64,000 bases of DNA. It comes from Methanolobus zinderi (lineage in GTDB: Archaea; Halobacteriota; Methanosarcinia; Methanosarcinales; Methanosarcinaceae). Each line of letters opens with the position of its first letter. The first letter of the stretch is position 1. A program made the translations under genes and the position numbers. The notes under the pieces were generated by a model. The model was not told the DNA's origin, did not search any database, and saw only the letters and a list, made by a program, of their open reading frames with translations. Positions 1 through 64,000 of this stretch are shown here, piece after piece. The stretch is taken from NCBI RefSeq assembly GCF_013388255.1, contig NZ_CP058215.1:2471332-2535331 (forward strand), written 5' to 3'.

Positions 1-3000
1 CATTGTCCATACCAGCCGGAGGAGTTACTACTCCATCTTCACCTTCTTCCACTTCTTCACACATTCCGATAGTGATCCAGGCATTATCGTCTCCTGTCTC
101 TCCGATGTTCCGGACGTCTGTTGCAATCACATAGCCTTCTTCATTCTCAGGCAGTGTGCCATTCCAGCTTTCATCGAAGTTTATGGATATCGGACCTGTT
201 GCATTATCGGCTGCAGTTTCATTCACTGTGACCATTGTAGTGAAATCACCGAATGGATTGTCCATTAGTTCCTCTGTGGTTATCCTCGTAAGGAAGAAAC
301 CGAATGGATTCTCAGTATCAAGTGCAGTTACTTCCCACTCATTACCAGATGAATCAGTTACATTCGCTATCTGATCAGCCGGGACATTTAGCAGAAATGT
401 ATTCACAGTTGCATTAGGGAACGTTTCCATGGTATCATTCGTCAGGTTCATCTCAGCCATGTAAGGACTTGACCTTGTATCTATCAATAGTGTAGCATTA
501 AGCTGACCATCATACTGGCTCTTTTCATCCTCTACTACGTTAAGATAGCACATTGTAAGGTTGCCTTCTGTAACGTTTCCATCAGTTACGTTACCATCGG
601 TTACATTACCATCAGTTACGTTTCCATCAGTTACGTTTCCATCAGTTACGTTTCCATCAGTTACGTTTCCATCAGTTACGTTTCCATCAGTCACGTTTCC
701 ATCAGTCACGTTTCCATCAGTCACGTTACCATCTGTCATGTTGCCTTCGGTCACATTACCCGTAGCATCACCATCAGTAACAGTCACATTTGTGATGTTG
801 TTGTATGCCCATACAGAGGAATCCTCACCCCAGCGAATATGGATTGCCAGGTCGACTTCTTCCGGACATTCATCGTATTCTACTGTGACACCTGTACTTC
901 TTTCATTTGCTGCGCTTATCTCATAGTAAGCATCACCATTTTCAAACCTGTCAGAATATGGTCCTGGGAAAGGTGTCTCTGTAGAAACGTCCCACTCAAT
1001 TGAAGAGTTGCTGTCTGTTATATTTTCAGATCCCGGCTTGACAAGTATTGATTTAATACCGGGGTTTGCATCTTCAAGACCACCATAGTCGCTTGCATCT
1101 GTAATGTTCAGCTGCCCATCAGTACATGTAACATTAAAGTCAATCATCACACCTTCGGGCAGTTCATCACTCAGCTCCCATTCACCGGTAACGTTGCTAT
1201 CTGTCATATTTTCAGTCATGTTGTCACAATATCCGGTAATCCATGCACTCTCGTTGCCCATTTCTCCGATGTTCTGGACATCCTGGGCTACGATGTATTC
1301 TTCAGCATTTTCCGGCAGTGTACCATTCCAGGTACCATTCATGTAGATAGTTACCGGACCGGTTACGTTGGTTGCGTTCATACCAGGTTCAACTTCTGTT
1401 GCAAAGGTTCCGAAAGGATAAAGGTCTCCGAGTGCTTCCTCTGTTGTTGGTGGGATAAGTACTCCGTCTATTACATGTATTACACCATTGCTGGCCTCAA
1501 CATCAGCAGTAGTTACTGTGGCATTGTTTACCATAATAGTGCCATTTTCTTCAGTTACATTGAGCACTTCTCCCTGAACCGTGGTCAGGTTGTCAGTCTC
1601 AGCAAGAGTAGTAGCGTTGTATTCTCCTTCAACTACGTGATAGGTCAGAACACCGGTTAATGCAGCTTCATCTTCAAGAAGCATATCAAGCGTATTTCCT
1701 GGCAGTCTGTCAAAGGACTTGTTTGTTGGTGCAAACACAGTGTATGGTCCCTCTCCGGCCAGTGTATCTGTAAGATTGGCTGCATCAAGGGCTATGACAA
1801 GTGTCTCGAGTGAGTCAGCACTCGCAGCTACCTCGGCGATTGTTACATTCTCGCCTCCAAGCTCAGCACTTACGTTATCGTCAGGTTCGTCATCAACATT
1901 ATTTACAACCCACTCATTACCAGCTGAGTCTGTTGCATTCATGATCTGGTCAGCAGGAACATTCAGCATGAAACTGCCGAGTGCAGCATCCGGGAAGGTT
2001 TCCATAGTGTCATTGGTCAGATCCAGCTGTATCGCATAAGGAACAGTTTCGTTCTTGACCATCATGGAGGCATTGAGTTGACCATCATACTGACTCTTGT
2101 TATCTTCTACTATATTGAGATAGCAAGTTGTAGCGTTTGTGAAGTCAATGCCTTCAGTTACATTGCCATCGGTCATGTTACCATCTGTAACATTACCGTC
2201 AGTTACGTTACCATCAGTGACATTGCCGTCAGTAACATTTTCCTGCATGGATGGTGGGATTAATACTTCATCTATTACATGTATCACACCATTGCTGACC
2301 TCAATATCAGCATTAGTTACCGTTGCATTATTGACCATTACCTCGCCGTTTTCAACAGATATGCTAAGGTTCTCGCCCTGAACGGTTGTCAGATTATCTA
2401 ATTCGACAAGTGCACTGGAGTTATATTCTCCTTCAGCCACATGGTAAGTCAGAACGCTGGTCAATGCTTCCTGATCTTCAAGAAGTGACTCTACAGTACC
2501 TTCAGGAAGCTTATCAAAAGCATCGTCAGTTGGTGCAAAGACCGTAAATGGACCTTCTCCATCCAGTGTCTCAACAAGACCAGCTGTTTCCAGAGCTGTT
2601 AATAGTGTGGAGAAAGATTCGTCACTCGCAACAGTTCCGGCTATGGTGATATTTCCATCAGTAGCATTTCCATCAGTAGCATTTCCTTCCGTCATATTTC
2701 CGTCGGATACATTACCGTCAGTTACGTTGTCATCAGTAGCATTGTCCATTGTTTCGTTAGCCGAATCAGGTTCAGTTACTACAGCACCGTTACCGACATT
2801 TATAGTACCATCGTAGGAATCATCTCCAACCTGAACTGTGTATTCGTATACTCCGGCAGTTCTGAAGAGACGACTGTACATGTTACCAGGTTCGATTGAT
2901 CCTGAATCGAAGGAACCATCGCTTACAGTAGCACTCTGGTTAGCATCATTGGTCCATGTAACACCTTCATCCACAGGAACACGAATATTGGCGGGGTCAA

Positions 3001-3718
3001 TACCTGAGTCGGTTATTAAGACCTCATCAGTAGCTACAATGTCTCCATTTGTTGTTCCATCATCAGTTACATTGTCATCAGTAGTTTCACCGTCAGTTAC
3101 ATTTCCGTCGGTCACATTTCCATCTGTCATGTTACCTTCGGTGACGTTTTCGTCTGTGACATTATCATCTGTTACATTATCAGCTGCTCCCTCTTCTGTA
3201 ACAATTCCAGTTTCTTCACAGAATCCCAGGGTCACCCATGCTGTATCTTCATTGTTCTCTCCAATGTTTTCAATATTCACAGCTAACGGGTTTCCTTCAT
3301 CATTTGCAGGCAATGTCCCGTCCCATGTGTCTTCAAAGGTTACTACTACAGGAGGGGTGACATTTGAATCCGGTGCACTTGCCTCAGCCTGGAAAGTGCC
3401 CAGTGGATTATTTTCGTCTGCCTCCATTATTTCCCACTCGTTACCTGCCGAGTCGCTAACATTTGCGATCTGATCCGCAGGTACATTAAGTACTACACCT
3501 GTTACCTGTGAATCAGGGAAGAATAACATTGTGTCGTCTGTAAGTTCCATTGAAGCAGTATAAGGAGTAGATTCATTGTTTACTATCATACTCACATTCA
3601 GATATCCCTCATACTGGTTCTTATCATCCTGCACGTCATTAAGATAACAATCCGCACTCGCAAGCCCGGTTAAAAGGACAGCAAGAGCTAACGTTATCAA
3701 AAATATTCTTTGTTTCAT
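1..3718 (-). CDS. Giant exported multidomain FAS1 protein (3' end outside window)
   Basis: Open from ATG at 3718 to the window edge (1239 codons, C terminus missing). An AGGTGG ribosome-binding site lies just upstream. Residues 1-22 form a signal peptide ending LTGLASA. Next come a module beginning CYLN (A), a module ending near GFCEE (B), a linker of NVTDG-like pentapeptides, a cupredoxin-like domain (about 225-305), a second linker, and a FAS1 domain (about 355-490) ending in the family signature NGVIHVIDEVLIPP. After that follow a linker, module A again, a second FAS1 domain (about 615-750), module B again, a region without recognised homology, the longest linker (about 986-1052), and a third A-B pair. 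FAS1 domains are extracellular adhesion modules, so I infer a cell-surface, probably heavily N-glycosylated protein. The anchor would be in the missing C terminus. Confidence 0.85.
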   Translation of the reverse strand, partial: MKQRIFLITLALAVLLTGLASADCYLNDVQDDKNQYEGYLNVSMIVNNESTPYTASMELTDDTMLFFPDSQVTGVVLNVPADQIANVSDSAGNEWEIMEADENNPLGTFQAEASAPDSNVTPPVVVTFEDTWDGTLPANDEGNPLAVNIENIGENNEDTAWVTLGFCEETGIVTEEGAADNVTDDNVTDENVTEGNMTDGNVTDGNVTDGETTDDNVTDDGTTNGDIVATDEVLITDSGIDPANIRVPVDEGVTWTNDANQSATVSDGSFDSGSIEPGNMYSRLFRTAGVYEYTVQVGDDSYDGTINVGNGAVVTEPDSANETMDNATDDNVTDGNVSDGNMTEGNATDGNATDGNITIAGTVASDESFSTLLTALETAGLVETLDGEGPFTVFAPTDDAFDKLPEGTVESLLEDQEALTSVLTYHVAEGEYNSSALVELDNLTTVQGENLSISVENGEVMVNNATVTNADIEVSNGVIHVIDEVLIPPSMQENVTDGNVTDGNVTDGNVTDGNMTDGNVTEGIDFTNATTCYLNIVEDNKSQYDGQLNASMMVKNETVPYAIQLDLTNDTMETFPDAALGSFMLNVPADQIMNATDSAGNEWVVNNVDDEPDDNVSAELGGENVTIAEVAASADSLETLVIALDAANLTDTLAGEGPYTVFAPTNKSFDRLPGNTLDMLLEDEAALTGVLTYHVVEGEYNATTLAETDNLTTVQGEVLNVTEENGTIMVNNATVTTADVEASNGVIHVIDGVLIPPTTEEALGDLYPFGTFATEVEPGMNATNVTGPVTIYMNGTWNGTLPENAEEYIVAQDVQNIGEMGNESAWITGYCDNMTENMTDSNVTGEWELSDELPEGVMIDFNVTCTDGQLNITDASDYGGLEDANPGIKSILVKPGSENITDSNSSIEWDVSTETPFPGPYSDRFENGDAYYEISAANERSTGVTVEYDECPEEVDLAIHIRWGEDSSVWAYNNITNVTVTDGDATGNVTEGNMTDGNVTDGNVTDGNVTDGNVTDGNVTDGNVTDGNVTDGNVTDGNVTDGNVTDGNVTEGNLTMCYLNVVEDEKSQYDGQLNATLLIDTRSSPYMAEMNLTNDTMETFPNATVNTFLLNVPADQIANVTDSSGNEWEVTALDTENPFGFFLTRITTEELMDNPFGDFTTMVTVNETAADNATGPISINFDESWNGTLPENEEGYVIATDVRNIGETGDDNAWITIGMCEEVEEGEDGVVTPPAGMDN
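561..760 (-). repeat. 15-bp tandem repeat, about 13 units, encoding NVTDG
   Basis: Head-to-tail 15-bp units without spacers; the plus-strand unit is TTTCCATCAGTTACG. Several consecutive units are identical, and a run of TTACG variants is followed by a run of TCACG variants. In the gene frame each unit encodes NVTDG or a close variant, so each carries an N-X-T glycosylation sequon. Confidence 0.93.
2150..2245 (-). repeat. 15-bp NVTDG-type repeat linker, about 6 units
   Basis: Same 15-bp period as the main array but more diverged at third codon positions. It separates the first FAS1 domain from the second CYLN module. Confidence 0.85.
2655..2765 (-). repeat. 15-bp N(V/A/M)TDG repeat linker, about 7-8 units
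   Basis: Degenerate units including NATDG, NMTEG and NVSDG. The linker lies between the cupredoxin-like domain and the first FAS1 domain, and each unit retains N-X-S/T. Confidence 0.8.
3060..3195 (-). repeat. 15-bp NVTD(G/D/E) repeat linker, about 8-9 units
   Basis: Repeat linker between the first B module and the cupredoxin-like domain. Units are diverged (NVTDD, NVTEG, NMTDG), which suggests an older array than the one at 561-760. Confidence 0.8.
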
Positions 3719-4061
3719 ATCGTACCACCTACTTATATTGTAGTCACTGTACGTTGTCTTTTTGCTGATATATGCGCTTTGTGAAACAATAATACATAAT
3801 TCTGATAGTGATAAAAAATGTTAGTATATTAGTATAGTTACTTATGTCTTTAAAATTTTAAATGTTAAAATAATAAATAAATTTAAAACTTAAAGAACAT
3901 AGATACATTATGGAAATTCGAACAAAGAATAGCATTAATACGAAGTATTAATTCAACTCTAATAAACTAAAATTACAAAACAAGAAAATTCGGTATTAGA
4001 ATACAGAATTAATAAATGAATGAAATATAAAATAAAATTAAAAAGAAATGAACTTAAAAGT
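3719..4061. other. AT-rich intergenic region upstream of the FAS1 gene
   Basis: No supportable gene. Very AT-rich, with A/T runs around 3830-3900. It must carry the promoter of the leftward FAS1 gene and the 3' end of the PEF-CTERM transcript. I cannot single out one TATA box with confidence. Confidence 0.5.
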
Positions 4062-4562
4062 TCACTCTTTTCTGCGCTGGAACAGGAATGCCAGACCAAG
4101 TATTGCAGCTATTGGAAGTGCAACTGTCGGGAATTCTGGAATTTCTTCCTGAGGTTCGCCCGGATCATCTTCTTCGCCGAAACAGAAAGTCACATGGCTT
4201 ATTTCTTTTTCATCATATGCATAGAGACCAGTATCTTCATAGGTGCCTTCAGGATAATAATAAACGTTAGCACCTGTTCCAGCCTTCACGATGACTGCAC
4301 AAACCGGATATTCTGTTGATTCAGTGATATTGATATTTTCGCCATCATAAGTACCGTTCATATCACTATCTCCCCAATAGTTTGCATTTCCCCATTCATC
4401 TATCTTATAAGAATAGTAGTCACATGCACCAGCTTCCTCACATTCAAATTCCGCATCGCCGGATTGCCAATTATCGAAAAGCTCTGGAGCTACACTTGCC
4501 GCGTTTGCCAGTGACATAGCAGCTACTAGCATTACCATAGTTAGTATCACAATTCTTTTCAT
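4062..4562 (-). CDS. Exported PEF-CTERM protein
   Basis: 166 residues. A signal peptide (about 1-21, ending SLANA) is followed by an acidic, Tyr-rich domain with several cysteines, including one in PVCAVIVKAG, and a tract reading NVYYYPEG. The C terminus is a classic archaeal sorting tail: PEF at about 142-144, a hydrophobic helix, then the basic end QRRKE. The family predicts recognition by an archaeosortase, removal of the tail and attachment to a membrane lipid. The ribosome-binding site AGGTGGTACG upstream of the ATG is the same 10-mer that precedes the neighbouring FAS1 gene. The function of the mature domain is unknown. Confidence 0.85.
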   Translation of the reverse strand: MKRIVILTMVMLVAAMSLANAASVAPELFDNWQSGDAEFECEEAGACDYYSYKIDEWGNANYWGDSDMNGTYDGENINITESTEYPVCAVIVKAGTGANVYYYPEGTYEDTGLYAYDEKEISHVTFCFGEEDDPGEPQEEIPEFPTVALPIAAILGLAFLFQRRKE

Positions 4563-4799
4563 AACGTACCACCTCTCCTATATCCTAAACATTAATATGG
4601 ACTATATTTTTGGAGTATAGTTATGTAACAATATTACCTTCAATAGTTATAACATTAACTAAAAGATTTAGAAGTCATTATTATCATAATGATGATATAG
4701 CGCCTAGACTTCATACAACTAAACAATACAGAAGTGCTGCATACTTGCTGCCCAACATCCTTTCAGAGCTTTCGCTAACTTCTCCAGAAAATTATAGTT

Positions 4800-4838
4800 C
4801 AAAAACAAGTCCCTGCCTTCAAAAATAACAACAGGGAC
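4800..4838 (-). terminator. Hairpin terminator after pheS
   Basis: Perfect 7-bp stem GTCCCTG/CAGGGAC (4809-4815 with 4832-4838). On the minus strand it is followed by a T5 run at about 4801-4805, just past the pheS stop codon. Confidence 0.6.
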
Positions 4839-4852
4839 GTGTAAAAAGTAAT

Positions 4853-6331
4853 TCAGAGCTGGCACACAGGACTCTTGCGCAACCAGTCGATATCTGACTG
4901 GTAAAGCAGACGCAGGTCCTTAAGACCCAGTTTGAGCATTGCAAGACGGCTTACACCAAGACCCCATGCAAGCACGGGATATTTAATTCCCAGAGGGTCT
5001 GTTACTTCTTTCCTGAATACACCGGCGCCTCCAAGCTCAACCCATCCAAGGCCATCAACATATACTTCGGGTTCCACGCTTGGCTCTGTGTACGGGAAAT
5101 ATCCCGGCCTGAAACGTACGTCCTCAAATCCCATCCTGTGATAGAACTCCTTCAGGCAGCCCAGCAGGTTGGCAAAGGACATATCCTTATCCATGACAAC
5201 ACCTTCCAGTTGTTCGAATTCAGGAGTGTGTGTGGGATCAATCGTTTCCCTGCGGTACGCCCTGTCAATGGAGAAAGCCTTGACCGGAGGTTCGGGGTTA
5301 TCTGCAAGATATTTAATGGTGAGTGCTGTGGTATGGGTTCTCAGCACATTCTTACAGGCTATCTCCTCACTCCATTTACCTCCCCAACCGGTGGACTCGG
5401 TATCTCCACCGTGCTCGTGCATGGCACAAACTTGATCCTTGTATTCAGGCGGAAGTTCCGACCTGCTGGACAGGTGGAAAGTATCCTGCATCTCTCTTGC
5501 CGGGTGGTCCTGTGGCTGGAACAGTGAATCGAAGTTCCAGAAGGAACTCTGTACAATCTCACCTTTAATCTCGGTGAAACCCATGTCAAGGAAGATACGC
5601 CTCATCTGGTCGATCAGGCGCTGGTAAGGATGAACCTTGGCCCCGTAGATCTGACGTGGGGGAGTCTGGATATTGTATGCTCTGAATTTTTTGTTCTTCC
5701 ACTGGCCACTCTTGAGCATCTCGGATGTGATCTGTGCGATCTCTTCCTCTACTTCGATTCCCGCTGCAACAAGTTCGCTCCCCTCGCTAGTTATGCTCAC
5801 AGACCTGTGCTTGTCCTCGTTCTTAGTTACGAGTTTGCGCTTGAGCATGTCCTTCATAAGAGCCGGGCTGGCATCAAGCTCTTCCAGGGTTCTTTCCTGT
5901 CCCCCGAACTTATCCAGGACCTTTTCATCATCACCGGAATCAGCATTTCCTGTCGGTACTATCATTCCCTTCTCAATCGTAGCCCAGGCTTTGCGGCGCA
6001 GCCATCCTGTAGCTATGCCGACTACGGCAGGATTGAACTTATCCTTAAGTTCATCCATGGATACTGGCCCGGAGATGGAATTGATGATCTGCCTTTCGGG
6101 AAGGCCTTCATCTGCATACTTTTTACCTTCGTCAGTCAGTCCATATGTCTCGATGACCTTTTCATCAACCCTTGCAAGCCCGTTCTCATCAAGCAAAAAT
6201 GCAGCCTGCATGGCAGTTTCCACTTTCATTCCTGCCTTTTGTGCAAGTTCATCAGGATTTGCATTTTTCAGTTCTTCCAGTGCTAACAGCACGTTTTTCT
6301 CATTGGGTGTGAGATTATAATCTGAAGCCAT
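4853..6331 (-). CDS. pheS: Phenylalanyl-tRNA synthetase alpha subunit
   Basis: 492 residues, normal for archaeal PheS. The N-terminal third holds winged-helix-like tRNA-binding modules. The class II catalytic core is unmistakable: motif 2 region with [21 protein letters not shown], the phenylalanine-pocket stretch [17 protein letters not shown], and motif 3 [11 protein letters not shown] near the C terminus. It charges tRNA-Phe together with PheT, which is not in this window. It lies 18 bp downstream of trpS on the same strand, so the two are probably co-transcribed. Confidence 0.97.
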
Positions 6332-6349
6332 ATATTACACCTTGATAAT

Positions 6350-7648
6350 CTATAGTCCGTATTCGTCGAGCCTGTCCTTTGCCACTTCACGCAGTTCCTG
6401 ATGCTCTTTCAGGAACTTCTCCATTTTTTCCGCTGCAAGAGCCTTGCAGTTTCCACATACCTTCTGTCCGCTGACACAGTCATTATAGATCTGTGCCAGT
6501 TCCTCATCATCTTCAACAAGATTGAATAACAGTAATTCGTAAACCGAACATTTGTCTGGCTCACCGCCAAGCTTTTTCTGTTCCTCAAGTGTTATCCTGC
6601 CACCGGTCTTTGCCCTTTTGACCTTCTTTGCAGCTCCCTTGGGGTCCTCGGTGAGCGATATATAACTGTCAGGAACACTGCTTGACATCTTTCCACCCTG
6701 CAGTCCCGACATGAAACGGTGATATGTGGAAGACGGTGGCACAAACGCATATCCTCCAAATTCGAGCTCTACAGCCCTGACAGTCTTCAAGAGTTCCTCG
6801 AAGTTGTCGAAATCCAGTACATCAACATGACCCTCGAACAGTTTTGTAGTTCCGGGGATGCGTTCAGCCAGCTCCTTCAGGGTATCTTCCGGTGCTGATT
6901 TGCTTCTGATACTGAAATAGTGCCTGCCTTTCTTATCCTCACGTCCCTCGATCTTGAACATGTTCATCTTGTGACCGAGTCCTCTGGTCAGGCGTATGTG
7001 AGGATCCTGGTCTGCACCTACGGGAATCACCGTAGGCTTCGGCCCTCCGAATTCATCAAGCTGAGGATGTAATATGTCTGCACTCTGTGTGACGGCACTT
7101 AACATATGGGATACGCTTGTCTCACCTGTGAAGCCATAGATGGCACTCAGTTCCGAAAAATTGGCCTTTGAACCAAGTTCGAAAGCAAGGTCCTTGACCT
7201 GTTCCGAGTCAGACTGGAAGTAAATATGTCCTTCCGGTTCAAAGCCCAGAGCAATAAGACTTGTAATATACTCGTTAACGCCTATGTCCCTGCATCTTTC
7301 CCATGAAAAACCCCTTACCGAGTGTGCCTCCCTGTCGGCAATACCCACAAAAGCATCGGCTCCCTGCTGCTGGTGCCATATGATCTCCTCCATTACCATC
7401 TTATGACCGAGGTGTATCTTTCCGGATGGCATAAAACCGCTCATCACCGAAAAAGGCTTTCCGTTATTCATGGCATCGCTTATCAGATCATATCCCCTGT
7501 GGCCGAAGATGATCTTCCTGCGCATGTATCTGTGGGGATCTTTGATCTCAGGAAGCAATTGATCAAAGGGCAAAATCCCGAATTCCTCGAATAGTTTGGA
7601 ATAATCATCGATGCTCAATGCACTCCATGGGTCGATCTTCATATTCAT
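6350..7648 (-). CDS. trpS: Tryptophanyl-tRNA synthetase
   Basis: Class I aminoacyl-tRNA synthetase with the HIGH-type motif [10 protein letters not shown] and the KMSKS-type motif GGKMSSS. The C-terminal end carries a Cys-containing segment ([17 protein letters not shown]) typical of archaeal TrpRS. The reading frame extends upstream to an ATG at 7687. I prefer the ATG at 7648 (MNMKIDPW) because AGAGG lies 6 nt before it and archaeal homologues begin near MKxDPW. First gene of a trpS-pheS unit. Confidence 0.95.
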
Positions 7649-7901
7649 ATAGGGCCTCTTGTATGATGGGATGTTCGGGTAGAACATGTCTTTTTTCTGT
7701 CAATGAAATTGTTAGTAAGAACACGTGGTGATATGTAAAGGTTATTATTGGACCTAAATGGAGGATAAAGATATACCATGCAAACAAGTACACACCACTT
7801 AGTAAATATATGAATATGAAACCAACATATTTTTCTATGCATTAAAGCAATTCTAAAAGCAAATAGTTAAAATTCCAATGACACGTGTGGCGGAGATAAT
7901 A

Positions 7902-8459
7902 ATGGATATTACAATATTTCATTTTGGAATTGTATTCTTTGGCTTTATGACAATATACAACATAAGTTCAGCCCGCAGGTACAATGAAAGTTATTTTCCT
8001 GCCATAATTGGAGCCCTGATGTTTATATCAACGCTATTGATACTGCTATTACCACGACAATATGGTTCTGTGGCTTTCCTGTTCACAGCACTATTCACTA
8101 TTGTAAACCGCAAAAAGATACAGAAAAACCATGATAAGAGAATTGAAAAGTTCATAAAAGATGACAATGATAATGAACCGCTGAATATCACAGATTTTTT
8201 CACAGGATGGAAACTACTCCACCGTTTGAATCATAAGTACGGTCCGAAAAAAGCCTCACTTATCATATCAATCTGGGTTGCTTTACCCGTGTTCCTGATG
8301 TTCCTGATAGCATCCTATATCTGGCCGGGTTTCTGGCTCGACATATTCTCAGGCAAGTATTATCTAATGGGCATAATTGCAGGTATAGTAATAATAGGAT
8401 ACTATCGCCAGAACAAAAAACTGCTTGAAAAGCTGGATTCTGAAAAAGGAACAGAATGA
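7902..8459 (+). CDS. Uncharacterised integral membrane protein
   Basis: 185 residues from ATG 7902, chosen because GGAG lies 6 nt upstream; an in-frame ATG at 7878 is the alternative. Two transmembrane segments lie near the N terminus (FHFGIVFFGFMTIYNI and an Ile/Leu-rich segment ending LLILLLP), with a third stretch possible. A charged cytoplasmic loop (KKIQKNHDKRIEKFIKDD) follows, then two more helices before a Lys/Glu-rich tail. I recognise no family. Convergent with the radical SAM gene. Confidence 0.7.
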   Translation: MDITIFHFGIVFFGFMTIYNISSARRYNESYFPAIIGALMFISTLLILLLPRQYGSVAFLFTALFTIVNRKKIQKNHDKRIEKFIKDDNDNEPLNITDFFTGWKLLHRLNHKYGPKKASLIISIWVALPVFLMFLIASYIWPGFWLDIFSGKYYLMGIIAGIVIIGYYRQNKKLLEKLDSEKGTE

Positions 8460-8473
8460 GAATATTCTGTAGC

Positions 8474-9673
8474 TTATATCAAATCAATATCATAAGGTTT
8501 AGACGCACCCTCAGGTATGCTATCCACAAGCTGCAGGTATTCACTTTCCTGCATCAGGCATGTTTTACGCTGTCCCCTGAATGACCTGTCCTTGCGTATC
8601 TTGCTCCAGATATCCTTCATGGACTGTTCTGTAATATTCCCGTAGCTGAAAGGTATATAAGGACATGGTTTTACCGAGCCGTCAACACAAACGTGCAGCC
8701 AGCGCTGTCCCGCCATGCATCCCAGCATCTCACCCTCGAAATAGGAATTGGAAAATATTCTTGGTCCGCCTTTTGTGGAATTGATACGGTGGTACATCTC
8801 AAGCACCTGCTGCCTGTCAGCTTCAGTGATAATGGCATCACCTTTCTTTTTGGGTACGGACTCCCAGAGGGAGAACTCATGTACCCCGATATCCCTTGCA
8901 AGCTCATACATTGCAGGTAACTCATCTATATTCTTAGGAGACACATGTGTTGCCATGGTGACAAGCAGACCTGCATCAAGTGCCATTTTCATGGCATTTG
9001 TGGCCATTTCGAAAGCACCGTCCAGGCAGCGTACTGCATCGTGCTTCTCGGCTTCTGTGGAATATATGCTGACCAGAAGGTTATGTAGTCCGGCTTCCTT
9101 CAGACGCTGCGCATTCCCCGGAGTCATTTCCGTACCGGGAGTATACATGTTAACTATGGCACGCTCCTTATCCACATAATCGATAAGCTCGTAGATATCC
9201 TCGCGCAACATGGGGTCCCCTTCCGTGAATACGATGACCATGGCTCCCATATCAAGTACATCATCTATGGCACGCTTCATTGTCTCGATGTCCAGGTCGC
9301 CTTCTCCGCCGCTCACCACACAGTGCTCGCAATTACATTTGCAATTGCGTGTGATCTCAAAAGAAACTGTTTCAGGAACATACCTGCCCAGAGCGATCTG
9401 GGTCTCTGCCATAAGAAGTCTCTTGAAGGCTTTACTGGGAATCGGGGGAAGCCATGTAGAGGCAATCACCTCATCATCTTTGATAAGTGCCGGTTTTTCC
9501 ACCCGGAGCCTTTCATTGATCCTGTTCAGAAAAGGAGCACATGCCTTACGAAGGCCTCCTGTTGCCTTCAGCTGGACAAAATCCTCTGTTTTGTCCATTT
9601 TAATAGAAAGTCCCGGAATCGAAAGTAATGTAATTTTCTCGTCGTCCTGTGAATCAGCGTAATTCTGTTTCAT
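8474..9673 (-). CDS. Radical SAM protein with SPASM-like C terminus
   Basis: Radical SAM core with the cluster motif CX3CX2C in RNCKCNCEHC. The usual GGEP motif reads TEGDP. The C terminus has further cysteines (CMAGQRWLHVCVDG, KPCPYIPFSYGN, KTCLM), consistent with a SPASM/twitch auxiliary cluster. Start chosen at 9673 (MKQNYADS), 7 nt after AGGGGA; an upstream in-frame ATG at 9715 lacks such a site. It overlaps the KaiC-like gene by 20 bp, implying translational coupling. Substrate unknown: the family includes peptide-modifying and cofactor enzymes, and the upstream ATPase gives no decisive hint. Confidence 0.85.
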   Translation of the reverse strand: MKQNYADSQDDEKITLLSIPGLSIKMDKTEDFVQLKATGGLRKACAPFLNRINERLRVEKPALIKDDEVIASTWLPPIPSKAFKRLLMAETQIALGRYVPETVSFEITRNCKCNCEHCVVSGGEGDLDIETMKRAIDDVLDMGAMVIVFTEGDPMLREDIYELIDYVDKERAIVNMYTPGTEMTPGNAQRLKEAGLHNLLVSIYSTEAEKHDAVRCLDGAFEMATNAMKMALDAGLLVTMATHVSPKNIDELPAMYELARDIGVHEFSLWESVPKKKGDAIITEADRQQVLEMYHRINSTKGGPRIFSNSYFEGEMLGCMAGQRWLHVCVDGSVKPCPYIPFSYGNITEQSMKDIWSKIRKDRSFRGQRKTCLMQESEYLQLVDSIPEGASKPYDIDLI

Positions 9674-10457
9674 CCAATGTTCCCCTGGAGTTGAATAGCT
9701 CGGTGGAGAAAACATCTGCTTCTTTGCCTATGACGGACTGGGATGAGTAAACGAAGATCCCGTTGTCAGACATTACATAGGGACGTAGCACTTCATCGTG
9801 TTTTGTGCCTCGCATTTTAAGTATCTCGATGGCTCTGATCCTTTCTCCGCCAATCCTGAATACCTTAAGGCAAATAACTCCTTCGGCAAGATACTCCTCA
9901 ACACTGAAGTAATTGGTCTCCCTGTGTATCTCACTTGTGATCAGGGTGGTACAGTCAAAGCTCTCTATGTTCTTGATAAATTCAAGAATGATGTACCTTA
10001 CATTGACAGGATCCGGAGATATCTTAAGTGAGGTCATGGAGTCAATAAAAAGACGCTTGGCTCCGATTTCCTGCACGCTGGCATATATCTGCCGCAGAAC
10101 GGTTTCAATGGTAGTGGTGTCCGTTTCCTTAGCAGACTCAGGATCCCTGTTCTTCTCGATATAGCGGCCATAGGCAATGGGATCGGCACGCACTATCCTG
10201 AGCTTGTCTTCCTTGATAAGTCTTTCAAGGTCCCAGCCATGCCTCCACATATTCCTCATGATTCGGGCAGGCGTTTCTTCAAAAGTGATGTAGACACCCG
10301 GCTCGTTATAGGACGTGATGCCTTCGTAGAGATATTGTGCACCGAATGTGGATTTGCCTGCTCCCGGTCCGCCGATTAGCAGGACTACATCATTCTCTAT
10401 GAAACCGCCTTCTATTAGTTCATCAAATCCGGGAATCCCTGTGGGTATACGAGCCAT
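9654..10457 (-). CDS. KaiC-like RecA-superfamily ATPase
   Basis: 267 residues, a single KaiC domain. Starts MARIPTGIPGFDELIEGG, typical of archaeal KaiC-like proteins. Intact Walker A GGPGAGKST (about 29-37), the catalytic pair FEE after VYIT, and Walker B-like LFIDSM. Family members are signalling or oligomeric ATPases, sometimes linked to chemotaxis or archaella, but the role here is not known. It is the upstream partner of the radical SAM gene, with its 3' end inside that gene's start. Confidence 0.85.
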   Translation of the reverse strand: MARIPTGIPGFDELIEGGFIENDVVLLIGGPGAGKSTFGAQYLYEGITSYNEPGVYITFEETPARIMRNMWRHGWDLERLIKEDKLRIVRADPIAYGRYIEKNRDPESAKETDTTTIETVLRQIYASVQEIGAKRLFIDSMTSLKISPDPVNVRYIILEFIKNIESFDCTTLITSEIHRETNYFSVEEYLAEGVICLKVFRIGGERIRAIEILKMRGTKHDEVLRPYVMSDNGIFVYSSQSVIGKEADVFSTELFNSRGTLDETELR

Positions 10458-10574
10458 TTAAAACCTCGACATATTGTTTTCGAGTGTAATTATATTAATA
10501 GATCTGATGTAATATAACTTATTCCTTAAAAAAGCAGATAAAACAGACTATGAAGTCGTCGAAACTATCCAAAC

Positions 10575-10622
10575 AGGATTAAAAAAGAAAAGTTCAGAAA
10601 AGAATCAGATCCTTTCCGGATC
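10575..10622 (-). terminator. Possible terminator of the aIF2-beta/L10e transcript
   Basis: GATCC/GGATC hairpin (10608-10622) overlapping the stop codon, followed on the minus strand by a long T-rich stretch (complement of the A-rich 10580-10600). Confidence 0.4.
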
Positions 10623-11232
10623 AGATCTTCTCTGCAAAAGCAAGTGTACCGCTCAGGCGCTTGACCCTTATCTTTGCGGTCTGACCCTTGGTAGTGCCGG
10701 GCACGAAGATGGTATATTTATCCACCTTGGCAATTCCGTCACCCTTTGAACCGACGGCATCGATACGGACTTCATATTCCTTACCTTCCTCGATTGCATC
10801 CTGTTGCTGGACCGGTGCGGTTGCACGCCTCTTCTTGACAGGCCTGTGAGCTCCGCAGGCGGCACATTTGAGTACCAGTACCCTGTCCATCTTGGTCAGC
10901 TGGGTATCAGGTCTTGAACATTCGGAGCACATGACAAACTCATCTACATATGCCTGTATGTTGTTCTTGATCTGCTCCTTGGAAAAGCGTCCCTGGAATA
11001 CAGCCCTGTTACCATCGATCTTACCTGCAGTACCCATTTCACGGGTAAGGAATTTCATCAGGTGATCGGGATCTCTGTTCAGTACATCTGCTATATTGCT
11101 CAGATTATCAAGGATCGTGGTCTTACCTTCAACCAGGATCTTCGGTTCGGGGATCACGAAACGTGTGTCCGTGGTCTCCTTGTCAGGTAAGTTTGCTATA
11201 GCACGGTCCAAAAGCGCTTCGTAATCTTTCAT
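10621..11232 (-). CDS. eif2b: Translation initiation factor 2 subunit beta with TRAM domain
   Basis: 203 residues. The first ~135 are the aIF2-beta core: the fold around [23 protein letters not shown] and a C-terminal zinc ribbon with MCSEC and KCAAC pairs. A basic linker follows ([11 protein letters not shown]), then a TRAM domain ([22 protein letters not shown]...). The factor helps deliver initiator tRNA to the ribosome. A fused TRAM is, to my knowledge, common in Methanosarcinales and probably adds RNA binding. It follows L10e by 28 bp on the same strand. Confidence 0.95.
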
Positions 11233-11260
11233 TCAAATCCTCCCGAAATAGTAATCACTT

Positions 11261-11779
11261 TCACTGTACAAGTTCCATTCCCTTGTCAACAGTTATCCTT
11301 ACAGGTGTTGGCAGTTTCTGGCCTGCTTTTCTCAAAGCATCCTTTGCTGTCTTGAACTGTTCCTTGTTGACTGAAATGGTGAAAATCTTCTGACCGGGTG
11401 AAACCCTGGCAGCCGTACCCACATTCTTTCCGAAAGCTCCACGCATACCACTGGATACACGGTCAGCACCTGCTCCTGTTGCCTGCTTGTTCTCTCTCAA
11501 GACCTCATGAGGATAGACCCTGAGTTTCATGTGATATCCTGCACGGCCGGCAGATGCCATAATAGCCCTATTGGCTGTAATACGTGCAGCTTCAAGAGCT
11601 GTATGACGTATCTGACATTTTTCCTCAGATAACAGAGATAGCTTTACAGGGAAATCAGCGGTCTTGTTACCCATATCGTAGTGAATGATGTGGCTTCCCG
11701 GCACACCACCCATGTATTTTCTTCTTGTGTATGAACGCTGCCTCACGTTCCTGTACATACTTGCTGGTTTTCTTACCAT
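11261..11779 (-). CDS. rpl10e: 50S ribosomal protein L10e (uL16)
   Basis: 172 residues, full length. Diagnostic start ([25 protein letters not shown]), the conserved loop [12 protein letters not shown] and the segment [15 protein letters not shown] match archaeal L10e, a large-subunit protein near the peptidyl-transferase centre and tRNA sites. It leads a two-gene unit with aIF2-beta. Confidence 0.97.
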
Positions 11780-11949
11780 GAATCTAAATCTCCTGAATAA
11801 TTATTGTAATGATTTGCGTCAACTAGTACCGCTTTGCAACGGTCCTTAATTGAAATGTCTGTATATGAATTTGTTGATGCCGTTAAACATCAGTCAGATA
11901 CAATTTCATCTGGACGGTTCATCCCCTACTACCTTGGACTTTATAAGTC

Positions 11950-13029
11950 TTATTGCTCATCAACTTTTCCAGGCAGGTAAGGAGTGAGCAGACCGTACGA
12001 GCCAGACAACATCATATTCCCGAAGGGTGCGGCAAAATGCAGTCTGTCCCAGAGCTTGCTGTCCTTTAAATCCTCCTCCATGTCCATCAGTAAACTGCGT
12101 CGGGGACCGGTGATCATAACCGACTTCACCTGATCAAAGTCTGTACTCCCTCTGGTGTAGCATCCGTGTCCCCCCTGATCAAAGACCTCATCGAATGTAA
12201 GTTCTCCTTCCGCAAAGCGCAGTAGTTGCTCCTGAAGCCCTTCACCTGTCAGTGAGGATGTGTGATGTTCATACAGGGCAACGATCCTGTAATCCTTAAC
12301 AATGGCTGCAAGAGTGTGACCGTTACCAATGTTCACAACAAGGCAGGGTTGCCTGGCAGCCGGATCAAGTAGTGCTCCGAAGATCGCAGCAGGCCCGGTA
12401 TCCATAAAAACCGCTTCCTTTCCATACAGAGTTTTTGAGGAGGAGATCATACGTGTAAGATCCTCGGGAATATCCTTATGCTTATATGCGAAATCGGAGA
12501 ACTTCCCTCCCGCATCAATGAGCCTCTCGAATATTTTGAACCTGTAAATGCGGTTGCTCTCATGCGGAGAGTTGCCATGATCCTGGACCGCGACTGCAAA
12601 AACTTCCGGCATCTCCACCCCAAAGCAGCTAAGTGCGGATTCTATGGATTTCAGATCGATATCCTGCAGGAATATCTCTTCGTAATCTTCCGCAGGAACC
12701 TTCTCTCCTGCATCATCAACGATCTTTATTCCCATTTCCCTTACTCTGTCAAGATCATCCTTAATGGTCAACGCAGCCTTTGGAGTCGCGTATACCTCCA
12801 GACCCTGATTCAGATGTTCCCTGATGGCCCTAGAAGAAGGTCCGCCTCCCATGACACCACCTTTGAGAAAAATCGCCTTTCCGGCGGAAGTAGCTTCCCG
12901 TACCTTCCCGGCAATTATGACTGTGGGGGAGGGCATCACCATTACCAGGCTGTTCTCAACTTCCTTTTCGCTATCGTACAGGAGTATGTCCTGGGTACCT
13001 GTACCTACATCGATTGCCAGTATTCTCAT
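11950..13029 (-). CDS. DUF1786 family protein (actin-like ATPase fold)
   Basis: 359 residues. The N terminus MRILAIDVGTGTQDILLYD is a phosphate-1 loop of the ASKHA (actin/Hsp70/sugar kinase) superfamily, and VNIGNGHTLAAIV is a second phosphate-type loop. This matches the methanogen-typical DUF1786 family, sometimes annotated as pyruvate formate-lyase activating enzyme-like without direct evidence. Molecular function unknown. Divergent from moaB, with only 45 bp between the starts. Confidence 0.75.
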   Translation of the reverse strand: MRILAIDVGTGTQDILLYDSEKEVENSLVMVMPSPTVIIAGKVREATSAGKAIFLKGGVMGGGPSSRAIREHLNQGLEVYATPKAALTIKDDLDRVREMGIKIVDDAGEKVPAEDYEEIFLQDIDLKSIESALSCFGVEMPEVFAVAVQDHGNSPHESNRIYRFKIFERLIDAGGKFSDFAYKHKDIPEDLTRMISSSKTLYGKEAVFMDTGPAAIFGALLDPAARQPCLVVNIGNGHTLAAIVKDYRIVALYEHHTSSLTGEGLQEQLLRFAEGELTFDEVFDQGGHGCYTRGSTDFDQVKSVMITGPRRSLLMDMEEDLKDSKLWDRLHFAAPFGNMMLSGSYGLLTPYLPGKVDEQ

Positions 13030-13074
13030 ATCGAATCGAGTGTTTCATATATCTTTTAATGTATAAGACTTCGT

Positions 13075-13614
13075 ATGAATGACTTTACAGTAAAAGAACA
13101 CAAGAAAGAAAGCAAAGGTCCCTGTAATTTTTATATAATCACTATATCGACCTCAAGGTTTGAAAAGTACGGAAAAGTATCCTCACCACAGGATGCTGAA
13201 GACAGCTCCGGCCAGATCATGGAGGAACTCGTTCAGGCAGCAGGCCATAAATTGTCAGGTTATTCCCTTGTTATAGATGATGAGACCTCCATAATCGATG
13301 CGCTTACCAGAGCTTTACGATCCGATGCAGATATCATAGTTATAAGCGGAGGTACCGGACTTACATCAAAGGATGTGACCATCGAATCCGTAACGCCCAT
13401 GTTCGAGAAGGAGATACCCGGGTTTGGAGAGCTGTTCAGATACAGGAGTATAGAACAGATCGGTGCCTCTGTGATACTCACCCGTGCATCCGCAGGAACC
13501 ATAAACGGTAAAGCAGTATTCTGTATGCCCGGATCCCCGGCAGCAGTAACACTGGGCATGAAGGAAATAATTATCCCTGAAGCCGGCCATATCGTGAAAC
13601 ATGTAAAACAGTAA
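13075..13614 (+). CDS. moaB: Molybdenum cofactor biosynthesis protein MoaB/MogA
   Basis: 179 residues. A Lys/Glu-rich leader precedes the MoaB core: ITISTSRF, the active-site loop VISGGTGLTSKDVTIE, and the substrate segment FCMPGSPAAVTLGMKEII. It adenylylates molybdopterin for metal insertion, making Mo or W cofactor for formylmethanofuran dehydrogenase and related enzymes. The ATG at 13075 is close to the divergent DUF1786 promoter, so the transcript leader must be short. moeA and moaD lie 4-6 kb away. Confidence 0.92.
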   Translation: MNDFTVKEHKKESKGPCNFYIITISTSRFEKYGKVSSPQDAEDSSGQIMEELVQAAGHKLSGYSLVIDDETSIIDALTRALRSDADIIVISGGTGLTSKDVTIESVTPMFEKEIPGFGELFRYRSIEQIGASVILTRASAGTINGKAVFCMPGSPAAVTLGMKEIIIPEAGHIVKHVKQ

Positions 13615-13796
13615 ACAAAAAACTTTAATATTGTTTGTAATATGTTACTGTAAATATTCAGAAACACATCTGGCCTGTCATAATATAAAGGCAACAATTA
13701 TATATCGCACATATCTATAAAAGATATGCATTGCACTTTCGTTAAGAGATTATAAGTATCTTTATGGGTAATCCATAGTCAGGAACACAATAGATC

Positions 13797-14504
13797 ATGT
13801 CCGTTTATTCATTAGGTATCAAAGAGCTGGATGACCTGTTGGGCGGCATTCGGGAAGGCACCAATCTTATGATGATAGGTCCACCCATGAGCCGGAAAGA
13901 TGAATTGCTTGATGCGATCATTTACCAGAACCTCAACAATGATAATGCAGCGATACTTGTCTCAACCAGAGAACCAGGAGAGCGTGTCCTTTCGTGGTTC
14001 GAGGAACAGGGCATGGATATCTCTACAATGAATATAGGGGTGGTCGACTGTGTTACAAAGACACTCGGGATGGGAGCTCCGGATACAGCAAATATAAAGA
14101 GAGCTTCAAGTCCTGTGGACCTTACCGGGATCGGAGTGAAGATCAGTCAATTCCTGGAAGAATTCCTTGTCAGGAAAAAAATGAACAAGATCAGGCTCTG
14201 TATCAACTCACTTTCCACCATACTTATGTACTCTAACCTGCAGACTGTTTTCAGATTCCTGCACGTCTTCACAGGGCGGGTAAAAGCTGCAGGCGGGTTT
14301 GGTCTTTATGTAGTCGAGGACGAGATGCATGATCCACAGACCATTGCCACCCTGAAACAACTGTTCGATGGCATGATCGAAATAAAGGCAGTAGGCGATA
14401 CCTATGCAATGAGGGTCGTTGGCCTGACCTCAAAGCCCACACCATGGTTTGAGTACGCCATCGAAGGCACAGATGTCAGCCTGGTAGAGTCCGGGAATGC
14501 CTGA
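13797..14504 (+). CDS. RAD55/KaiC-like protein with degenerate P-loop
   Basis: 235 residues, one RecA-like domain (starts MSVYSLGIKELDDLLGGI). Where Walker A should read GxxxxGK[ST], residues 28-35 read GPPMSRKD: the second Gly is Arg33 and the Ser/Thr is Asp35. The Walker B position reads LCINSLS, without an Asp. ATP hydrolysis is therefore doubtful. Archaea carry many such solitary RecA-fold proteins, some regulatory. Stand-alone gene with an AT-rich upstream region. Confidence 0.75.
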   Translation: MSVYSLGIKELDDLLGGIREGTNLMMIGPPMSRKDELLDAIIYQNLNNDNAAILVSTREPGERVLSWFEEQGMDISTMNIGVVDCVTKTLGMGAPDTANIKRASSPVDLTGIGVKISQFLEEFLVRKKMNKIRLCINSLSTILMYSNLQTVFRFLHVFTGRVKAAGGFGLYVVEDEMHDPQTIATLKQLFDGMIEIKAVGDTYAMRVVGLTSKPTPWFEYAIEGTDVSLVESGNA

Positions 14505-14638
14505 ACAGGGTCATGTCATAAAGCTATCAGGCCAAGGACGTAATTGTTCCCTTGAGAAAATCTAATTTTCAAAACACTTTCCCATACCATATGAAATATC
14601 ATATACTACTTGGATCAATAAGCAATCAGGTGTAATTC

Positions 14639-14899
14639 ATGGAAAAAGACAAATTATACAAATTAAAGGCAGAAGCCTCCGGGCTGAAGCCAATTCTCAA
14701 TGTCGGCAAGAACGGCATTACAGATTCGGTAATAGAAGAAGTGAAAAAACAGGTAAAAGCAAACCGCCTTGTTAAAATAAAGATGTTGAAGACCACCCCC
14801 GGAGCAGAGAATATAAAAGATGCAGCCCAGGAACTTGCAGACTCCACTAAAACCACTCTTATCGAGATACGTGGCAATACAGTGGTTTTGTACAGATAA
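14639..14899 (+). CDS. YhbY/CRM-domain RNA-binding protein
   Basis: 86 residues, the whole length being one CRM domain: LKAEASGLKPILNVGKNGIT, then a helix rich in Lys and the closing strand TLIEIRGNTVVLYR. Bacterial YhbY binds pre-50S ribosomal particles, so an rRNA-associated role is expected. Convergent with the DUF190 gene; the stops are 11 bp apart. Confidence 0.9.
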   Translation: MEKDKLYKLKAEASGLKPILNVGKNGITDSVIEEVKKQVKANRLVKIKMLKTTPGAENIKDAAQELADSTKTTLIEIRGNTVVLYR

Positions 14900-14910
14900 T
14901 CCTGCGATAG

Positions 14911-15252
14911 CTATCCAATATCATCCCTGAAACCTTCCCCGGAGACAATTTCGATCTCCTGGAGAGTTATAAGCTCGTTGGGAAGCATTTTCTTAAGTTG
15001 AGGGATGATGAGCTTTATTTTTTCTTCCTTATCCACTGCCTGTATGATTACCGGAAGGTCTGTTCCAAGACTCAGTACACCTGCCGTATGTATCCGGTTA
15101 TGTACCCCATACCCTTCCATACAATGATGTACTGTCGCACCTGCCACACCCGCATCCTTCAGAAACTCAAGCACTGCATGGTGTGCAGTTTTACCCTCAT
15201 ATTTGTCATTCTCACTAAGATATATCCTGAGAAGTGATGCTTTCATTTTCAT
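14911..15252 (-). CDS. DUF190 protein (PII-like fold)
   Basis: 113 residues. LLRIYLSENDKYEGK...LEFLKDAGVAGATVHHCMEGYGVHNRIHT is the typical DUF190 pattern. These are small trimeric PII-like proteins often found next to crcB fluoride channels, although their ligand is not established. A CrcB gene lies about 1.7 kb away. Start at 15252 or the Met two codons later. Confidence 0.88.
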   Translation of the reverse strand: MKMKASLLRIYLSENDKYEGKTAHHAVLEFLKDAGVAGATVHHCMEGYGVHNRIHTAGVLSLGTDLPVIIQAVDKEEKIKLIIPQLKKMLPNELITLQEIEIVSGEGFRDDIG

Positions 15253-15405
15253 AACCTTCTTTTTGTGACCACTTACATCGAAAGTATGTACAGAACTTGT
15301 ATTGGTTGCTTTATTATTCTTCCTGTCCGGATGATGATATTGTAGAGAAGTTGAAGCCAGTTGAATTTAGCAAAACTTATAATCTAAAGCAACAAAGTAA
15401 GATTT

Positions 15406-15858
15406 ATGGATAAGAATAAGATCCTGTTCCTTTCAGCCTTTGCTTTTATTCTCATTGTCGGAGGAACTTTTGCAGGGACGGGATATCTGGATGGACTTAT
15501 CCATACGGAACCTGACGTAAATATCAATTCATCGCAGGCTGTAAGTATTGTCAAAAGTGATTCAAACGCAAGTGAGTTCATTGAGAACAAGTTCAAAGTT
15601 TCCGACTGGAGAGCAACTAAGACCACTTTTATGGAACAGACAACTGAAGATCAAAACAACACCTTACAGAATGGCGCCGATCGATTCTGGAAAGTTGAAA
15701 TTATGGAACGTACCTGCGCATGTCCAGGCACATCTACACTCTACGTTGTAGAAGCTTACGTGGATGCCGACACCGGCGATCTTATCAGTGTCGAGACCAT
15801 GAGAGCCCCGGAGAAGGACTATGAAAAAACGACATGTTCTTCCACAAGCTGCCACTAG
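15406..15858 (+). CDS. Membrane-anchored extracytoplasmic Cys protein, unknown
   Basis: 150 residues. One N-terminal transmembrane segment (ILFLSAFAFILIVGGTFAG) is followed by an exported domain reminiscent of a PepSY fold (VVEAYVDADTGDLISVETM). It carries a CAC motif (RTCACPGTS) and ends in CSSTSCH. Its last 38 bp overlap the start of the thioredoxin-CcdA gene, so the two are translationally coupled. I infer that this is a redox client or partner of that protein. No named family is assigned. Confidence 0.75.
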   Translation: MDKNKILFLSAFAFILIVGGTFAGTGYLDGLIHTEPDVNINSSQAVSIVKSDSNASEFIENKFKVSDWRATKTTFMEQTTEDQNNTLQNGADRFWKVEIMERTCACPGTSTLYVVEAYVDADTGDLISVETMRAPEKDYEKTTCSSTSCH

Positions 15859-16957
15859 GACAATAGCCCGAAGCATTTTTTGCTTACTGATTCTGCTTTT
15901 GATATCATCCAACGCATATGCAGGCTCCGGCACAGTGACGGTTGAGTTCTTCTATGAGAATGGCTGTCTCAAATGTGAAAAAGCAAGTCCTGCTATAGAA
16001 AAAGTCGTGAGACAGTATGATAATGTCAATTATACCAAATATGACATTATGGAGTCATTTGAGTATATCCGGGAATATGATATTACCGTTGTTCCCACGA
16101 TCGTGATAAACAAAAGTCTGGTAATAAACTATAATGATTACAGGGACGACACCGAATTGCTGGAAAAGCTCCTCATAGAAGGTATTGAGAACGCACCCCC
16201 AGCCCCTGACGAGAAAAACAATATCGAACACCAGGCTGGAGAGACCAGCCAGGAAGAGCCAGCATGGTATGGATCGGACAATTCATATTTATTCGTGTTT
16301 GCCGCGGGAATACTTGCGGGATTTAATCCCTGCCTGCTTGCAGTGATGGCTTTCCTGTCCTCAGTATTAATATCATCAAGCGGTACCCGCCGTGATTTGC
16401 TCACACTTGTTGCAGGTTTTTGTGCAGGCATCTTCATTACCTATATGATACTCGGAATCGGCATACTTAACACGGTAAAGTCCTTCCCCGGCATTGAAGC
16501 AGCCATCAATCTGTTAATGGTAACTCTTGTAGGCTTTCTGGGACTCTGGCATTTATACGATGCATACTACATGAGACAAAATTCAGATTCATCCTTCAAG
16601 ACTCCTGGTTTTCTCATTGATTTTATAGGGAATATCCGAGGGAAGAACATACTTATCCTGTCATTTGCTGCCGGCGGACTCTTCTCTCTGGTGAAAGCCC
16701 CCTGTGTCGGGGCAGTATATCTTGCAATTCTCGAAATGCTGATGTCAGGGAACAATGTCCTGGAAGGTTCAATATACCTTGGCGTCTACAATTTCGGAGT
16801 TGTTTTGCCTATATTAATACTGGGAGGTCTTCTTGCATTCGGACTTGATCCTCAGAGGGTTTCTGATTTCAAGGATGAAAAGCGGGTCGAGATACGACTG
16901 ATAACAGGAATAACACTCATAGTTCTGGCAATCCTGCTATATTTAAATGTGATCTGA
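15821..16957 (+). CDS. Thioredoxin-fold/CcdA (DsbD-type) fusion
   Basis: 378 residues. Signal peptide (to about SNAYA), an extracytoplasmic thioredoxin fold with CxxC in NGCLKCEK and a cis-proline loop VVPTIV, an acidic linker, then a six-helix CcdA/DsbD domain. The paired membrane cysteines sit in GFNPCLLAV and VKAPCVGAV. CcdA proteins carry electrons from cytoplasmic thioredoxin across the membrane, and here the external acceptor is fused on. Start ATG 15821 follows GGAG. Operon with the Cys protein at 15406. Confidence 0.9.
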   Translation: MKKRHVLPQAATRTIARSIFCLLILLLISSNAYAGSGTVTVEFFYENGCLKCEKASPAIEKVVRQYDNVNYTKYDIMESFEYIREYDITVVPTIVINKSLVINYNDYRDDTELLEKLLIEGIENAPPAPDEKNNIEHQAGETSQEEPAWYGSDNSYLFVFAAGILAGFNPCLLAVMAFLSSVLISSSGTRRDLLTLVAGFCAGIFITYMILGIGILNTVKSFPGIEAAINLLMVTLVGFLGLWHLYDAYYMRQNSDSSFKTPGFLIDFIGNIRGKNILILSFAAGGLFSLVKAPCVGAVYLAILEMLMSGNNVLEGSIYLGVYNFGVVLPILILGGLLAFGLDPQRVSDFKDEKRVEIRLITGITLIVLAILLYLNVI

Positions 16958-16959
16958 AA

Positions 16960-17002
16960 GAAAATTAGTCCCGTATTCTATAGTGCGATGACCCGGGACT
17001 AA
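16960..17002 (-). terminator. Hairpin between convergent genes, terminator of the crcB operon
   Basis: Perfect 9-bp stem TTAGTCCCG/CGGGACTAA (16965-16973 with 16994-17002). On the minus strand it is followed by TTTTCTTTC. It lies between the convergent CcdA and CrcB genes. Confidence 0.6.
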
Positions 17003-17856
17003 GCGAATAAAAGATAAGCTGCAGCGACTCCTGTCAAACACAGAACTACGTTGAAGACTATATTCAACAAAGAAGAAGTTGTCTCGCCTTCGTCCAGAAG
17101 TCTGAAGCTCTCATAGGCAAATGTCGAGAAAGTGGTGAACGAACCGAGCATCCCGATACTTAGAAAGTACACAAGTGAACCCGAAACTGTTGAAAAAGTA
17201 AGTGATGCAAGTACGAAACTACCCATAGTGTTCACGGCAAGGGTTCCTATCGGCATTTCCTTTAATCGGGGGATAGCACCAGAAACCAAATATCTGGAAG
17301 GCGCACCAATAAGTCCTCCGGCACCCACGAGCAAAATCTCGAATCCCAGGCCGGAGATACCTCCCATCAGAGGCAAAAACAGAATAGATGCGCTTACAAG
17401 ACCCGTTTTCATGTAACCGGCATATCTACTGCCGGATGTTGAAGTTATAAATCCCGGATAAGCTGATCCATCCCTGAGATTCGCAAGGTAGACTACAGCT
17501 CCCCTTCCAATGAAAACTCCTGCCAGTGTCAGCATTATGTTCGCAGCAATATTGAGAAGAGCCAGAGTTGCAGGCATCTGGAAAGTCTGTACCGAAAAAG
17601 TGGAGAATGTCGTGAACGAACCAAGAAAACCTATACCAAAAAACATCCTGGTTCCCGGGCTTACATAGCCCAGAAAGTCGGAATTATACATTAAAAAACC
17701 AAGCAGCATGCTTCCGATCACATTAACCGCCAGTGTACCGGCTGATGACTGGAAATAACCTGCAAATACAAAACGGGATGTTGCTCCCAGAAATCCACCC
17801 GCAGCTATTGTCAGAAGCGCAAGTGACATTTCATTAAGAGTGTTACCGCTATTCAA
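16999..17856 (-). CDS. crcB: Fused double CrcB/Fluc fluoride channel
   Basis: 285 residues, against about 125 for usual CrcB. It has two complete CrcB domains (about 10-125 and 170-285) with one extra hydrophobic helix (about 150-168) between them, giving a predicted 4+1+4 helices. Both halves keep the channel residues: TLAVN (Asn45, Asn209) and the Phe box GSFTTFSTF (from 79 and 238). CrcB exports F- as an antiparallel dimer, and the odd linker helix would invert the second half. It overlaps the moeA stop by 8 bp, so it sits at the end of a moaD-moeA-crcB unit. Confidence 0.93.
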   Translation of the reverse strand: MNSGNTLNEMSLALLTIAAGGFLGATSRFVFAGYFQSSAGTLAVNVIGSMLLGFLMYNSDFLGYVSPGTRMFFGIGFLGSFTTFSTFSVQTFQMPATLALLNIAANIMLTLAGVFIGRGAVVYLANLRDGSAYPGFITSTSGSRYAGYMKTGLVSASILFLPLMGGISGLGFEILLVGAGGLIGAPSRYLVSGAIPRLKEMPIGTLAVNTMGSFVLASLTFSTVSGSLVYFLSIGMLGSFTTFSTFAYESFRLLDEGETTSSLLNIVFNVVLCLTGVAAAYLLFA

Positions 17857-19051
17857 TTAATACAACGTCCACTTCGTTTCCTTCTTCGTAACCTTCAACA
17901 TTTTCGGGTATGATCACAAAACCGCCTGATTTTGCCATCGAGCTCAATATCCCGGCCCCTGCGGTCATAAGAGGGCGGGCAAGAGTCTGGCCGGAGTCTT
18001 CTTCAAGAATGACTCTGGCATAACTCACATATCCTTCCCTGGAATTGATCTTACCTGTGAGCCGGGCCTTTACAGTGAGATCAGGCATTTCAGGTAGATT
18101 TCCCGTCTTCAGGATCGCAGGCTTGCCAAAAGCAAACAGTGCCACAAGTCCCGCAGCAGGATATCCCGGCATACAGAGCACGGGAACATTATCTATAATA
18201 CCAAGAGCTGTGGGTTTACCCGGACTCAAGCCGACCCCGTGTACAAGTTTTTTGCCCAGGGAAGCCACCACACCAGGTACAAAATCCTTCTCACCTACGG
18301 AAGTTCCTCCTGAAACTACGATAAAATCAGCATCAAGATTGTTTTTGGTTGCTTCCTCAATAAGATCACGATCCTCGGATACAATATCACAGTACCTGGG
18401 CTCTGCACCCCATTTTGTGACATAGAGACCTATCATCAGGCTGTTGATATCAAGTGTCTTGCCGGGAGAAGGGACCTCATTATCCTTCAGAGGGATCAGA
18501 TCATTACCCGTGGGAAGTATGGCAACCACGGGTTTTGAGTAAACGGTGACCTCCTTGATACCCAGGGAAGCAAGAACCGCTATGTCACAGGCTCTTAACT
18601 GATGTCCTTTATTGAATATTATCTCATTCTTCCTCACATCTTCCCCTACATCGCCTATGTTCTTCCCTGGATGCACCTGCGCACGTACCTCTATCATATC
18701 ACCGATGGAAATAGTATCTTCCAGCATGATGACAGCATCTGCCTCATCTGGCACGTATTCACCGGTACTGACCTGTACGCTGCTACCTTCTTCGATATCG
18801 TCGGATACCTGCAGCATAACGGGATTTGTGGGAGATGCTCCGATTATGTCTGCCGAGCGAACAGCAAACCCGTCCATTGCAGAGCGGCGGTAATGGGGAA
18901 CATTCCTTGGTGCGAGGATGCTGCTGGAAATAACCCTCCCTACACAATCGGATATCTCGGCCTTTTCGGTGCGCTTCAGCGGCATTATCGCTTCAAGGAA
19001 AAGTCTCTTTGCATAGCCTACGCCGGTACGCTCTTTCATTATCCTGTCCAT
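17849..19051 (-). CDS. moeA: Molybdopterin molybdenumtransferase MoeA
   Basis: 400 residues. MoeA N region (FLEAIMPL...RNVPHYRRSAMDGFAVRS), the MPT-binding core VVSGGTSVGEKDF, then SPGKPTALG and CMPGYPAAGLVALFAFG, and a C-terminal beta-barrel. It inserts molybdate or tungstate into adenylylated molybdopterin made by MoaB. It follows moaD by 21 bp and overlaps crcB by 8 bp. Confidence 0.95.
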   Translation of the reverse strand: MDRIMKERTGVGYAKRLFLEAIMPLKRTEKAEISDCVGRVISSSILAPRNVPHYRRSAMDGFAVRSADIIGASPTNPVMLQVSDDIEEGSSVQVSTGEYVPDEADAVIMLEDTISIGDMIEVRAQVHPGKNIGDVGEDVRKNEIIFNKGHQLRACDIAVLASLGIKEVTVYSKPVVAILPTGNDLIPLKDNEVPSPGKTLDINSLMIGLYVTKWGAEPRYCDIVSEDRDLIEEATKNNLDADFIVVSGGTSVGEKDFVPGVVASLGKKLVHGVGLSPGKPTALGIIDNVPVLCMPGYPAAGLVALFAFGKPAILKTGNLPEMPDLTVKARLTGKINSREGYVSYARVILEEDSGQTLARPLMTAGAGILSSMAKSGGFVIIPENVEGYEEGNEVDVVLIE

Positions 19052-19072
19052 GCTGACACCTTCTGAGCTGGT

Positions 19073-19354
19073 TCATCCCCCTGACACAGGGGGGAAAATG
19101 CCTATTTCGTCACCATTGTTCAAGCGGGTTTCAAGTTTGTCCATGTGTTTGATATTGTTCCCGTTGAGAAAGACATTGATATAGCCGTGAAGTTCAGCTT
19201 CTTCCCTTTTTTCGAAAATCAGTTCCTCAAGAGAGGGATGAAGGTCCGTGAGAGATAACAGTACATCCTTAACTGTTTCTCCTTGTAGCGTTACCGAGGA
19301 CTCGCCGGCCTTTTCCCTCAGGTTGGCGAACAGTTTGACTTTAATCTCTGGCAT
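19073..19354 (-). CDS. moaD: MoaD/SAMP-type ubiquitin-like sulfur carrier
   Basis: 93 residues, beta-grasp fold, starting MPEIKVKLFANLREKAG and ending in the essential Gly-Gly (FPPVSGG). In molybdopterin synthesis the C-terminal thiocarboxylate donates sulfur; archaeal homologues may also act as protein modifiers (SAMPs). Its position directly before moeA favours the cofactor role. Confidence 0.9.
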   Translation of the reverse strand: MPEIKVKLFANLREKAGESSVTLQGETVKDVLLSLTDLHPSLEELIFEKREEAELHGYINVFLNGNNIKHMDKLETRLNNGDEIGIFPPVSGG

Positions 19355-19481
19355 GGAACTTTATTCTTAACATATAATTAATAAACCTATTCCAGACCTC
19401 AAAAGCAGTATAAATTATAGCTAACTGGAATACTGAAAGATAATATTAGGAACTTAGCAGGAATTTGAAAAGAAAATATGA

Positions 19482-19556
19482 TGGGATAGCGCGGATTTGA
19501 ACCGCAGTCCAAGCGTCCCAAACGCTCGAGGATGGACCAAGCTACCCTACTATCCC
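19482..19556 (-). tRNA. tRNA-Pro (anticodon TGG)
   Basis: The acceptor stem GGGATAG pairs fully with CTATCCC, followed by discriminator A. T-loop TTCAAAT has a 5-bp stem. The anticodon loop TTTGGGA on stem GAGCG/CGCTT gives anticodon TGG. The 3' CCA is not encoded. Confidence 0.95.
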
Positions 19557-19661
19557 ATTCAGAAGGGTAGCTCCTCAATAGACGTTTTCAGATAAATACT
19601 TTGCGTGCAGAACGGCGTTTGCCGGAAAAAGAAAATGATCCATACCGGAATAAAAAAAATT

Positions 19662-20435
19662 TCAATGATCACCTGCCCTGTCAAATGACCAGCTTCCAAG
19701 GGTAAGCATGACAGAAGCAAAAATTATGATCACAAACATAGATCGCATCAGAGGCACTTCCGAAACACCGATCAGTGACCATCGCATGGCTTCGATCCCG
19801 TATGTCAGAGGGTTCAGACGCACAGGAATCTCAAGCCAGGAAGGAAGATTTTCCATTGGATAGAAGGCAGTACTTGCCATGAGCATTGGGAAGGTCAGGA
19901 AGGTCATCATCATCTGGAAACCCTCATGAGAATCAATCCTTGAAGCAAGGGTTATTCCCAGACCGATAAAGCCGAGCCCCATAATGAACATGATCAGAAT
20001 ACAGAACAACTGCCCGATAACGGATACGTAATTAACCCCGATGTAACCGCTGATAACCATCAGCAACGTTCCCTGTATTATTGCCGCAGTTACACCCCCT
20101 GTTGCCTTGCCGAGTGCCGTATAGATACGGCTGACGGGGGCTACGAGTATCTCTTTAAGGAAACCGAACTCCCTGTCCCAGATAATGGAAACACCTCCCA
20201 TGAGAGAGGAAAAGAGAATGGACATCCCGATTATGCCGGGTGCCATATAGTCGATATATCTGCCGCTACGCAGTGTCATTGTACTGCCAAGGGCAGAGCC
20301 CATGATTACCAGGAAAAAAAGCGGAGTTGCCAGGGAACCTATGATCCGGGATCTGGATCTTTTGTAGCGGAGCATCTCCCTGAGCCACAGGGTGTAGACT
20401 GTATTCAGAGAGTTTTTCATCTCTGTAAGATCCAT
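19662..20435 (-). CDS. ABC-2 type transporter permease
   Basis: About 257 residues with six predicted helices and the ABC-2 permease pattern: YIDYMAPGIIGMSILFSSLMGG and PVRLNPLTYGIEAMRWSLIG. Start ATG 20435 follows GGGGA and sits 1 nt past the ubiX stop; a longer frame to 20489 would overlap ubiX. No ATPase gene is adjacent. The nearest (25019) has its own permease, so this one may be served by an ATPase elsewhere. Substrate unknown. Confidence 0.85.
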   Translation of the reverse strand: MDLTEMKNSLNTVYTLWLREMLRYKRSRSRIIGSLATPLFFLVIMGSALGSTMTLRSGRYIDYMAPGIIGMSILFSSLMGGVSIIWDREFGFLKEILVAPVSRIYTALGKATGGVTAAIIQGTLLMVISGYIGVNYVSVIGQLFCILIMFIMGLGFIGLGITLASRIDSHEGFQMMMTFLTFPMLMASTAFYPMENLPSWLEIPVRLNPLTYGIEAMRWSLIGVSEVPLMRSMFVIIIFASVMLTLGSWSFDRAGDH

Positions 20436-20436
20436 T

Positions 20437-20988
20437 CTATCCCCAGCGTTTGTAAACTTCGTTATCGATACCGAGCAGATCAAGAGCACGCCCTGCCATC
20501 GAATTTATAAGATCGTCTATTGATTGTGGTCTTGAATAGAAGCCCGGACATGCGGGAAGTATTATAGCACCGGCTCTCTCAAGCTTGAGCATGTTCTCAA
20601 GATGGATCTGGTTGAGTGGTGTTTCCCTTGGCATAAGCACAAGCTTTCTCTTCTCTTTCAGGCATACATCCGCAGCCCGTCCCAGGAGATTGTCCGACAT
20701 ACCGCCTGCGATCTCGCCCAGTGTTTTCATGCTGCATGGAGCAACTATCATACCTGCGAATCTGTGAGAACCGCTTGCAATAGGCGCGGTGAACTCGCCT
20801 TCCATGTAAACATGACTTGCCAGATCCTCTATCTCTATAACGGAATAATCGGTCTCTATTTCGATTATCTGTCTTGCAGCTTTTGTGATCACAAGGTGAG
20901 TTACAATATCCATCTTCGAAAGGATCTCAAGCAATCTTATACCATACATGGACCCTGATGCACCACTGATTCCGATAACTATTTCCAT
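20437..20988 (-). CDS. ubiX: UbiX-type flavin prenyltransferase
   Basis: 183 residues from ATG 20988 (MEIVIGISGASGSMYGIRLLE), preceded by GGAGGAG. The phosphate-binding GASGS, the conserved APCSMKTLGEIAGGMSDNLLGRAADV and LMPRETPLN are diagnostic. UbiX makes prenylated FMN for UbiD-family decarboxylases. It overlaps or abuts both neighbours in a four-gene unit. Confidence 0.94.
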   Translation of the reverse strand: MEIVIGISGASGSMYGIRLLEILSKMDIVTHLVITKAARQIIEIETDYSVIEIEDLASHVYMEGEFTAPIASGSHRFAGMIVAPCSMKTLGEIAGGMSDNLLGRAADVCLKEKRKLVLMPRETPLNQIHLENMLKLERAGAIILPACPGFYSRPQSIDDLINSMAGRALDLLGIDNEVYKRWG

Positions 20989-20989
20989 A

Positions 20990-21346
20990 TTACTCCTCCT
21001 GCAGGATACGTGCCAGCTCATTAATCATTTCTTTTGAAACCGCAACGATCTCTTCAATCTCTTTTCTGTTAATACCATCCACGTGGATACCGGCCAGAAA
21101 CATAGTTGACGAGCGGCTGGCCTCGCTGAGTTTTCTGGCACCTATTAATACGATCTCATCTTCACGGTGCCCGGGTACTGTCAGCACAGATGATGATGCA
21201 AGTCCAGATTCAATGTCAAATATACCCAGGGCTGCAGCCCCGATATGAACCGCACCTCCGGTTAGTTTCACAAGATGATCCTCACCCAGTTTTTCCCATT
21301 CCAGGATAAGGTTTACTCTGCCGGCATTACTCTCAAGCCTTTGCAT
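20990..21346 (-). CDS. Small UbiX-linked protein, probable LpdD-like prenyl-flavin chaperone
   Basis: 118 residues. WEKLGEDHLVKLTGGAVHIGAAALGIFD and the later VPGHREDEIVLIGARKLSEAS resemble the small family annotated as prenylated-flavin chaperone LpdD-like. The stop touches the ubiX start, which supports a prFMN-related role. Assignment is by recollection of the family pattern plus context, so moderate. Confidence 0.6.
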   Translation of the reverse strand: MQRLESNAGRVNLILEWEKLGEDHLVKLTGGAVHIGAAALGIFDIESGLASSSVLTVPGHREDEIVLIGARKLSEASRSSTMFLAGIHVDGINRKEIEEIVAVSKEMINELARILQEE

Positions 21347-21347
21347 T

Positions 21348-22550
21348 CTAACCCTCCAGCTCCGTTAAACGGAACTGTTTTACGGTCTTTTTTACATCGA
21401 AGAAATCCCTGGCGGCCTTTCCTACCTTCTCACGGTGCTCCTTGGTGGTGTAGACACCCATTTTCCAGTTATCCATGTGTGCCTGCTCAAGGGTTGCCAC
21501 CACATGTGAGGTTTCATCCAGGCGGAGCATCCTGCCATTCACCTTTACGAGGGCTTTCATTTCAACGATCTCAGGATCTCTGGGAATATCGATCAGAACC
21601 TCCCTGCTGTTGATTCCCACCATATCGGCAATCTCAGCTTCTATACGCCTGACGTTCTTCCGGTGCCTGAGCACTCCTTCTCCTACTTCATCAAAACCCA
21701 CATACAGGGCTCTCTTGTACAATTTCCTGTCATCAAGTTTGGATGCAAGCTCGGCAGCATAGCCCCCATTATTTCGGATCATCTCAAATGTTCTTGAATC
21801 ATCCATCCTCCTCAGCTCAGATGGCTCAAGTACGCCCTGCTGAATCAGATCATCCACCGCCCTTGTGAACATGGTTTCCGCTATCCTGGAAACGTGATGA
21901 TAATAAACAGAAGGATGCATCAGAAAACGTGAGACAAGCAGCGATTCCGCAGCCTTGACACCGCCTTCGGTGACTACAAGGTTGTTCTCATAGAACTGCA
22001 TCTCATTGATGAGCCTCATGTGGTCCACAAGACCAAAAGCCACACCAGTATAATGAGAATCCCTTACAAGATAGTCCATCTTGTCAACATCGATCTCGCT
22101 GTTGAGTATTTTCCCAAAGTCCGTCTTCCCCTGTATATGATTCTCGACCTTTGAAAGATTGATACCGTGGCTATCCAATATATCCGCGATCTCGGTCCTT
22201 TTCATTATCTCTTTGATGTCCTCATGCCCCTGTCTTGTATAATGCTTAACCAGACCCTCTGTGACGTGCGAGAAGGGGGCGTGACCGATGTCGTGCAATA
22301 ATGCAGCGACCTTCAGTTCCTGTTTCTCATCCCGGCTGACCGTATCAATGCCGGAAGTAAGTATGTTTGCAAGATGCATGACCCCGAGCGAATGCTCAAA
22401 ACGTGTGTGATTGGCTCCCGGATATACAAGGTTAGAAAGTCCTAACTGGCTTATTCGACGAAGACGCTGCAATGGGGGAGAGTCAATAAGAGAGAGTGTC
22501 AGTTCGTCAAGTTCGATGTAACCATGAATGGGATCACGGATGACTTTCAT
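21348..22550 (-). CDS. HD-domain phosphohydrolase (SAMHD1/YdhJ-like)
   Basis: 400 residues. Starts KVIRDPIHGYIELDE, then metal ligands in HTRFEHSLGV (H...RFEH), LLHDIGHAPFSH (HD), and DVDKMDYLVRDSHYTG. This is the pattern of archaeal/bacterial HD proteins related to dNTP triphosphohydrolases. Substrate not determinable. First gene of the HD-LpdD-like-ubiX-permease unit, 1 nt before the next gene. Confidence 0.88.
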   Translation of the reverse strand: MKVIRDPIHGYIELDELTLSLIDSPPLQRLRRISQLGLSNLVYPGANHTRFEHSLGVMHLANILTSGIDTVSRDEKQELKVAALLHDIGHAPFSHVTEGLVKHYTRQGHEDIKEIMKRTEIADILDSHGINLSKVENHIQGKTDFGKILNSEIDVDKMDYLVRDSHYTGVAFGLVDHMRLINEMQFYENNLVVTEGGVKAAESLLVSRFLMHPSVYYHHVSRIAETMFTRAVDDLIQQGVLEPSELRRMDDSRTFEMIRNNGGYAAELASKLDDRKLYKRALYVGFDEVGEGVLRHRKNVRRIEAEIADMVGINSREVLIDIPRDPEIVEMKALVKVNGRMLRLDETSHVVATLEQAHMDNWKMGVYTTKEHREKVGKAARDFFDVKKTVKQFRLTELEG

Positions 22551-22797
22551 TTGTTTAAACTCCGATATGTGTATGCTGAATTTTTATTCTATACACAGAG
22601 GGGACAGATATCAAATTACCGGCAATTCAGTGACATTTACCGTATATTGCCACCAAGTTCTGGAATCTGGATAGTAAAGGCATTCTTTTAGCATTTTTTA
22701 AATTTGATATTTAAATCATATTATTGCCTTATTTGATATAATTTGAATCCTCTCGTGAATAGCCTTATTTTTCAGGTCAAAAGCTTTATCTGCATAC

Positions 22798-22831
22798 ATC
22801 TCATAAATGAGATTCTGCTCAAAAATGAGAT
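22798..22831. promoter_or_regulatory. Candidate RbkR operator upstream of the riboflavin kinase gene
   Basis: Perfect inverted repeat ATCTCAT-AA-ATGAGAT (22798-22813) plus a third half-site ATGAGAT (22825-22831) abutting the ATG at 22832. The downstream product has its own HTH domain, and RbkR regulators are known to control riboflavin genes in archaea, so autoregulation is inferred. A T/A-rich element about 25 nt upstream could be the TATA box. Confidence 0.55.
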
Positions 22832-23518
22832 ATGCGTGGTCCGGCAATGTATACAATACGATCCCTGAAAAGTCTGGCACTGCTTGAAGCTATTGAAAAA
22901 CCCGTAAAGATATCATCCAGTGAGTTTAAGCACCATATATCCGCAAGTTCAAAAACCGCTGCAAGGGTGCTCAAACAACTGGAAGAGGATGGTTATATCG
23001 GAAGACAGCTTGTTGCGGGCGGACAGATGGTCCAGCTGACTGAAGCAGGAGTCGAGATCCTGAAAAGGGAATATACCGATTATCAGCAGATATTCTGCAG
23101 GGAACATGAGGACCTTGAACTCTACGGACATGTGATCACAGGTCTTGGGGAAGGACAGTACTACATTGCAAAGGAAGGCTATATGTCCCAGTTCAGGGAA
23201 AAACTTGATTTCAGACCATTCCCGGGGACACTTAATGTGAGACTCAAAGATCAGAGTGCACAGTTACGCGACAACATGGACATGATACAGCCCATGGTCG
23301 TCCATGGTTTCAATGACGGTGAGAGAAGCTTTGGAGGGGTCAAATGTTATTCTGTGGAAATAGAAGGCATAAAAGGTGCGGCAATAATCCCTGACAGGAC
23401 ACATTATCCCACAGACCTTTTAGAGATTATCGCACCGCTTAAACTGCGGGAAACGCTCGATATAAGTGACGGCGACGAAGTAAGGATAGTGGTGAAGAAC
23501 CCTCAAAGATGTGAGTGA
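22832..23518 (+). CDS. rbkR: RbkR: HTH regulator fused to CTP-dependent riboflavin kinase
   Basis: 228 residues. Winged-helix domain (about 10-90, with SSKTAARVLKQLEEDGYI) followed by a DUF120 riboflavin kinase domain (GHVITGLGEGQYYI, FRPFPGTLNVRL, ERSFGGVKCY, RTHYPTDLLEIIAP). The kinase makes FMN using CTP; the fused HTH marks the dual regulator-enzyme RbkR. Start may instead be ATG 22847 (MYTIRS). It overlaps ribB by 8 bp. Confidence 0.92.
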   Translation: MRGPAMYTIRSLKSLALLEAIEKPVKISSSEFKHHISASSKTAARVLKQLEEDGYIGRQLVAGGQMVQLTEAGVEILKREYTDYQQIFCREHEDLELYGHVITGLGEGQYYIAKEGYMSQFREKLDFRPFPGTLNVRLKDQSAQLRDNMDMIQPMVVHGFNDGERSFGGVKCYSVEIEGIKGAAIIPDRTHYPTDLLEIIAPLKLRETLDISDGDEVRIVVKNPQRCE

Positions 23519-24260
23519 TACAATGGATTCAGGTGCAAACGGATACAGTGAGAATATAAGAAGAGCCATCACCGCTCTTCAGAACGGTGAGATGATACTG
23601 CTTTTTGACCTTGAGGGACGTGAGGCTGAAACCGACTTCACCATTCCGGCAATGGCTGTCAAGCCCTCTGATGTCAGATGGATGCGCAAAGATGCGGGAG
23701 GTCTTATCTGCGTTGCCCTGGACCCGGACGCTTCGGAGGAACTTGGTCTGCCCCTTATGGCCGATATAATAAGAGAGGCAAACCAGCAGAACATCTCACT
23801 GGGCAAGGTCGTGGAAAAGGGCGGGGACCTCAAGTACGATTCCCGTTCTTCATTTTCCATCTGGGTTAACCACAGGGATACAAGAACCGGAATCCCGGAC
23901 AACGACCGTGCACTTACCATCAACAAACTGGGAGAGGTTGTTGACAAAACCCTGAACGGCGAAGAGATTCACTTCGGCAGTGAGTTCAGGACTCCCGGAC
24001 ATGTTGCAACCCTGCGCGCTGCAAAGGGACTGGTACATGAACGCATGGGGCAGACAGAGCTCTCCATAACCCTTGCGAAAATAGCAGGCATAACACCTGC
24101 AATGGTTGTCTGTGAGATGCTTGACGACGATACCGGCAGAGCACTCGAGAAAGATGATGCAAAGCAGTACGGAATTGATAATGACATAGTCTTTGTTGAA
24201 GGCGAGGAAGTTGTCGAAGCATATGAGATCTGGCTGCGTTCACAGACTCAGAAAAACTAA
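23511..24260 (+). CDS. ribB: 3,4-dihydroxy-2-butanone-4-phosphate synthase
   Basis: 249 residues. Metal and substrate motifs: LFDLEGREAETDF, DAGGLICVAL, FRTPGHVATLRAA and RMGQTELSITLAKIAG. It converts ribulose 5-phosphate to the four-carbon precursor of riboflavin. Slightly longer than typical in the GDLKYDSRSSFSIWVNHRDT region, as in other archaeal versions. Translationally coupled to rbkR. Confidence 0.95.
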   Translation: MSDTMDSGANGYSENIRRAITALQNGEMILLFDLEGREAETDFTIPAMAVKPSDVRWMRKDAGGLICVALDPDASEELGLPLMADIIREANQQNISLGKVVEKGGDLKYDSRSSFSIWVNHRDTRTGIPDNDRALTINKLGEVVDKTLNGEEIHFGSEFRTPGHVATLRAAKGLVHERMGQTELSITLAKIAGITPAMVVCEMLDDDTGRALEKDDAKQYGIDNDIVFVEGEEVVEAYEIWLRSQTQKN

Positions 24261-24293
24261 AATACTGTAATGTATATCTAGATACAATCCTGC

Positions 24294-24371
24294 GGGATCG
24301 TAGGGTAGCCTGGTCCATCCTGTTAGGCTGGGGGTCTAGCGACTGGAGTTCAAATCTCCGCGATCCCACCA
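24294..24371 (+). tRNA. tRNA-Pro (anticodon GGG), CCA encoded
   Basis: GGGATCG pairs with CGATCCC, then discriminator A and an encoded CCA (24369-24371). T-loop TTCAAAT. The anticodon loop CTGGGGG between TTAGG and TCTAG gives GGG; the stem includes two G-U pairs. It directly follows ribB. Confidence 0.93.
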
Positions 24372-24421
24372 AATTTTTTCTAAATAAAGTAATCTTAATA
24401 TCAGAATAATTTCTTTAAAAT

Positions 24422-24829
24422 TTATGGCACAAGTATCTCGTCAATGGCATGTATGATACCGTTTGTGCACTCGATATCAGATTCGATTATCCTGGCTGTG
24501 TCGACCTTTATCCCGCCATTTGAACTTATTTTAAGGTTGTTGCCACTGACAGTTTCAAGGGAATTCAGATTTTTAAGATCTTCAGTGGTGTATTTTCCCT
24601 TTGCTATATGATAATTTATGATTCCCAGAAGATATTCATGATCCTCGAAGGATTCATCGATGACGTCATCAGGTATCGGGTCAAAAGCAGACTCAACCGG
24701 TGCAAACACAGTATAAGGCCCTTCGTTTCTGTACTTATCAAGGAGACCTAGTATTTCAGCAGCCTTGAGCAATGTAGGGAAAGAACCCTTTTCTCTTGCA
24801 GTATCGATAAGATTGTTTAATTCCGCCAT
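24422..24829 (-). CDS. Single-domain FAS1 (fasciclin) protein without signal peptide
   Basis: 135 residues, entirely one FAS1 domain: FPTLLKAAEILGLLDKY, GPYTVFAPVESAFDPIPDDV, INYHIAKGKYT, and the ending CTNGIIHAIDEILVP. No hydrophobic leader is present and no upstream in-frame extension supplies one, so it appears cytoplasmic or exported non-classically. The two FAS1 domains of the giant protein at the window start are secreted. Confidence 0.9.
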   Translation of the reverse strand: MAELNNLIDTAREKGSFPTLLKAAEILGLLDKYRNEGPYTVFAPVESAFDPIPDDVIDESFEDHEYLLGIINYHIAKGKYTTEDLKNLNSLETVSGNNLKISSNGGIKVDTARIIESDIECTNGIIHAIDEILVP

Positions 24830-25018
24830 TTTATCCTCTGATATGAATAACGCTTTTCTTCAATAAAAATAGTTTCAGTCTGTATTGTAAATAGTGCAAT
24901 ACGCACTTCATACAATAATATCTGGAAATATCCCCGAAATCACACATAAACAGAATTAAAAAAGCATCGAAATGGTTAATACATATACTTCCACATCCAT
25001 AAAGGGTGATCATTCATA

Positions 25019-25924
25019 GTGCCTGTAATCGTTGCCAGAGATCTCAGGAAGACTTTCAAGGACCTTGTTGCCGTAGATAACATCAGTTTCAGTATTGAAG
25101 AGGGGGAGATGTTCGGTTTTCTCGGACCAAACGGTGCAGGAAAAACCACAACCATGCGTATGATACAGTGCATATCCCCGGTAACATCCGGCAGTCTGGA
25201 AATATTCGGCATGGACGTCTCAGATCACCAAAGGGAGATCAAATCGCTCATGGGTGTCGTGCCACAGGAAAACAATCTTGACATGGATTTTACCGTTTAT
25301 GAAAATCTTATGGTCTACTCCCGATATTTTGATATCCCTAAGGAAGAAGCTGAAGAAAGAGTGGAAGAGCTGCTTGATTTCGTACAGCTTACCGACAAGA
25401 AGGACACAATGACAGAAAGCCTGTCCGGTGGAATGAAACGCAGGCTCATTCTCGCAAGAGCACTTGTAAACCGCCCGAGGTTATTGATACTTGACGAACC
25501 TACCGTGGGTCTTGATCCGCAGGCACGTCACCTGATCTGGGACAGACTGCGCCTGCTTCAGAAGAACGGTGTTACGGTAGTCCTTACTTCACACTACCTT
25601 GATGAGGTTGAAAAGCTATGTGACAGGCTGGTTGTCATGGATAACGGAGATATCCTGGTGGAAGGCAGCCCCTCAAATGTTATTGAAAAATATGTGGGAT
25701 CCGGTATTGTGGAGGCTGAGAACGATCCACAGCTTCTGGAATGTCTCAATGAAAGAGAAGCCTCTTATGAGGTTATCGGGGACCTCGTACATATCTACAC
25801 TGATGATCCGAAACAGATCACGGACTACCTGACAATGGAGTGCTCAATTACAAAGTTCAGTGCAAGGCCCGCGACACTTGAAGATGTTTTTCTCAGACTC
25901 ACCGGAAGGAGGCTGAGGGAATGA
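25019..25924 (+). CDS. ABC transporter ATP-binding protein (DrrA/CcmA type)
   Basis: 301 residues, GTG start with a near-perfect AGGGTGATC Shine-Dalgarno. Walker A GPNGAGKTTT, Q-loop VPQENNLDMDFTVYEN, signature LSGGMKRR, Walker B LLILDEPTVGLDP and switch His in LTSHYLDEVE. The C terminus carries the regulatory tail seen in ABC-2 exporter ATPases. It pairs with the permease that overlaps its stop by 4 bp. Substrate unknown. Confidence 0.93.
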   Translation: MPVIVARDLRKTFKDLVAVDNISFSIEEGEMFGFLGPNGAGKTTTMRMIQCISPVTSGSLEIFGMDVSDHQREIKSLMGVVPQENNLDMDFTVYENLMVYSRYFDIPKEEAEERVEELLDFVQLTDKKDTMTESLSGGMKRRLILARALVNRPRLLILDEPTVGLDPQARHLIWDRLRLLQKNGVTVVLTSHYLDEVEKLCDRLVVMDNGDILVEGSPSNVIEKYVGSGIVEAENDPQLLECLNEREASYEVIGDLVHIYTDDPKQITDYLTMECSITKFSARPATLEDVFLRLTGRRLRE

Positions 25925-26712
25925 GATTTGCGAGCTATTTTGAAATACCAAGGATCAGTTCAAATGCATACAAGGTCTGGCAGCGCAACAAGGATGTTTT
26001 CATGAAAGACATAAAATTGAATTTCCTGCCTCCTTTCCTTGAACCCATATTATACCTGATAGCACTTGGTTTTGGTCTCGGACGCTTTGTTGAGAGCATT
26101 GATGGCGTACCCTATGCACAATTCATAGCCCCTGCACTGATATCCATATCCGTGATGTACGCATCGTTCTTCGAGTGCAGCTATGGCTCTTACGTCAGGA
26201 TGTACTACCAGAAGACCTTTGATGCCATCATCGCCACACCCCTGACAATTGAAGAAGTGATTGCAGGAGAGATGCTGTGGGGTGCCACCAGAAGTATGAT
26301 CAATGCAACCGTGATGATACCGGTTATCGCACTGTTCGGCCTTATCGACCTACGTTATTCGCTGCTCATAATACCCTTCGCATTCCTTGGAGGATTGCTT
26401 TTTGCAGCTATAGGCATGTGTTTTACTGCAGTTACCCCGAACATCATGTCCATTAACTATCCGGTACTTCTGTTCATTACACCCATGTTCCTGTTCAGCG
26501 GTACATTTTTCCCGCTGAGCGCCCTTCCGCAGATAATCCAGTACTTTGCAGTTGCTTTTCTGCCTCTCACACATGTTGTGAACGTGATAAGGTCTCTCGG
26601 GTACGGGGTGCTGGAATTGTCCCTGTTGTTCGATGTGGTATGGATAATAATTGTCTGCGCCATACTTTTTGTGCTTTCAATAAATATGATGAAAAAGAGA
26701 CTTGTCGTTTGA
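25921..26712 (+). CDS. ABC-2 type exporter permease
   Basis: 263 residues, six predicted helices, ABC-2 family (FIAPALISISVMYASFFECSYGSYVRM, FSGTFFPLSALPQIIQYFAVAFLPLTHVVNVIR). ATGA overlap with the ATPase gene marks a two-gene exporter. A related orphan permease lies at 19662. Confidence 0.92.
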   Translation: MRFASYFEIPRISSNAYKVWQRNKDVFMKDIKLNFLPPFLEPILYLIALGFGLGRFVESIDGVPYAQFIAPALISISVMYASFFECSYGSYVRMYYQKTFDAIIATPLTIEEVIAGEMLWGATRSMINATVMIPVIALFGLIDLRYSLLIIPFAFLGGLLFAAIGMCFTAVTPNIMSINYPVLLFITPMFLFSGTFFPLSALPQIIQYFAVAFLPLTHVVNVIRSLGYGVLELSLLFDVVWIIIVCAILFVLSINMMKKRLVV

Positions 26713-26789
26713 TTCTTGTTACTTTTACCCGTAATTTACGGTGTTAATCAGCGATAGTTTCATAAAATACATTGTTAATCTGTGTACTG

Positions 26790-27704
26790 ATGAGAAAATG
26801 GATCACATTTGTGCTTTGTATTTCACTTCTTGGTGTACTTGCAGGAGGTTGTATCGACGAACTTGTTCCCGTGGACGGGGAGACCACAACACAGGATGCA
26901 TCCACCTATGAGTTCCAACCTTTCCTGAACAATAGTTTCGTGGACGGAGAGTTCCTACATACCAGTACATTCTACCTTTCAGAAGAAAATGCAAAAGCAG
27001 TCCATATTCTTGAAAATGAGACTACCATAGATGTCATACCGCTTGAGGATCTCAGCTCACCCAATCAGGATCCTGTAAGCAATATTGTGGTTGTCGGAGA
27101 TTATGCAAATTCCACAAATGCTTCTGTGGAATATTTCACAGAACTATCAACGTCTCCTGAACCGGCAGAGATCAATTACACATTATCCGAAGATGTGATC
27201 AGAGGACAGAAACACATCTATATCGAATTCAGTGAACCGGTTACAGGATTTGTAGCATTCACCCTGGCCACACCAATGGGACAGGATTTCGTACACGTGA
27301 CCACTCCACCTTCGGTTGTACGTTTTGTGCTTCCCGAAGGCTATACCACTGGCAACCCTTTCATTGGTAAAACAAACCCGGAACCCACTGAGAGATATTA
27401 TGATTCACAGAACCGGGAAAACCTTGTGTGGATCAATGAAGTAATGTCCACCAGCGGTATCCTGGAGAGTCTGCAGAGCTTTTCCGGAGAGAACGAATCA
27501 GAAATTGAGCCGGTCCCAAGGGCAATCAGTGTCAAGTACTATTCTGAATCTGCCCCGCAGGGTCTGATAATTGCAGTGGGGATACTAGGTCTTGCAGCAC
27601 TGATCGTCTTTTCAAGATACTACCGTGAAAAGAGAAAACTCGGTAAGATCAGGGAGGATATCGAAGGCCAGTTCCGGGAGAAAAAGGGGAAAGGAAAAGA
27701 TTGA
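26790..27704 (+). CDS. Lipoprotein with C-terminal membrane anchor, possibly DUF5803
   Basis: 304 residues from ATG 26790 (a TTG-started extension to 26772 is possible). Lipobox LAGGC near residue 21 predicts a lipid-anchored protein. A beta-rich extracellular domain follows (HIYIEFSEPVTGFVAFTLATP), then a second transmembrane segment (GLIIAVGILGLAALIVFS) and a basic cytoplasmic tail. This resembles DUF5803 proteins, but I am not certain. Function unknown. Confidence 0.75.
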   Translation: MRKWITFVLCISLLGVLAGGCIDELVPVDGETTTQDASTYEFQPFLNNSFVDGEFLHTSTFYLSEENAKAVHILENETTIDVIPLEDLSSPNQDPVSNIVVVGDYANSTNASVEYFTELSTSPEPAEINYTLSEDVIRGQKHIYIEFSEPVTGFVAFTLATPMGQDFVHVTTPPSVVRFVLPEGYTTGNPFIGKTNPEPTERYYDSQNRENLVWINEVMSTSGILESLQSFSGENESEIEPVPRAISVKYYSESAPQGLIIAVGILGLAALIVFSRYYREKRKLGKIREDIEGQFREKKGKGKD

Positions 27705-27733
27705 GATAATTATCACAGAAAATAATAACCAGG

Positions 27734-28474
27734 CTACAGTTCAAAGACCATACCGTCATAAGCAAGGGGATATTCCTTAATTGCCTCATCGTGTGGCTTG
27801 AAGAAGTGGCTCAGATGTGTGAACACCACATCTTTTGCCCTTAATGTTCTTGCAAGATCCATGGCCTCGAGGGTATTCATGTGTTTTTTGACTTCTACGG
27901 TGGGAGGGACTATCGCATCGGCGACCAGCAGATCAGGGTCCGTGATCATTTCCATACTTTTCTGAGGTATTTCTCTCTGGGTATCCCCCGTGATGACCAC
28001 CTTCTTATCACCCTCCCGGATTATGACCCCCATGGGATTTTTTGCAGGGGGATGCACTACCTTGAACAATGTGAACTCCAGGCCTATTAGTTCAAAGGTC
28101 TCGTACATGGATACATAATGCTTCCTTGGTCTGAGAAACTGCAGGTAATCCATGATATAATCCAGTGTTTCCCTAAGTCCGTAGACATCCACATTGTACT
28201 GTACCCTGTGAAACTCGGCAAAGCCTGAAAAATGATCGTAATGCCCATGGGTCCATATCACCCCGTCCACATGGCCGACATTATTCTTCAGCATCTGGTA
28301 ACGGAGGTCCGGACCGGTATCTATAAGCACTGAACCACTATCAGATTCCACCAGCACCGCACATCTGGTCCTGCGGCTTTTACCACCTTCATGTGCAGCC
28401 ATGCAGGTCCTGCAACTGCAGCCAATAACAGGCGTCCCTGTAGCATCACCTGTGCCAAGGAGAGTGATCTTCAT
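27734..28474 (-). CDS. Metallo-beta-lactamase fold hydrolase, PhnP-like
   Basis: 246 residues from MKITLLGTGDATGTP (ATG 28474, GGGG upstream). Zinc-knuckle-like GCSCRTC near the N terminus, then HxHxDH in WTHGHYDHFSGF, later VITGDT and FTHLSH. PhnP-type enzymes hydrolyse cyclic phosphodiesters; the archaeal substrate is not established. It follows the AAA ATPase gene closely. Confidence 0.85.
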   Translation of the reverse strand: MKITLLGTGDATGTPVIGCSCRTCMAAHEGGKSRRTRCAVLVESDSGSVLIDTGPDLRYQMLKNNVGHVDGVIWTHGHYDHFSGFAEFHRVQYNVDVYGLRETLDYIMDYLQFLRPRKHYVSMYETFELIGLEFTLFKVVHPPAKNPMGVIIREGDKKVVITGDTQREIPQKSMEMITDPDLLVADAIVPPTVEVKKHMNTLEAMDLARTLRAKDVVFTHLSHFFKPHDEAIKEYPLAYDGMVFEL

Positions 28475-28485
28475 AAATGCCCCGA

Positions 28486-29763
28486 TCACATGGTCGCATC
28501 ATATTCATTCGTCTTGAGCACGGCCCTTTCATCAAATGATGCAACCGCACTGAGCATATCCTTCTGAGTAAGTTTCGTACGTTCACGTACAAGTGCACTG
28601 AGGACACACTCCCTGATAACCATGCGAAGGTCCGAACCACTGTAACCGTGAGTCAGGGAAGCAATCTCCGTATTATCGAAATCCCCTTCTATATCCTTTG
28701 TTACAATATCAAGTATCTTCTTGCGCATTTCCGTGTCTGGCAGAGGGAACTTCATTATATCGTCAAAACGCCTCCATGCAGCGGTATCGAGCATTTTTGG
28801 ATGGTTTGTTGCAGCCAGCAGGAGGACACCATCGTTTGTGAGGCTGATATCATCTATGGCCTTGAGCAAGGTGTTGACAGCTCTTTTCAACGCTGCGTGT
28901 TCATCGGATGAGCGTGTCTTTGCGACAAAATCGAACTCGTCAATAAAAAGTATGCATGGGCTCAGTCTCTTTGCAAGGGCGAATACACGATCAATGTTCT
29001 TTGCAGTCTCACCCAGATACTGATCGGTTATCATGGAAAGTTTTACTTCCACAAAGGGAATTGCGAGGTGTTCCGACATGGCCTTGGCAAGTGAGGTTTT
29101 CCCCGTACCCGGCGGACCTACCATCAGTATTTTTCCAACATCATAGAGACCGATACGCCTCAGATAATCACGATACTGTATGGCCTTGACAATCTTTTTG
29201 ACCTCTTCTTCCTGCTCATTTGTCAGGATGAATTCCTTAAGAGTTTGCCTGATATCCTCCGGAGCACTTATCTGGGCAAGCTTTAACATGTCTTCCCCGC
29301 CCTCTTCCTTGGATATCTCTTCCATCAGGGATTCGATCCACTCCCTATCAACCTCCTTGGGTCTGACCTTGGACTTCGCACTCTTGTAGTCAGCACCCTC
29401 AGCCTGTTTTTTTTCATAATAGAAGGCAAGTACCGGATTATGGGAGATTTTGTCCTTTGATCCTTCCTTTTTCTGGAACCATTCGGCACCTACTTCAAGG
29501 GCTGTGATCTTCACCGAGAAATCCACATCATCTATTGCAACAAAGGGCAGGGGTTTGAGAGCAATGCCTGCATTATCCAGCTCGAATAACTTTTCTATGT
29601 CTGTGGTCTTTACCCTGATAGGTTTTGGAACTGTTCGCTGTTCTCTGCTCCAGTAGAATTTACGTATTTGTTTTGGAAGGTCATTTACATCCAGTTCCGG
29701 ATATTTGTTATATACCTGTGCAGTAAGCAATAATTCAATAATATCAAGCTTTACGTCAGACAT
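28486..29763 (-). CDS. AAA family ATPase, single module
   Basis: 425 residues. The N-terminal ~180 residues are of unknown fold and charged. The AAA core has Walker A GPPGTGKTS, Walker B LFIDEFD, the sensor stretch LLLAATNHP and arginine finger region WRRFDDIMKFPLPD. It resembles one module of CDC48-type ATPases, but with a different N-domain. Probable hexameric remodeller; client unknown. Upstream of the MBL hydrolase with 11 bp between them. Confidence 0.85.
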   Translation of the reverse strand: MSDVKLDIIELLLTAQVYNKYPELDVNDLPKQIRKFYWSREQRTVPKPIRVKTTDIEKLFELDNAGIALKPLPFVAIDDVDFSVKITALEVGAEWFQKKEGSKDKISHNPVLAFYYEKKQAEGADYKSAKSKVRPKEVDREWIESLMEEISKEEGGEDMLKLAQISAPEDIRQTLKEFILTNEQEEEVKKIVKAIQYRDYLRRIGLYDVGKILMVGPPGTGKTSLAKAMSEHLAIPFVEVKLSMITDQYLGETAKNIDRVFALAKRLSPCILFIDEFDFVAKTRSSDEHAALKRAVNTLLKAIDDISLTNDGVLLLAATNHPKMLDTAAWRRFDDIMKFPLPDTEMRKKILDIVTKDIEGDFDNTEIASLTHGYSGSDLRMVIRECVLSALVRERTKLTQKDMLSAVASFDERAVLKTNEYDATM

Positions 29764-29927
29764 GTTCTTACCTGGTCGATGAGATAGTTGAAACCCTTTG
29801 AAAGTGAAATCGTTCAGACATTACATGTAAGGCTTCATTTCAAATATATCTTTTGTATAGAAGTAATAGAATAATCAATCAGGAAACGCAAAAAACTCAT
29901 GGAACAGCCAGCCTGTATATCCGGCCC

Positions 29928-30443
29928 TCATATAAGACTCAGGATGCCTGTTGAGGGTTCATATATCTCTCCGGAGCTGATCAGTTTTTCAATTATCTTT
30001 TCAAGATCATCCTCGTCAATACCATATCTCCTTACAGAATCTTCAAGAGACTCAATGCCCATCCTGCCACCGTTTAAGCGTAGAATATCAAGTATTACCT
30101 GAATCTTGTTTTTCTTCGGCTTCCGGGGTTTCCTCTTGTCCTTAAAGTCCTTTAGTGAAACGCCGAATTCACCGAAGTTTGTAGTTTCAGGTGTTTTCGC
30201 AGCATTAAAGCTGTCAGAAAAAACAGCTTCAAAATCCTTTTCCTGACCATGGAGTCTTGCCTGTATAACGGTCCTTGCAGAGATGGCTTCCTCCACGTCT
30301 GCGGACTGGAAGAATATACGCAGTTTTCTTATCTCAAGGTTTGAACCGCATTTCTGGCATCTGGTATTCTTTGAGCCAGAAGTTTCGATTATCTGGGCAT
30401 GTTCCCTGCATTTCGGGCATACTATTACTCCAAAGGAAGCCAT
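29928..30443 (-). CDS. Zinc ribbon plus winged-helix protein (DUF5817-like)
   Basis: 171 residues. N-terminal zinc ribbon (CPKC...CQKC), a basic linker (KDKRKPRKPKKNK), and a C-terminal winged helix (ILDILRLNGGRMGIESLED...) similar to the C-terminal domain of archaeal MCM. This fits a nucleic-acid-binding protein of the DUF5817 type. Role unknown. Divergent from rimI. Confidence 0.7.
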   Translation of the reverse strand: MASFGVIVCPKCREHAQIIETSGSKNTRCQKCGSNLEIRKLRIFFQSADVEEAISARTVIQARLHGQEKDFEAVFSDSFNAAKTPETTNFGEFGVSLKDFKDKRKPRKPKKNKIQVILDILRLNGGRMGIESLEDSVRRYGIDEDDLEKIIEKLISSGEIYEPSTGILSLI

Positions 30444-30518
30444 GCTCTATGCTTGGTGTAGCAAATATAAATAATAGTTCCGGAGATATTTTTATCAGAA
30501 TCCGGAATCCGATCGACC

Positions 30519-30938
30519 ATGATACGCAGAGCTCTTATTGATGATATCCCGAAGATAGTGCAGGTCGAAAAGGCATGCTTTTCTGTTCCATGGCCTGACT
30601 TTCTTTTCAAGGCTCATCTCCATAATCCCGGATTCGTGGTCTACGAAAAGGAAAAGAATCTCATTGGCTATGCGATCATAGGTGATGCTGATGGAAAAGC
30701 CCATCTTCAGAACATTGCAGTACATCCGGATTCCAGAAGACAGGGCATCGGGACGGAACTGCTTGAATGGTGTATGGACCTTGTCAGACTCTACGGATAT
30801 CGCGAGATCGTGCTCGAAGTAAGAGAAAAGAACACCGGTTCACAGCTATTCTATAAAAAGAAAGGATTCGAGGAAAGGGGAAAAGTGCAGGATTATTATG
30901 AAAATGATAACGCCATAATCATGGGAAGAAAACTGTGA
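30519..30938 (+). CDS. rimI: GNAT N-acetyltransferase, RimI/NAT-type
   Basis: 139 residues. GNAT pattern: EKACFSVPWP, the acetyl-CoA loop AVHPDSRRQGIGTELLEW, then LEVREKNTGSQLFYKKKGF. The combination with VEKACFSVPW is typical of RimI/archaeal Ard1, which acetylate protein N termini. Its stop is 5 bp from that of the convergent cis-prenyltransferase gene. Confidence 0.9.
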   Translation: MIRRALIDDIPKIVQVEKACFSVPWPDFLFKAHLHNPGFVVYEKEKNLIGYAIIGDADGKAHLQNIAVHPDSRRQGIGTELLEWCMDLVRLYGYREIVLEVREKNTGSQLFYKKKGFEERGKVQDYYENDNAIIMGRKL

Positions 30939-30943
30939 TGGTA

Positions 30944-31609
30944 CTATTTCCCGAATCTTCTCTGCCTTTTCTGGAAATCCCTGATTATTCTCAGAAGATC
31001 AAGTTTTCTTATATTATGCCAGTTTACATCGGTAAAATAGAGTTCTGAATATACTGCCTGCCAGATCAGAAAATCGGAGAGATGCTTGCCTCCAGAGCGT
31101 ATGAAGATATCAGGCTCATGTTTTACCTTCAGACGGGATTCTATGGTCTCTTCAAGAATATCCGATGAGCTCATCTTGCCGTTCTTAACATCGGAAAGTA
31201 TGGAAAGCACCGCCTTTGTAACCTCTTTCCTTCCCCCGAATCCCACGGAAACATAGACAAGCATCTTCCTGTCCTCTCTTTTGAGGTGGAGATCCCCGTC
31301 ATCGGTATAGACTTCAAAGCCGATCTCCGGGGGTAAATCCGGAAAGAGCTCTTCAAGTTCTTCCAGAAGCCTCTCAATTATCCCGGACCTGAGATCCTCT
31401 TCTGTGTCAATCACATCAACATAGATACTGGTCACCCTGATGTCCAGCTGGCAACACCATGAGATATATTCTTTAAGTTTCACAAATCCGTTGGACTGCA
31501 AGAGATCTCTTTCCGACAGTACCAGTGATACGTGCTCGGGAACCTTTGCGGACGATCCTGACACCTGGCTCAGAAGATAGTTCTCATAAAGTGAAGTAAC
31601 AATGCTCAT
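30944..31609 (-). CDS. Divergent cis-prenyltransferase (NgBR/Nus1-like subunit candidate)
   Basis: 221 residues. The C-terminal half is clearly UppS-family: FGGRKEV, EPDIFIRSGG, LIWQAVYSELYFTDV and the terminal RRFGK. The N-terminal catalytic motif HxxxIMDGN is replaced by HVSLVLSERD (26-35), so the catalytic Asp is missing, and the IPP-binding Arg after GGE is also lost (GGKHLSDF). Such proteins often form the non-catalytic subunit of a heteromeric enzyme making long-chain polyprenol for glycosylation. It lies 35 bp behind ychF. Confidence 0.82.
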   Translation of the reverse strand: MSIVTSLYENYLLSQVSGSSAKVPEHVSLVLSERDLLQSNGFVKLKEYISWCCQLDIRVTSIYVDVIDTEEDLRSGIIERLLEELEELFPDLPPEIGFEVYTDDGDLHLKREDRKMLVYVSVGFGGRKEVTKAVLSILSDVKNGKMSSSDILEETIESRLKVKHEPDIFIRSGGKHLSDFLIWQAVYSELYFTDVNWHNIRKLDLLRIIRDFQKRQRRFGK

Positions 31610-31644
31610 TATCGTCCTCTGGCTTCCCTGTTAGATGATACTGT

Positions 31645-32826
31645 TTACTTTGCTGTGGATACGATCTTTACAACGTCACCGTCCTTGAGTTCATGTTTTT
31701 CCCCAAGACGCATCTTCGTTTTAGCATCCACCGCATAAAGGAAACTTTCACCGATATCGGAATGTACCTTATATGCAAGATCGTGGGCTGTGGAACCTCT
31801 CTTCATAAGAAAAGCATCAGGCAGCATCCGGTCGTTCTTATCGGTCCATTTACCCTCGTCTTCCACCGGATAAACTATGATCAGGTCAAGCAGCTCGAAC
31901 ACCGACCTGTTGATACAATCCTGTATTCCGGTACCACCCATTTTTTCAATCAGTGCATGTACGTTCTCCAGACCTTTCTTCTGTGCAGGGGTCAGATCTT
32001 CTTTTATGATGGAAAAGTCATCATCGCCTGGATCATATTTTATCGCCCCGCTCTTGGATGCGGATTTGAGAGCAAGTTCTGCAGCCGCACTTGTCGGCAC
32101 AACGATCTGCTCGAGGGACTGCAGATCACTGACAAAACCCCCAGGAGCAACATCTGCCTTGTTGGCTGCTATTATCATGGGTTTGCTCATAATACGTATA
32201 CCATCACACAGACGGACAAGATCATCATCACTCCATTTCACATGGTTATGATCAAGTTTGCACTCGGACAGAGAGCATATGACATGATACTCATCCACCC
32301 CTGCACCTGCAAGCTGTTCCGAGAGCACTTTCTCGATCTTGAGCCCCTCGGCCTGTATCTTACGTGCAAGGCGGTCCCAGTTGCGTTTTAAGATGCCGAA
32401 CATCCACATGGTTATTTCCCTGTTCAGGAAATCAACATCATCCATTGGGTTGTGTTCTCCAACATCCACAGGGTTGCCTTCCACATCGGTTCCGCCGGAT
32501 GCATCGATCACATGAATGATTGCCTGGGCCTGCCTGAGTTCGTCCAGAAAAGTGTTACCAAGACCCCGACCCTGATGAGCATCAGGCACAAGCCCGGCCA
32601 CATCGATCATTTCTATGGGTACGTAGCGGATTCCTTCAACGCAGTGCCCACAGCGCTTGCTGCGCTCAACACATGGACACTCTGCACGCACATATGTGAC
32701 ACCTTTATTTGCATTGATAGTAGTAAAAGGATAATTTGCAATCTCAACGTCCGCCATTGTCGCGGCCTTGAAGAATGTGGATTTACCCGCATTGGGTTTT
32801 CCTGCAAGTCCTATTGTCATTGTCAT
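31645..32826 (-). CDS. YchF/Obg-family GTP-binding protein with TGS domain
   Basis: 393 residues. G1 GLAGKPNAGKSTF, G3 DVAGLVPDAHQGRGLGNTFLDELRQA, G4 ANKADV, and a C-terminal TGS domain (VHSDIGESFLYAVDA...DGDVVKIVSTAK). This is the archaeal form of the YchF/OLA1 branch, translation-associated P-loop NTPases. Start may be ATG 32826 or two codons later. Confidence 0.93.
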   Translation of the reverse strand: MTMTIGLAGKPNAGKSTFFKAATMADVEIANYPFTTINANKGVTYVRAECPCVERSKRCGHCVEGIRYVPIEMIDVAGLVPDAHQGRGLGNTFLDELRQAQAIIHVIDASGGTDVEGNPVDVGEHNPMDDVDFLNREITMWMFGILKRNWDRLARKIQAEGLKIEKVLSEQLAGAGVDEYHVICSLSECKLDHNHVKWSDDDLVRLCDGIRIMSKPMIIAANKADVAPGGFVSDLQSLEQIVVPTSAAAELALKSASKSGAIKYDPGDDDFSIIKEDLTPAQKKGLENVHALIEKMGGTGIQDCINRSVFELLDLIIVYPVEDEGKWTDKNDRMLPDAFLMKRGSTAHDLAYKVHSDIGESFLYAVDAKTKMRLGEKHELKDGDVVKIVSTAK

Positions 32827-32950
32827 GCTTACTAATCACTGTCGCAGGATTTAACTTTTATCAGTGCATAAGGCTTTGTGTGAAGCATTCAATGCTTGTT
32901 TTAACCAATAATCTTTATATTGGAGAAAGACATTAGAACAGAAACCTTGT

Positions 32951-33022
32951 GTCCCGGTAGGGTAGCGGATATCCTTGAGGCCTGCGGAGCCTTAGACCCG
33001 AGTTCGATCCTCGGTCGGGACG
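32951..33022 (+). tRNA. tRNA-Arg (anticodon GCG)
   Basis: GTCCCGG pairs with TCGGGAC (one G-U), discriminator G. T-arm CCGAG-TTCGATC-CTCGG. The anticodon loop CTGCGGA on GAGGC/GCCTT gives GCG. CCA not encoded. Confidence 0.94.
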
Positions 33023-33142
33023 TACCTTTTTTATTTTAAAAAAATTTTATTCTGCTAGAAGACAGCTTTTTGAGCTTTTTGATGGATAAAATATAGTGCA
33101 AATAGAAAATAAATATTAGATTTATTGATGGTAAGAGTAATC

Positions 33143-33430
33143 TCAACTCATCATAACCAGGTAAGCCAGTGCAAGCATCCCCAGCAGGAATATTACACCA
33201 AGTACAAGAATGATCTTTTTTCTTTTGCTTTCATCTTCCGGTGAAACCGGCAAGGGATCAGGATTGTATTTCTTTTCCAGATATGTCCCAATCGCCACGC
33301 CAAGAGCCACACCAATCGCGGGACCGATTGCGATCATTCCCAACAGCAGACCGATTGGGATTCCAAGGGGAAGACCTATAGCTATTCCCACTGCCATGAA
33401 ATGACCTTTTGGATATCTTTTTTCCTGCAT
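33143..33430 (-). CDS. Small glycine-zipper membrane protein
   Basis: 95 residues. The N-terminal half is a long Gly/Ile/Leu helical stretch with GxxxG-type spacing (GIAIGLPLGIPIGLLLG...GPAIGVALGVAIG), then a charged loop with KKYNPDPLPVSPEDESKRKK and a final transmembrane helix. No named family recognised. Glycine zippers usually mediate helix packing or oligomerisation. Confidence 0.7.
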   Translation of the reverse strand: MQEKRYPKGHFMAVGIAIGLPLGIPIGLLLGMIAIGPAIGVALGVAIGTYLEKKYNPDPLPVSPEDESKRKKIILVLGVIFLLGMLALAYLVMMS

Positions 33431-33519
33431 AGGCCTAACATAGCATCCGGATATATAAATATTCAGTTAATTTTAAATTACAGATCAGGCAAATTTTTAC
33501 CTAACAGAAGGAGATCACC

Positions 33520-33903
33520 ATGAATCAAAAACCGCTTTTTGTAGCAACAATACTGCTGCTCTCTGCAATACTCTCCGGAGGCTGCACATCCGCCTATTCG
33601 GGAGAGGAATCATTTGTACTTGAAGCACAAAGCTACACTTATTATGAGTTCCCCATGCTCGAAGGAGAATATCTTGATCTGGAGATCATGACAGACGGCA
33701 GTCCTGTCGATCTATATATTCTGGACAGTGAGAACCTTTACAGGTATGAAAATCTCAACTACTTCGAATATGACGCATACTATGAGAACGTCCTTTCCAG
33801 CAATATTGAGTTCAGTGCTCCATATGAGGGAAACTGGTACCTTGTTCTGGTAAACAATGAAACAGATGATATTTCACTGGATATCAGTTACGAAGTTTAC
33901 TGA
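33520..33903 (+). CDS. Small lipoprotein with PPC/GOLD-like beta domain
   Basis: 127 residues, with GGAG 8 nt before the ATG. Lipobox LSGGC at about residue 22 predicts lipid anchoring. The rest is acidic and Tyr-rich, with the pattern [16 protein letters not shown]...[15 protein letters not shown] seen in pre-peptidase C-terminal-like beta-sandwiches. It overlaps the convergent histidine kinase stop by 7 bp. Confidence 0.75.
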
Positions 33904-35150
33904 AATTCAGGGTATGAAAGAGGCAGATCAAAAGTGAATGTACTTCCTTTTCCGATCTCACTCTCAACATAAATTTGCCCGCCGTGCATTTCCACAAATT
34001 TCCTGACGATGGAAAGCCCCAGGCCTGTTCCTCCATACTCAGAGGATAGTGAAGGATCGGCCTGTTCAAAGGGATCGAATATAGTTCTCTGCTTTTCAGG
34101 GGCAATCCCGATACCATTATCAGCTACAGAAACCGATAACATGTTACGGACAATCTTTCCTTCTATCTTAATACAGCCATTTGACGGAGTGAACCTGACG
34201 GCGTTGCTGAGAAGATTTAACAATATCTGTTTGAATTTTGCTTCATCGGCACACAGTTGATCGATCTGCAGGTCAATATCGCTTTTCAAAGCAATGTTTT
34301 TCTCTGCTGCCTGTGGTGAGATTATCCCCAGTATCTCCTGGATGGTATCAGGAACAGAAAAGGATGTCAGATTTAACTCCATCTTTCCGGCCTCAACTTT
34401 GGATATGTCGAGAATATCATTGATCAGGCCGAGCAGATGCTTTCCGCTTGACGATATATGCTTTGCGTATCTTGATTGCTTCTCATTCATTTTACCGAAG
34501 TTCTCAGTCAGCAACATATCTGAAAAACCAATAACAGAGTTTAAAGGAGTACGTAACTCATGGCTCATTTTTGCAAGGAAATCACTTTTTGCACGATTGG
34601 CAAATTCCGCTTCATTCTTTGCTGCTTCAAGCATCTTCTTGCTTTCCCTTAACTCCTTTTCGACAAGCTTCTGTCCAGTGATATCGTCAACAGTAAGTAA
34701 TACTCTGCTCAGATCTCCGGGCTCGATCAAAGTTGTAGAGATTATCAGCGATCTGGTAGAAAATTCTTCACCGATCCATATTGTGAGTTCACCTTCTTTT
34801 TTGTAGACCTCCTCCGAGGTCATAAAGGTCCGCATAACCGTATTGCGAACAATACACTCACTACATTCATGATTCATTCCACAGCCTTCACCGTCAAATG
34901 AATTGATACAACCGAACAGTTCTCCACCCAGAAGACCTAAAGCATCCTTTTTATCTATTCCAAGTGCTTCCGAAGTGGCGTAGTTGATATTCTCTACTTT
35001 TCCATCCCGGTTTACAACTATCATTAGCAGGGGTGCATTATCAAACACTTTGCTGAATATATCTGTACCTGCTGTTCTGTTTAATTGCGCTGTGTTTTCC
35101 GATTCCAAGAAGAGATCACGGTGATGTTTTTTTGTTTCCATACCAACCAT
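33897..35150 (-). CDS. Soluble PAS histidine kinase with Cys-rich sensor
   Basis: 417 residues, no transmembrane segment. PAS domain (about 30-155) carrying four cysteines (81, 90, 96, 99) in the pattern GC-x8-C-x5-C-x2-C. A coiled coil follows, then the dimerisation domain with phospho-acceptor His197 ([11 protein letters not shown]), and an HATPase domain with the N box [23 protein letters not shown] and [10 protein letters not shown]. The cysteines suggest a metal or redox cofactor; the ligand is not known. No response regulator is adjacent. Confidence 0.92.
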
Positions 35151-35285
35151 TTTTAGTTAAAATCAGCAGTGTATAAGTGACCAATATAGGATAACGTTTT
35201 ATAAAAAGCTTAGACACTGAAAATTATTTAAATATCACATATCGACTTCCAGCACAATTTTTTATCGGCAGCTGAAGAAGCTGAT

Positions 35286-35307
35286 AACTTCGAACCACAT
35301 TGAAGTT
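35286..35307. promoter_or_regulatory. Inverted repeat AACTTC-N10-GAAGTT, shared with the A2M promoter
   Basis: Six-bp arms AACTTC/GAAGTT with a 10-nt spacer, 67 bp before the start at 35375. The same element with the same spacing occurs before the macroglobulin gene (47238-47259). Flanks also match (ATAACTTCGAAC on the left, TTGAAGTTTA on the right). Candidate binding site of a shared regulator. Confidence 0.55.
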
Positions 35308-35374
35308 TAGATAATTCTTTAATAAGTAGAGCGTATATGTCCATTGAGAACTAAAATCTGAAAGAGGAAGATAT

Positions 35375-36703
35375 ATGAAAAAAATCTTTACTTACTTAAC
35401 CATAGGGCTTATTGCCATCAGTTCATTGTTCATATCAGGTGCGATGGCAGATGTGGAAAGCCCTCTGATACGACCACTTACCACAGATGCAAAGCTGGTT
35501 TCATCAGATTATGCGGTTTCCAGCATGCCTGTAGAAGTCGAGGAGGCTGTAATTTATCCAGATGGCATCTCCAGCAAGCTGCTTATAAAACCCGGATACT
35601 CCAGCCTGAAACTGCAACCCGGTGAAAGCAGGGAATTCACAGTAAGCGTTACCAGCAGGGAAGATGAGACAATCACAATTGATCCGAAGCTGGTCATGCA
35701 ACCATATACCGAGAACTATCTGGAAGACGACTGGGTAGAAATCTCACCTGAGAGTGTGGAACTTATACCTGATGCAGAGCAGGAGTTCACTGTGGAAGTT
35801 TCAATTCCAGAGGATGCTGATATAGGTTATTATAATGCCTTCATTGTTTTCGGAGAATATAATGAAGAAGAATACAGTACATATTCCGGATACGATGGCT
35901 CTATGGAACTGTCCATTGAAGTCTGGATACCTCCAAGCATCCAGGTTCTGACAAATTACATCAATGACCGCGTTGAAGCCGGGAACAGCTATGATTACGA
36001 AATAAAGCTTAGCAATGTCGGTGAGGAGGATATAGCCATGGACCCGCAGGTAGTTCTGAGTGATATATACTACGCCGAAGAGAGCATTGCTTATCGTTTC
36101 GATGAAGAAAGCAGTGGCCAGGTAATCGATATAAGTGCAATAACACTTGATGCTCCGTCAGTCATCAGAGCGGGAGAAACTGCGACTGTAAACCTACATC
36201 TGGAGGTCCCTGAAGCAACGATCGGAAGTTTCAGCGCTTCTGTGGATCTGGGGATAGATGATCCTGCACTGAGTGACTGGGAGGAACAGGTCCAGCTCTA
36301 CTTCACTGTATGGCAGCAACCCGAGGAGCCTTTTGTCAGGGAATTTACTACAAGCTCGAACGGAACCATCAGGATAGAAGTATCGAGCACACAGTATACA
36401 TATTATCCGGCTTCCGGCAACAGTGTTTCAGGCCATGAGGCACCTTCCTTTGAAGTCACACTTAATAAGGCTGAAGAGAAAGTGAACCTTCGATTGGTCA
36501 GCAGCACAAGCAAAGGAAATGTGAATTACGGAACAACAGGAACAGTGCGTCCTCTGATGCCTGCGGATAATTACGATTATCAGACAGGTGTCAGTACTTA
36601 CACAGAAGTGTATGAGGTATCCGGAGAGGCAGGAGAATGGTCACTGAGTATACTTCCCGAAAACACGGAAAGTTTTGAATATAGTATTACAGTACTCAGC
36701 TAA
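35375..36703 (+). CDS. Secreted beta-sandwich protein, unknown
   Basis: 442 residues, with AGAGGAAG upstream. Signal peptide to about SGAMA. At least two Ig-like/NEAT-like beta-sandwich repeats: SLKLQPGESREFTVSVTSREDETITI...SVELIPDAEQEFTVEVSIPEDADIGYYNAFIVF, then RAGETATVNLHLEVPEATIGSFSASVDLG. These resemble NPCBM/alpha-galactosidase-type adhesion modules common in methanogen surface proteins. No C-terminal anchor, so it may be released or bound non-covalently. Its promoter carries the inverted repeat shared with the A2M gene. Confidence 0.8.
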   Translation: MKKIFTYLTIGLIAISSLFISGAMADVESPLIRPLTTDAKLVSSDYAVSSMPVEVEEAVIYPDGISSKLLIKPGYSSLKLQPGESREFTVSVTSREDETITIDPKLVMQPYTENYLEDDWVEISPESVELIPDAEQEFTVEVSIPEDADIGYYNAFIVFGEYNEEEYSTYSGYDGSMELSIEVWIPPSIQVLTNYINDRVEAGNSYDYEIKLSNVGEEDIAMDPQVVLSDIYYAEESIAYRFDEESSGQVIDISAITLDAPSVIRAGETATVNLHLEVPEATIGSFSASVDLGIDDPALSDWEEQVQLYFTVWQQPEEPFVREFTTSSNGTIRIEVSSTQYTYYPASGNSVSGHEAPSFEVTLNKAEEKVNLRLVSSTSKGNVNYGTTGTVRPLMPADNYDYQTGVSTYTEVYEVSGEAGEWSLSILPENTESFEYSITVLS

Positions 36704-36706
36704 AAT

Positions 36707-36732
36707 AAGGGTTTTAACCCTTTTTCTTTTTT
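36707..36732 (+). terminator. Intrinsic-type terminator after 36703
   Basis: Stem AAGGGTT/AACCCTT (36707-36713 with 36716-36722) followed by a T-rich run to 36732, directly after the stop codon. Confidence 0.7.
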
Positions 36733-36873
36733 AGCAGGAAAATTATTCCATTCAAACGTAACTGCATTCACTTTCAGTCATATACAATAAATTCAGAAGT
36801 ACACAAACTATTTATACCAGATAATATAATAATTGTATTAATATTATTATTCAGTTCTGAAAGGGAGTCTTGT

Positions 36874-37029
36874 ATGAATAATAAAGATGAAGCTACGTTC
36901 AATGAATTCAAAGAAGTGTTCAACAGATATCTTGATCCTGAGGACCTTTCAGACCAGGAGTTCCTCCTCAGGAATAATATGATCCAGTTCATCAAGAACG
37001 CCTGTATTAAAAGTCTTCTTGTTTACTAA
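36874..37029 (+). CDS. Small 51-residue protein, unknown
   Basis: ATG at 36874 with an AGGGAG ribosome-binding site 6 nt upstream; stop TAA at 37027. Begins MNNKDEATFNEFKEVFNRYL and ends IKSLLVY; the middle is acidic and predicted helical. No family recognised. Support comes from the ribosome-binding site and a well-behaved composition. A set of GC-rich hairpins begins at the next nucleotide after the stop. Confidence 0.6.
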   Translation: MNNKDEATFNEFKEVFNRYLDPEDLSDQEFLLRNNMIQFIKNACIKSLLVY

Positions 37030-37113
37030 GTGATGGGAATCACAGTAAGCAACTAAGCCGGAGACGCCCGCCGGCACATCATGCAGGGGCCTTTAGCCAT
37101 TGCGACCCCATGT
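37030..37113 (+). ncRNA. Candidate structured RNA of three consecutive hairpins
   Basis: A GC-rich patch in AT-rich surroundings. Hairpin 1 is GTGAT-GGGA-ATCAC (37030-37043, GNRA tetraloop). Hairpin 2 is GCCGG with CCGGC (37057-37075). Hairpin 3 is ACAT plus GGGG paired to CCCC plus ATGT (37076-37113) with a 6-nt bulge. A T-run follows near 37130. It could be a 3' UTR element of the small ORF, a leader element of the next gene, or an independent RNA; strand is assumed. No known family matched with confidence. Confidence 0.35.
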
Positions 37114-37247
37114 TGAATTATGAGATTTACTTTTTTAATAAGTGACTGTCTCCCGGCAATGACCTTCAATTAACGCGGACAAAAGTCTTATTTGCATTGA
37201 CCTTCATCTTAAAATTGGGACAGTTATTTCTGATAACAGGTGTAAAC

Positions 37248-37658
37248 ATGAGTGAAGAGGAAGATGTTTTTGGTAAAGTGCAAAATTATTCCCTGAGATC
37301 TTACGATTTTCCCATATTGATGAAAAGGTTACGCCAGGACTCGAAAAGAGGCCTGATCGAACTTAAACCGGAAGATATAGAATGGTTTGAAGTATACGAG
37401 TTTGCATTGCAGCAACTTGATCTCAAGAAAGGAACTGCTTCTTCTGACACACATCCAGGGGACTGGAGAAATACTGCCAGTGATTTCAGCAAGGTGAAGA
37501 TGCTCGTTGATGAGATGGAAGAAAAAGGAGTAATCAAAGACGTAAACTGGAATGTAGGAAGTCTTGCAATTTTCACAATACCCGATGAATCACTTTACAG
37601 AAGACACATTTGCTGTCTTATCAGCACACATCTTGGCAGCTTATATGGGAACCAGTAG
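37248..37658 (+). CDS. Hypothetical soluble protein
   Basis: 136 residues from ATG 37248, preceded by AGGTG; the frame extends to a TTG at 37197 but lacks a site there. Acidic/basic mix with segments RLRQDSKRGLIELKPEDIEWFEVYEFAL and FSKVKMLVDEMEEKGVIKDVNWN, predicted alpha-helical, and a Cys pair near the end (HICCL). No family recognised. It lies upstream of the thermosome gene with its own promoter between. Confidence 0.6.
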   Translation: MSEEEDVFGKVQNYSLRSYDFPILMKRLRQDSKRGLIELKPEDIEWFEVYEFALQQLDLKKGTASSDTHPGDWRNTASDFSKVKMLVDEMEEKGVIKDVNWNVGSLAIFTIPDESLYRRHICCLISTHLGSLYGNQ

Positions 37659-37710
37659 TCTACGAGGGTTCCTGCCATCTTTTTTGAAAGCATATTGATC
37701 AGTGGTTATC

Positions 37711-37718
37711 TTTATATA
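37711..37718 (+). promoter_or_regulatory. Probable TATA box of the thermosome gene
   Basis: TTTATATA at 37711-37718, the best archaeal TATA match between 37658 and the start at 37829. The implied transcript start would leave a leader of roughly 85 nt. Confidence 0.4.
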
Positions 37719-37828
37719 GAACTGCTTGCATTTAGATTGTTCAGCATGAGTATCCAGGATACTCTATCGAGATAACGCTAACTTCTATATCGATACGCAA
37801 TGGTTTGTTATTATAAGGAGGTTATAAT

Positions 37829-39448
37829 TTGGCAGGACAACAGCCCACATACATGTTAGGAAACAGGAATAAAAGGCGGGAAAGGGATGCCCAGGGCATC
37901 AATATCCTTGCTGGAAAAGCAGTGGCAAAGGCAGTAAGGACCACCCTTGGCCCAAAGGGTATGGACAAAATGCTGGTAGATTCACTTGGTGACATTGTAA
38001 TTACTAACGATGGTGCAACCATCCTCAGGGAAATGGATATCGAGCACCCGGCAGCAAAGATGGTGGTGGAAGTTGCAAAGACCCAGGACGACGAGGTCGG
38101 AGATGGTACCACAACCGCAGCCGTAATTACAGGAGAACTTCTCGCCAAGGCTGAAGAACTCATTGACAAGGGTGTACACCCCACAATCATCGCATCAGGA
38201 TACAGGCATGCTGCAAAGAAGGCTGCTGAGATCCTCAAGACGATTACAATCGATGTTTCCAGGGATGACAGAGAGACACTCAGAAAGATTGCCATGACAT
38301 CCATTACAGGAAAAGGTGCCGGAGAGCAAAAGGAATTCCTGGCAGACATGGTTATCGACGCTGTACTTTCAGTTGCCGAAGAAACCGAAGAAGGAATCAC
38401 GGTTGACGTCGACGATATCACTATCGAGAAGAGAGAAGGCGGAAGCATCCTTGACACAGAACTTGTACCCGGACTCATTATCGACAAGGAACGCGTAAGA
38501 CCAAACATGCCAAAGAGGATCGAGAACGCAAAGATCATGCTGGCAAGTTTCGGAATCGAGTTCCACAAGATCGAGAAGGATGCAGAGATAAAGATCACCT
38601 CTCCTGATCAGATGCAGATGTTCGTTGACCAGGAAGAGAGAATGGTCAAGGAAATGGTAGACAAGATCGTGGCAAGCGGTGCAAATGTCGTATTCTGCCA
38701 GAAGGCAATCGATGACCTTGCACAGTATTATCTTGAAAAGGCCGGAATCTATGCCTGCAGAAGGATAAAGAAAAGCGACCTCCAGAAGCTTGCAAAGGCA
38801 ACCGGTGCAACCCTGTTCCAGGATGTCACTGATGTCAGGCCGGAAGATCTCGGAGAAGCTGCTGTTGTAGAGGAAAAGAGCATCAGCGGTGCAAAGATGA
38901 CATTCCTTACAGGATGCAAGGAAGAAAAGACAACATCACTTGTACTCCACGGCGGTACCACACATATCGTAGACAGTCTCAAGCGTGCACTAAACGATGC
39001 CCTCTGTGTGGTCGGCGTAGCACTTGAAGACGAGAAGATAGTAGCAGGTGGCGGATCTCCGGAGATAGAACTTGCTCTGAGACTCAGCGAGTACGCGTCA
39101 ACACTCAAGGGAAGAGAACAGCTTGCTGTGGCCAAGTTTGCAGAAGCACTTGAGATCATACCACAGACCCTTGCCGAGAATGCAGGTCTTGACCCGATCG
39201 ACAAGATCATCGAGATGCGTTCACAGCACGAGCAGGGCAATAAGAAGGCAGGTCTTGACGTTTACACCGGAAAGATCGTCGACATGTACGAGAACAACGT
39301 CCTTGAGCCACTCAGGATCAAGACACAGGCCCTCAATGCAGCAACCGAAGCAACCGTAATGATCCTCAGGATCGATGACGTGGTTGCGGCAAGTTCCAAA
39401 CAGGGCGCAATGCCACCTGGAATGCCACAGCCTGAAATGGAGATGTAA
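37829..39448 (+). CDS. thsA: Thermosome subunit (group II chaperonin)
   Basis: 539 residues, TTG start 8 nt after a strong AAGGAGG. Chaperonin signatures: [24 protein letters not shown], the ATPase loop [19 protein letters not shown], and a flexible Met/Pro-rich C terminus ([11 protein letters not shown]). It forms 16-meric double rings that fold cytosolic proteins. Monocistronic by its own TATA box and terminator. Subunit naming (alpha versus beta) cannot be fixed here. Confidence 0.97.
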
Positions 39449-39471
39449 ATCTCCCGATTTTTCATTTTCAT

Positions 39472-39510
39472 GTGCCGGCAAGCCCGGCACTTTAACTGTT
39501 TTTGTGTTTT
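39472..39510 (+). terminator. Terminator of the thermosome gene
   Basis: Perfect 7-bp stem GTGCCGG/CCGGCAC (39472-39478 with 39484-39490), followed by T-rich sequence to 39510. Confidence 0.7.
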
Positions 39511-39601
39511 CTCCCGCATTGTAAACCGGACTTTTTTATTTTCACAAATAGATCCTGAGATGAGAGGCATCCTTTTTCAGGAGGAGCAAGCCTTTTATAT
39601 T

Positions 39602-39633
39602 TTGTAAACTAGTTACAAAATAAAGGTTAACAA
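39602..39633. promoter_or_regulatory. BirA-type biotin operator before bioY
   Basis: TTGTAAACT-N14-GGTTAACAA, matching the known BirA signal (TTGTAAACC and GGTTTACAA half-sites about 14-16 nt apart). It lies just downstream of a TATA-like TTTTATAT (39593-39600), so it covers the expected transcript start and would repress. An overlapping perfect dyad (39599-39621) and another dyad AGTGTT-N5-AACACT (39651-39667) are also present. Confidence 0.65.
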
Positions 39634-39732
39634 TCCTTCTGCTTACATATAGTGTTTAATTAACACTTCTTACACAAACCAGACGTGTCATTGTAAGCAA
39701 GATAGGATTTTAAGCAAGAGAGGAAAAAAACA

Positions 39733-40278
39733 GTGGATCAGAATAATTACCAATACAGTGGAAGTGACATTAAAAAAATGGCACTTGCATCGCTTTTTGC
39801 CGCTCTTATAGCTGTGGGTGCCTATCTGAAGATACCAATTCCCTTCAGCCCCGTCCCAATTACACTACAGGTGTTTTTCGTATTCCTGGCCGGTGCCATG
39901 CTTGGTGCACGATGGGGCACATTAAGTGTAATCGTATACCTGCTTCTTGGAATCATCGGCCTGCCGGTATACTCAGGAGGTACCTCAGGACTCGGGATGC
40001 TTCTCGGACCCACCGGAGGATACCTTGTCAGCTTTGCAATAGCTGCTTTTCTCATCGGAACACTCGCAGATAAGAAAGGGACCGAAAACATGCTATTGAA
40101 CGCGTCCTTTATGCTTGCAGGACTTTTCATAATATATTTACTGGGAACTTCGTATCTGGCTTTTGCTGCGAATATTACATTTGAGAATGCACTTAAACTG
40201 GGTGTACTCCCGTTCCTGCCTGCTGACCTCCTAAAGCTTGCTCTTGCATCGTTTATCGTTTCAAAATATTCCCTATGA
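39733..40278 (+). CDS. bioY: Biotin transporter S component BioY
   Basis: 181 residues, six predicted helices, GTG start. BioY pattern: PIPFSPVPITLQVFFVFLAGAMLG, LLGIIGLPVYSGGTSGLGMLLGPTGGYL. It is the substrate-binding subunit of an ECF transporter. The energising module follows immediately (ecfA, ecfA, ecfT), giving a complete biotin importer, with a BirA-type operator 100 bp upstream. Confidence 0.96.
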   Translation: MDQNNYQYSGSDIKKMALASLFAALIAVGAYLKIPIPFSPVPITLQVFFVFLAGAMLGARWGTLSVIVYLLLGIIGLPVYSGGTSGLGMLLGPTGGYLVSFAIAAFLIGTLADKKGTENMLLNASFMLAGLFIIYLLGTSYLAFAANITFENALKLGVLPFLPADLLKLALASFIVSKYSL

Positions 40279-40284
40279 AAAGAC

Positions 40285-41097
40285 ATGATCGAGATCAACG
40301 ACTTAAGCCACAGATACCCGGACGGAAAAATTGCTCTTGATTCGGTGAGTCTGGACATCAAAAAAGGTGAGTTCGTTGTCATTGCCGGCAGGAACGGCAG
40401 TGGGAAATCCACCCTTGTGCAGCATATGAATGCCCTGCTTCTTCCAATATCCGGTTCGGTCAAAGTTAAAGACCTCTGTACTTCAAAAAAAGAAAATATC
40501 CCGCAGATACGCAGGAAGGTAGGAATGGTCTTCCAGAATCCCGATTCCCAGTTCGCCGGAATGACAGTTGAGGAAGACATAGCCTTCGGACTTGAGAATA
40601 CAGGAGTTGAAACACAGAGAATAAGGATGCTTGTTGACAGTGTTTTGGATTCCATGGGACTTTCGGGATACAAAAAATATACACCTCGCATCCTGAGCGG
40701 AGGGCAGAAACAAAAGGTTGCGATCGCAGGGGTACTCGTCATGGAGCCGGAATGTGTCGTCTTCGATGAAATAACATCCATGCTTGATCCTGCTTCAAGA
40801 GAAGAGATCCTTGCAACAATAAAAAACATTAACGAAAATGGAACTACCGTCGTGCACATCACACACAGGCTGGAAGAAGCCGTTGATGCCGACCGTTTGA
40901 TAGTAATGGATTCAGGAAAGATCGTTCTTGAAGGAGTGCCGAATAAAGTTTTAGCAAATCGAGAGCTTCTACAAGAACACGGCCTCAGACTGCCTCCGCT
41001 GTTTGAATTATCAAGGAAGCTTTCAGATGAAGGAATTATCCGGAAAGGAGTGCTGTCAAAGGAAGAGCTTGTGGAGGAACTATGTCGATCGATGTAA
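40285..41097 (+). CDS. ecfA1: ECF transporter ATPase 1
   Basis: 270 residues. Walker A GRNGSGKSTL, Q-loop VFQNPDSQFAG, signature LSGGQKQKVAIAG, Walker B CVVFDEITSMLDP, and switch HITHRLEEA. The Q-loop form and the EcfA-specific VFQNPDSQ are typical. Forms the ATPase pair with the next gene, which it overlaps by 16 bp. Confidence 0.95.
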   Translation: MIEINDLSHRYPDGKIALDSVSLDIKKGEFVVIAGRNGSGKSTLVQHMNALLLPISGSVKVKDLCTSKKENIPQIRRKVGMVFQNPDSQFAGMTVEEDIAFGLENTGVETQRIRMLVDSVLDSMGLSGYKKYTPRILSGGQKQKVAIAGVLVMEPECVVFDEITSMLDPASREEILATIKNINENGTTVVHITHRLEEAVDADRLIVMDSGKIVLEGVPNKVLANRELLQEHGLRLPPLFELSRKLSDEGIIRKGVLSKEELVEELCRSM

Positions 41098-41912
41098 AAA
41101 ACGTCAGCTTCTCCTATGATCCCGGCACCAGCCTTGAGAGACTTGCTCTGCAAAATGTGAACCTCTCCATTGACAGGGGAGAATTCATACTGATCGGAGG
41201 CGAGATCGGCTCAGGAAAATCTACCCTTATACGACACTTCAATGGTCTGCTCAGGCCTTCTTCAGGCAGTGTAAGCGTGGACGGCGTGGAGGCTCACGTA
41301 AAATCAATCAGGAAAAAAGTTGGAATCCTTTTCCAGTTCCCGCAGAACCAGCTCTTTGCCAGATCAGTATACGAAGACGTAGCCTTCGGACCTGCCAACT
41401 TCGGGGAAAAAGGCGATGAACTCAGGAAAAGGGTCACAAAAGCCCTGAAAATGGTAGGTGTCAGAGAAGAACTGTATGAGCATTCACCTTTTACACTGAG
41501 CGGAGGAGAAATGAGACTGGTTGCCATTGCAGGTGTACTGGCCATCAGACCCGACTACCTTGTACTGGACGAACCGCTTTCGGGACTTGACCCCGAGCAC
41601 AGAGAATCCCTTCTAGAAATACTCAAAAGTCTTCACATGCAGGGTATCTCCGTTATTGTCGTATCACACTTGATAGCAGACCTGCTGCCCCTTGCGGATA
41701 AAATTATCCTGATGAAAAAGGGAAAAATATCCTTTGAAGGAAGTCCTGAAGAGTATGTAAAATCCACCTCAACTCCCCTTCCCGAAATAACATCCCTGAT
41801 GAAGGAACTGAAGCAAAAAGGCTTTGATGTAAGAGATGATATCTTCGATGTGGAGGAAGCCCTTAACGAGATAATCCGTGTAAAAAAAGAAAGATCGGGG
41901 AGTATGCAGTGA
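41082..41912 (+). CDS. ecfA2: ECF transporter ATPase 2
   Basis: 276 residues. Walker A GEIGSGKSTL, LFQFPQNQLFA (Q-loop), signature LSGGEMRLVAIAG, Walker B LVLDEPLSGLDP. Second half of the EcfA heterodimer. The start overlaps ecfA1 and the stop overlaps the GTG of ecfT (GTGA). Confidence 0.95.
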   Translation: MSIDVKNVSFSYDPGTSLERLALQNVNLSIDRGEFILIGGEIGSGKSTLIRHFNGLLRPSSGSVSVDGVEAHVKSIRKKVGILFQFPQNQLFARSVYEDVAFGPANFGEKGDELRKRVTKALKMVGVREELYEHSPFTLSGGEMRLVAIAGVLAIRPDYLVLDEPLSGLDPEHRESLLEILKSLHMQGISVIVVSHLIADLLPLADKIILMKKGKISFEGSPEEYVKSTSTPLPEITSLMKELKQKGFDVRDDIFDVEEALNEIIRVKKERSGSMQ

Positions 41913-42685
41913 GCAATCTGTTTTTTGGTTATATTCCCGGCACATCCCCTATCCACAGTCTTGACCCCAGGACAAAGATAATCTCTGTAATGGTAGCCAG
42001 TATAATTATCTTCAACTCAGGATCATTCAGAGAAATGGCTTTGATCGGAGCTGTCTTTCTGGTTTTGTTCTCTATGTCCCGTATTTCCTACAGGGCACCC
42101 CTGTCTGCAGTCAGACCCATGATGATATTTCTGATTATTATTTTCCTTATGCAACTGTTCCTTACGGGAGAGACAATACTTTTCTCCCTGGCAGGATTTA
42201 ATGCCACACTGGAAGGTCTGCAAGCAGGACTGCTACTGACCTGGAGATTCGTGTACCTGCTTTTATTTGCTTCGATCCTCACTGCAACCACAGCACCTTC
42301 AATGCTGACCGTCGCTATAGAGCGCATGCTGCGTCATTTACCTCTGGAAAGGGCAGGCATATCATCTTTTGATCTTGCAACCATGATGTCCCTGTCGATA
42401 CATTTTTTCCCTCTTTTGTACGAGCATTTCGGACATCTCAGGGACGCACAGATGTCCCGTGGCCTGGATCTTAAAAAAAATCCTCTCAGGACAATTTATT
42501 CCCTTTCAGTCCCCATGATGAAGATAGCATTCAGGTCAGCAGGAGAGGTATCCCTTGCAATGGAAAGCCGCTGTTACCAGGGAGTTAACAGGACCTCCCT
42601 TTTTGAGCCACGGATGCAAAGAATGGATTTTGCAGCCCTGCTGGGCTTTGCATTAATTATGGGTAGTATCGTCCTTCTTGCCTGA
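41909..42685 (+). CDS. ecfT: ECF transporter T component
   Basis: 258 residues, GTG start overlapping ecfA2. Starts FFGYIPGTSPIHSLDPRTKI, with the hydrophobic transmembrane core and the coupling helix motifs AQMSRGLDL and AMESRCYQGV (the ARG/SRG-type signatures that contact EcfA). It couples ATP hydrolysis to BioY. Confidence 0.94.
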   Translation: MSNLFFGYIPGTSPIHSLDPRTKIISVMVASIIIFNSGSFREMALIGAVFLVLFSMSRISYRAPLSAVRPMMIFLIIIFLMQLFLTGETILFSLAGFNATLEGLQAGLLLTWRFVYLLLFASILTATTAPSMLTVAIERMLRHLPLERAGISSFDLATMMSLSIHFFPLLYEHFGHLRDAQMSRGLDLKKNPLRTIYSLSVPMMKIAFRSAGEVSLAMESRCYQGVNRTSLFEPRMQRMDFAALLGFALIMGSIVLLA

Positions 42686-42735
42686 AATTGTCTACGTGTA
42701 AGTTTCACATAAGGTCCGGATCTGAAAAAGAATAA

Positions 42736-42759
42736 ATATATGAACATATGTTCATATAT
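42736..42759. promoter_or_regulatory. ArsR/SmtB operator, 24-bp perfect palindrome
   Basis: Palindrome centred at 42747/42748 with core TGAACATATGTTCA; it ends 2 nt before the ATG of the ArsR-family gene. It closely matches SmtB/CadC-type operators (TGAACA...TGTTCA). The transcript must be nearly leaderless and would be blocked by bound repressor. Confidence 0.75.
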
Positions 42760-42761
42760 AC

Positions 42762-43115
42762 ATGGAAGAAAGCAGAGAACACACATGCGTCGATGAAAAA
42801 ACCATATTCTCAAAGAAGGCAGGTATTCCTTCAGAAGAGGAATTATGCAGGATATGTGATATTCTCAGTGCCCTCCATTCTGAAACACGCCTGAAGATAC
42901 TGTTTCTTCTCTCAGAGGGTGGACTCTGCGTAAAGGAGCTTGAGATGGCACTTGATATTTCCCAGTCTGCCATATCACACAGTCTGCGAACACTTCGGCA
43001 ACTGAACCTGGTAAAGTCCAGAAAAGAAGGAAGGTTTGCAGTCTATCATCTCTCAGACGAACACGTAGGTACCTTCCTTGACATGTGCAGACAGCACGTA
43101 GGAGAGTGCAAATAA
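42762..43115 (+). CDS. ArsR/SmtB-family metalloregulator
   Basis: 117 residues. HTH: LSALHSETRLKILFLLSEGGLCVKELEMALDISQSAISHSLRTLRQLNLV. Candidate metal ligands: Cys near residue 9 (HTCVDE), CRIC before the HTH, LCVKEL in the alpha-3-like position, and the C-terminal CRQHVGEC. It probably represses its own operon through the adjacent palindrome and is released by a thiophilic metal. The stop overlaps the permease ATG (TAATG). Confidence 0.9.
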   Translation: MEESREHTCVDEKTIFSKKAGIPSEEELCRICDILSALHSETRLKILFLLSEGGLCVKELEMALDISQSAISHSLRTLRQLNLVKSRKEGRFAVYHLSDEHVGTFLDMCRQHVGECK

Positions 43116-44230
43116 TGCCACTAGTCGATACGATCCTGTCCGCACTGTGGGGAATTACCCTGGAATCATGGAGTCTCTTTCTGGAGATGGCTCCGTATCT
43201 GTTCCTTGGTTTCACTGTCGCAGGGCTGCTCCACATCTTCGTACCGGAAGAGAAGATCATCAAGTATCTTGGAGAATCCGCAGGAAAGATCAGATCATCA
43301 CTTAATGCTTCGCTTATGGGAATACCAATCCCTTTGTGTTCATGCGGAGTGGTTCCCACAGCCCTGTCTCTTCAGAAAAGAGGAGCAACAAAAGGTGCAA
43401 CCCTCTCATTCCTTATCTCCACACCGGAAACAGGAGTGGATTCCATATCGATAACCTATGCCCTGCTTGATCCGATCATGACAGTGTTCCGGCCGCTTGC
43501 AACACTGATTACAGCTCTCTCTGCAGGGATTGCGGAGAATTTTCTTGGAAAAGAGAAAAGAACGGTTGCCTTGAATAAGACTGCTGAAAACAAAATACCC
43601 TTGAACAATAACCTGCTAATGACCCAGCCGACAGCTGCATGCGAAGACAGTTCATGTTCCTGCCATGTACCGTCAGATAATACAGAACTATCCGGATCGC
43701 AGCGTCTCAAAGAAGGCATGAAGTATGCTTATGTGGAACTACTCGGAGATATCTCAAAATGGCTGGTATTCGGTATTGTCATTGCAGGAATCATCTCATA
43801 TGCAGTACCATATGAAGTCGTGCACACCTATCTTGGAGGAGGAATCCTCTCTATGCTTGTGATGTTGCTCGTGGGCATTCCACTCTATATTTGTGCCACG
43901 GCTTCAACCCCGCTGGCTGCCGCATTTATAGCCAAGGGTATGAGTCCGGGGACAGCATTCGTATTCCTGCTTGCAGGTCCTGCAACCAATGCAGCAACAA
44001 TAACCATGGTTACAAAATTCCTGGGAAAAAGAAGTGCGGTGCTCTATCTGACAACCATAGCTGTATGTTCACTAATATTCGGTCTGGTGCTTGATATGAT
44101 ATATTTCAGGCTTGGTGTGGAAGCAATATCCATAGTAGGCAGTGCAAGTGAAATATTACCGGCTCAGGTAAAGATTGTATTTGCGTTGATCCTGATACCA
44201 CTGATGATATACGGGATATACAAACATTAA
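43115..44230 (+). CDS. DUF318-type permease, probable metal/metalloid efflux (SO_0444-like)
   Basis: 371 residues from ATG 43115, with AGGAGAG upstream. Two four-helix repeats, each with the family signature: GIPIPLCSCGVVPTALSLQKRGATKGATLSF and LYICATASTPLAAAFIAKGMSPGTAF. The central cytoplasmic loop holds a Cys/His cluster (CEDSSCSCH). Co-transcribed with the ArsR-type repressor, which favours toxic-metal or metalloid export. The exact ion is not determinable. Confidence 0.85.
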   Translation: MPLVDTILSALWGITLESWSLFLEMAPYLFLGFTVAGLLHIFVPEEKIIKYLGESAGKIRSSLNASLMGIPIPLCSCGVVPTALSLQKRGATKGATLSFLISTPETGVDSISITYALLDPIMTVFRPLATLITALSAGIAENFLGKEKRTVALNKTAENKIPLNNNLLMTQPTAACEDSSCSCHVPSDNTELSGSQRLKEGMKYAYVELLGDISKWLVFGIVIAGIISYAVPYEVVHTYLGGGILSMLVMLLVGIPLYICATASTPLAAAFIAKGMSPGTAFVFLLAGPATNAATITMVTKFLGKRSAVLYLTTIAVCSLIFGLVLDMIYFRLGVEAISIVGSASEILPAQVKIVFALILIPLMIYGIYKH

Positions 44231-44248
44231 CTCAAAGAAGCTGCCAGG

Positions 44249-44467
44249 TCAGGACTGGTCCTTATGCAGTTCCCTTGATAGCTTCTCTGCTGTTTTTTCC
44301 TTGAATTCGTCAACTTCGAAATCCACATCCTCATCACGGGCAAAAGATGCCTCACCATCATCTATTTCTTCATCCCCGCACTCCGGTGGGATCACCACGA
44401 TCTTTCCGATGTTGCCGTTCTTATTGATACGGTCTTTTCCCCACGTGAAATCATTTTTTTCTGTCAT
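44249..44467 (-). CDS. Small acidic hypothetical protein
   Basis: 72 residues, GGTG upstream of the ATG. Middle segment IVVIPPECGDEEIDDGEASFARDEDVDFEVDEF is strongly acidic, followed by a Lys/Glu helix. No family recognised. It lies 3' to the permease, on the other strand. Confidence 0.55.
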   Translation of the reverse strand: MTEKNDFTWGKDRINKNGNIGKIVVIPPECGDEEIDDGEASFARDEDVDFEVDEFKEKTAEKLSRELHKDQS

Positions 44468-44578
44468 TTCAACACCACAACCATAGAATGGGCTAAAGAG
44501 CCCACAGATTTATATATGTCTTCTTTAACTATATACCTTTTTTTACATATCCATAGAATAATATTTATTAACCGGGAC

Positions 44579-45127
44579 TTATTCTTCCTTTTGTTTACTC
44601 TTTCCAACAAGTACTTCAGTGGATTTAATAATTGCAAAGACATCGTCACCCGGCTTTATGTCAAGCCTTTCAACAGCCTCCGAGGTTATAATGGATGTAA
44701 GGGCGGAAGGTTCGATCTCAATACTGATCTTTGATACCAGACCTTCTTTTTCCACGCTGACAACCTTTCCAGGAATCTTATTGCGGGCTGAAAGTTTCAA
44801 TCCGATATTCTCCCATGAACCTTCGTCTTTCATAGTACCCTCGACAAAGTCCCTGTTGAGTTCATACTCACGAATGAGCTGCCTGCCTGCTTCAGTTAGA
44901 AAAGTTCCCTGATCCTTTCCTCCCCTGACAGTCCTTACAACATCACTGCCAAGTCTTTCATTCATGTTGTTTAGCACATTCCATGCGTGTTTGTAGGAGA
45001 TATCAAGTTTCTTACAGGCTTTCCTTAAAGACCTCTCCTCATCAATGGCTTTGAGCAGGGCAACCTTACCGGCACCGATCACCGGTTTTCCATCCTCTGC
45101 CAGCCATACTTTTGTTTTGGTTTCCAC
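44579..45127 (-). CDS. modE: ModE-type molybdate-responsive regulator
   Basis: 182 residues. N-terminal ModE winged helix (GKVALLKAIDEERSLRKACKKLDISYKHAWNVLNNMN...RTVRGGKDQGTFLTEAGR), then a TOBE/Mop domain (LSARNKIPGKVVSVEKEGLVSKISIEI...EAVERLDIKPGDDVFAIIKSTEVLVGK) that binds molybdate or tungstate. It may control Mo uptake and the Mo-cofactor genes also in this window, though no ModE box was recognised. It follows the XRE gene by 19 bp. Confidence 0.92.
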   Translation of the reverse strand: METKTKVWLAEDGKPVIGAGKVALLKAIDEERSLRKACKKLDISYKHAWNVLNNMNERLGSDVVRTVRGGKDQGTFLTEAGRQLIREYELNRDFVEGTMKDEGSWENIGLKLSARNKIPGKVVSVEKEGLVSKISIEIEPSALTSIITSEAVERLDIKPGDDVFAIIKSTEVLVGKSKQKEE

Positions 45128-45146
45128 ATTTTCACCTGATAGTAGA

Positions 45147-45353
45147 TTATTTCAGATCATCCTCTTCAAAGATGAATAATTCGTCAATGCTCGTCTGCAG
45201 ACACAGTGCAACCTTGTAGGCAAGTTTTAGTGAGGGGTTATATTTCCCTTTTTCCAGAAAACCTATGGTTTCCCTCCTGACACCTACCCTGTTGGCCAGG
45301 TCCTCCTGGGTCATATCATACCTGGCCCTGAGCTCCTTTATCCGGGTCTTCAT
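45147..45353 (-). CDS. XRE-family HTH regulator
   Basis: 68 residues from ATG 45353 (GGTGA upstream). A compact [50 protein letters not shown], with an acidic tail. It overlaps none of its neighbours but is spaced closely between the DUF2178 and modE genes. Small XRE plus membrane protein pairs of this kind are widespread; the signal is unknown. Confidence 0.88.
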
Positions 45354-45375
45354 ATTTTTCACCAGGATTATCGGG

Positions 45376-45771
45376 CTACTCCACATCACCCTTTCTTAAA
45401 AGGTACCACTGAAACCCCTTTGCAGTTGCGATCATCACGATGAACATTATACCTATCACCTGAGGAACCGTGAACTTTAGCAAAGACAGGTTGTCTATCC
45501 AGAACAACAGGTTAAGCACAATAAAACTGACAAACCACGAATATGATAATCCATATGAACCGATCCTGACAGTCCTCTCATCCTTCACCAGCCCTTTGCG
45601 GTGTCTTCTTGCCCTGAGGAACGTAACAAAAAGAAGAACAGACCCGATATTGATCAGAGTAATGGCTCCCTTCATATACTCCTCGGCAAAAACAACCAGA
45701 GCCACACCTGTAAGAATGAACACAATGCCGAGCGAATAACCTGCACGTACATATTTTTCAAGTTTTTCCAT
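45376..45771 (-). CDS. DUF2178-like four-helix membrane protein
   Basis: 131 residues, four predicted transmembrane helices ([67 protein letters not shown]). The charged loop [22 protein letters not shown], with DERT, is typical of DUF2178-type proteins paired with an XRE regulator. Function unknown. First gene of the operon with XRE and modE. Confidence 0.8.
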
Positions 45772-45791
45772 AAAATATCACCTGAAATAAT

Positions 45792-45843
45792 TCTAACATA
45801 ATGTTAGATATTACTATTATTATGTTATCTATATCTAACATTA
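45792..45843. promoter_or_regulatory. Double operator in the DUF2178-XRE / wrbA divergent promoter
   Basis: TCTAACAT-A-ATGTTAGA (45792-45808), a perfect dyad, and a second dyad ATGTTATC...TCTAACAT at 45822-45841. The outer halves form 13-bp perfect arms (45799-45811 with 45831-45843). This is the likely binding region of the XRE regulator, positioned to affect the leftward operon and possibly wrbA. Confidence 0.6.
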
Positions 45844-45951
45844 CCTATTTAAATCAATGCATTGACTCAAAAACAGATAAATTATTTATCAGGTCACATT
45901 CCCATTATTAATTACTGATGCCATATACTGCTAAAGTCAATAGGTGAAATA

Positions 45952-46569
45952 ATGAAGATCAATATTATATTTTACAGTCTCTACGGGCACAATTACAAAA
46001 TGGCAGAGGCGGTTGCCGAGGGTGCCGGCGAGGTTGAGGGTGCAGAGATAGGACTCTTCCAGGTACAGGAAACACTTAGTCCCGAAATACTCGAGAAGAT
46101 GGGAGCCACTGAATCAAAGAATAGGTTCAGCCACATCCCGGTTGCAACTGTCGAGAATCTCGAGGAAGCAGATGCCATAATCTTTGGCACACCCACAAGG
46201 TTTGGTATGATGGCCGCACAGATGCGTGCATTTCTTGATAAGACCGGTAGCCTCTGGTCAGACGGTTCTCTCATAGGCAAGGTCGGAAGTGTATTCACAT
46301 CCAGCAGCACCCAGCATGGAGGACAGGAGGCCACCATCCTGAGTTTTCACACTACACTGCTGCACCACGGCATGATAATCGTAGGCGTGCCCTATTCAGA
46401 AGAAAGGCAGTCCATCCTCACCGAGATCACTGGAGGAAGTCCCTACGGAGCTTCCACTGTTGCAGGCAGCGGCCCGGATACAAGACAACCAAGTGAGAAC
46501 GAGCTAGGCATTGCGAGGTTCCAGGGAAGACATGTGGCGGAGATCACAAAGAAGCTTGTCGGTGAATGA
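45952..46569 (+). CDS. wrbA: NAD(P)H:quinone oxidoreductase WrbA-type flavodoxin
   Basis: 205 residues, flavodoxin-like fold with FMN loops [39 protein letters not shown] and [13 protein letters not shown]. WrbA reduces quinones by two electrons using NAD(P)H and is stress-linked. Divergent from the DUF2178 operon with the operator cluster between. Confidence 0.93.
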
Positions 46570-46574
46570 GATAA

Positions 46575-47174
46575 ATGGATTTCAGGATCATCTTTCTAAT
46601 TGTTTTCTTCGGATCTGCACTGGTCATACTCGTGTCAGCTATCGTAGTATTGTCCCTGAAGGAAAAAACACGTTCCAAGTCCCTGCTAGAAAAATATCAG
46701 GATATTGGTTTCAGACCGGGCTCGAAGGATATAGTCGAATCAAAAGGTTTCAAAGAAACAAGAATGGGAAACCGACAAAAGATATACAATGTTTTTACAG
46801 GTACTTTTCAGAGAATAAGAACAATTATTTTCGATATGGATACCTCCGTCGGGAACCTGGGATATGGAACCGGAACACCACATGGCAATACTTACAAGTC
46901 CTCAGGTATTATCTTTGAAAAAAGAGCACCTGTTTTTTTACTGCGAACAAAATCACCGATCTCCAGGAAAGTGTACAACGAATACTTTTCCCTGGAAGGG
47001 GATTCTTCTTTTATGACCGAAAGCCTTGCACAAACAATTCAAAAGCGCTACACGATCGAATCCACAGGAGACCATATATTGTTCGTACCATCAAAAAGAC
47101 GCATTGAAAATATCCGAAAAGAGCTGGAAGATACCTACAAGCTTCTGGAAGAAATAACTGAACGCAATCAATGA
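46575..47174 (+). CDS. Membrane-anchored protein, unknown
   Basis: 199 residues, 5 bp after wrbA. One N-terminal transmembrane segment (IIFLIVFFGSALVILVSAIVVLSL), then a basic cytoplasmic domain (FDMDTSVGNLGYGTG, FFLLRTKSP-like stretch) ending in a helix. No family recognised. Co-transcribed with wrbA by spacing. Confidence 0.65.
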   Translation: MDFRIIFLIVFFGSALVILVSAIVVLSLKEKTRSKSLLEKYQDIGFRPGSKDIVESKGFKETRMGNRQKIYNVFTGTFQRIRTIIFDMDTSVGNLGYGTGTPHGNTYKSSGIIFEKRAPVFLLRTKSPISRKVYNEYFSLEGDSSFMTESLAQTIQKRYTIESTGDHILFVPSKRRIENIRKELEDTYKLLEEITERNQ

Positions 47175-47237
47175 TCCACTCCCTCTGAATATAGCCGATA
47201 TTTCGAATTTTTCTTTTCAGGCTGCTCCCCTTTACAT

Positions 47238-47259
47238 AACTTCGAACTTCTTTGAAGTT
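47238..47259. promoter_or_regulatory. Inverted repeat AACTTC-N10-GAAGTT upstream of A2M
   Basis: Identical arms and spacing to 35286-35307, 80 bp before the A2M start. A TATA-like GGTATATAC (47267-47275) lies just downstream. Confidence 0.55.
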
Positions 47260-47339
47260 TAAGCAAGGTATATACAGTCATGTCCCCTACATTCTATCAT
47301 AAACAATAATCCTAACCATATGTCGGGTGTGGTAGAAAA

Positions 47340-50300
47340 ATGAAACTAAAAGGAAACAGTTTAAAATCATATTTACTTTGCATATTGATCCTTTTCTCCC
47401 TGTTCTCAGGGTGTATCGGAAATTATAACGACGACTCACAACTGCCCTCCAATCAGGCGGGCCAGTGCAGCGGACAGCTCGCAGACTCAGGTGACGAGTT
47501 CTTCATACTCGCTCCGAAGATGCTATTCTCCGGGGGAGAGAGTTCCGTTACCATGGCAGCATTTGAGGCCGGAGAGCCTGTAAGTCGCTGCATCGAGTAT
47601 ACACTGACCGATGAGGACAATAAAGAGATACCACTTACAAAGGTTTCCACATCCGAATCAGGAAATTCGGTGGCATCCTTTGAAGTACCCGATGTGGAGG
47701 AAGGAAGTTATGTACTCACCGCAAGTCCGGCGGGTTATGAGCGCAATTTTACCGCCACTGTGGAAGTTGTAAAGAACAATCCGCTCTTCATCGAGACTGA
47801 CAAACCCATATACAAACCGGGACAGACAGTACATGGCAGGATACTTTCCCTGAACAACAATCTTGTGCCAGTGGAGCAGGATATAAATGTCGAGATAACA
47901 GATGCCAAAGGCATCAAGGTATTCAAACAAGAGCTGAGCTCCAATGAATACGGCGTGGCGTGCTTTGACATTCCACTTGCCAGCGAACTGAATCTTGGCA
48001 CATGGAAGATAATCGCAACTTCCGGGGAATCAACATCCAGTGTTGATATCGAAGTTGACAAGTATGTGCTGCCCAAATTCGATATTTCACTCAGCACGCC
48101 GCAGGAATGGTTCCTGGTATCTGATGAGATTACGGGTACTGTTTCGGCAAACTACTTCTTCGGCAAGGATGTGGAAGGTGAGGTACTTGTTGAGGCTTCA
48201 CGCTATGTGGGTGAGTGGGAACAGTACGCAACATTCAGCGGAGAAATTGAAGATGGTTCTCTTGAATTCGAGCTCCCGGCAGTGGAGTATGCAGCCGGCA
48301 CTTATGGTGCGGGAGGGCAGGCAAGCCTGATGCTCAATGTGACTGTGACCGACACAGGTAATCACAGCGAGACCACAAACAAGTTACTCACGATTGCAGA
48401 TTCCCCTGTAGTTTTGCAGTTGATACCTGAATCCGACTATGTCAAGCCGGGAATGCTCCTGCAGGTGCTTGTAGTTACAAAAGATCCCGGAGGAAATCCT
48501 GTTGATACTGAGGTGGATATGGATGCTACCTTCAGAAACGAGTCCTATGAGGAAACAGAAGAGCAGGATACAGTCACAACCAGTAATGGTGTTGCCCTGA
48601 TAACATACGATGTCCCTGAATCCACCACAGCATGCTACCTCAATGCCCGTGCAAATGAGGCGTCAGCCTACAGGGAGATGGGAGCGGTCTACTCACCGAG
48701 TGCAAGTTTCATTCACATCAGCCAGACAAGCGAAGGAGTTCCTGAAGTAGGAGATACCATATCCTTCAGGGTATACTCCACAAATCCCGGAACTGTGTTC
48801 TATGATGTCTTTGCCAACGGCAGGACCGTATATTCGGCAACCAGCAATGAGCAGGATATCAGCATACCTGTCACCCCGCAAATGAGTCCACAGGCAAAGG
48901 TTGTTGCATACATGATCAATCCCAACAGCGAGGTCTCTGTTGATGTGCTGCCATTTGATGTGCAGTTCTCTACAAAGGTGGACCTTTCCAGCTCCTTTGA
49001 TAGCGATTCAGTTGAGCCCGGAGACAATGTTAGCGTTAACTTCGATGCAGGCAGCAGATCCATGATCGGCTTTTCCATCGTTGACGAGTCGGTATATGCT
49101 CTTAGCGAGGGACGGCTCAACCTGAAACAGGTATTCGATGAACTTGAAAAGCGCTTCATGGAACCACAGGCAGAATCCCATCCGGTGTGGAATCGGAAAG
49201 GAGCATACGAGATGCTGGAAAACTCCGGTGTGACCGTTATGGTATCACCCGGAATCAATGTGCCGAAATCTCCGACCGGTTATGACAGAGTTGAAGAGAA
49301 GAATTTTCTGGGAGATGTTGTTGTTGATGAAGTAGCGATGGATGTGGTTGAAGAGGAAGTGGCAATGCCAGAAGCTGTTCCCACCGAAGCTCCGGCTGCA
49401 GGTGCAGAGCCGCTTGCCGAAGTAGAAAGAGTACGCCAGTTCTTCCCCGAAACATGGTTGTGGATGCCAGACCTGCTTACAGATGATCAGGGACATGCCA
49501 GCCTTGACCTGACAGCGCCGGACAGCATCACCACATGGAAACTGCATGCAGTATCATCAGGTCCGGAGGGCATAGGGATCTCCGAATCCAGCCTGACGGT
49601 TTTCCAGGATTTCTTCATCGACCCCGACCTGCCTTATGCGGTTACAAGGGGCGAGGAGTTCCCTGTGCAAATACAGGTCTACAACTATCTTGACACGGAA
49701 CAGGAAGTAAAACTCACACTATCGAATGCAGACTGGTTCGATATTATTGGTAATGATGTTCAGGAAGTAGCAGTTGAAGCAAACAGTGTGGCCCATGCAA
49801 GCTTCACTATCCAGCCCACGGATGTTGGAAAGCAGCTGATTGAGATCACAGGCCAGACAAATGAGAAAGCCGATGCGGTTCGCAAGGAAATTATCATCGA
49901 ACCGGAAGGTGCTACAAGGGAGATTGTGGATAACGGCGTCCTGAAGAATGATTCAGTAGAACTTGATCCGACCCTGCCTGAGGAAATAGTTGCTGACTCA
50001 GGCAAGGCGCTTGTGAGCTTTACCCCGAGTATAGTCGCCCAGACCATAAACGGTGTGGACAACCTGCTTGGAATGCCCTACGGCTGCGGTGAGCAGAATA
50101 TGATGCTCTTTTCCACCGATGTGGAAGTGCTGCGCTACCTGGAAGCCACAGGGCAGGATAATCCTGAACTGAAGGCAAAGGCCGAGATGTATATTGTCAC
50201 AGGTTACCAGCGAGAGCTGACCTACAGGCACAGCGACGGCTCATTCTCGGCATTCGGTGAGAGTGATCCAGAAGGCAGCCTCTGGCTGACATCCTTCGTG

Positions 50301-51548
50301 CTGTCCCAGTTCAGCGGTGCAAGGGACCTGACCACCATTGATGAGAATATTCTTGCGGAATCTGCCTCATGGATAGAATCACATCAGCAGGAAGATGGTT
50401 CCTGGGAACAGGTTGGCTTTGTGATACACGAGGACATGATGGGAGGTGTCAGTGGCACCTATGCACTGACTGCGTATGTCACACTTGCACTTGATGAATA
50501 CGGTTCTGCAAGTCCTGTTGTTATGGCTGATGCGAAGAAGTATCTCGAGGAGAATCTTGCAGCCCAGGATGACCCCTATGCTCTGGCAATCGGCACCCTT
50601 GCCCTGCAGAGACTTGACAGCCCGTTTGCCGACGAGGCTCTGAACGACCTGCTGGCTATCGCAAAACAGGATGATGACGGTACCTATTGGGGCTACGGTG
50701 ACGGTGCTGTGGCAAAACCCTATGAGTATGAAGGCTACAACTTCATCGCACCTTCCAGCAAGAACGTGGAGACCACAGCCTACGCAACCCTTGCCCTGAT
50801 AGAGGCAAATAATCCTACAGCCAGCTCATCACTGAAATGGATAGCTGCACAGCGTAATTCAAACGGCGGCTTCTCCAGTACCCAGGATACGGTCATGGCC
50901 TTCAGGGCACTGATGACCGCAGCAGCTACTGCAGGAAGGGATATCGATGCTACAGTCCAGGTGATTGCAGATGGTGAAGAGATCAAATCCATCAATGTGA
51001 ACTCTGAAAACTTCGATGTCGTGCAGATAGTGGAGATTCCCAAAAACGCATCAAATGTCACACTCGAACTTGACGGTACAGGAGAGCTGAACTACCAGCT
51101 TGTAAGACGCTTCAATGTGATCCTTCCGGAGGTAGTTGAGCAGAACGAGATCGAGCTTGATGTGGAATATGACTCCACCGATGTCGCGGTAAACGATATA
51201 GTCACCGTGGATACCCGTCTAAAGTACAACGGAATACAGGGAATAGACGGTTCTGTGAGTTCCAGCGGAATGATGATAGTGGACATCGCGGTACCAACCG
51301 GATTCACACCTGTATCATCAAGCCTTGATGCACTCAAGAAAGATGGCACGATTACCAGATACGAGATTGCAGGCCGTAAGGTGATACTCTACATAGATGA
51401 CATGCAACCCGGCGAGGAGATCAGCTTCAGCATACAGGTCCGGGCACTGTTCCCTGTGAAGGCCATCGTGTCTGAGAGCAAGGCTTACTCTTACTACAAT
51501 CCGGAGGTTGTGGCTGAATCTAATGGTAGTAATGTGACTGTTGTTTGA
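47340..51548 (+). CDS. Alpha-2-macroglobulin family lipoprotein, animal-type thioester
   Basis: 1402 residues. Lipobox LFSGC (Cys25) predicts lipid anchoring to the outer face. Macroglobulin domains follow, including the MG2-type ETDKPIYKPGQTVHGRI. A variable acidic segment (about 655-700) sits at the bait position, then the A2M domain FFPETWLWMPDL...PDSITTWKLHAV. The thioester is PYGCGEQNM (Cys916, Gln919), with the TED helices after it, including TGYQRELTYRHSDGSFSAFGE, and a C-terminal receptor-binding-like domain. Members trap proteases when the bait is cut. The CGEQ form is that of animal A2M/C3; enterobacterial YfhM has CLEQ. Confidence 0.95.
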   Translation: MKLKGNSLKSYLLCILILFSLFSGCIGNYNDDSQLPSNQAGQCSGQLADSGDEFFILAPKMLFSGGESSVTMAAFEAGEPVSRCIEYTLTDEDNKEIPLTKVSTSESGNSVASFEVPDVEEGSYVLTASPAGYERNFTATVEVVKNNPLFIETDKPIYKPGQTVHGRILSLNNNLVPVEQDINVEITDAKGIKVFKQELSSNEYGVACFDIPLASELNLGTWKIIATSGESTSSVDIEVDKYVLPKFDISLSTPQEWFLVSDEITGTVSANYFFGKDVEGEVLVEASRYVGEWEQYATFSGEIEDGSLEFELPAVEYAAGTYGAGGQASLMLNVTVTDTGNHSETTNKLLTIADSPVVLQLIPESDYVKPGMLLQVLVVTKDPGGNPVDTEVDMDATFRNESYEETEEQDTVTTSNGVALITYDVPESTTACYLNARANEASAYREMGAVYSPSASFIHISQTSEGVPEVGDTISFRVYSTNPGTVFYDVFANGRTVYSATSNEQDISIPVTPQMSPQAKVVAYMINPNSEVSVDVLPFDVQFSTKVDLSSSFDSDSVEPGDNVSVNFDAGSRSMIGFSIVDESVYALSEGRLNLKQVFDELEKRFMEPQAESHPVWNRKGAYEMLENSGVTVMVSPGINVPKSPTGYDRVEEKNFLGDVVVDEVAMDVVEEEVAMPEAVPTEAPAAGAEPLAEVERVRQFFPETWLWMPDLLTDDQGHASLDLTAPDSITTWKLHAVSSGPEGIGISESSLTVFQDFFIDPDLPYAVTRGEEFPVQIQVYNYLDTEQEVKLTLSNADWFDIIGNDVQEVAVEANSVAHASFTIQPTDVGKQLIEITGQTNEKADAVRKEIIIEPEGATREIVDNGVLKNDSVELDPTLPEEIVADSGKALVSFTPSIVAQTINGVDNLLGMPYGCGEQNMMLFSTDVEVLRYLEATGQDNPELKAKAEMYIVTGYQRELTYRHSDGSFSAFGESDPEGSLWLTSFVLSQFSGARDLTTIDENILAESASWIESHQQEDGSWEQVGFVIHEDMMGGVSGTYALTAYVTLALDEYGSASPVVMADAKKYLEENLAAQDDPYALAIGTLALQRLDSPFADEALNDLLAIAKQDDDGTYWGYGDGAVAKPYEYEGYNFIAPSSKNVETTAYATLALIEANNPTASSSLKWIAAQRNSNGGFSSTQDTVMAFRALMTAAATAGRDIDATVQVIADGEEIKSINVNSENFDVVQIVEIPKNASNVTLELDGTGELNYQLVRRFNVILPEVVEQNEIELDVEYDSTDVAVNDIVTVDTRLKYNGIQGIDGSVSSSGMMIVDIAVPTGFTPVSSSLDALKKDGTITRYEIAGRKVILYIDDMQPGEEISFSIQVRALFPVKAIVSESKAYSYYNPEVVAESNGSNVTVV

Positions 51549-51577
51549 GGGGATTTCCCCTCCCTCTCTCTTTTTTT
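51547..51577 (+). terminator. Terminator of the A2M gene
   Basis: Stem GAGGGGA/TCCCCTC (51547-51553 with 51556-51562) overlapping the stop codon, followed by a T7 run at 51571-51577. Confidence 0.75.
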
Positions 51578-51588
51578 GCTTTACCACA

Positions 51589-52077
51589 CTACCCAAATAG
51601 CCATTTCAGGCTCTCGATCCCGTAATATGAAGCGGCAGTTACCACCGCAGTCCATATTAAAATGCTCAGGGTCAGCCACAGGGCTACCGAATAACGCCTG
51701 GAACCAAGACCAAGGGCAATGAGTGCAGCAAGATGAGTACCTGTAACCACGGGTGCAAGCATTGCCAGACCCGGCAGGCCATAAGAATCCCACGTATGCA
51801 TTGCTCTCTTTTTTCTTCCCTCAGGCCTTTTACCATTACCGTTTAGTCTGAGTTTTTGCCAGAAAGAATGCAGGGAATCATGTGCAAATATCAATAGATA
51901 AACAGTTGCCAGATTCCCGACGGCTGCCAGTACCGCAACAGCCAGAGGGTTGAGGTCAATGGCAATTCCCACCGGAATGACAAGAAGTATCTCTATCCAT
52001 GGGATAGCTGCTAGTATGAACACCAGTGCATATGCAACAAAGCCCTCGGAGCTTTCCAACAACTCTAGTCCAATCAT
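51589..52077 (-). CDS. Small multi-drug export family protein
   Basis: 162 residues, four to five predicted helices (YALVFILAAIPWIEILLVIPVGIAIDL, AVAVLAAVGNLATVYLLIF, LPGLAMLAPVVTGTHLAALIALGLG, LWLTLSILIWTAVVTAASYYG). This is the PF06695-type pattern annotated as small multi-drug export protein; transport has hardly been shown. Convergent with A2M. Confidence 0.8.
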   Translation of the reverse strand: MIGLELLESSEGFVAYALVFILAAIPWIEILLVIPVGIAIDLNPLAVAVLAAVGNLATVYLLIFAHDSLHSFWQKLRLNGNGKRPEGRKKRAMHTWDSYGLPGLAMLAPVVTGTHLAALIALGLGSRRYSVALWLTLSILIWTAVVTAASYYGIESLKWLFG

Positions 52078-52183
52078 TATCCAGAGATTGGATTCTAACC
52101 ATATATATTTTCTTACAGGCTTCGAAACTTTACTGGATGACTGTATCGTCTGATTTATGTGATATTGGAGACATCAATTTCTC

Positions 52184-52867
52184 ATGCCTGTCAAATACAA
52201 GAATATCGTCCCCTGGGGTCGTTCGTTCCGGGAGTACGTTGATATGTTCCACCTCAGTGACGAAGATCTGAACAGATCCATTCTCGGATGTGGCGACGGG
52301 CCTGCTAGTTTTAACTACGAGATGACACAACAGGGAAGATTGGTTGTTTCAGTTGATCCTGTCTACAGTTTTGACAGGGATGCCATCGAAAAAAGAATCT
52401 ATGGGACCTACGTTGAAGTACTGGAGCAGACCAAAGCAAATCAGGATAAGTTCGTCTGGGAGAACATTTCCTCGGTCGAAGAGCTGGGGAGAATTCGCAT
52501 GGAATCCATGAAGCTTTTCCTTGATGACTTTGAGGCTGGCAAACAGCAAGGACGCTATGTTGCAGGAGAACTGCCGGAGCTGCCGTTTGCTGACGGTTCC
52601 TTTGACATGGCACTTGTATCGCATCTGCTGTTCCTGTATTCGGAACAATTGTCCCTTGAGTTTCATCTTAGTGCGGTTGATGAACTGCTCAGGGTTGCAG
52701 GCGAAGTGAGGATATTCCCGTTGCTTGACCTGAACTCAAGGCGTTCTCTGCATGTTGATGAAGTGATAGATTATGTTGCTGACAAAGGATATTCTGTTCG
52801 TGAAGAGAAGGTGAAGTATGAGTTTCAGAAAGGCGGGAACAGGATGTTGAAGATGTTGAAGTGTTAA
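52184..52867 (+). CDS. SAM-dependent methyltransferase, class I
   Basis: 227 residues. SAM motif I SILGCGDGPASFN, acidic end of strand 2 VVSVDPVYSFDRDAI, and motif IV LPFADGSFDMALVSHLLFLYSE. A Rossmann methyltransferase with an inserted helical segment (about 60-125). Substrate unknown. Stand-alone gene at the left edge of the AT-rich island. Confidence 0.82.
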   Translation: MPVKYKNIVPWGRSFREYVDMFHLSDEDLNRSILGCGDGPASFNYEMTQQGRLVVSVDPVYSFDRDAIEKRIYGTYVEVLEQTKANQDKFVWENISSVEELGRIRMESMKLFLDDFEAGKQQGRYVAGELPELPFADGSFDMALVSHLLFLYSEQLSLEFHLSAVDELLRVAGEVRIFPLLDLNSRRSLHVDEVIDYVADKGYSVREEKVKYEFQKGGNRMLKMLKC

Positions 52868-52939
52868 ACAAGAATTTTGAACTTCAATTTGTTTCCAACG
52901 GGTGTACTCTCTTTTTAATACAGTTCAAAGCAATGGAAT

Positions 52940-52955
52940 GTGCCGCCTGCGGCGG
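52940..52955. repeat. GC-rich 16-mer, left copy flanking the island
   Basis: GTGCCGCCTGCGGCGG, able to form a CCGCC/GGCGG hairpin. It matches 15 of 16 bases with the copy at 55162-55177, and the two bracket the AT-rich segment. Confidence 0.5.
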
Positions 52956-52993
52956 GTGCTTGTACCGGCTTAAAAATAAAGAATTTTTTATCT

Positions 52994-53299
52994 TCAAACT
53001 AGCGCTTCGACTTCACGTAGTATGTATTTACCGATGTTTGGCTTCAGTGCACTTCTCATAACAAGATCCACTTTGACTCCCAGCTTATCCGAAAGGTAAT
53101 TTTCAAGATTCACGAAACGGAAAATAGTAGGATTCCTGCTGAACTCAACCAGCACATCAAGATCACTTTCCGGTGTATCCTCTCCATGCACATAGGACCC
53201 AAACAGACCTATGTAACTTACATTGTATTCCTCTTTCAACTCCGGTAGCATTTCATGAAGTTTTCTTCTGTAAGTTTCAACATCTTTTTTGGCTGGCAT
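52994..53299 (-). CDS. MNT-type nucleotidyltransferase (MntA antitoxin-like), orphan
   Basis: 101 residues from ATG 53299 (the frame extends to GTG 53305). Minimal nucleotidyltransferase with the complete GS-X10-DXD motif: LFGSYVHGEDTPESDLDVLVEF. MntA antitoxins AMPylate a HEPN toxin (HepT) encoded next to them; no HEPN gene is present here, so the partner is lost or elsewhere. Confidence 0.85.
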   Translation of the reverse strand: MPAKKDVETYRRKLHEMLPELKEEYNVSYIGLFGSYVHGEDTPESDLDVLVEFSRNPTIFRFVNLENYLSDKLGVKVDLVMRSALKPNIGKYILREVEALV

Positions 53300-53437
53300 T
53301 GTCACCTCAGGAAAGGTCTTTTTTGATTTATATGTTATTTTTCATATGTATAAGTTGTTTGTCTTTCATTTCAATAATTTTTTATTTATTGAAACTGTTT
53401 ATTTAATGAGATTTCCTAAAACAAAAGAAGAAGTAAT

Positions 53438-54265
53438 ATGACCTTCTCAGAAATTAATAACAAACTGACAACTGTAAATTCAGAAGACCTTCTGACATCA
53501 GACATACTTGGGTGCTGTTCTTTCTTGAACTACGAAGAATTATTAAAATGCGTACTAAAGGAAGCAATACATTTTAATGAAGGAAAAAAATTGGCTATTA
53601 TCGAACCGGTTTTTTCAGATAAATACATTTTTTGGCCAATGATAAAAACAGGAAGAACACGCACAGAACCTGATGTTATAATCATCCTAGATCATCCTGA
53701 AAATAAATGTACTTTAATTCTTGTAGAAGCAAAATACAACTCTGGAAAATCATCAGAAGCAGACTATGACGTAGATGATGTTACAGATCAGTTAGCAAGA
53801 GAACTAAGAATAATTGAAGAACAACAGCTATATGTGCAATTATCAGGGCTTGAAAGTAAAGAGATTATTTCAAAAGCCTTGGTCTATGTAACTGCCGACG
53901 ATACCATACCACAAAAATCACTTTCTGACTCTGCTAGTGAATTCATTAAAAAGGCTAAAGAAATAAATTATAAAAAACCTATGGAACTGCCCTTGTACTG
54001 GCTTCCCTGGTGGAAAATAGAACATATCGCAACTAAAGCAGAACACTGCAATTTTGAAGATAAAACAAAAAACAGAATAATAAGACATATCAAAGATGTA
54101 TTACAGGCCAAGAAACTTTCAAGGTTTAGTGGAGTTTTTACCATAAATTTTGATTTCCCACGTTATTCATATACATCAGAAATTAAAGACCACATTGACA
54201 TGAGATATCGGTTCTTAGTCTGTATTCCTTCAATATCGTACAATTATAGAAAAGATAAAACATAG
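53438..54265 (+). CDS. Putative PD-(D/E)XK nuclease-like protein
   Basis: 275 residues, AT-rich codon use unlike the flanking genes. The central segment fits a PD-(D/E)XK core: EPD (77-79), hydrophobic strands, E97-A98-K99 in LILVEAKY, then a helix with Gln118 (VTDQLARELRI). N-terminal region and C-terminal third are unknown. A restriction-type or defence nuclease is possible. Followed by a second unknown gene in the same direction. Confidence 0.65.
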   Translation: MTFSEINNKLTTVNSEDLLTSDILGCCSFLNYEELLKCVLKEAIHFNEGKKLAIIEPVFSDKYIFWPMIKTGRTRTEPDVIIILDHPENKCTLILVEAKYNSGKSSEADYDVDDVTDQLARELRIIEEQQLYVQLSGLESKEIISKALVYVTADDTIPQKSLSDSASEFIKKAKEINYKKPMELPLYWLPWWKIEHIATKAEHCNFEDKTKNRIIRHIKDVLQAKKLSRFSGVFTINFDFPRYSYTSEIKDHIDMRYRFLVCIPSISYNYRKDKT

Positions 54266-54328
54266 AAGAATATGATATTAACAAATTATTCTCAAAACTC
54301 ATACAATACCATAATAAAGGAGTAAAAC

Positions 54329-54922
54329 ATGGAGAATATAGATTTCAGCCAGCAATTAAGCCAATCTTTTGAAAATATGAATGATTTTTTTCATGAGATT
54401 GCATCTTTACTAAGAGATTGTGACCGATTGATTGGTGAAGAAGGCTACACAACTTTTAATGGGAATACAGCCATCTACGAGCAGAGTAGATCTTTGCTGA
54501 ATTCAGAAGCATGGATTCCCTCATATTTCTGCAGAGCTTATGCTCTTGAATCAGAAATTGATGAGAAGAGTCCAAATGAGATTTTGTTTATTAGTCTCTT
54601 TTTAAGATACGAAGGTGGCTGTAAAGATATAATAATGAATGACAATGTTCCACTAATTGTTTGTGGCATCATCATTCCACATAATCCGAAGTCTTTTAAA
54701 TTTGAAGGCTGGTTATCTAAAAGATGGTTCTGGGTGGAAAATCCTGAAGAAAATAACATACTAAACGATGATATCTCGAAACCAAGAATTTATGAAATAC
54801 CATCTGGACATTACAACAACTCAAAATGCATTATAACTTTTGCCTATCCATTGGAAAAAGTGAAAAGCACAATAGAATTGAAAGAACATATTATTCAAAG
54901 ATTAGTTGACTTTGCAAGATAA
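54329..54922 (+). CDS. Unknown protein, partner candidate of the nuclease-like gene
   Basis: 197 residues, ATG after AAAGGAG. No motif recognised. Acidic N-terminal helices (FSQQLSQSFENMNDFFHEIASLLRDCD), a middle region with ILFISLFLRYEGG, and aromatic-rich WLSKRWFWVEN. Same strand, 63 bp after the nuclease-like gene, same low GC. It may be a two-gene accessory module. Confidence 0.6.
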   Translation: MENIDFSQQLSQSFENMNDFFHEIASLLRDCDRLIGEEGYTTFNGNTAIYEQSRSLLNSEAWIPSYFCRAYALESEIDEKSPNEILFISLFLRYEGGCKDIIMNDNVPLIVCGIIIPHNPKSFKFEGWLSKRWFWVENPEENNILNDDISKPRIYEIPSGHYNNSKCIITFAYPLEKVKSTIELKEHIIQRLVDFAR

Positions 54923-54997
54923 TTTATGGATGACAACATTTGAAGCAAAATACATAATTGAGAGAATATTAAACATAAAAACAATATTGAAATAAAA

Positions 54998-55117
54998 ATG
55001 ACTGAAAATTACACAAATAAGCTTCGTGGCTTACATAAAGAAGTCTGGAAAAATGTAGATTCAGAAAAATATCTGAAAAAGGAACGGCAATCTTGGGAAA
55101 AAGAGACTGATAATTGA
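54998..55117 (+). CDS. Antitoxin-like mini-gene (39 aa), possibly a remnant
   Basis: ATG 54998 to TGA 55117. The peptide (LRGLHKEVWKNVD, then EKYLKKERQSWEKE) matches the C-terminal signature of small archaeal type II antitoxins (...L.G.h...W.g.D...Y...ER.sW). The DNA-binding N-terminal part is absent and no toxin gene follows, so it is either a very short antitoxin or a decayed one. Confidence 0.45.
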   Translation: MTENYTNKLRGLHKEVWKNVDSEKYLKKERQSWEKETDN

Positions 55118-55161
55118 AGAGTTATCGAAGATAGAAATCAATTCAATGTCTTAAATGAAAC

Positions 55162-55177
55162 GTGCCGCCTGCAGCGG
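55162..55177. repeat. GC-rich 16-mer, right copy flanking the island
   Basis: GTGCCGCCTGCAGCGG, same orientation as the copy at 52940-52955 (one mismatch), with a GCCGC/GCGGC stem. The bases just upstream are also similar (ATGAAAC versus ATGGAAT). Confidence 0.5.
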
Positions 55178-55225
55178 CTGATAGCACAGGAACTAATCCT
55201 GAAAGCCTTATTCCTTAAAATAATT

Positions 55226-55921
55226 TCATTCCTCATCATCCACAAACATCCGCGCCACCAGACCCAGATGGTCCTCGTGGAACGGATCGAGCTCTTTTCT
55301 CTGCAGCACCTCAAACTCCACACCAAAGACGTTTTCCAGTTTGCGGACCTCGTCCTTGAATATCTTTTTGGGGCTGGCTGTGGTGTCGATACTCCTTGAC
55401 TTGATGGAGAGCATCAGGTGGCCGTGTTCTTCTAAGAAATACTTTGAATTGATTGCTGCGATCTCGGCCTGGTTGGGCTGGGCCACATCCTGGAAGATCA
55501 CATCCGCTTTTTCCACTATGTGGGCGTAGGATTGGGGTTTGTTGGCGTCGGCCAGTATCGGGATGATGTTCGGACGCTGGTCGCAGAGCTGCAGCAGGTC
55601 GCGCATGGTGCGCGGAGAGAACTCCACTGCATAGACCAGGCCGTCCCGGAGAATGTCCGATACATGGCTGACGGTTGTGCCCGAGGCTGCTCCAAGATAG
55701 AGTACCGTGGAATCGTAAGTTATCGGAATCTCGAACTTCTTCAGAGCCATGGCACCCAGTTTACTGCGTTTTGGGTCCCAGAGGCGGTATTCTTCGTCTT
55801 CTTCCTCTATCAGGCGCTCGCCGTAGACACTGATACCTGGCATGAGGTTTCTGGTTGCCAGGCTTTTCCTGTCATCTAGGTCGATCTCGAATATTCCGTC
55901 ACTGATCTCTTCAACAGACAT
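55226..55921 (-). CDS. flpA: Fibrillarin-like rRNA/tRNA 2'-O-methyltransferase
   Basis: 231 residues. Archaeal fibrillarin: YRLWDPKRSKLGAMALK, SAM motif VLYLGAASGTTVSHVSDI, VYAVEFSPRTMRDLL, and VIFQDVAQPNQAEI. It is the catalytic subunit of box C/D RNPs, guided by sRNAs and scaffolded by Nop5. Start ATG 55921 overlaps the Nop5 stop. Confidence 0.97.
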   Translation of the reverse strand: MSVEEISDGIFEIDLDDRKSLATRNLMPGISVYGERLIEEEDEEYRLWDPKRSKLGAMALKKFEIPITYDSTVLYLGAASGTTVSHVSDILRDGLVYAVEFSPRTMRDLLQLCDQRPNIIPILADANKPQSYAHIVEKADVIFQDVAQPNQAEIAAINSKYFLEEHGHLMLSIKSRSIDTTASPKKIFKDEVRKLENVFGVEFEVLQRKELDPFHEDHLGLVARMFVDDEE

Positions 55922-56955
55922 CAGCGTCTACCTCCTCTCTTTTTCCTTCCCTTACCCTTTGGCTTTGATTTTTTCTTTGGTGGATTCGGATTTGCCTTTC
56001 TGATAGCACTGAGTTTTTTCTCAAGCTGTTCTTTGATTGACGGATCCTTTTCACCTGAATAAAAGTCCGTTCTTGCCGCAAGGCTGATCTTGGCCGCAAA
56101 AGCCCTTGCCAGTTTTCCTCGCTGCCACCAGGGTGCGTTCTTGATGATAACGTTGTTGAAAATAATACCATGCTTAGGGGATGGTGTGTTCGAGCGCAGG
56201 TGCTTGAACAGCGCCCTGTTGGCGCCTATTACCTGTACCGTGCTGGAAGGGAAAGCTGCAAGTTTTTCCAGACTTCCTGCAATGCTTATGAGCCTTGCTC
56301 CAAGCAGTCCGCCTGCAACATCCGTCAGGTTCGGTGCAAGCGAACCCATGCCTGTAACAATATAGCTTTCGATCTGCCTGCGGGTATCGTACAGGCCACA
56401 GAGATTGGATGCAAATGCCTTCAGCAGCTCCTCGTCCGCAAAAGAAAGTTCCGAACCCATGGACTTTGATGCCTTATCAAAAAGCTGATGATCTTCAGGC
56501 ACATTGCCACGTGATCCGAAAGCCATCACAAACCTTGCAAGCGGCTCTCCGGTAAGCTCCAGTTCAGGGAAGTACATACCATACCATTCCAGCAGGCGCT
56601 CGCTGAGCTCATTGACATTCTTATCGATATCATCCAGAGCTTCCACTGCATGTACAATTCGCACATCATCTGTATCTGTGCCGGAGATACGGCTCTTGGC
56701 TGCCCTGATACAGACATCCCTCAGCAGTATATCATAATCCTCATCCAGATCCACAAAACCACAATCCAGGGCAAGCTGCCTCAGATCCGGAATAGTCTGA
56801 CCGCTCTCCTGCAATTCTAGAACACGCAGAGCCAGCATTTCCGGGTCTTTTTCAAAGAGCTGGTAAGTTGTGATTTCACCCTCCGCGTCCAGGGTGAAAC
56901 TGCCAAACCATGAATTGAACTCAGTAGCCAGTTCAGACCCTCCTGATGTCCGCAC
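55921..56955 (-). CDS. nop5: Nop5 (NOP5/NOP56) C/D RNP core protein
   Basis: 344 residues from a GTG at 56955, or 336 from CTG 56931. The CTG lies 7 nt after a perfect AGGAGG, whereas the GTG has no site. The coiled coil and NOP domain are clear (GMGSLAPNLTDVAGGLLGARLISIAGSLEKLAAFPSS, TPSPKHGIIFN), with the basic tail KKKSKPKGKGRKKRGG. It scaffolds L7Ae, fibrillarin and guide RNA. It overlaps beta-RFAP synthase by 23 bp. Confidence 0.95.
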   Translation of the reverse strand: MRTSGGSELATEFNSWFGSFTLDAEGEITTYQLFEKDPEMLALRVLELQESGQTIPDLRQLALDCGFVDLDEDYDILLRDVCIRAAKSRISGTDTDDVRIVHAVEALDDIDKNVNELSERLLEWYGMYFPELELTGEPLARFVMAFGSRGNVPEDHQLFDKASKSMGSELSFADEELLKAFASNLCGLYDTRRQIESYIVTGMGSLAPNLTDVAGGLLGARLISIAGSLEKLAAFPSSTVQVIGANRALFKHLRSNTPSPKHGIIFNNVIIKNAPWWQRGKLARAFAAKISLAARTDFYSGEKDPSIKEQLEKKLSAIRKANPNPPKKKSKPKGKGRKKRGGRR

Positions 56956-57892
56956 CAGTATTGTTTGCCTGGGTTATCATCACCCTGCCACCGATGGTCC
57001 TGTCCAGATGGTCCTGCACATCTTCCATGATGTAAGCTGCATCTTCCCTGCTGTCCACAACTCCATAGACAACGGGACCAAAAGAGCTCATACCCGCACC
57101 ATATGCACCGGACTCCTGCATCAGGGTGATCACATCCCTTACAGCCTGACGCTGGAGCTGTACTTCACGTTTCTTAAAGCCCAGGGTCTGTATATGATTT
57201 ACAGCACGTCCGAAGGCCTCGATATCATCCTCAATTATGGCGGGCATCATTTTCATGAGGATCATATGAGATACTTCCTGAACCTCATTCAGTGGTATGG
57301 GACATACCTTGCGGAAAATATCGGCCTCCTTTGCATCATGTGCACCCTGAGTGTCAGGAAGTGCAAGAACGATGTCCCAGTCAGGCAAATCGTGCCTGAA
57401 TAGTACAGGTGCGGGATCGGCCCTGCTTGCCGAGGACGGGGAAAAAGAACCTTTTTCGCTGAATTTATGTCCACCGTCAACGATAAAGCCACCTGATTCA
57501 AAAGACGCTACGCCGATTCCTGAAGTGCCGCCACGTCCCACGGCAATGGCCAGCTCCCGGACACCCATCCCAAGACCATACAACTCATTGACAGCAGCAG
57601 CAGCGGACAGGGACGCCTGGGTTCCCGATCCAAGACCCACGTGGGAATACATATCCTCTTCGATAAGAATTCTTATTCCTTCACCTTCAGGAAGGACTTT
57701 CCCGGCTGCGGCCTCCATCCTTTCCTTCAGAATAGAATCGCCTGCAACCTCTATCTGATCGGATTTTTCTGCGGAAATTGTAATATGAGGAGATTCCAGG
57801 GATATACCTGCACCACCATCTATCCTGCCCCATGATGCATTCATGTCGATGAGTGTAAGGTGTAACCTGGAAGGAGACGTTATTCTGATCAT
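56933..57892 (-). CDS. Beta-ribofuranosylaminobenzene 5'-phosphate synthase
   Basis: 319 residues, GHMP-kinase fold: ITSPSRLHLTLIDMNASWGRIDGGAGISLE, the glycine-rich HVGLGSGTQASLSAAAAVNELYGL, and GRGGTSGIGVASFESGGFIVDGGH. It joins PRPP and 4-aminobenzoate in the first committed step of tetrahydromethanopterin/sarcinapterin synthesis. It heads an operon with nop5 and flpA. Confidence 0.94.
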   Translation of the reverse strand: MIRITSPSRLHLTLIDMNASWGRIDGGAGISLESPHITISAEKSDQIEVAGDSILKERMEAAAGKVLPEGEGIRILIEEDMYSHVGLGSGTQASLSAAAAVNELYGLGMGVRELAIAVGRGGTSGIGVASFESGGFIVDGGHKFSEKGSFSPSSASRADPAPVLFRHDLPDWDIVLALPDTQGAHDAKEADIFRKVCPIPLNEVQEVSHMILMKMMPAIIEDDIEAFGRAVNHIQTLGFKKREVQLQRQAVRDVITLMQESGAYGAGMSSFGPVVYGVVDSREDAAYIMEDVQDHLDRTIGGRVMITQANNTGADIRRV

Positions 57893-57941
57893 GCTAATGT
57901 CTATCAGTTCAACATACTATTAAACAATTAGCACATTCGAC

Positions 57942-58661
57942 TCATGCAGGATCGGGAATATCCTTCTTTCTTATGAGTGCCCAGGAAAGCCTCAGTACAT
58001 TTCTGTTGAAGACAAATTTCATGACAGCAGGGATTAAACTGGCTATCCTGAACTTGATATCACCTATAATGTGGAAATCAAGCATCATTTCTATAAAATT
58101 GGGCTCCGCGTAAAGCCTGACCCTTTCATACTGATATTCCAGATATCCTCTTAAAGCATACAGGTAACCAACCACCATACCCGTATCCGCCGGATCATCA
58201 AAACCAAACTTCAGATCAAGGTTCAGTTTGTGGATATCAATTGCTCCGAGTATCCCTTCTGCCAGCCTGATCACGGGCACTATAAGCAGTCTGAGCATCT
58301 TGATTATATTGCTTACCGACCATCTTTCAGATTCTTTGTCTTCCTTCTTTTGATCAGCACTTACAGTAGATTCGTCCTTTTTTTGCCTCTCTGCTTCAAC
58401 AGGCTGCGGTTCACTCTTCTCTTTTTTGGGCTTATCAGCCGGAGGTTCAGTTGCTTTGCTGGTTTTCTTTTTTTTCCCGGATTTGTCCTTTCCCGCAAGC
58501 TTCACAGGATCCACAGAATAGCTTAAAAAAAGCCATTTTATACGTATCTTATGCTGGAATTCTCCCCCTCTTTTGTCAAGTACCAGCATCACATGAAAAG
58601 ATACGAATAATATCAACAGCAGCAATAGTATCAGCAGAGCTATGAGAATTTCCAGAACCAT
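57942..58661 (-). CDS. DUF2953 membrane protein (YtfI-like)
   Basis: 239 residues. N-terminal transmembrane helix (ILIALLILLLLLILFVSFHVML), a charged Lys/Glu/Pro linker (about 60-115) and a C-terminal domain (LDLKFGFDDPADTGMVVGYLYALRG...VRLYAEPNF) typical of DUF2953. In Bacillus this family (YtfI) is encoded next to YtfJ, as here. Probably an envelope protein. Confidence 0.85.
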   Translation of the reverse strand: MVLEILIALLILLLLLILFVSFHVMLVLDKRGGEFQHKIRIKWLFLSYSVDPVKLAGKDKSGKKKKTSKATEPPADKPKKEKSEPQPVEAERQKKDESTVSADQKKEDKESERWSVSNIIKMLRLLIVPVIRLAEGILGAIDIHKLNLDLKFGFDDPADTGMVVGYLYALRGYLEYQYERVRLYAEPNFIEMMLDFHIIGDIKFRIASLIPAVMKFVFNRNVLRLSWALIRKKDIPDPA

Positions 58662-58712
58662 GACTGCCCCACACAGATGTCAGTAATCGGAAAGAAGACG
58701 GGTCACGTCTTC

Positions 58713-59147
58713 TTACAGCTTTGCACTTGATTCGGACTGGGCCTGAGCTTCAGCAGGGCTTTGGGGTTCCCTGTAGATTTCAGCTTCCTCGCCTTTATCT
58801 TTCTTTGACTTCATGGACTTCATCTTCTCTATCATTCCGGGAACCGAGTCCATGATCTTGTCAAGTCCACCCTTGCCGGTTATCGGTAAAAGCTCCACGC
58901 CATCGGGAGACATTATTATGAATGCGATAGGTTCGATCTTGGCACCTGCACCACCGCCACCACCAAATCCTTCTTCAGCATCTTTTTTCTTGCCTTCGCC
59001 CCCTCCGCTTCCAAATCCAAAGGAAACTTTCGTCACAGGTATTATGGTGGTATCTCCGCAAACTACCGGATCTCCAACTACGGTCTTTGTGTTCACAAGT
59101 CTTTCAAGTTCACCGGAAATATCTTTTATGATCTCTTCAACTGCCAT
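58713..59147 (-). CDS. GerW/YtfJ family protein
   Basis: 144 residues. The whole body is the YtfJ fold: LVNTKTVVGDPVVCGDTTIIPVTKVSFGFGSGG, a glycine-rich stretch (GFGGGGGAGA), then IEPIAFIIMSPDGVELLPI; an acidic Ser/Ala tail follows. In Bacillus, YtfJ is a sporulation protein; archaea do not sporulate, so the role differs here. 51 bp upstream of the DUF2953 gene in the same unit. Confidence 0.9.
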   Translation of the reverse strand: MAVEEIIKDISGELERLVNTKTVVGDPVVCGDTTIIPVTKVSFGFGSGGGEGKKKDAEEGFGGGGGAGAKIEPIAFIIMSPDGVELLPITGKGGLDKIMDSVPGMIEKMKSMKSKKDKGEEAEIYREPQSPAEAQAQSESSAKL

Positions 59148-59236
59148 GCAATAACCCCTTTAATAGGACAATTTACATAATCCCATTTATCATTGATTCT
59201 CATAATTAAAAAACATATCTGAAAATCCTGAGAACG

Positions 59237-61426
59237 TTAATAGGAATCTTCTGCATTATCCTGGAAGAAGTTCATCAGAGAATACTTCACCTTTTCAGGC
59301 TCCACATCGATAAACTCTTCTCGCTCCTCGGGTGGGAAAGCCTCGAATACCGAAAACTTGCCGAATTTTGCAGGTGCGTCTGTGAGATAACGCCCGTCCA
59401 GTAATATCCTTACACCATAGTCCACTGGTGAACGTACCACTCTTCCCATTGCCTGTCTTATCTTACGAACTGTAGGCACCTGCACCGCATACTCCCATCC
59501 GGCACCATACCCGAAGCTGTGGTCATAGGCAGATTCAACAGCATGCATCCGGTCATTGAGAGCCGGATAGCCCACACCCACGATAATCACGGTCCTTCCC
59601 CTTCCGTCACGGTAGTCTATGCCCTCGCTCAAGGTACCCCAGAGATAGGATATGAGCACCGCCTTGCCACCATCTTCACCTATACGGAAGAAATCCTCCC
59701 TGACCTCCTGTGAAGATACGCCTACCTCATCAAGGAAGACAGGAATATTGAAATTGGCATCTATTTTACTGTAGTAGCGCTTTGCCTCGTAATAGCTCTG
59801 GAAAAAGATGATGACATTACCCTGGCTGTTCTCCACGGCATCGAAAATTACCTCTTCCACAGCTTGAAGGGTCTGCGGATCATCCCTGCTCTTGGCAAAA
59901 AGAGGAGGGACAGATACTGCAATTGTCAGACGCTTCTCTTCCGGGAAAGAAGTCCCGTAGGCAATCTCACGAACCTCCCTTCCGATTCCAAGAGTGGATC
60001 GTATCATATCAAAGGGCCTCATGGTGGCTGACATGAGTATGGCGGAGAATACCGAGTCCAGCAGGGGCTCTGTGACATTTTTCGGAATACAGGTGAACAG
60101 CTCCAGACGGCCGTATATCTCGTTATCCATATCCCGCCTTACATTCAGTATGGGATAATAATTGGGATTGTTCGCAAGCACCAGATATGAGGATATAAAG
60201 TCCGCCACATATCGGATGTGTGAGCGCTTCAGTACCTTGCTCAGACCCTTCTTGTACTGCTCGCGGAAATTCTCATCAAGCATGGCTCCAAAGGCACTTG
60301 CCTCGGACAATGTCTTCTGGATCTCCTCTTCACCACCGAATCCGGATTCTTTTGCAAGCCTGAGGAATTTCCCGCTTACCATATCATTGCGCTCATAAGG
60401 ATCACTTATACGCATGTCGTACCAGTTCCGACCGATCCTCTCACGCTCGCCGAACTTGAAGCGGGCGTTGTAGGTGTCTTTGATGATATTGAGAAGTATC
60501 TTGAAAAGATTATGAGAGCCACCATCGGGCATCTGGTCCATGTTCGCCTCGATCTCGGAGATAGCTTTCTCGATGGTGTGCTCGGTGATGGTCAGCGAGG
60601 AATGCGACCTTGCAGCAGCCTCTATGTTGTGTGCCTCGTCAAAGATAGTTATTACATCCTGTGGCTCCTTTTCCAGCCAGTTCAGGACGGTCATGAAAAT
60701 ATCACTGTTAAGGACATGATGATAATTACAGATCACAAAATCAGCGTGTTTGAGTTCACGCTTTAGCAGCTCATACCCACACATTCCTTTCTGGAAGGCA
60801 TAGTCATTGACTTCTTCAGGAGTGCGTACGTCCGCAAAGAGCCACTGCCTGAATGATTCGCTGTCGCTGCGCAGTACTTCATATAAATGATTACAGGAGC
60901 GGTTCCTGACTTCCCTTATCTTCTCTTCCGCGACCTCCAGTTCCTTTGAAAGGGCATCGCGCAGGGCCACCAGTGCAGGATCCCGGGAACGCTTGTAGTT
61001 CTCTGTTGCGGATTTCATCTCCTGTTTCTTCAGGGCGATCTCCCGCTCCAGTTCAAGCGCTTCGAAGGTGTTCTCCCTCTTAAGGGCACACTCATCATAG
61101 TCCACACCGTTGGGACACATGGTGGTCTTGCCCTTGACCACCGCTACCTTCACATCATTATCCTGTTTTATTTCACGGGCTTCGTTGATGAACTGTACCA
61201 TCTGCTGGTGCACATTGGTGGCGATGATCACAGTTTTCTGGAGCTGCTTGCCCACCTGAAGGGCAGGAGCAAGGGCACTGAGGGTCTTACCCGTACCACA
61301 GGCACCCTCAAAAAGAATTATTTCCTTATTCATCAGTGCAGCATGTATCTTATCCATGGCATCCTGCTGATTTGGATAGCAGGCGTCCTTGGGGAAGTAT
61401 TTCATGTAACCGCTTTTAGCACTCAT
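59237..61426 (-). CDS. XPD/DinG-type superfamily 2 DNA helicase with Fe-S domain
   Basis: 729 residues. Walker A GACGTGKT (41-48), four cysteines of the 4Fe-4S domain (104, 112, 178, 216), DEAH box (263-266), and C-terminal motifs SATM, GTLSEGIDY and QAMGRVVR. It is a 5'-3' helicase of the Rad3/XPD family, acting in repair or replication. It lies between the GerW-like and pilin genes, apparently on its own. Confidence 0.93.
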   Translation of the reverse strand: MSAKSGYMKYFPKDACYPNQQDAMDKIHAALMNKEIILFEGACGTGKTLSALAPALQVGKQLQKTVIIATNVHQQMVQFINEAREIKQDNDVKVAVVKGKTTMCPNGVDYDECALKRENTFEALELEREIALKKQEMKSATENYKRSRDPALVALRDALSKELEVAEEKIREVRNRSCNHLYEVLRSDSESFRQWLFADVRTPEEVNDYAFQKGMCGYELLKRELKHADFVICNYHHVLNSDIFMTVLNWLEKEPQDVITIFDEAHNIEAAARSHSSLTITEHTIEKAISEIEANMDQMPDGGSHNLFKILLNIIKDTYNARFKFGERERIGRNWYDMRISDPYERNDMVSGKFLRLAKESGFGGEEEIQKTLSEASAFGAMLDENFREQYKKGLSKVLKRSHIRYVADFISSYLVLANNPNYYPILNVRRDMDNEIYGRLELFTCIPKNVTEPLLDSVFSAILMSATMRPFDMIRSTLGIGREVREIAYGTSFPEEKRLTIAVSVPPLFAKSRDDPQTLQAVEEVIFDAVENSQGNVIIFFQSYYEAKRYYSKIDANFNIPVFLDEVGVSSQEVREDFFRIGEDGGKAVLISYLWGTLSEGIDYRDGRGRTVIIVGVGYPALNDRMHAVESAYDHSFGYGAGWEYAVQVPTVRKIRQAMGRVVRSPVDYGVRILLDGRYLTDAPAKFGKFSVFEAFPPEEREEFIDVEPEKVKYSLMNFFQDNAEDSY

Positions 61427-61472
61427 TGCACTCCCCTATGAGCTCACCTTACTTAAACGGTTTTGATGTGAT

Positions 61473-62123
61473 TTACTGTGCAGGGGTGACCTCATGCTCA
61501 AACTCTGCAATGATCTTATCACTCTTACTGTCAAAGATTTTAATCGTGATTATGCTGTTTTCCCTGAGTCCGTAATTGTCAGAAGTGTTTGTCATTCCGT
61601 TGAGGACAACATGTACTGATGTGGGACCATTTCCGATCACACTATCCCTACCATTCAGAACAAGTTTTTCTCCTGCAGACCAGATACCATCAAGAATATC
61701 CGGGTTATGTGAAGCGTATGGAGGATTTTTTCTATCGGTTGTGAGATCATCATAAGTAATTAAAACTTCACCATCCATAGGTTGATTTCCATTACCAACA
61801 ATTCCAATGTAAGCATTGCCTTCACCGCCAATTGTTATTTTTGTAGAAGCTGTTTGTAAGGAATCACCGCCTTTGTGAATAAGTATCACGTAGTTTTGAT
61901 CATAACCGTAATGATTCGGCATCGGTACGCCGCCCTCCACACTCTCCACCTCGATAACTGCCATCGGAGCCTTGCTCAGGGAATCTGAAAAGCCATCACC
62001 ATATACAGAAGTAACAGTTATTCCTGCAAGCAGGATAGTGAGGAGCAGCATGAGTATGACACCGATTACAGGCGATATGCCACTATCAGCAAATACGAAA
62101 ATAGGAGAGAATCTTTTTTGCAT
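61473..62123 (-). CDS. Archaeal type IV pilin-like protein
   Basis: 216 residues. Short positively charged leader, then the archaeal pilin N domain SGISPVIGVILMLLLTILLAGI, processed by an EppA/PibD-type peptidase after the Gly/Ala-rich cut site. A beta-rich extracellular domain follows (VILIHKGGDSLQTASTKITIGG, VLNGRDSVIG). Single pilin gene without neighbouring assembly genes. Confidence 0.85.
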   Translation of the reverse strand: MQKRFSPIFVFADSGISPVIGVILMLLLTILLAGITVTSVYGDGFSDSLSKAPMAVIEVESVEGGVPMPNHYGYDQNYVILIHKGGDSLQTASTKITIGGEGNAYIGIVGNGNQPMDGEVLITYDDLTTDRKNPPYASHNPDILDGIWSAGEKLVLNGRDSVIGNGPTSVHVVLNGMTNTSDNYGLRENSIITIKIFDSKSDKIIAEFEHEVTPAQ

Positions 62124-62399
62124 AGTATGCAGTTAATACGGAACTACATAAATTTTGCTTAATTAAAATAATATATTTTTCTATTGAACAAATCTATTCA
62201 GAACAAAGAAAGGACTATGTGCAGAACAAAAAACCGGACCTTCAGAGAAATAGAGAAAACATGGAGATGTTATCTTTATTTAGACAGACAACGATAACTT
62301 TTTATTTCACTTATGTAATGATAGAGTGTAGTTCATTACTAATATAGTGGATATTAATATAATACGCCACATCAGTCAAACAATAAGGAGAAAAGTAAA

Positions 62400-62576
62400 A
62401 TGGTAGCAATTATTACTGTCAGCGAATGTGTCGGTTGCGGAACATGCGTAGATGAATGCCCGGCAGAGGCAATCGCTATGAACGGCGACAACATTGCAGT
62501 AGTAGACGCAGGTGAGTGTCTGGACTGCGGTGCATGTGTCGATGTGTGCCCGACAGACGCAATAGCCATGGAATAA
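62400..62576 (+). CDS. 2[4Fe-4S] ferredoxin
   Basis: 58 residues, AAGGAG upstream of ATG 62400. Two CxxCxxCxxxCP motifs: Cys 10, 13, 16, 20 and Cys 40, 43, 46, 50. It is the typical low-potential clostridial-type ferredoxin used as electron carrier in methanogenesis. The upstream 276 bp hold only its promoter. Confidence 0.95.
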
Positions 62577-62620
62577 CCCATTGGTTTATTCCGGGGCGTT
62601 CTATTTTTAAATTCTTTTTT
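62570..62620 (+). terminator. Terminator of the ferredoxin gene
   Basis: Stem GGAATAA/TTATTCC (62570-62576 with 62586-62592) overlapping the stop codon, followed by T-rich runs to about 62620. Confidence 0.5.
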
Positions 62621-62641
62621 CTTATTTTTCGAGGAAGATCT

Positions 62642-63673
62642 ATGTCAGAATCAATCAAAGCAGGTGTCTTGGGTGCTACCGGTGCGGTAGGACAGAGATT
62701 CATACAGGCACTGGAGAATCACCCCTGGTTCGAAGTCACATCCCTTGCAGCATCTGAAAGAAGTGCAGGGAAAACATACGGAAAAGCAGCTAACTGGAGA
62801 CTCGAGAGCAACATCCCCGACAATGTAAGGGATATGGAAGTTGTCCCGGTTGATCCCAAAAAGGTGGATGCGGATGTTGTATTCTCAGCACTTCCATCAG
62901 ACTATGCTAAAACCGTAGAGGCTGAGTTTGCCAAAGAAGGATTTGCAGTTGCAAGTAATGCATCCGCATTCAGAACGGCAGAAGATGTACCGCTCGTGGT
63001 CCCCGAGGTCAATGCAGATCATCTGGGACTCATAGATGTACAGCAGGACAATCGTGGATGGGACGGTTACATAGTAACAAACCCCAACTGTTCTACCATT
63101 ATCATGGTCCCGACACTCAAACCACTCATGCAGTTCGGCCTTGAAGCAGTCCAGGTGGCCACTATGCAGGCAGTCTCCGGTGCAGGTTACAATGGTGTCT
63201 CTTCAATGGCAATACTTGATAATATCGTCCCTTACATCGGCGGTGAAGAGGAGAAGATGGAAACAGAACCACTGAAACTTCTCGGTGAGTTCGATGGTTC
63301 AGAGATCACCTTTGCAGACATAGACATCAGTGCATCCTGTAACAGGGTTCCGGTAATGGATGGTCATACCGAATCGATCTGGGCAAAAATGGCAGATAAG
63401 CCAAGCCCTGAACAGGTTAAAGAGGCATTCCTCAACTTCAAGCCGGACCTTGGAGACCTCCCGACTGAGCCCGAAGAGGTAATCATAGTCAGGGAAGAGG
63501 CAGACAGACCACAGCCCCGCCTTGACAGGAACATGGGCAATGGTATGAGTGTATCTGTCGGAAGGATCAGAGAAGGTATCCGTTATACCGCAATGGGACA
63601 CAACACCATCCGCGGTGCAGCAGGCGCAAGTGTTCTTAACGCCGAGCTTCTCCACAAGATGGGCAAACTCTGA
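62642..63673 (+). CDS. asd: Aspartate-semialdehyde dehydrogenase
   Basis: 343 residues from ATG 62642 (GAGGAAG upstream); the longer frame to 62516 runs through the ferredoxin and is rejected. NADP loop [13 protein letters not shown], catalytic Cys150 in NPNCSTIIM, and the downstream signature [15 protein letters not shown] with the catalytic His. It makes aspartate semialdehyde for lysine, threonine and methionine. 12 bp before the next gene. Confidence 0.95.
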
Positions 63674-63685
63674 TAAGGTGATATA

Positions 63686-64000
63686 TTGAAAAACGGCAGT
63701 ACACTGAAACTGGCAACAATCACTTTGCTCTTACTCACATGTACTGCCACTTTTGCAAGCGCTTCCATGTTCGAACTTGAGATCATCCCCCTCTCAAAGA
63801 TCATGGAAGATCCCACTGTTTATGACAGCACGATGGCATATCGTAAGATAAGTGTCATCGGCAATCTTTCCGAAATCGGGAAACAATCCGCTGTGCTCAC
63901 GGAAGATGATTATTCTCTGAAGATAGATACGACAAAATCAGAGTTGTTCGACGGTTTTGAGGGCGGTGAACAGGCCATGATCACAGGCGAGTTCATGCAT
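63686..64000 (+). CDS. Exported protein, OB-fold-like, partial
   Basis: TTG start with AAGGTG 5 nt upstream; runs off the window after 105 codons. Signal peptide (about 1-25, ending TFASA) and then a domain with YRKISVIGNLSEIGKQS...GFEGGEQAMITGEF that resembles small exported OB-fold proteins of methanogens. Function unknown. Confidence 0.65.
   Translation, partial: MKNGSTLKLATITLLLLTCTATFASASMFELEIIPLSKIMEDPTVYDSTMAYRKISVIGNLSEIGKQSAVLTEDDYSLKIDTTKSELFDGFEGGEQAMITGEFMH

What the first reader, a model, noticed from the sequence alone, without database searches (positions are those of the whole stretch)
47340..51548. Animal-type (CGEQ) alpha-2-macroglobulin lipoprotein in a methanogen
The sequence shows a complete macroglobulin: lipobox, MG2-type domains, an acidic low-complexity bait-position segment, A2M domain, thioester PYGCGEQNM and a C-terminal receptor-binding-like domain. 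Known bacterial YfhM-type proteins have CLEQ and are usually next to a penicillin-binding protein gene (pbpC); here the motif and its surroundings are those of animal A2M/C3 and no pbpC is present. A methanogen has no peptidoglycan, so a role in trapping foreign proteases or binding attackers at the cell surface is an attractive inference.
Basis: partly seen in the sequence, partly recalled or inferred. Interest (0 to 1): 0.82.

Follow-up and report, generated by a model that had tools for sequence, protein, structure and literature searches.

The report
Animal-type alpha-2-macroglobulin in methanogens
A methane-producing archaeon carries on its cell surface a protein built like the human protease-trapping and complement proteins, and it belongs to a little-noticed prokaryotic branch that groups with the animal proteins, which may bear on where this part of our innate immunity came from.

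Summary
Window 47340-51548 encodes a 1402-aa lipoprotein with animal-type macroglobulin architecture: MG2/MG3/MG4, bait-region domain, A2M, thioester domain with PYGCGEQNM, and receptor-binding domain. It has none of the bacterial bMG domains and no pbpC neighbour. The thioester domain is 38% identical to human A2M and CD109, as much as those two are to each other, and 18% to E. coli YfhM. The thioester pair, the 'plug' R-Q-F-F-P, the linker YVLPKF and a C3/CD109-type catalytic His are conserved throughout a prokaryotic clade: Methanosarcinaceae, ANME-2, Altiarchaeota, Chloroflexota, Planctomycetota and Omnitrophota. The bait segment is hypervariable. Models match native CD109, A2ML1 and A2M. 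Trees place human A2M, A2ML1 and CD109 with this clade (100/100), nearest the Chloroflexota proteins, not with YfhM. Most likely it is a membrane-anchored, protease-triggered thioester trap. Literature found holds that bacterial A2Ms came from animals, or that the family arose within animals; these data favour the opposite direction for this branch without proving it. The gene in Methanolobus was mentioned before, but as bacterial-type. In passing: planctomycete A2Ms with UGA (probably selenocysteine) exactly at the thioester cysteine.

The parts
47340..51548 (+). Gene for the animal-type alpha-macroglobulin lipoprotein, 1402 aa
   Evidence: ORF and translation; Pfam; orthologues in 43 of 112 family genomes
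47340..47414 (+). Signal peptide ending in a lipobox (LFSGC, lipidated Cys25)
   Evidence: sequence shows directly; Cys at this place in 17/18 archaeal and 8/11 bacterial orthologues
47784..48056 (+). MG2 domain (aa 149-239), with IETDKPIYKPGQT
   Evidence: PF01835 E 8e-23; motif conserved in the clade
48060..48272 (+). MG3 domain (aa 241-311)
   Evidence: PF17791 E 8e-13
48063..48080 (+). MG2-MG3 linker YVLPKF (aa 242-247), probable counterpart of A2ML1 Tyr214-Pro217, part of the channel round the bait plug
   Evidence: conserved in nearly all prokaryotic members; role in A2ML1 from PMC9156758
48432..48668 (+). MG4 domain (aa 365-443)
   Evidence: PF17789 E 1e-5, above cut-off
48714..49103 (+). 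Bait region domain (Pfam A2M_BRD, aa 459-588)
   Evidence: PF07703 E 1.3e-24
49230..49409 (+). Bait segment (aa 631-690): hypervariable, acidic/Ala/Met/Val/Pro-rich, few Lys/Arg, largely predicted disordered
   Evidence: 661-690 has 23% identity and 12% gaps among 28 orthologues, against roughly 70-95% in most other stretches; pLDDT about 28 at 650-700; composition
49434..49448 (+). Plug motif R699-Q-F-F-P703, counterpart of A2ML1 Arg730-Pro734
   Evidence: alignment with human A2M, A2ML1, CD109; E. coli YfhM has QQALP; role from PMC9156758
49452..49721 (+). A2M domain (aa 705-794)
   Evidence: PF00207 E 1.7e-29
50031..50915 (+). Thioester domain (aa 898-1192), flanked by strands as when inserted in a CUB domain
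   Evidence: PF07678 E 3.6e-79; predicted structure
50085..50096 (+). Thioester-forming motif C916-G-E-Q919
   Evidence: CGEQ in all CGEQ-clade members examined
50427..50429 (+). Catalytic His1030, aligned with CD109 and A2ML1 His; human A2M has Asn
   Evidence: conserved in all prokaryotic CGEQ-clade rows aligned; chemistry of this His from PMC9156758
51261..51512 (+). C-terminal receptor-binding-type domain (MG8, aa 1308-1391)
   Evidence: PF07677 E 5e-17

Best explanation
The gene encodes an animal-type (CD109/A2ML1-like) alpha-macroglobulin fixed to the outer face of the cytoplasmic membrane by a lipid anchor, under the S-layer. Inferred working: a protease that gets into this space cuts the exposed, disordered bait segment. 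The freed end, with the R-Q-F-F-P plug, is pulled out of the channel formed by MG2, MG3 and the YVLPKF linker. The MG ring rearranges and the thioester Cys916-Gln919 is exposed. His1030 attacks it to give an acyl-imidazole, which then couples covalently to hydroxyl or amine groups of the protease or of a nearby surface. The enzyme is thereby trapped and immobilised at the archaeal surface. The protein works without a pbpC partner and belongs to a prokaryotic clade that groups with the animal A2M family, not with bacterial YfhM-type A2Ms. Shown here: sequence, domains, motifs, bait variability, predicted fold, phylogenetic position. Inferred: secretion and anchoring, thioester formation, bait cleavage, covalent trapping, biological role.
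For: Animal-type domain set without bMG domains. The 61 PDB sequences matched by the C-terminal half with E <= 1e-3 (60 listed): those listed are all animal proteins by name, with no E. coli or Salmonella A2M among them. TED identity 37.6% to human A2M and 38.3% to CD109 (those two 38.8% to each other), 17.9% to YfhM. Thioester, catalytic His and plug conserved across the clade. Bait segment hypervariable among orthologues. Predicted C-terminal half fits native A2M (TM 0.79), CD109 (0.77) and A2ML1 (0.77); the N-terminal half fits the complement/CD109 MG ring. Tree: CGEQ prokaryotes plus animals 100/100, YfhM outside; animals+YfhM rejected. Lipobox conserved in most members. The same residues drive the switch in A2ML1 (PMC9156758).
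Against: No experiment. No target protease is known. The gene is not universal (43 of 112 family genomes) and looks broken in some relatives, so it is dispensable. The scarcity of Lys/Arg in the bait would disfavour trypsin-like enzymes. Insect TEPs have the same anatomy but are believed to work complement-like rather than as protease inhibitors (PMC9156758), so anatomy alone does not prove inhibition. Models come from shallow alignments (mean pLDDT 78 and 75), each half folded alone.
Confidence: 0.68

Rival explanations
1. Ordinary bacterial Type I (YfhM/ECAM) A2M acquired by the methanogen from a bacterium, as PMC8416519 suggested for the Methanolobus psychrophilus protein.
For: PMC8416519 calls several Methanomicrobia proteins, including WP_015053894.1 of M. 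psychrophilus, closely related to bacterial homologues. Bacteria do have close relatives of this protein.
Against: No bMG1/2/3/5/6/10 domains; TED_complement score 266 against 33 bits for YfhM; YfhM clade separate (100/100). The bacterial relatives are CGEQ-type, not YfhM-type. That an archaeal ancestor got the gene from some bacterium remains possible (archaea nested with Planctomycetota/Omnitrophota, 98/98).
Confidence: 0.04
2. Transfer from an animal to a prokaryote, followed by spread among prokaryotes; the clade is a derived offshoot of animal A2M.
For: High similarity to animal proteins; the literature favours animal-to-bacteria transfer for bacterial A2Ms in general (PMC9156758, PMC13069473).
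Against: Human A2M, A2ML1 and CD109 form one clade (100/100); prokaryotes nested beside CD109 rejected (AU p 0.0002). The CGEQ prokaryotes split deeply over archaea and three bacterial phyla, and animals fall beside Chloroflexota. Only three animal proteins, all human, could be included, and prokaryotic monophyly is not firmly rejected (AU p 0.085; 0.026).
Confidence: 0.2
3. A complement/TEP-like tagging or adhesion protein: the thioester attaches it covalently to foreign cells, particles or matrix glycans after cleavage, and protease inhibition is not its job.
For: Catalytic His of C3/C4B/CD109 type, which allows ester bonds to hydroxyls; membrane anchor as in CD109; TEP-like proteins were proposed for archaeal conflict systems (PMC8416519).
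Against: No anaphylatoxin or C345C domain, no conserved partner gene, a bait-like hypervariable segment of inhibitor type. A lipid anchor limits reach.
Confidence: 0.22
4. Housekeeping control of the cell's own secreted proteases or envelope turnover, not defence.
For: Stand-alone gene, retained in 25 of 27 same-genus genomes.
Against: Hypervariability of the bait is more expected for a changing set of foreign enzymes; patchy presence across the family.
Confidence: 0.1

Closest known systems
Human CD109, A2ML1 and A2M (animal A2M family)
   Same: Domain order, CGEQNM thioester, RxxFP plug, YVLPKF-type linker, receptor-binding domain; catalytic His as in CD109 and A2ML1; predicted fold; about 38% TED identity
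   Different: Archaeal lipoprotein anchor, few cysteines (7 in all), acidic Lys/Arg-poor bait, prokaryotic host
E. coli YfhM/ECAM (bacterial Type I A2M; SaA2M by literature)
   Same: Distant homologue with a Cys-x-Glu-Gln thioester and bait-region domain; YfhM is also taken to be an envelope protease trap (literature)
   Different: YfhM has bMG1/2/3/5/6/10, 1653 aa, CLEQ, pbpC next door, no catalytic His or plug motif; separate clade
Archaeal A2M homologues of Halobacteria and VARTIG of Thermococcales (PMC8416519)
   Same: Surface proteins of archaea with Ig/MG-like domains; some with TED and CxEQ
   Different: Other domain organisations and gene neighbourhoods; they were not aligned here
Complement C3 and insect TEP1
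   Same: MG ring, thioester domain, fold; C3 shares the catalytic His chemistry
   Different: No anaphylatoxin or C345C domain; C3 is further in sequence than A2M, A2ML1 and CD109

Membership tests
Animal-type A2M family (A2M/CD109/A2ML1) | Cys-Gly-Glu-Gln thioester motif in a TED_complement domain | tested here: met
   C916GEQ919; PF07678 E 3.6e-79
Animal-type A2M family (A2M/CD109/A2ML1) | MG2-MG3-MG4-BRD-A2M-TED-receptor-binding order without bacterial MG domains | tested here: met
Animal-type A2M family (A2M/CD109/A2ML1) | Plug R-x-[YFH]-F-P after the bait and its channel linker | tested here: met
   R699QFFP and YVLPKF, conserved in the clade
Animal-type A2M family (A2M/CD109/A2ML1) | Groups with animal members in a tree, not with YfhM | tested here: met
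   100/100 and AU p 0.0003 against animals+YfhM; three human proteins only
Animal-type A2M family (A2M/CD109/A2ML1) | Reactive thioester and protease-triggered conformational change | not testable with these tools
   needs purified protein
Bacterial Type I A2M (YfhM/ECAM) | bMG1/2/3/5/6/10 domains | tested here: not met
   present in YfhM, absent here
Bacterial Type I A2M (YfhM/ECAM) | Neighbouring pbpC | tested here: not met
   pbpC adjoins yfhM in E. coli
Bacterial Type II A2M (MagD) | No thioester motif, six-gene mag operon | tested here: not met
   thioester motif present, gene stands alone; definition from PMC5764988
Complement C3/C4/C5 | Anaphylatoxin domain and C345C/NTR domain | tested here: not met
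   no such Pfam match
Complement C3/C4B-type thioester chemistry | Catalytic His about 110 residues after the thioester Cys | tested here: met
   His1030, 114 residues after Cys916; activity not tested

The most novel reading that the evidence does not exclude
The animal A2M/CD109/complement family did not arise within animals but came from a prokaryote by horizontal transfer, the donor lying near the Chloroflexota CGEQ proteins; archaeal proteins such as this one are living outgroups of our thioester innate-immunity proteins with the full trigger mechanism already in place.
Probability: 0.45. Interest if true: 0.88.

Novelty: new member of a known kind. Interest (0 to 1): 0.72.

Why it matters
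A 2022 structural study concluded that the ancestral animal A2M protein was CD109-like and originated in animals after sponges split off (PMC9156758), and reviews repeat that bacterial A2Ms were taken from animals (PMC13069473). A prokaryotic clade with the complete animal architecture, trigger residues and catalytic His, found in methanogens, ANME-2, Altiarchaeota, Chloroflexota, Planctomycetota and Omnitrophota, challenges both views. It makes the origin of the complement/A2M family testable with ordinary phylogenetics and biochemistry. It also offers a disulfide-poor, probably monomeric protein for study of the trap mechanism, and a candidate extracellular defence in archaea without peptidoglycan.

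Tried and rejected
YfhM-type membership (domains, tree and AU test against it). Pseudogene: rejected for this gene, which is open and widely conserved, though some relatives are broken. Contamination: rejected; one complete contig, synteny with other Methanolobus, and relatives on contigs with archaeal genes (nop5). Conserved partner gene: none shared beyond close relatives. Viral, phage or plasmid carriage: no relatives in viral contigs or phages, only distant Deinococcus/Meiothermus proteins on plasmids. Direct exchange between archaea and animals: archaea+animals rejected. More animal sequences (TEP1, C3) were wanted for the tree, but the PDB tool prints only the five best alignments. Searches failed for lack of genome handles and were replaced. 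The Budd 2004 paper is not held.
Full report
What is there. The window lies in a single-contig 2.70 Mb genome, 99.96% complete, closest to Methanolobus. ORF 47340-51548 (+) encodes 1402 aa. The N-terminus is a signal peptide ending in LFSGC, a lipobox with Cys25. Pfam finds MG2, MG3, MG4, the bait region domain, A2M, TED_complement and A2M_recep, in animal order. E. coli YfhM, run as a control, instead has bMG1/2/3/5/6/10 and only 33 bits for TED_complement against 266 here.

Closeness to animal proteins. The best PDB match is human A2M, E about 4e-123. With the C-terminal half as query, 61 sequences passed E <= 1e-3; the 60 listed are all animal A2M, A2ML1, CD109, TEP1 and complement-type proteins, with no bacterial A2M structure among them. 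In the thioester domain the protein is 37.6% identical to human A2M and 38.3% to CD109, whereas A2M and CD109 are 38.8% identical to each other; identity to YfhM is 17.9%.

Distribution. 25 of 27 genomes of the genus, and 43 of 112 of the family, carry it; elsewhere in the phylum it is rare. A scan of about 85,000 species found relatives in Methanolobus, Methanococcoides, Methanomethylovorans, ANME-2, Altiarchaeota, Chloroflexota (chiefly Dehalococcoidia), Planctomycetota and Omnitrophota. That scan used exact peptides including GCGEQNMM, so members ending in NMI or NML were under-sampled there. In Chloroflexota the TED scores are bimodal: 12 complete hits of 282-305 bits, the rest 66 bits or less. 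Loci fall into three motif types: CGEQNM, CFEQTSS-like, and YfhM-like CxEQ[TV].

Tree. With 71 sequences and 690 columns (A2M to MG8), human A2M, A2ML1 and CD109 plus all prokaryotic CGEQ proteins form one clade (100/100). The CFEQ and YfhM types lie outside. Animals join the Chloroflexota CGEQ proteins (100/99). The archaeal proteins form one group (96/93) nested with Planctomycetota/Omnitrophota (98/98). AU tests reject archaea+animals (p 0.0004), CD109+Chloroflexota, i.e. prokaryotes nested in animals (0.0002), and animals+YfhM (0.0003). A clade of all prokaryotic CGEQ proteins with animals outside is not rejected in the large set (0.085) and weakly rejected in a set without YfhM (0.026). 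So membership of animals in this clade is firm on these data; the sister relation to Chloroflexota is likely but open. Only three animal proteins, all human, could be included, and animal branches are long; CD109 was flagged as a long branch.

Working parts. PMC9156758 showed that in A2ML1 the bait cleavage frees Arg730-Pro734, a plug in a channel made with Tyr214-Pro217, and that a nearby His turns the thioester into an acyl-imidazole that reacts with hydroxyls as well as amines. Here the counterparts are R699-Q-F-F-P703, YVLPKF (242-247) and His1030. All prokaryotic CGEQ rows aligned have the His, CD109 and A2ML1 have it, human A2M has Asn, YfhM has nothing alignable. One row (L148) shows a misaligned plug. 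The segment just before the plug (661-690) is 23% identical with 12% gaps among 28 orthologues while most other stretches are around 70-95%; it has few Lys/Arg and is predicted disordered. This is what a bait region should look like. A second variable stretch is 391-450 in MG4.

Structure. AlphaFold2 on clade alignments gave pLDDT 78 (C-terminal half) and 75 (N-terminal half). The first matches native A2M (TM 0.79), CD109 (0.77) and A2ML1 (0.77), and activated C3b poorly (0.35). The second matches complement and CD109 MG rings.

Neighbourhood. In Methanolobus the gene follows a conserved block (ECF transporter, ArsR regulator, permease, modE, wrbA; names given here from similarity and context, not tested), but no neighbour is shared with ANME-2, Altiarchaeota or bacteria, and there is no pbpC. 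It appears to act alone. No relatives in viral or phage records.

Prior knowledge. PMC8416519 named WP_015053894.1 of Methanolobus psychrophilus, probably an orthologue (not verified here), as closely related to bacterial A2M homologues and acquired from bacteria. PMC9156758 held bacterial A2Ms to come from animals and the animal family to have originated in animals; PMC13069473 repeats the first point as a non-definitive hypothesis. I found no paper that describes the CGEQ prokaryotic clade, but the library lacks most subscription journals.

Interpretation. The protein meets every animal-type membership feature that could be tested and fails those of YfhM, Type II and complement proper. It most likely works as a membrane-anchored, protease-triggered covalent trap. 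Which enzymes or surfaces it captures is unknown. The bait composition points away from trypsin-like enzymes and towards subtilisin-, elastase-, thermolysin- or Glu-specific ones (inference).

Side finding. In planctomycete CFEQ-type A2Ms, 13 loci have a single in-frame TGA exactly at the thioester Cys (G-TGA-[FM]EQ) with open frame on both sides. Ten of the 13 genomes have selB over the cut-off and eleven have a tRNA-Sec match of 67 bits or more, or one just above the gathering score. The 48 nt after the TGA fold more stably than in Cys homologues (mean z -1.64 against -0.23, Welch p 0.0001). Selenocysteine, hence a selenoester, is the natural reading. No paper on it was found.

Noticed in passing
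L117, L120, L121, L122, L125, L127, L128, L130, L133, L134, L136, L137, L139 (Planctomycetota): A2M-family genes with one in-frame TGA exactly at the thioester cysteine (UFEQ/UMEQ): probable selenocysteine, i.e. a selenoester macroglobulin. Most of these genomes have selB and tRNA-Sec, and the following RNA folds more stably than in Cys homologues, as a SECIS would. No paper found. Possibly more surprising than the main finding.
   Followed up: partly
L004/L046 (Methanolobus halotolerans SY-01), L050, L051: The orthologue is interrupted by an in-frame stop (TAA) in M. halotolerans and split into two frames in L050 and probably L051; two of 27 same-genus genomes lack it. Decay or sequencing error; the gene is dispensable.
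   Followed up: no
window 48510-48689 (aa 391-450, MG4): Second fast-evolving stretch, 37-47% identity among orthologues against roughly 70-95% in most of the protein, without gaps; maybe a contact surface with targets.
   Followed up: no
L066, L143-L151 (Omnitrophota): CGEQ-type proteins of about 1720-1780 aa, with an N-terminal extension of roughly 300 aa beyond the archaeal form in L066; several genomes also carry a CFEQ-type paralogue.
   Followed up: no
G462, G368 (Chloroflexota): Genomes that carry both a CGEQ-type and a YfhM-like A2M, so the two types are not alternatives.
   Followed up: no
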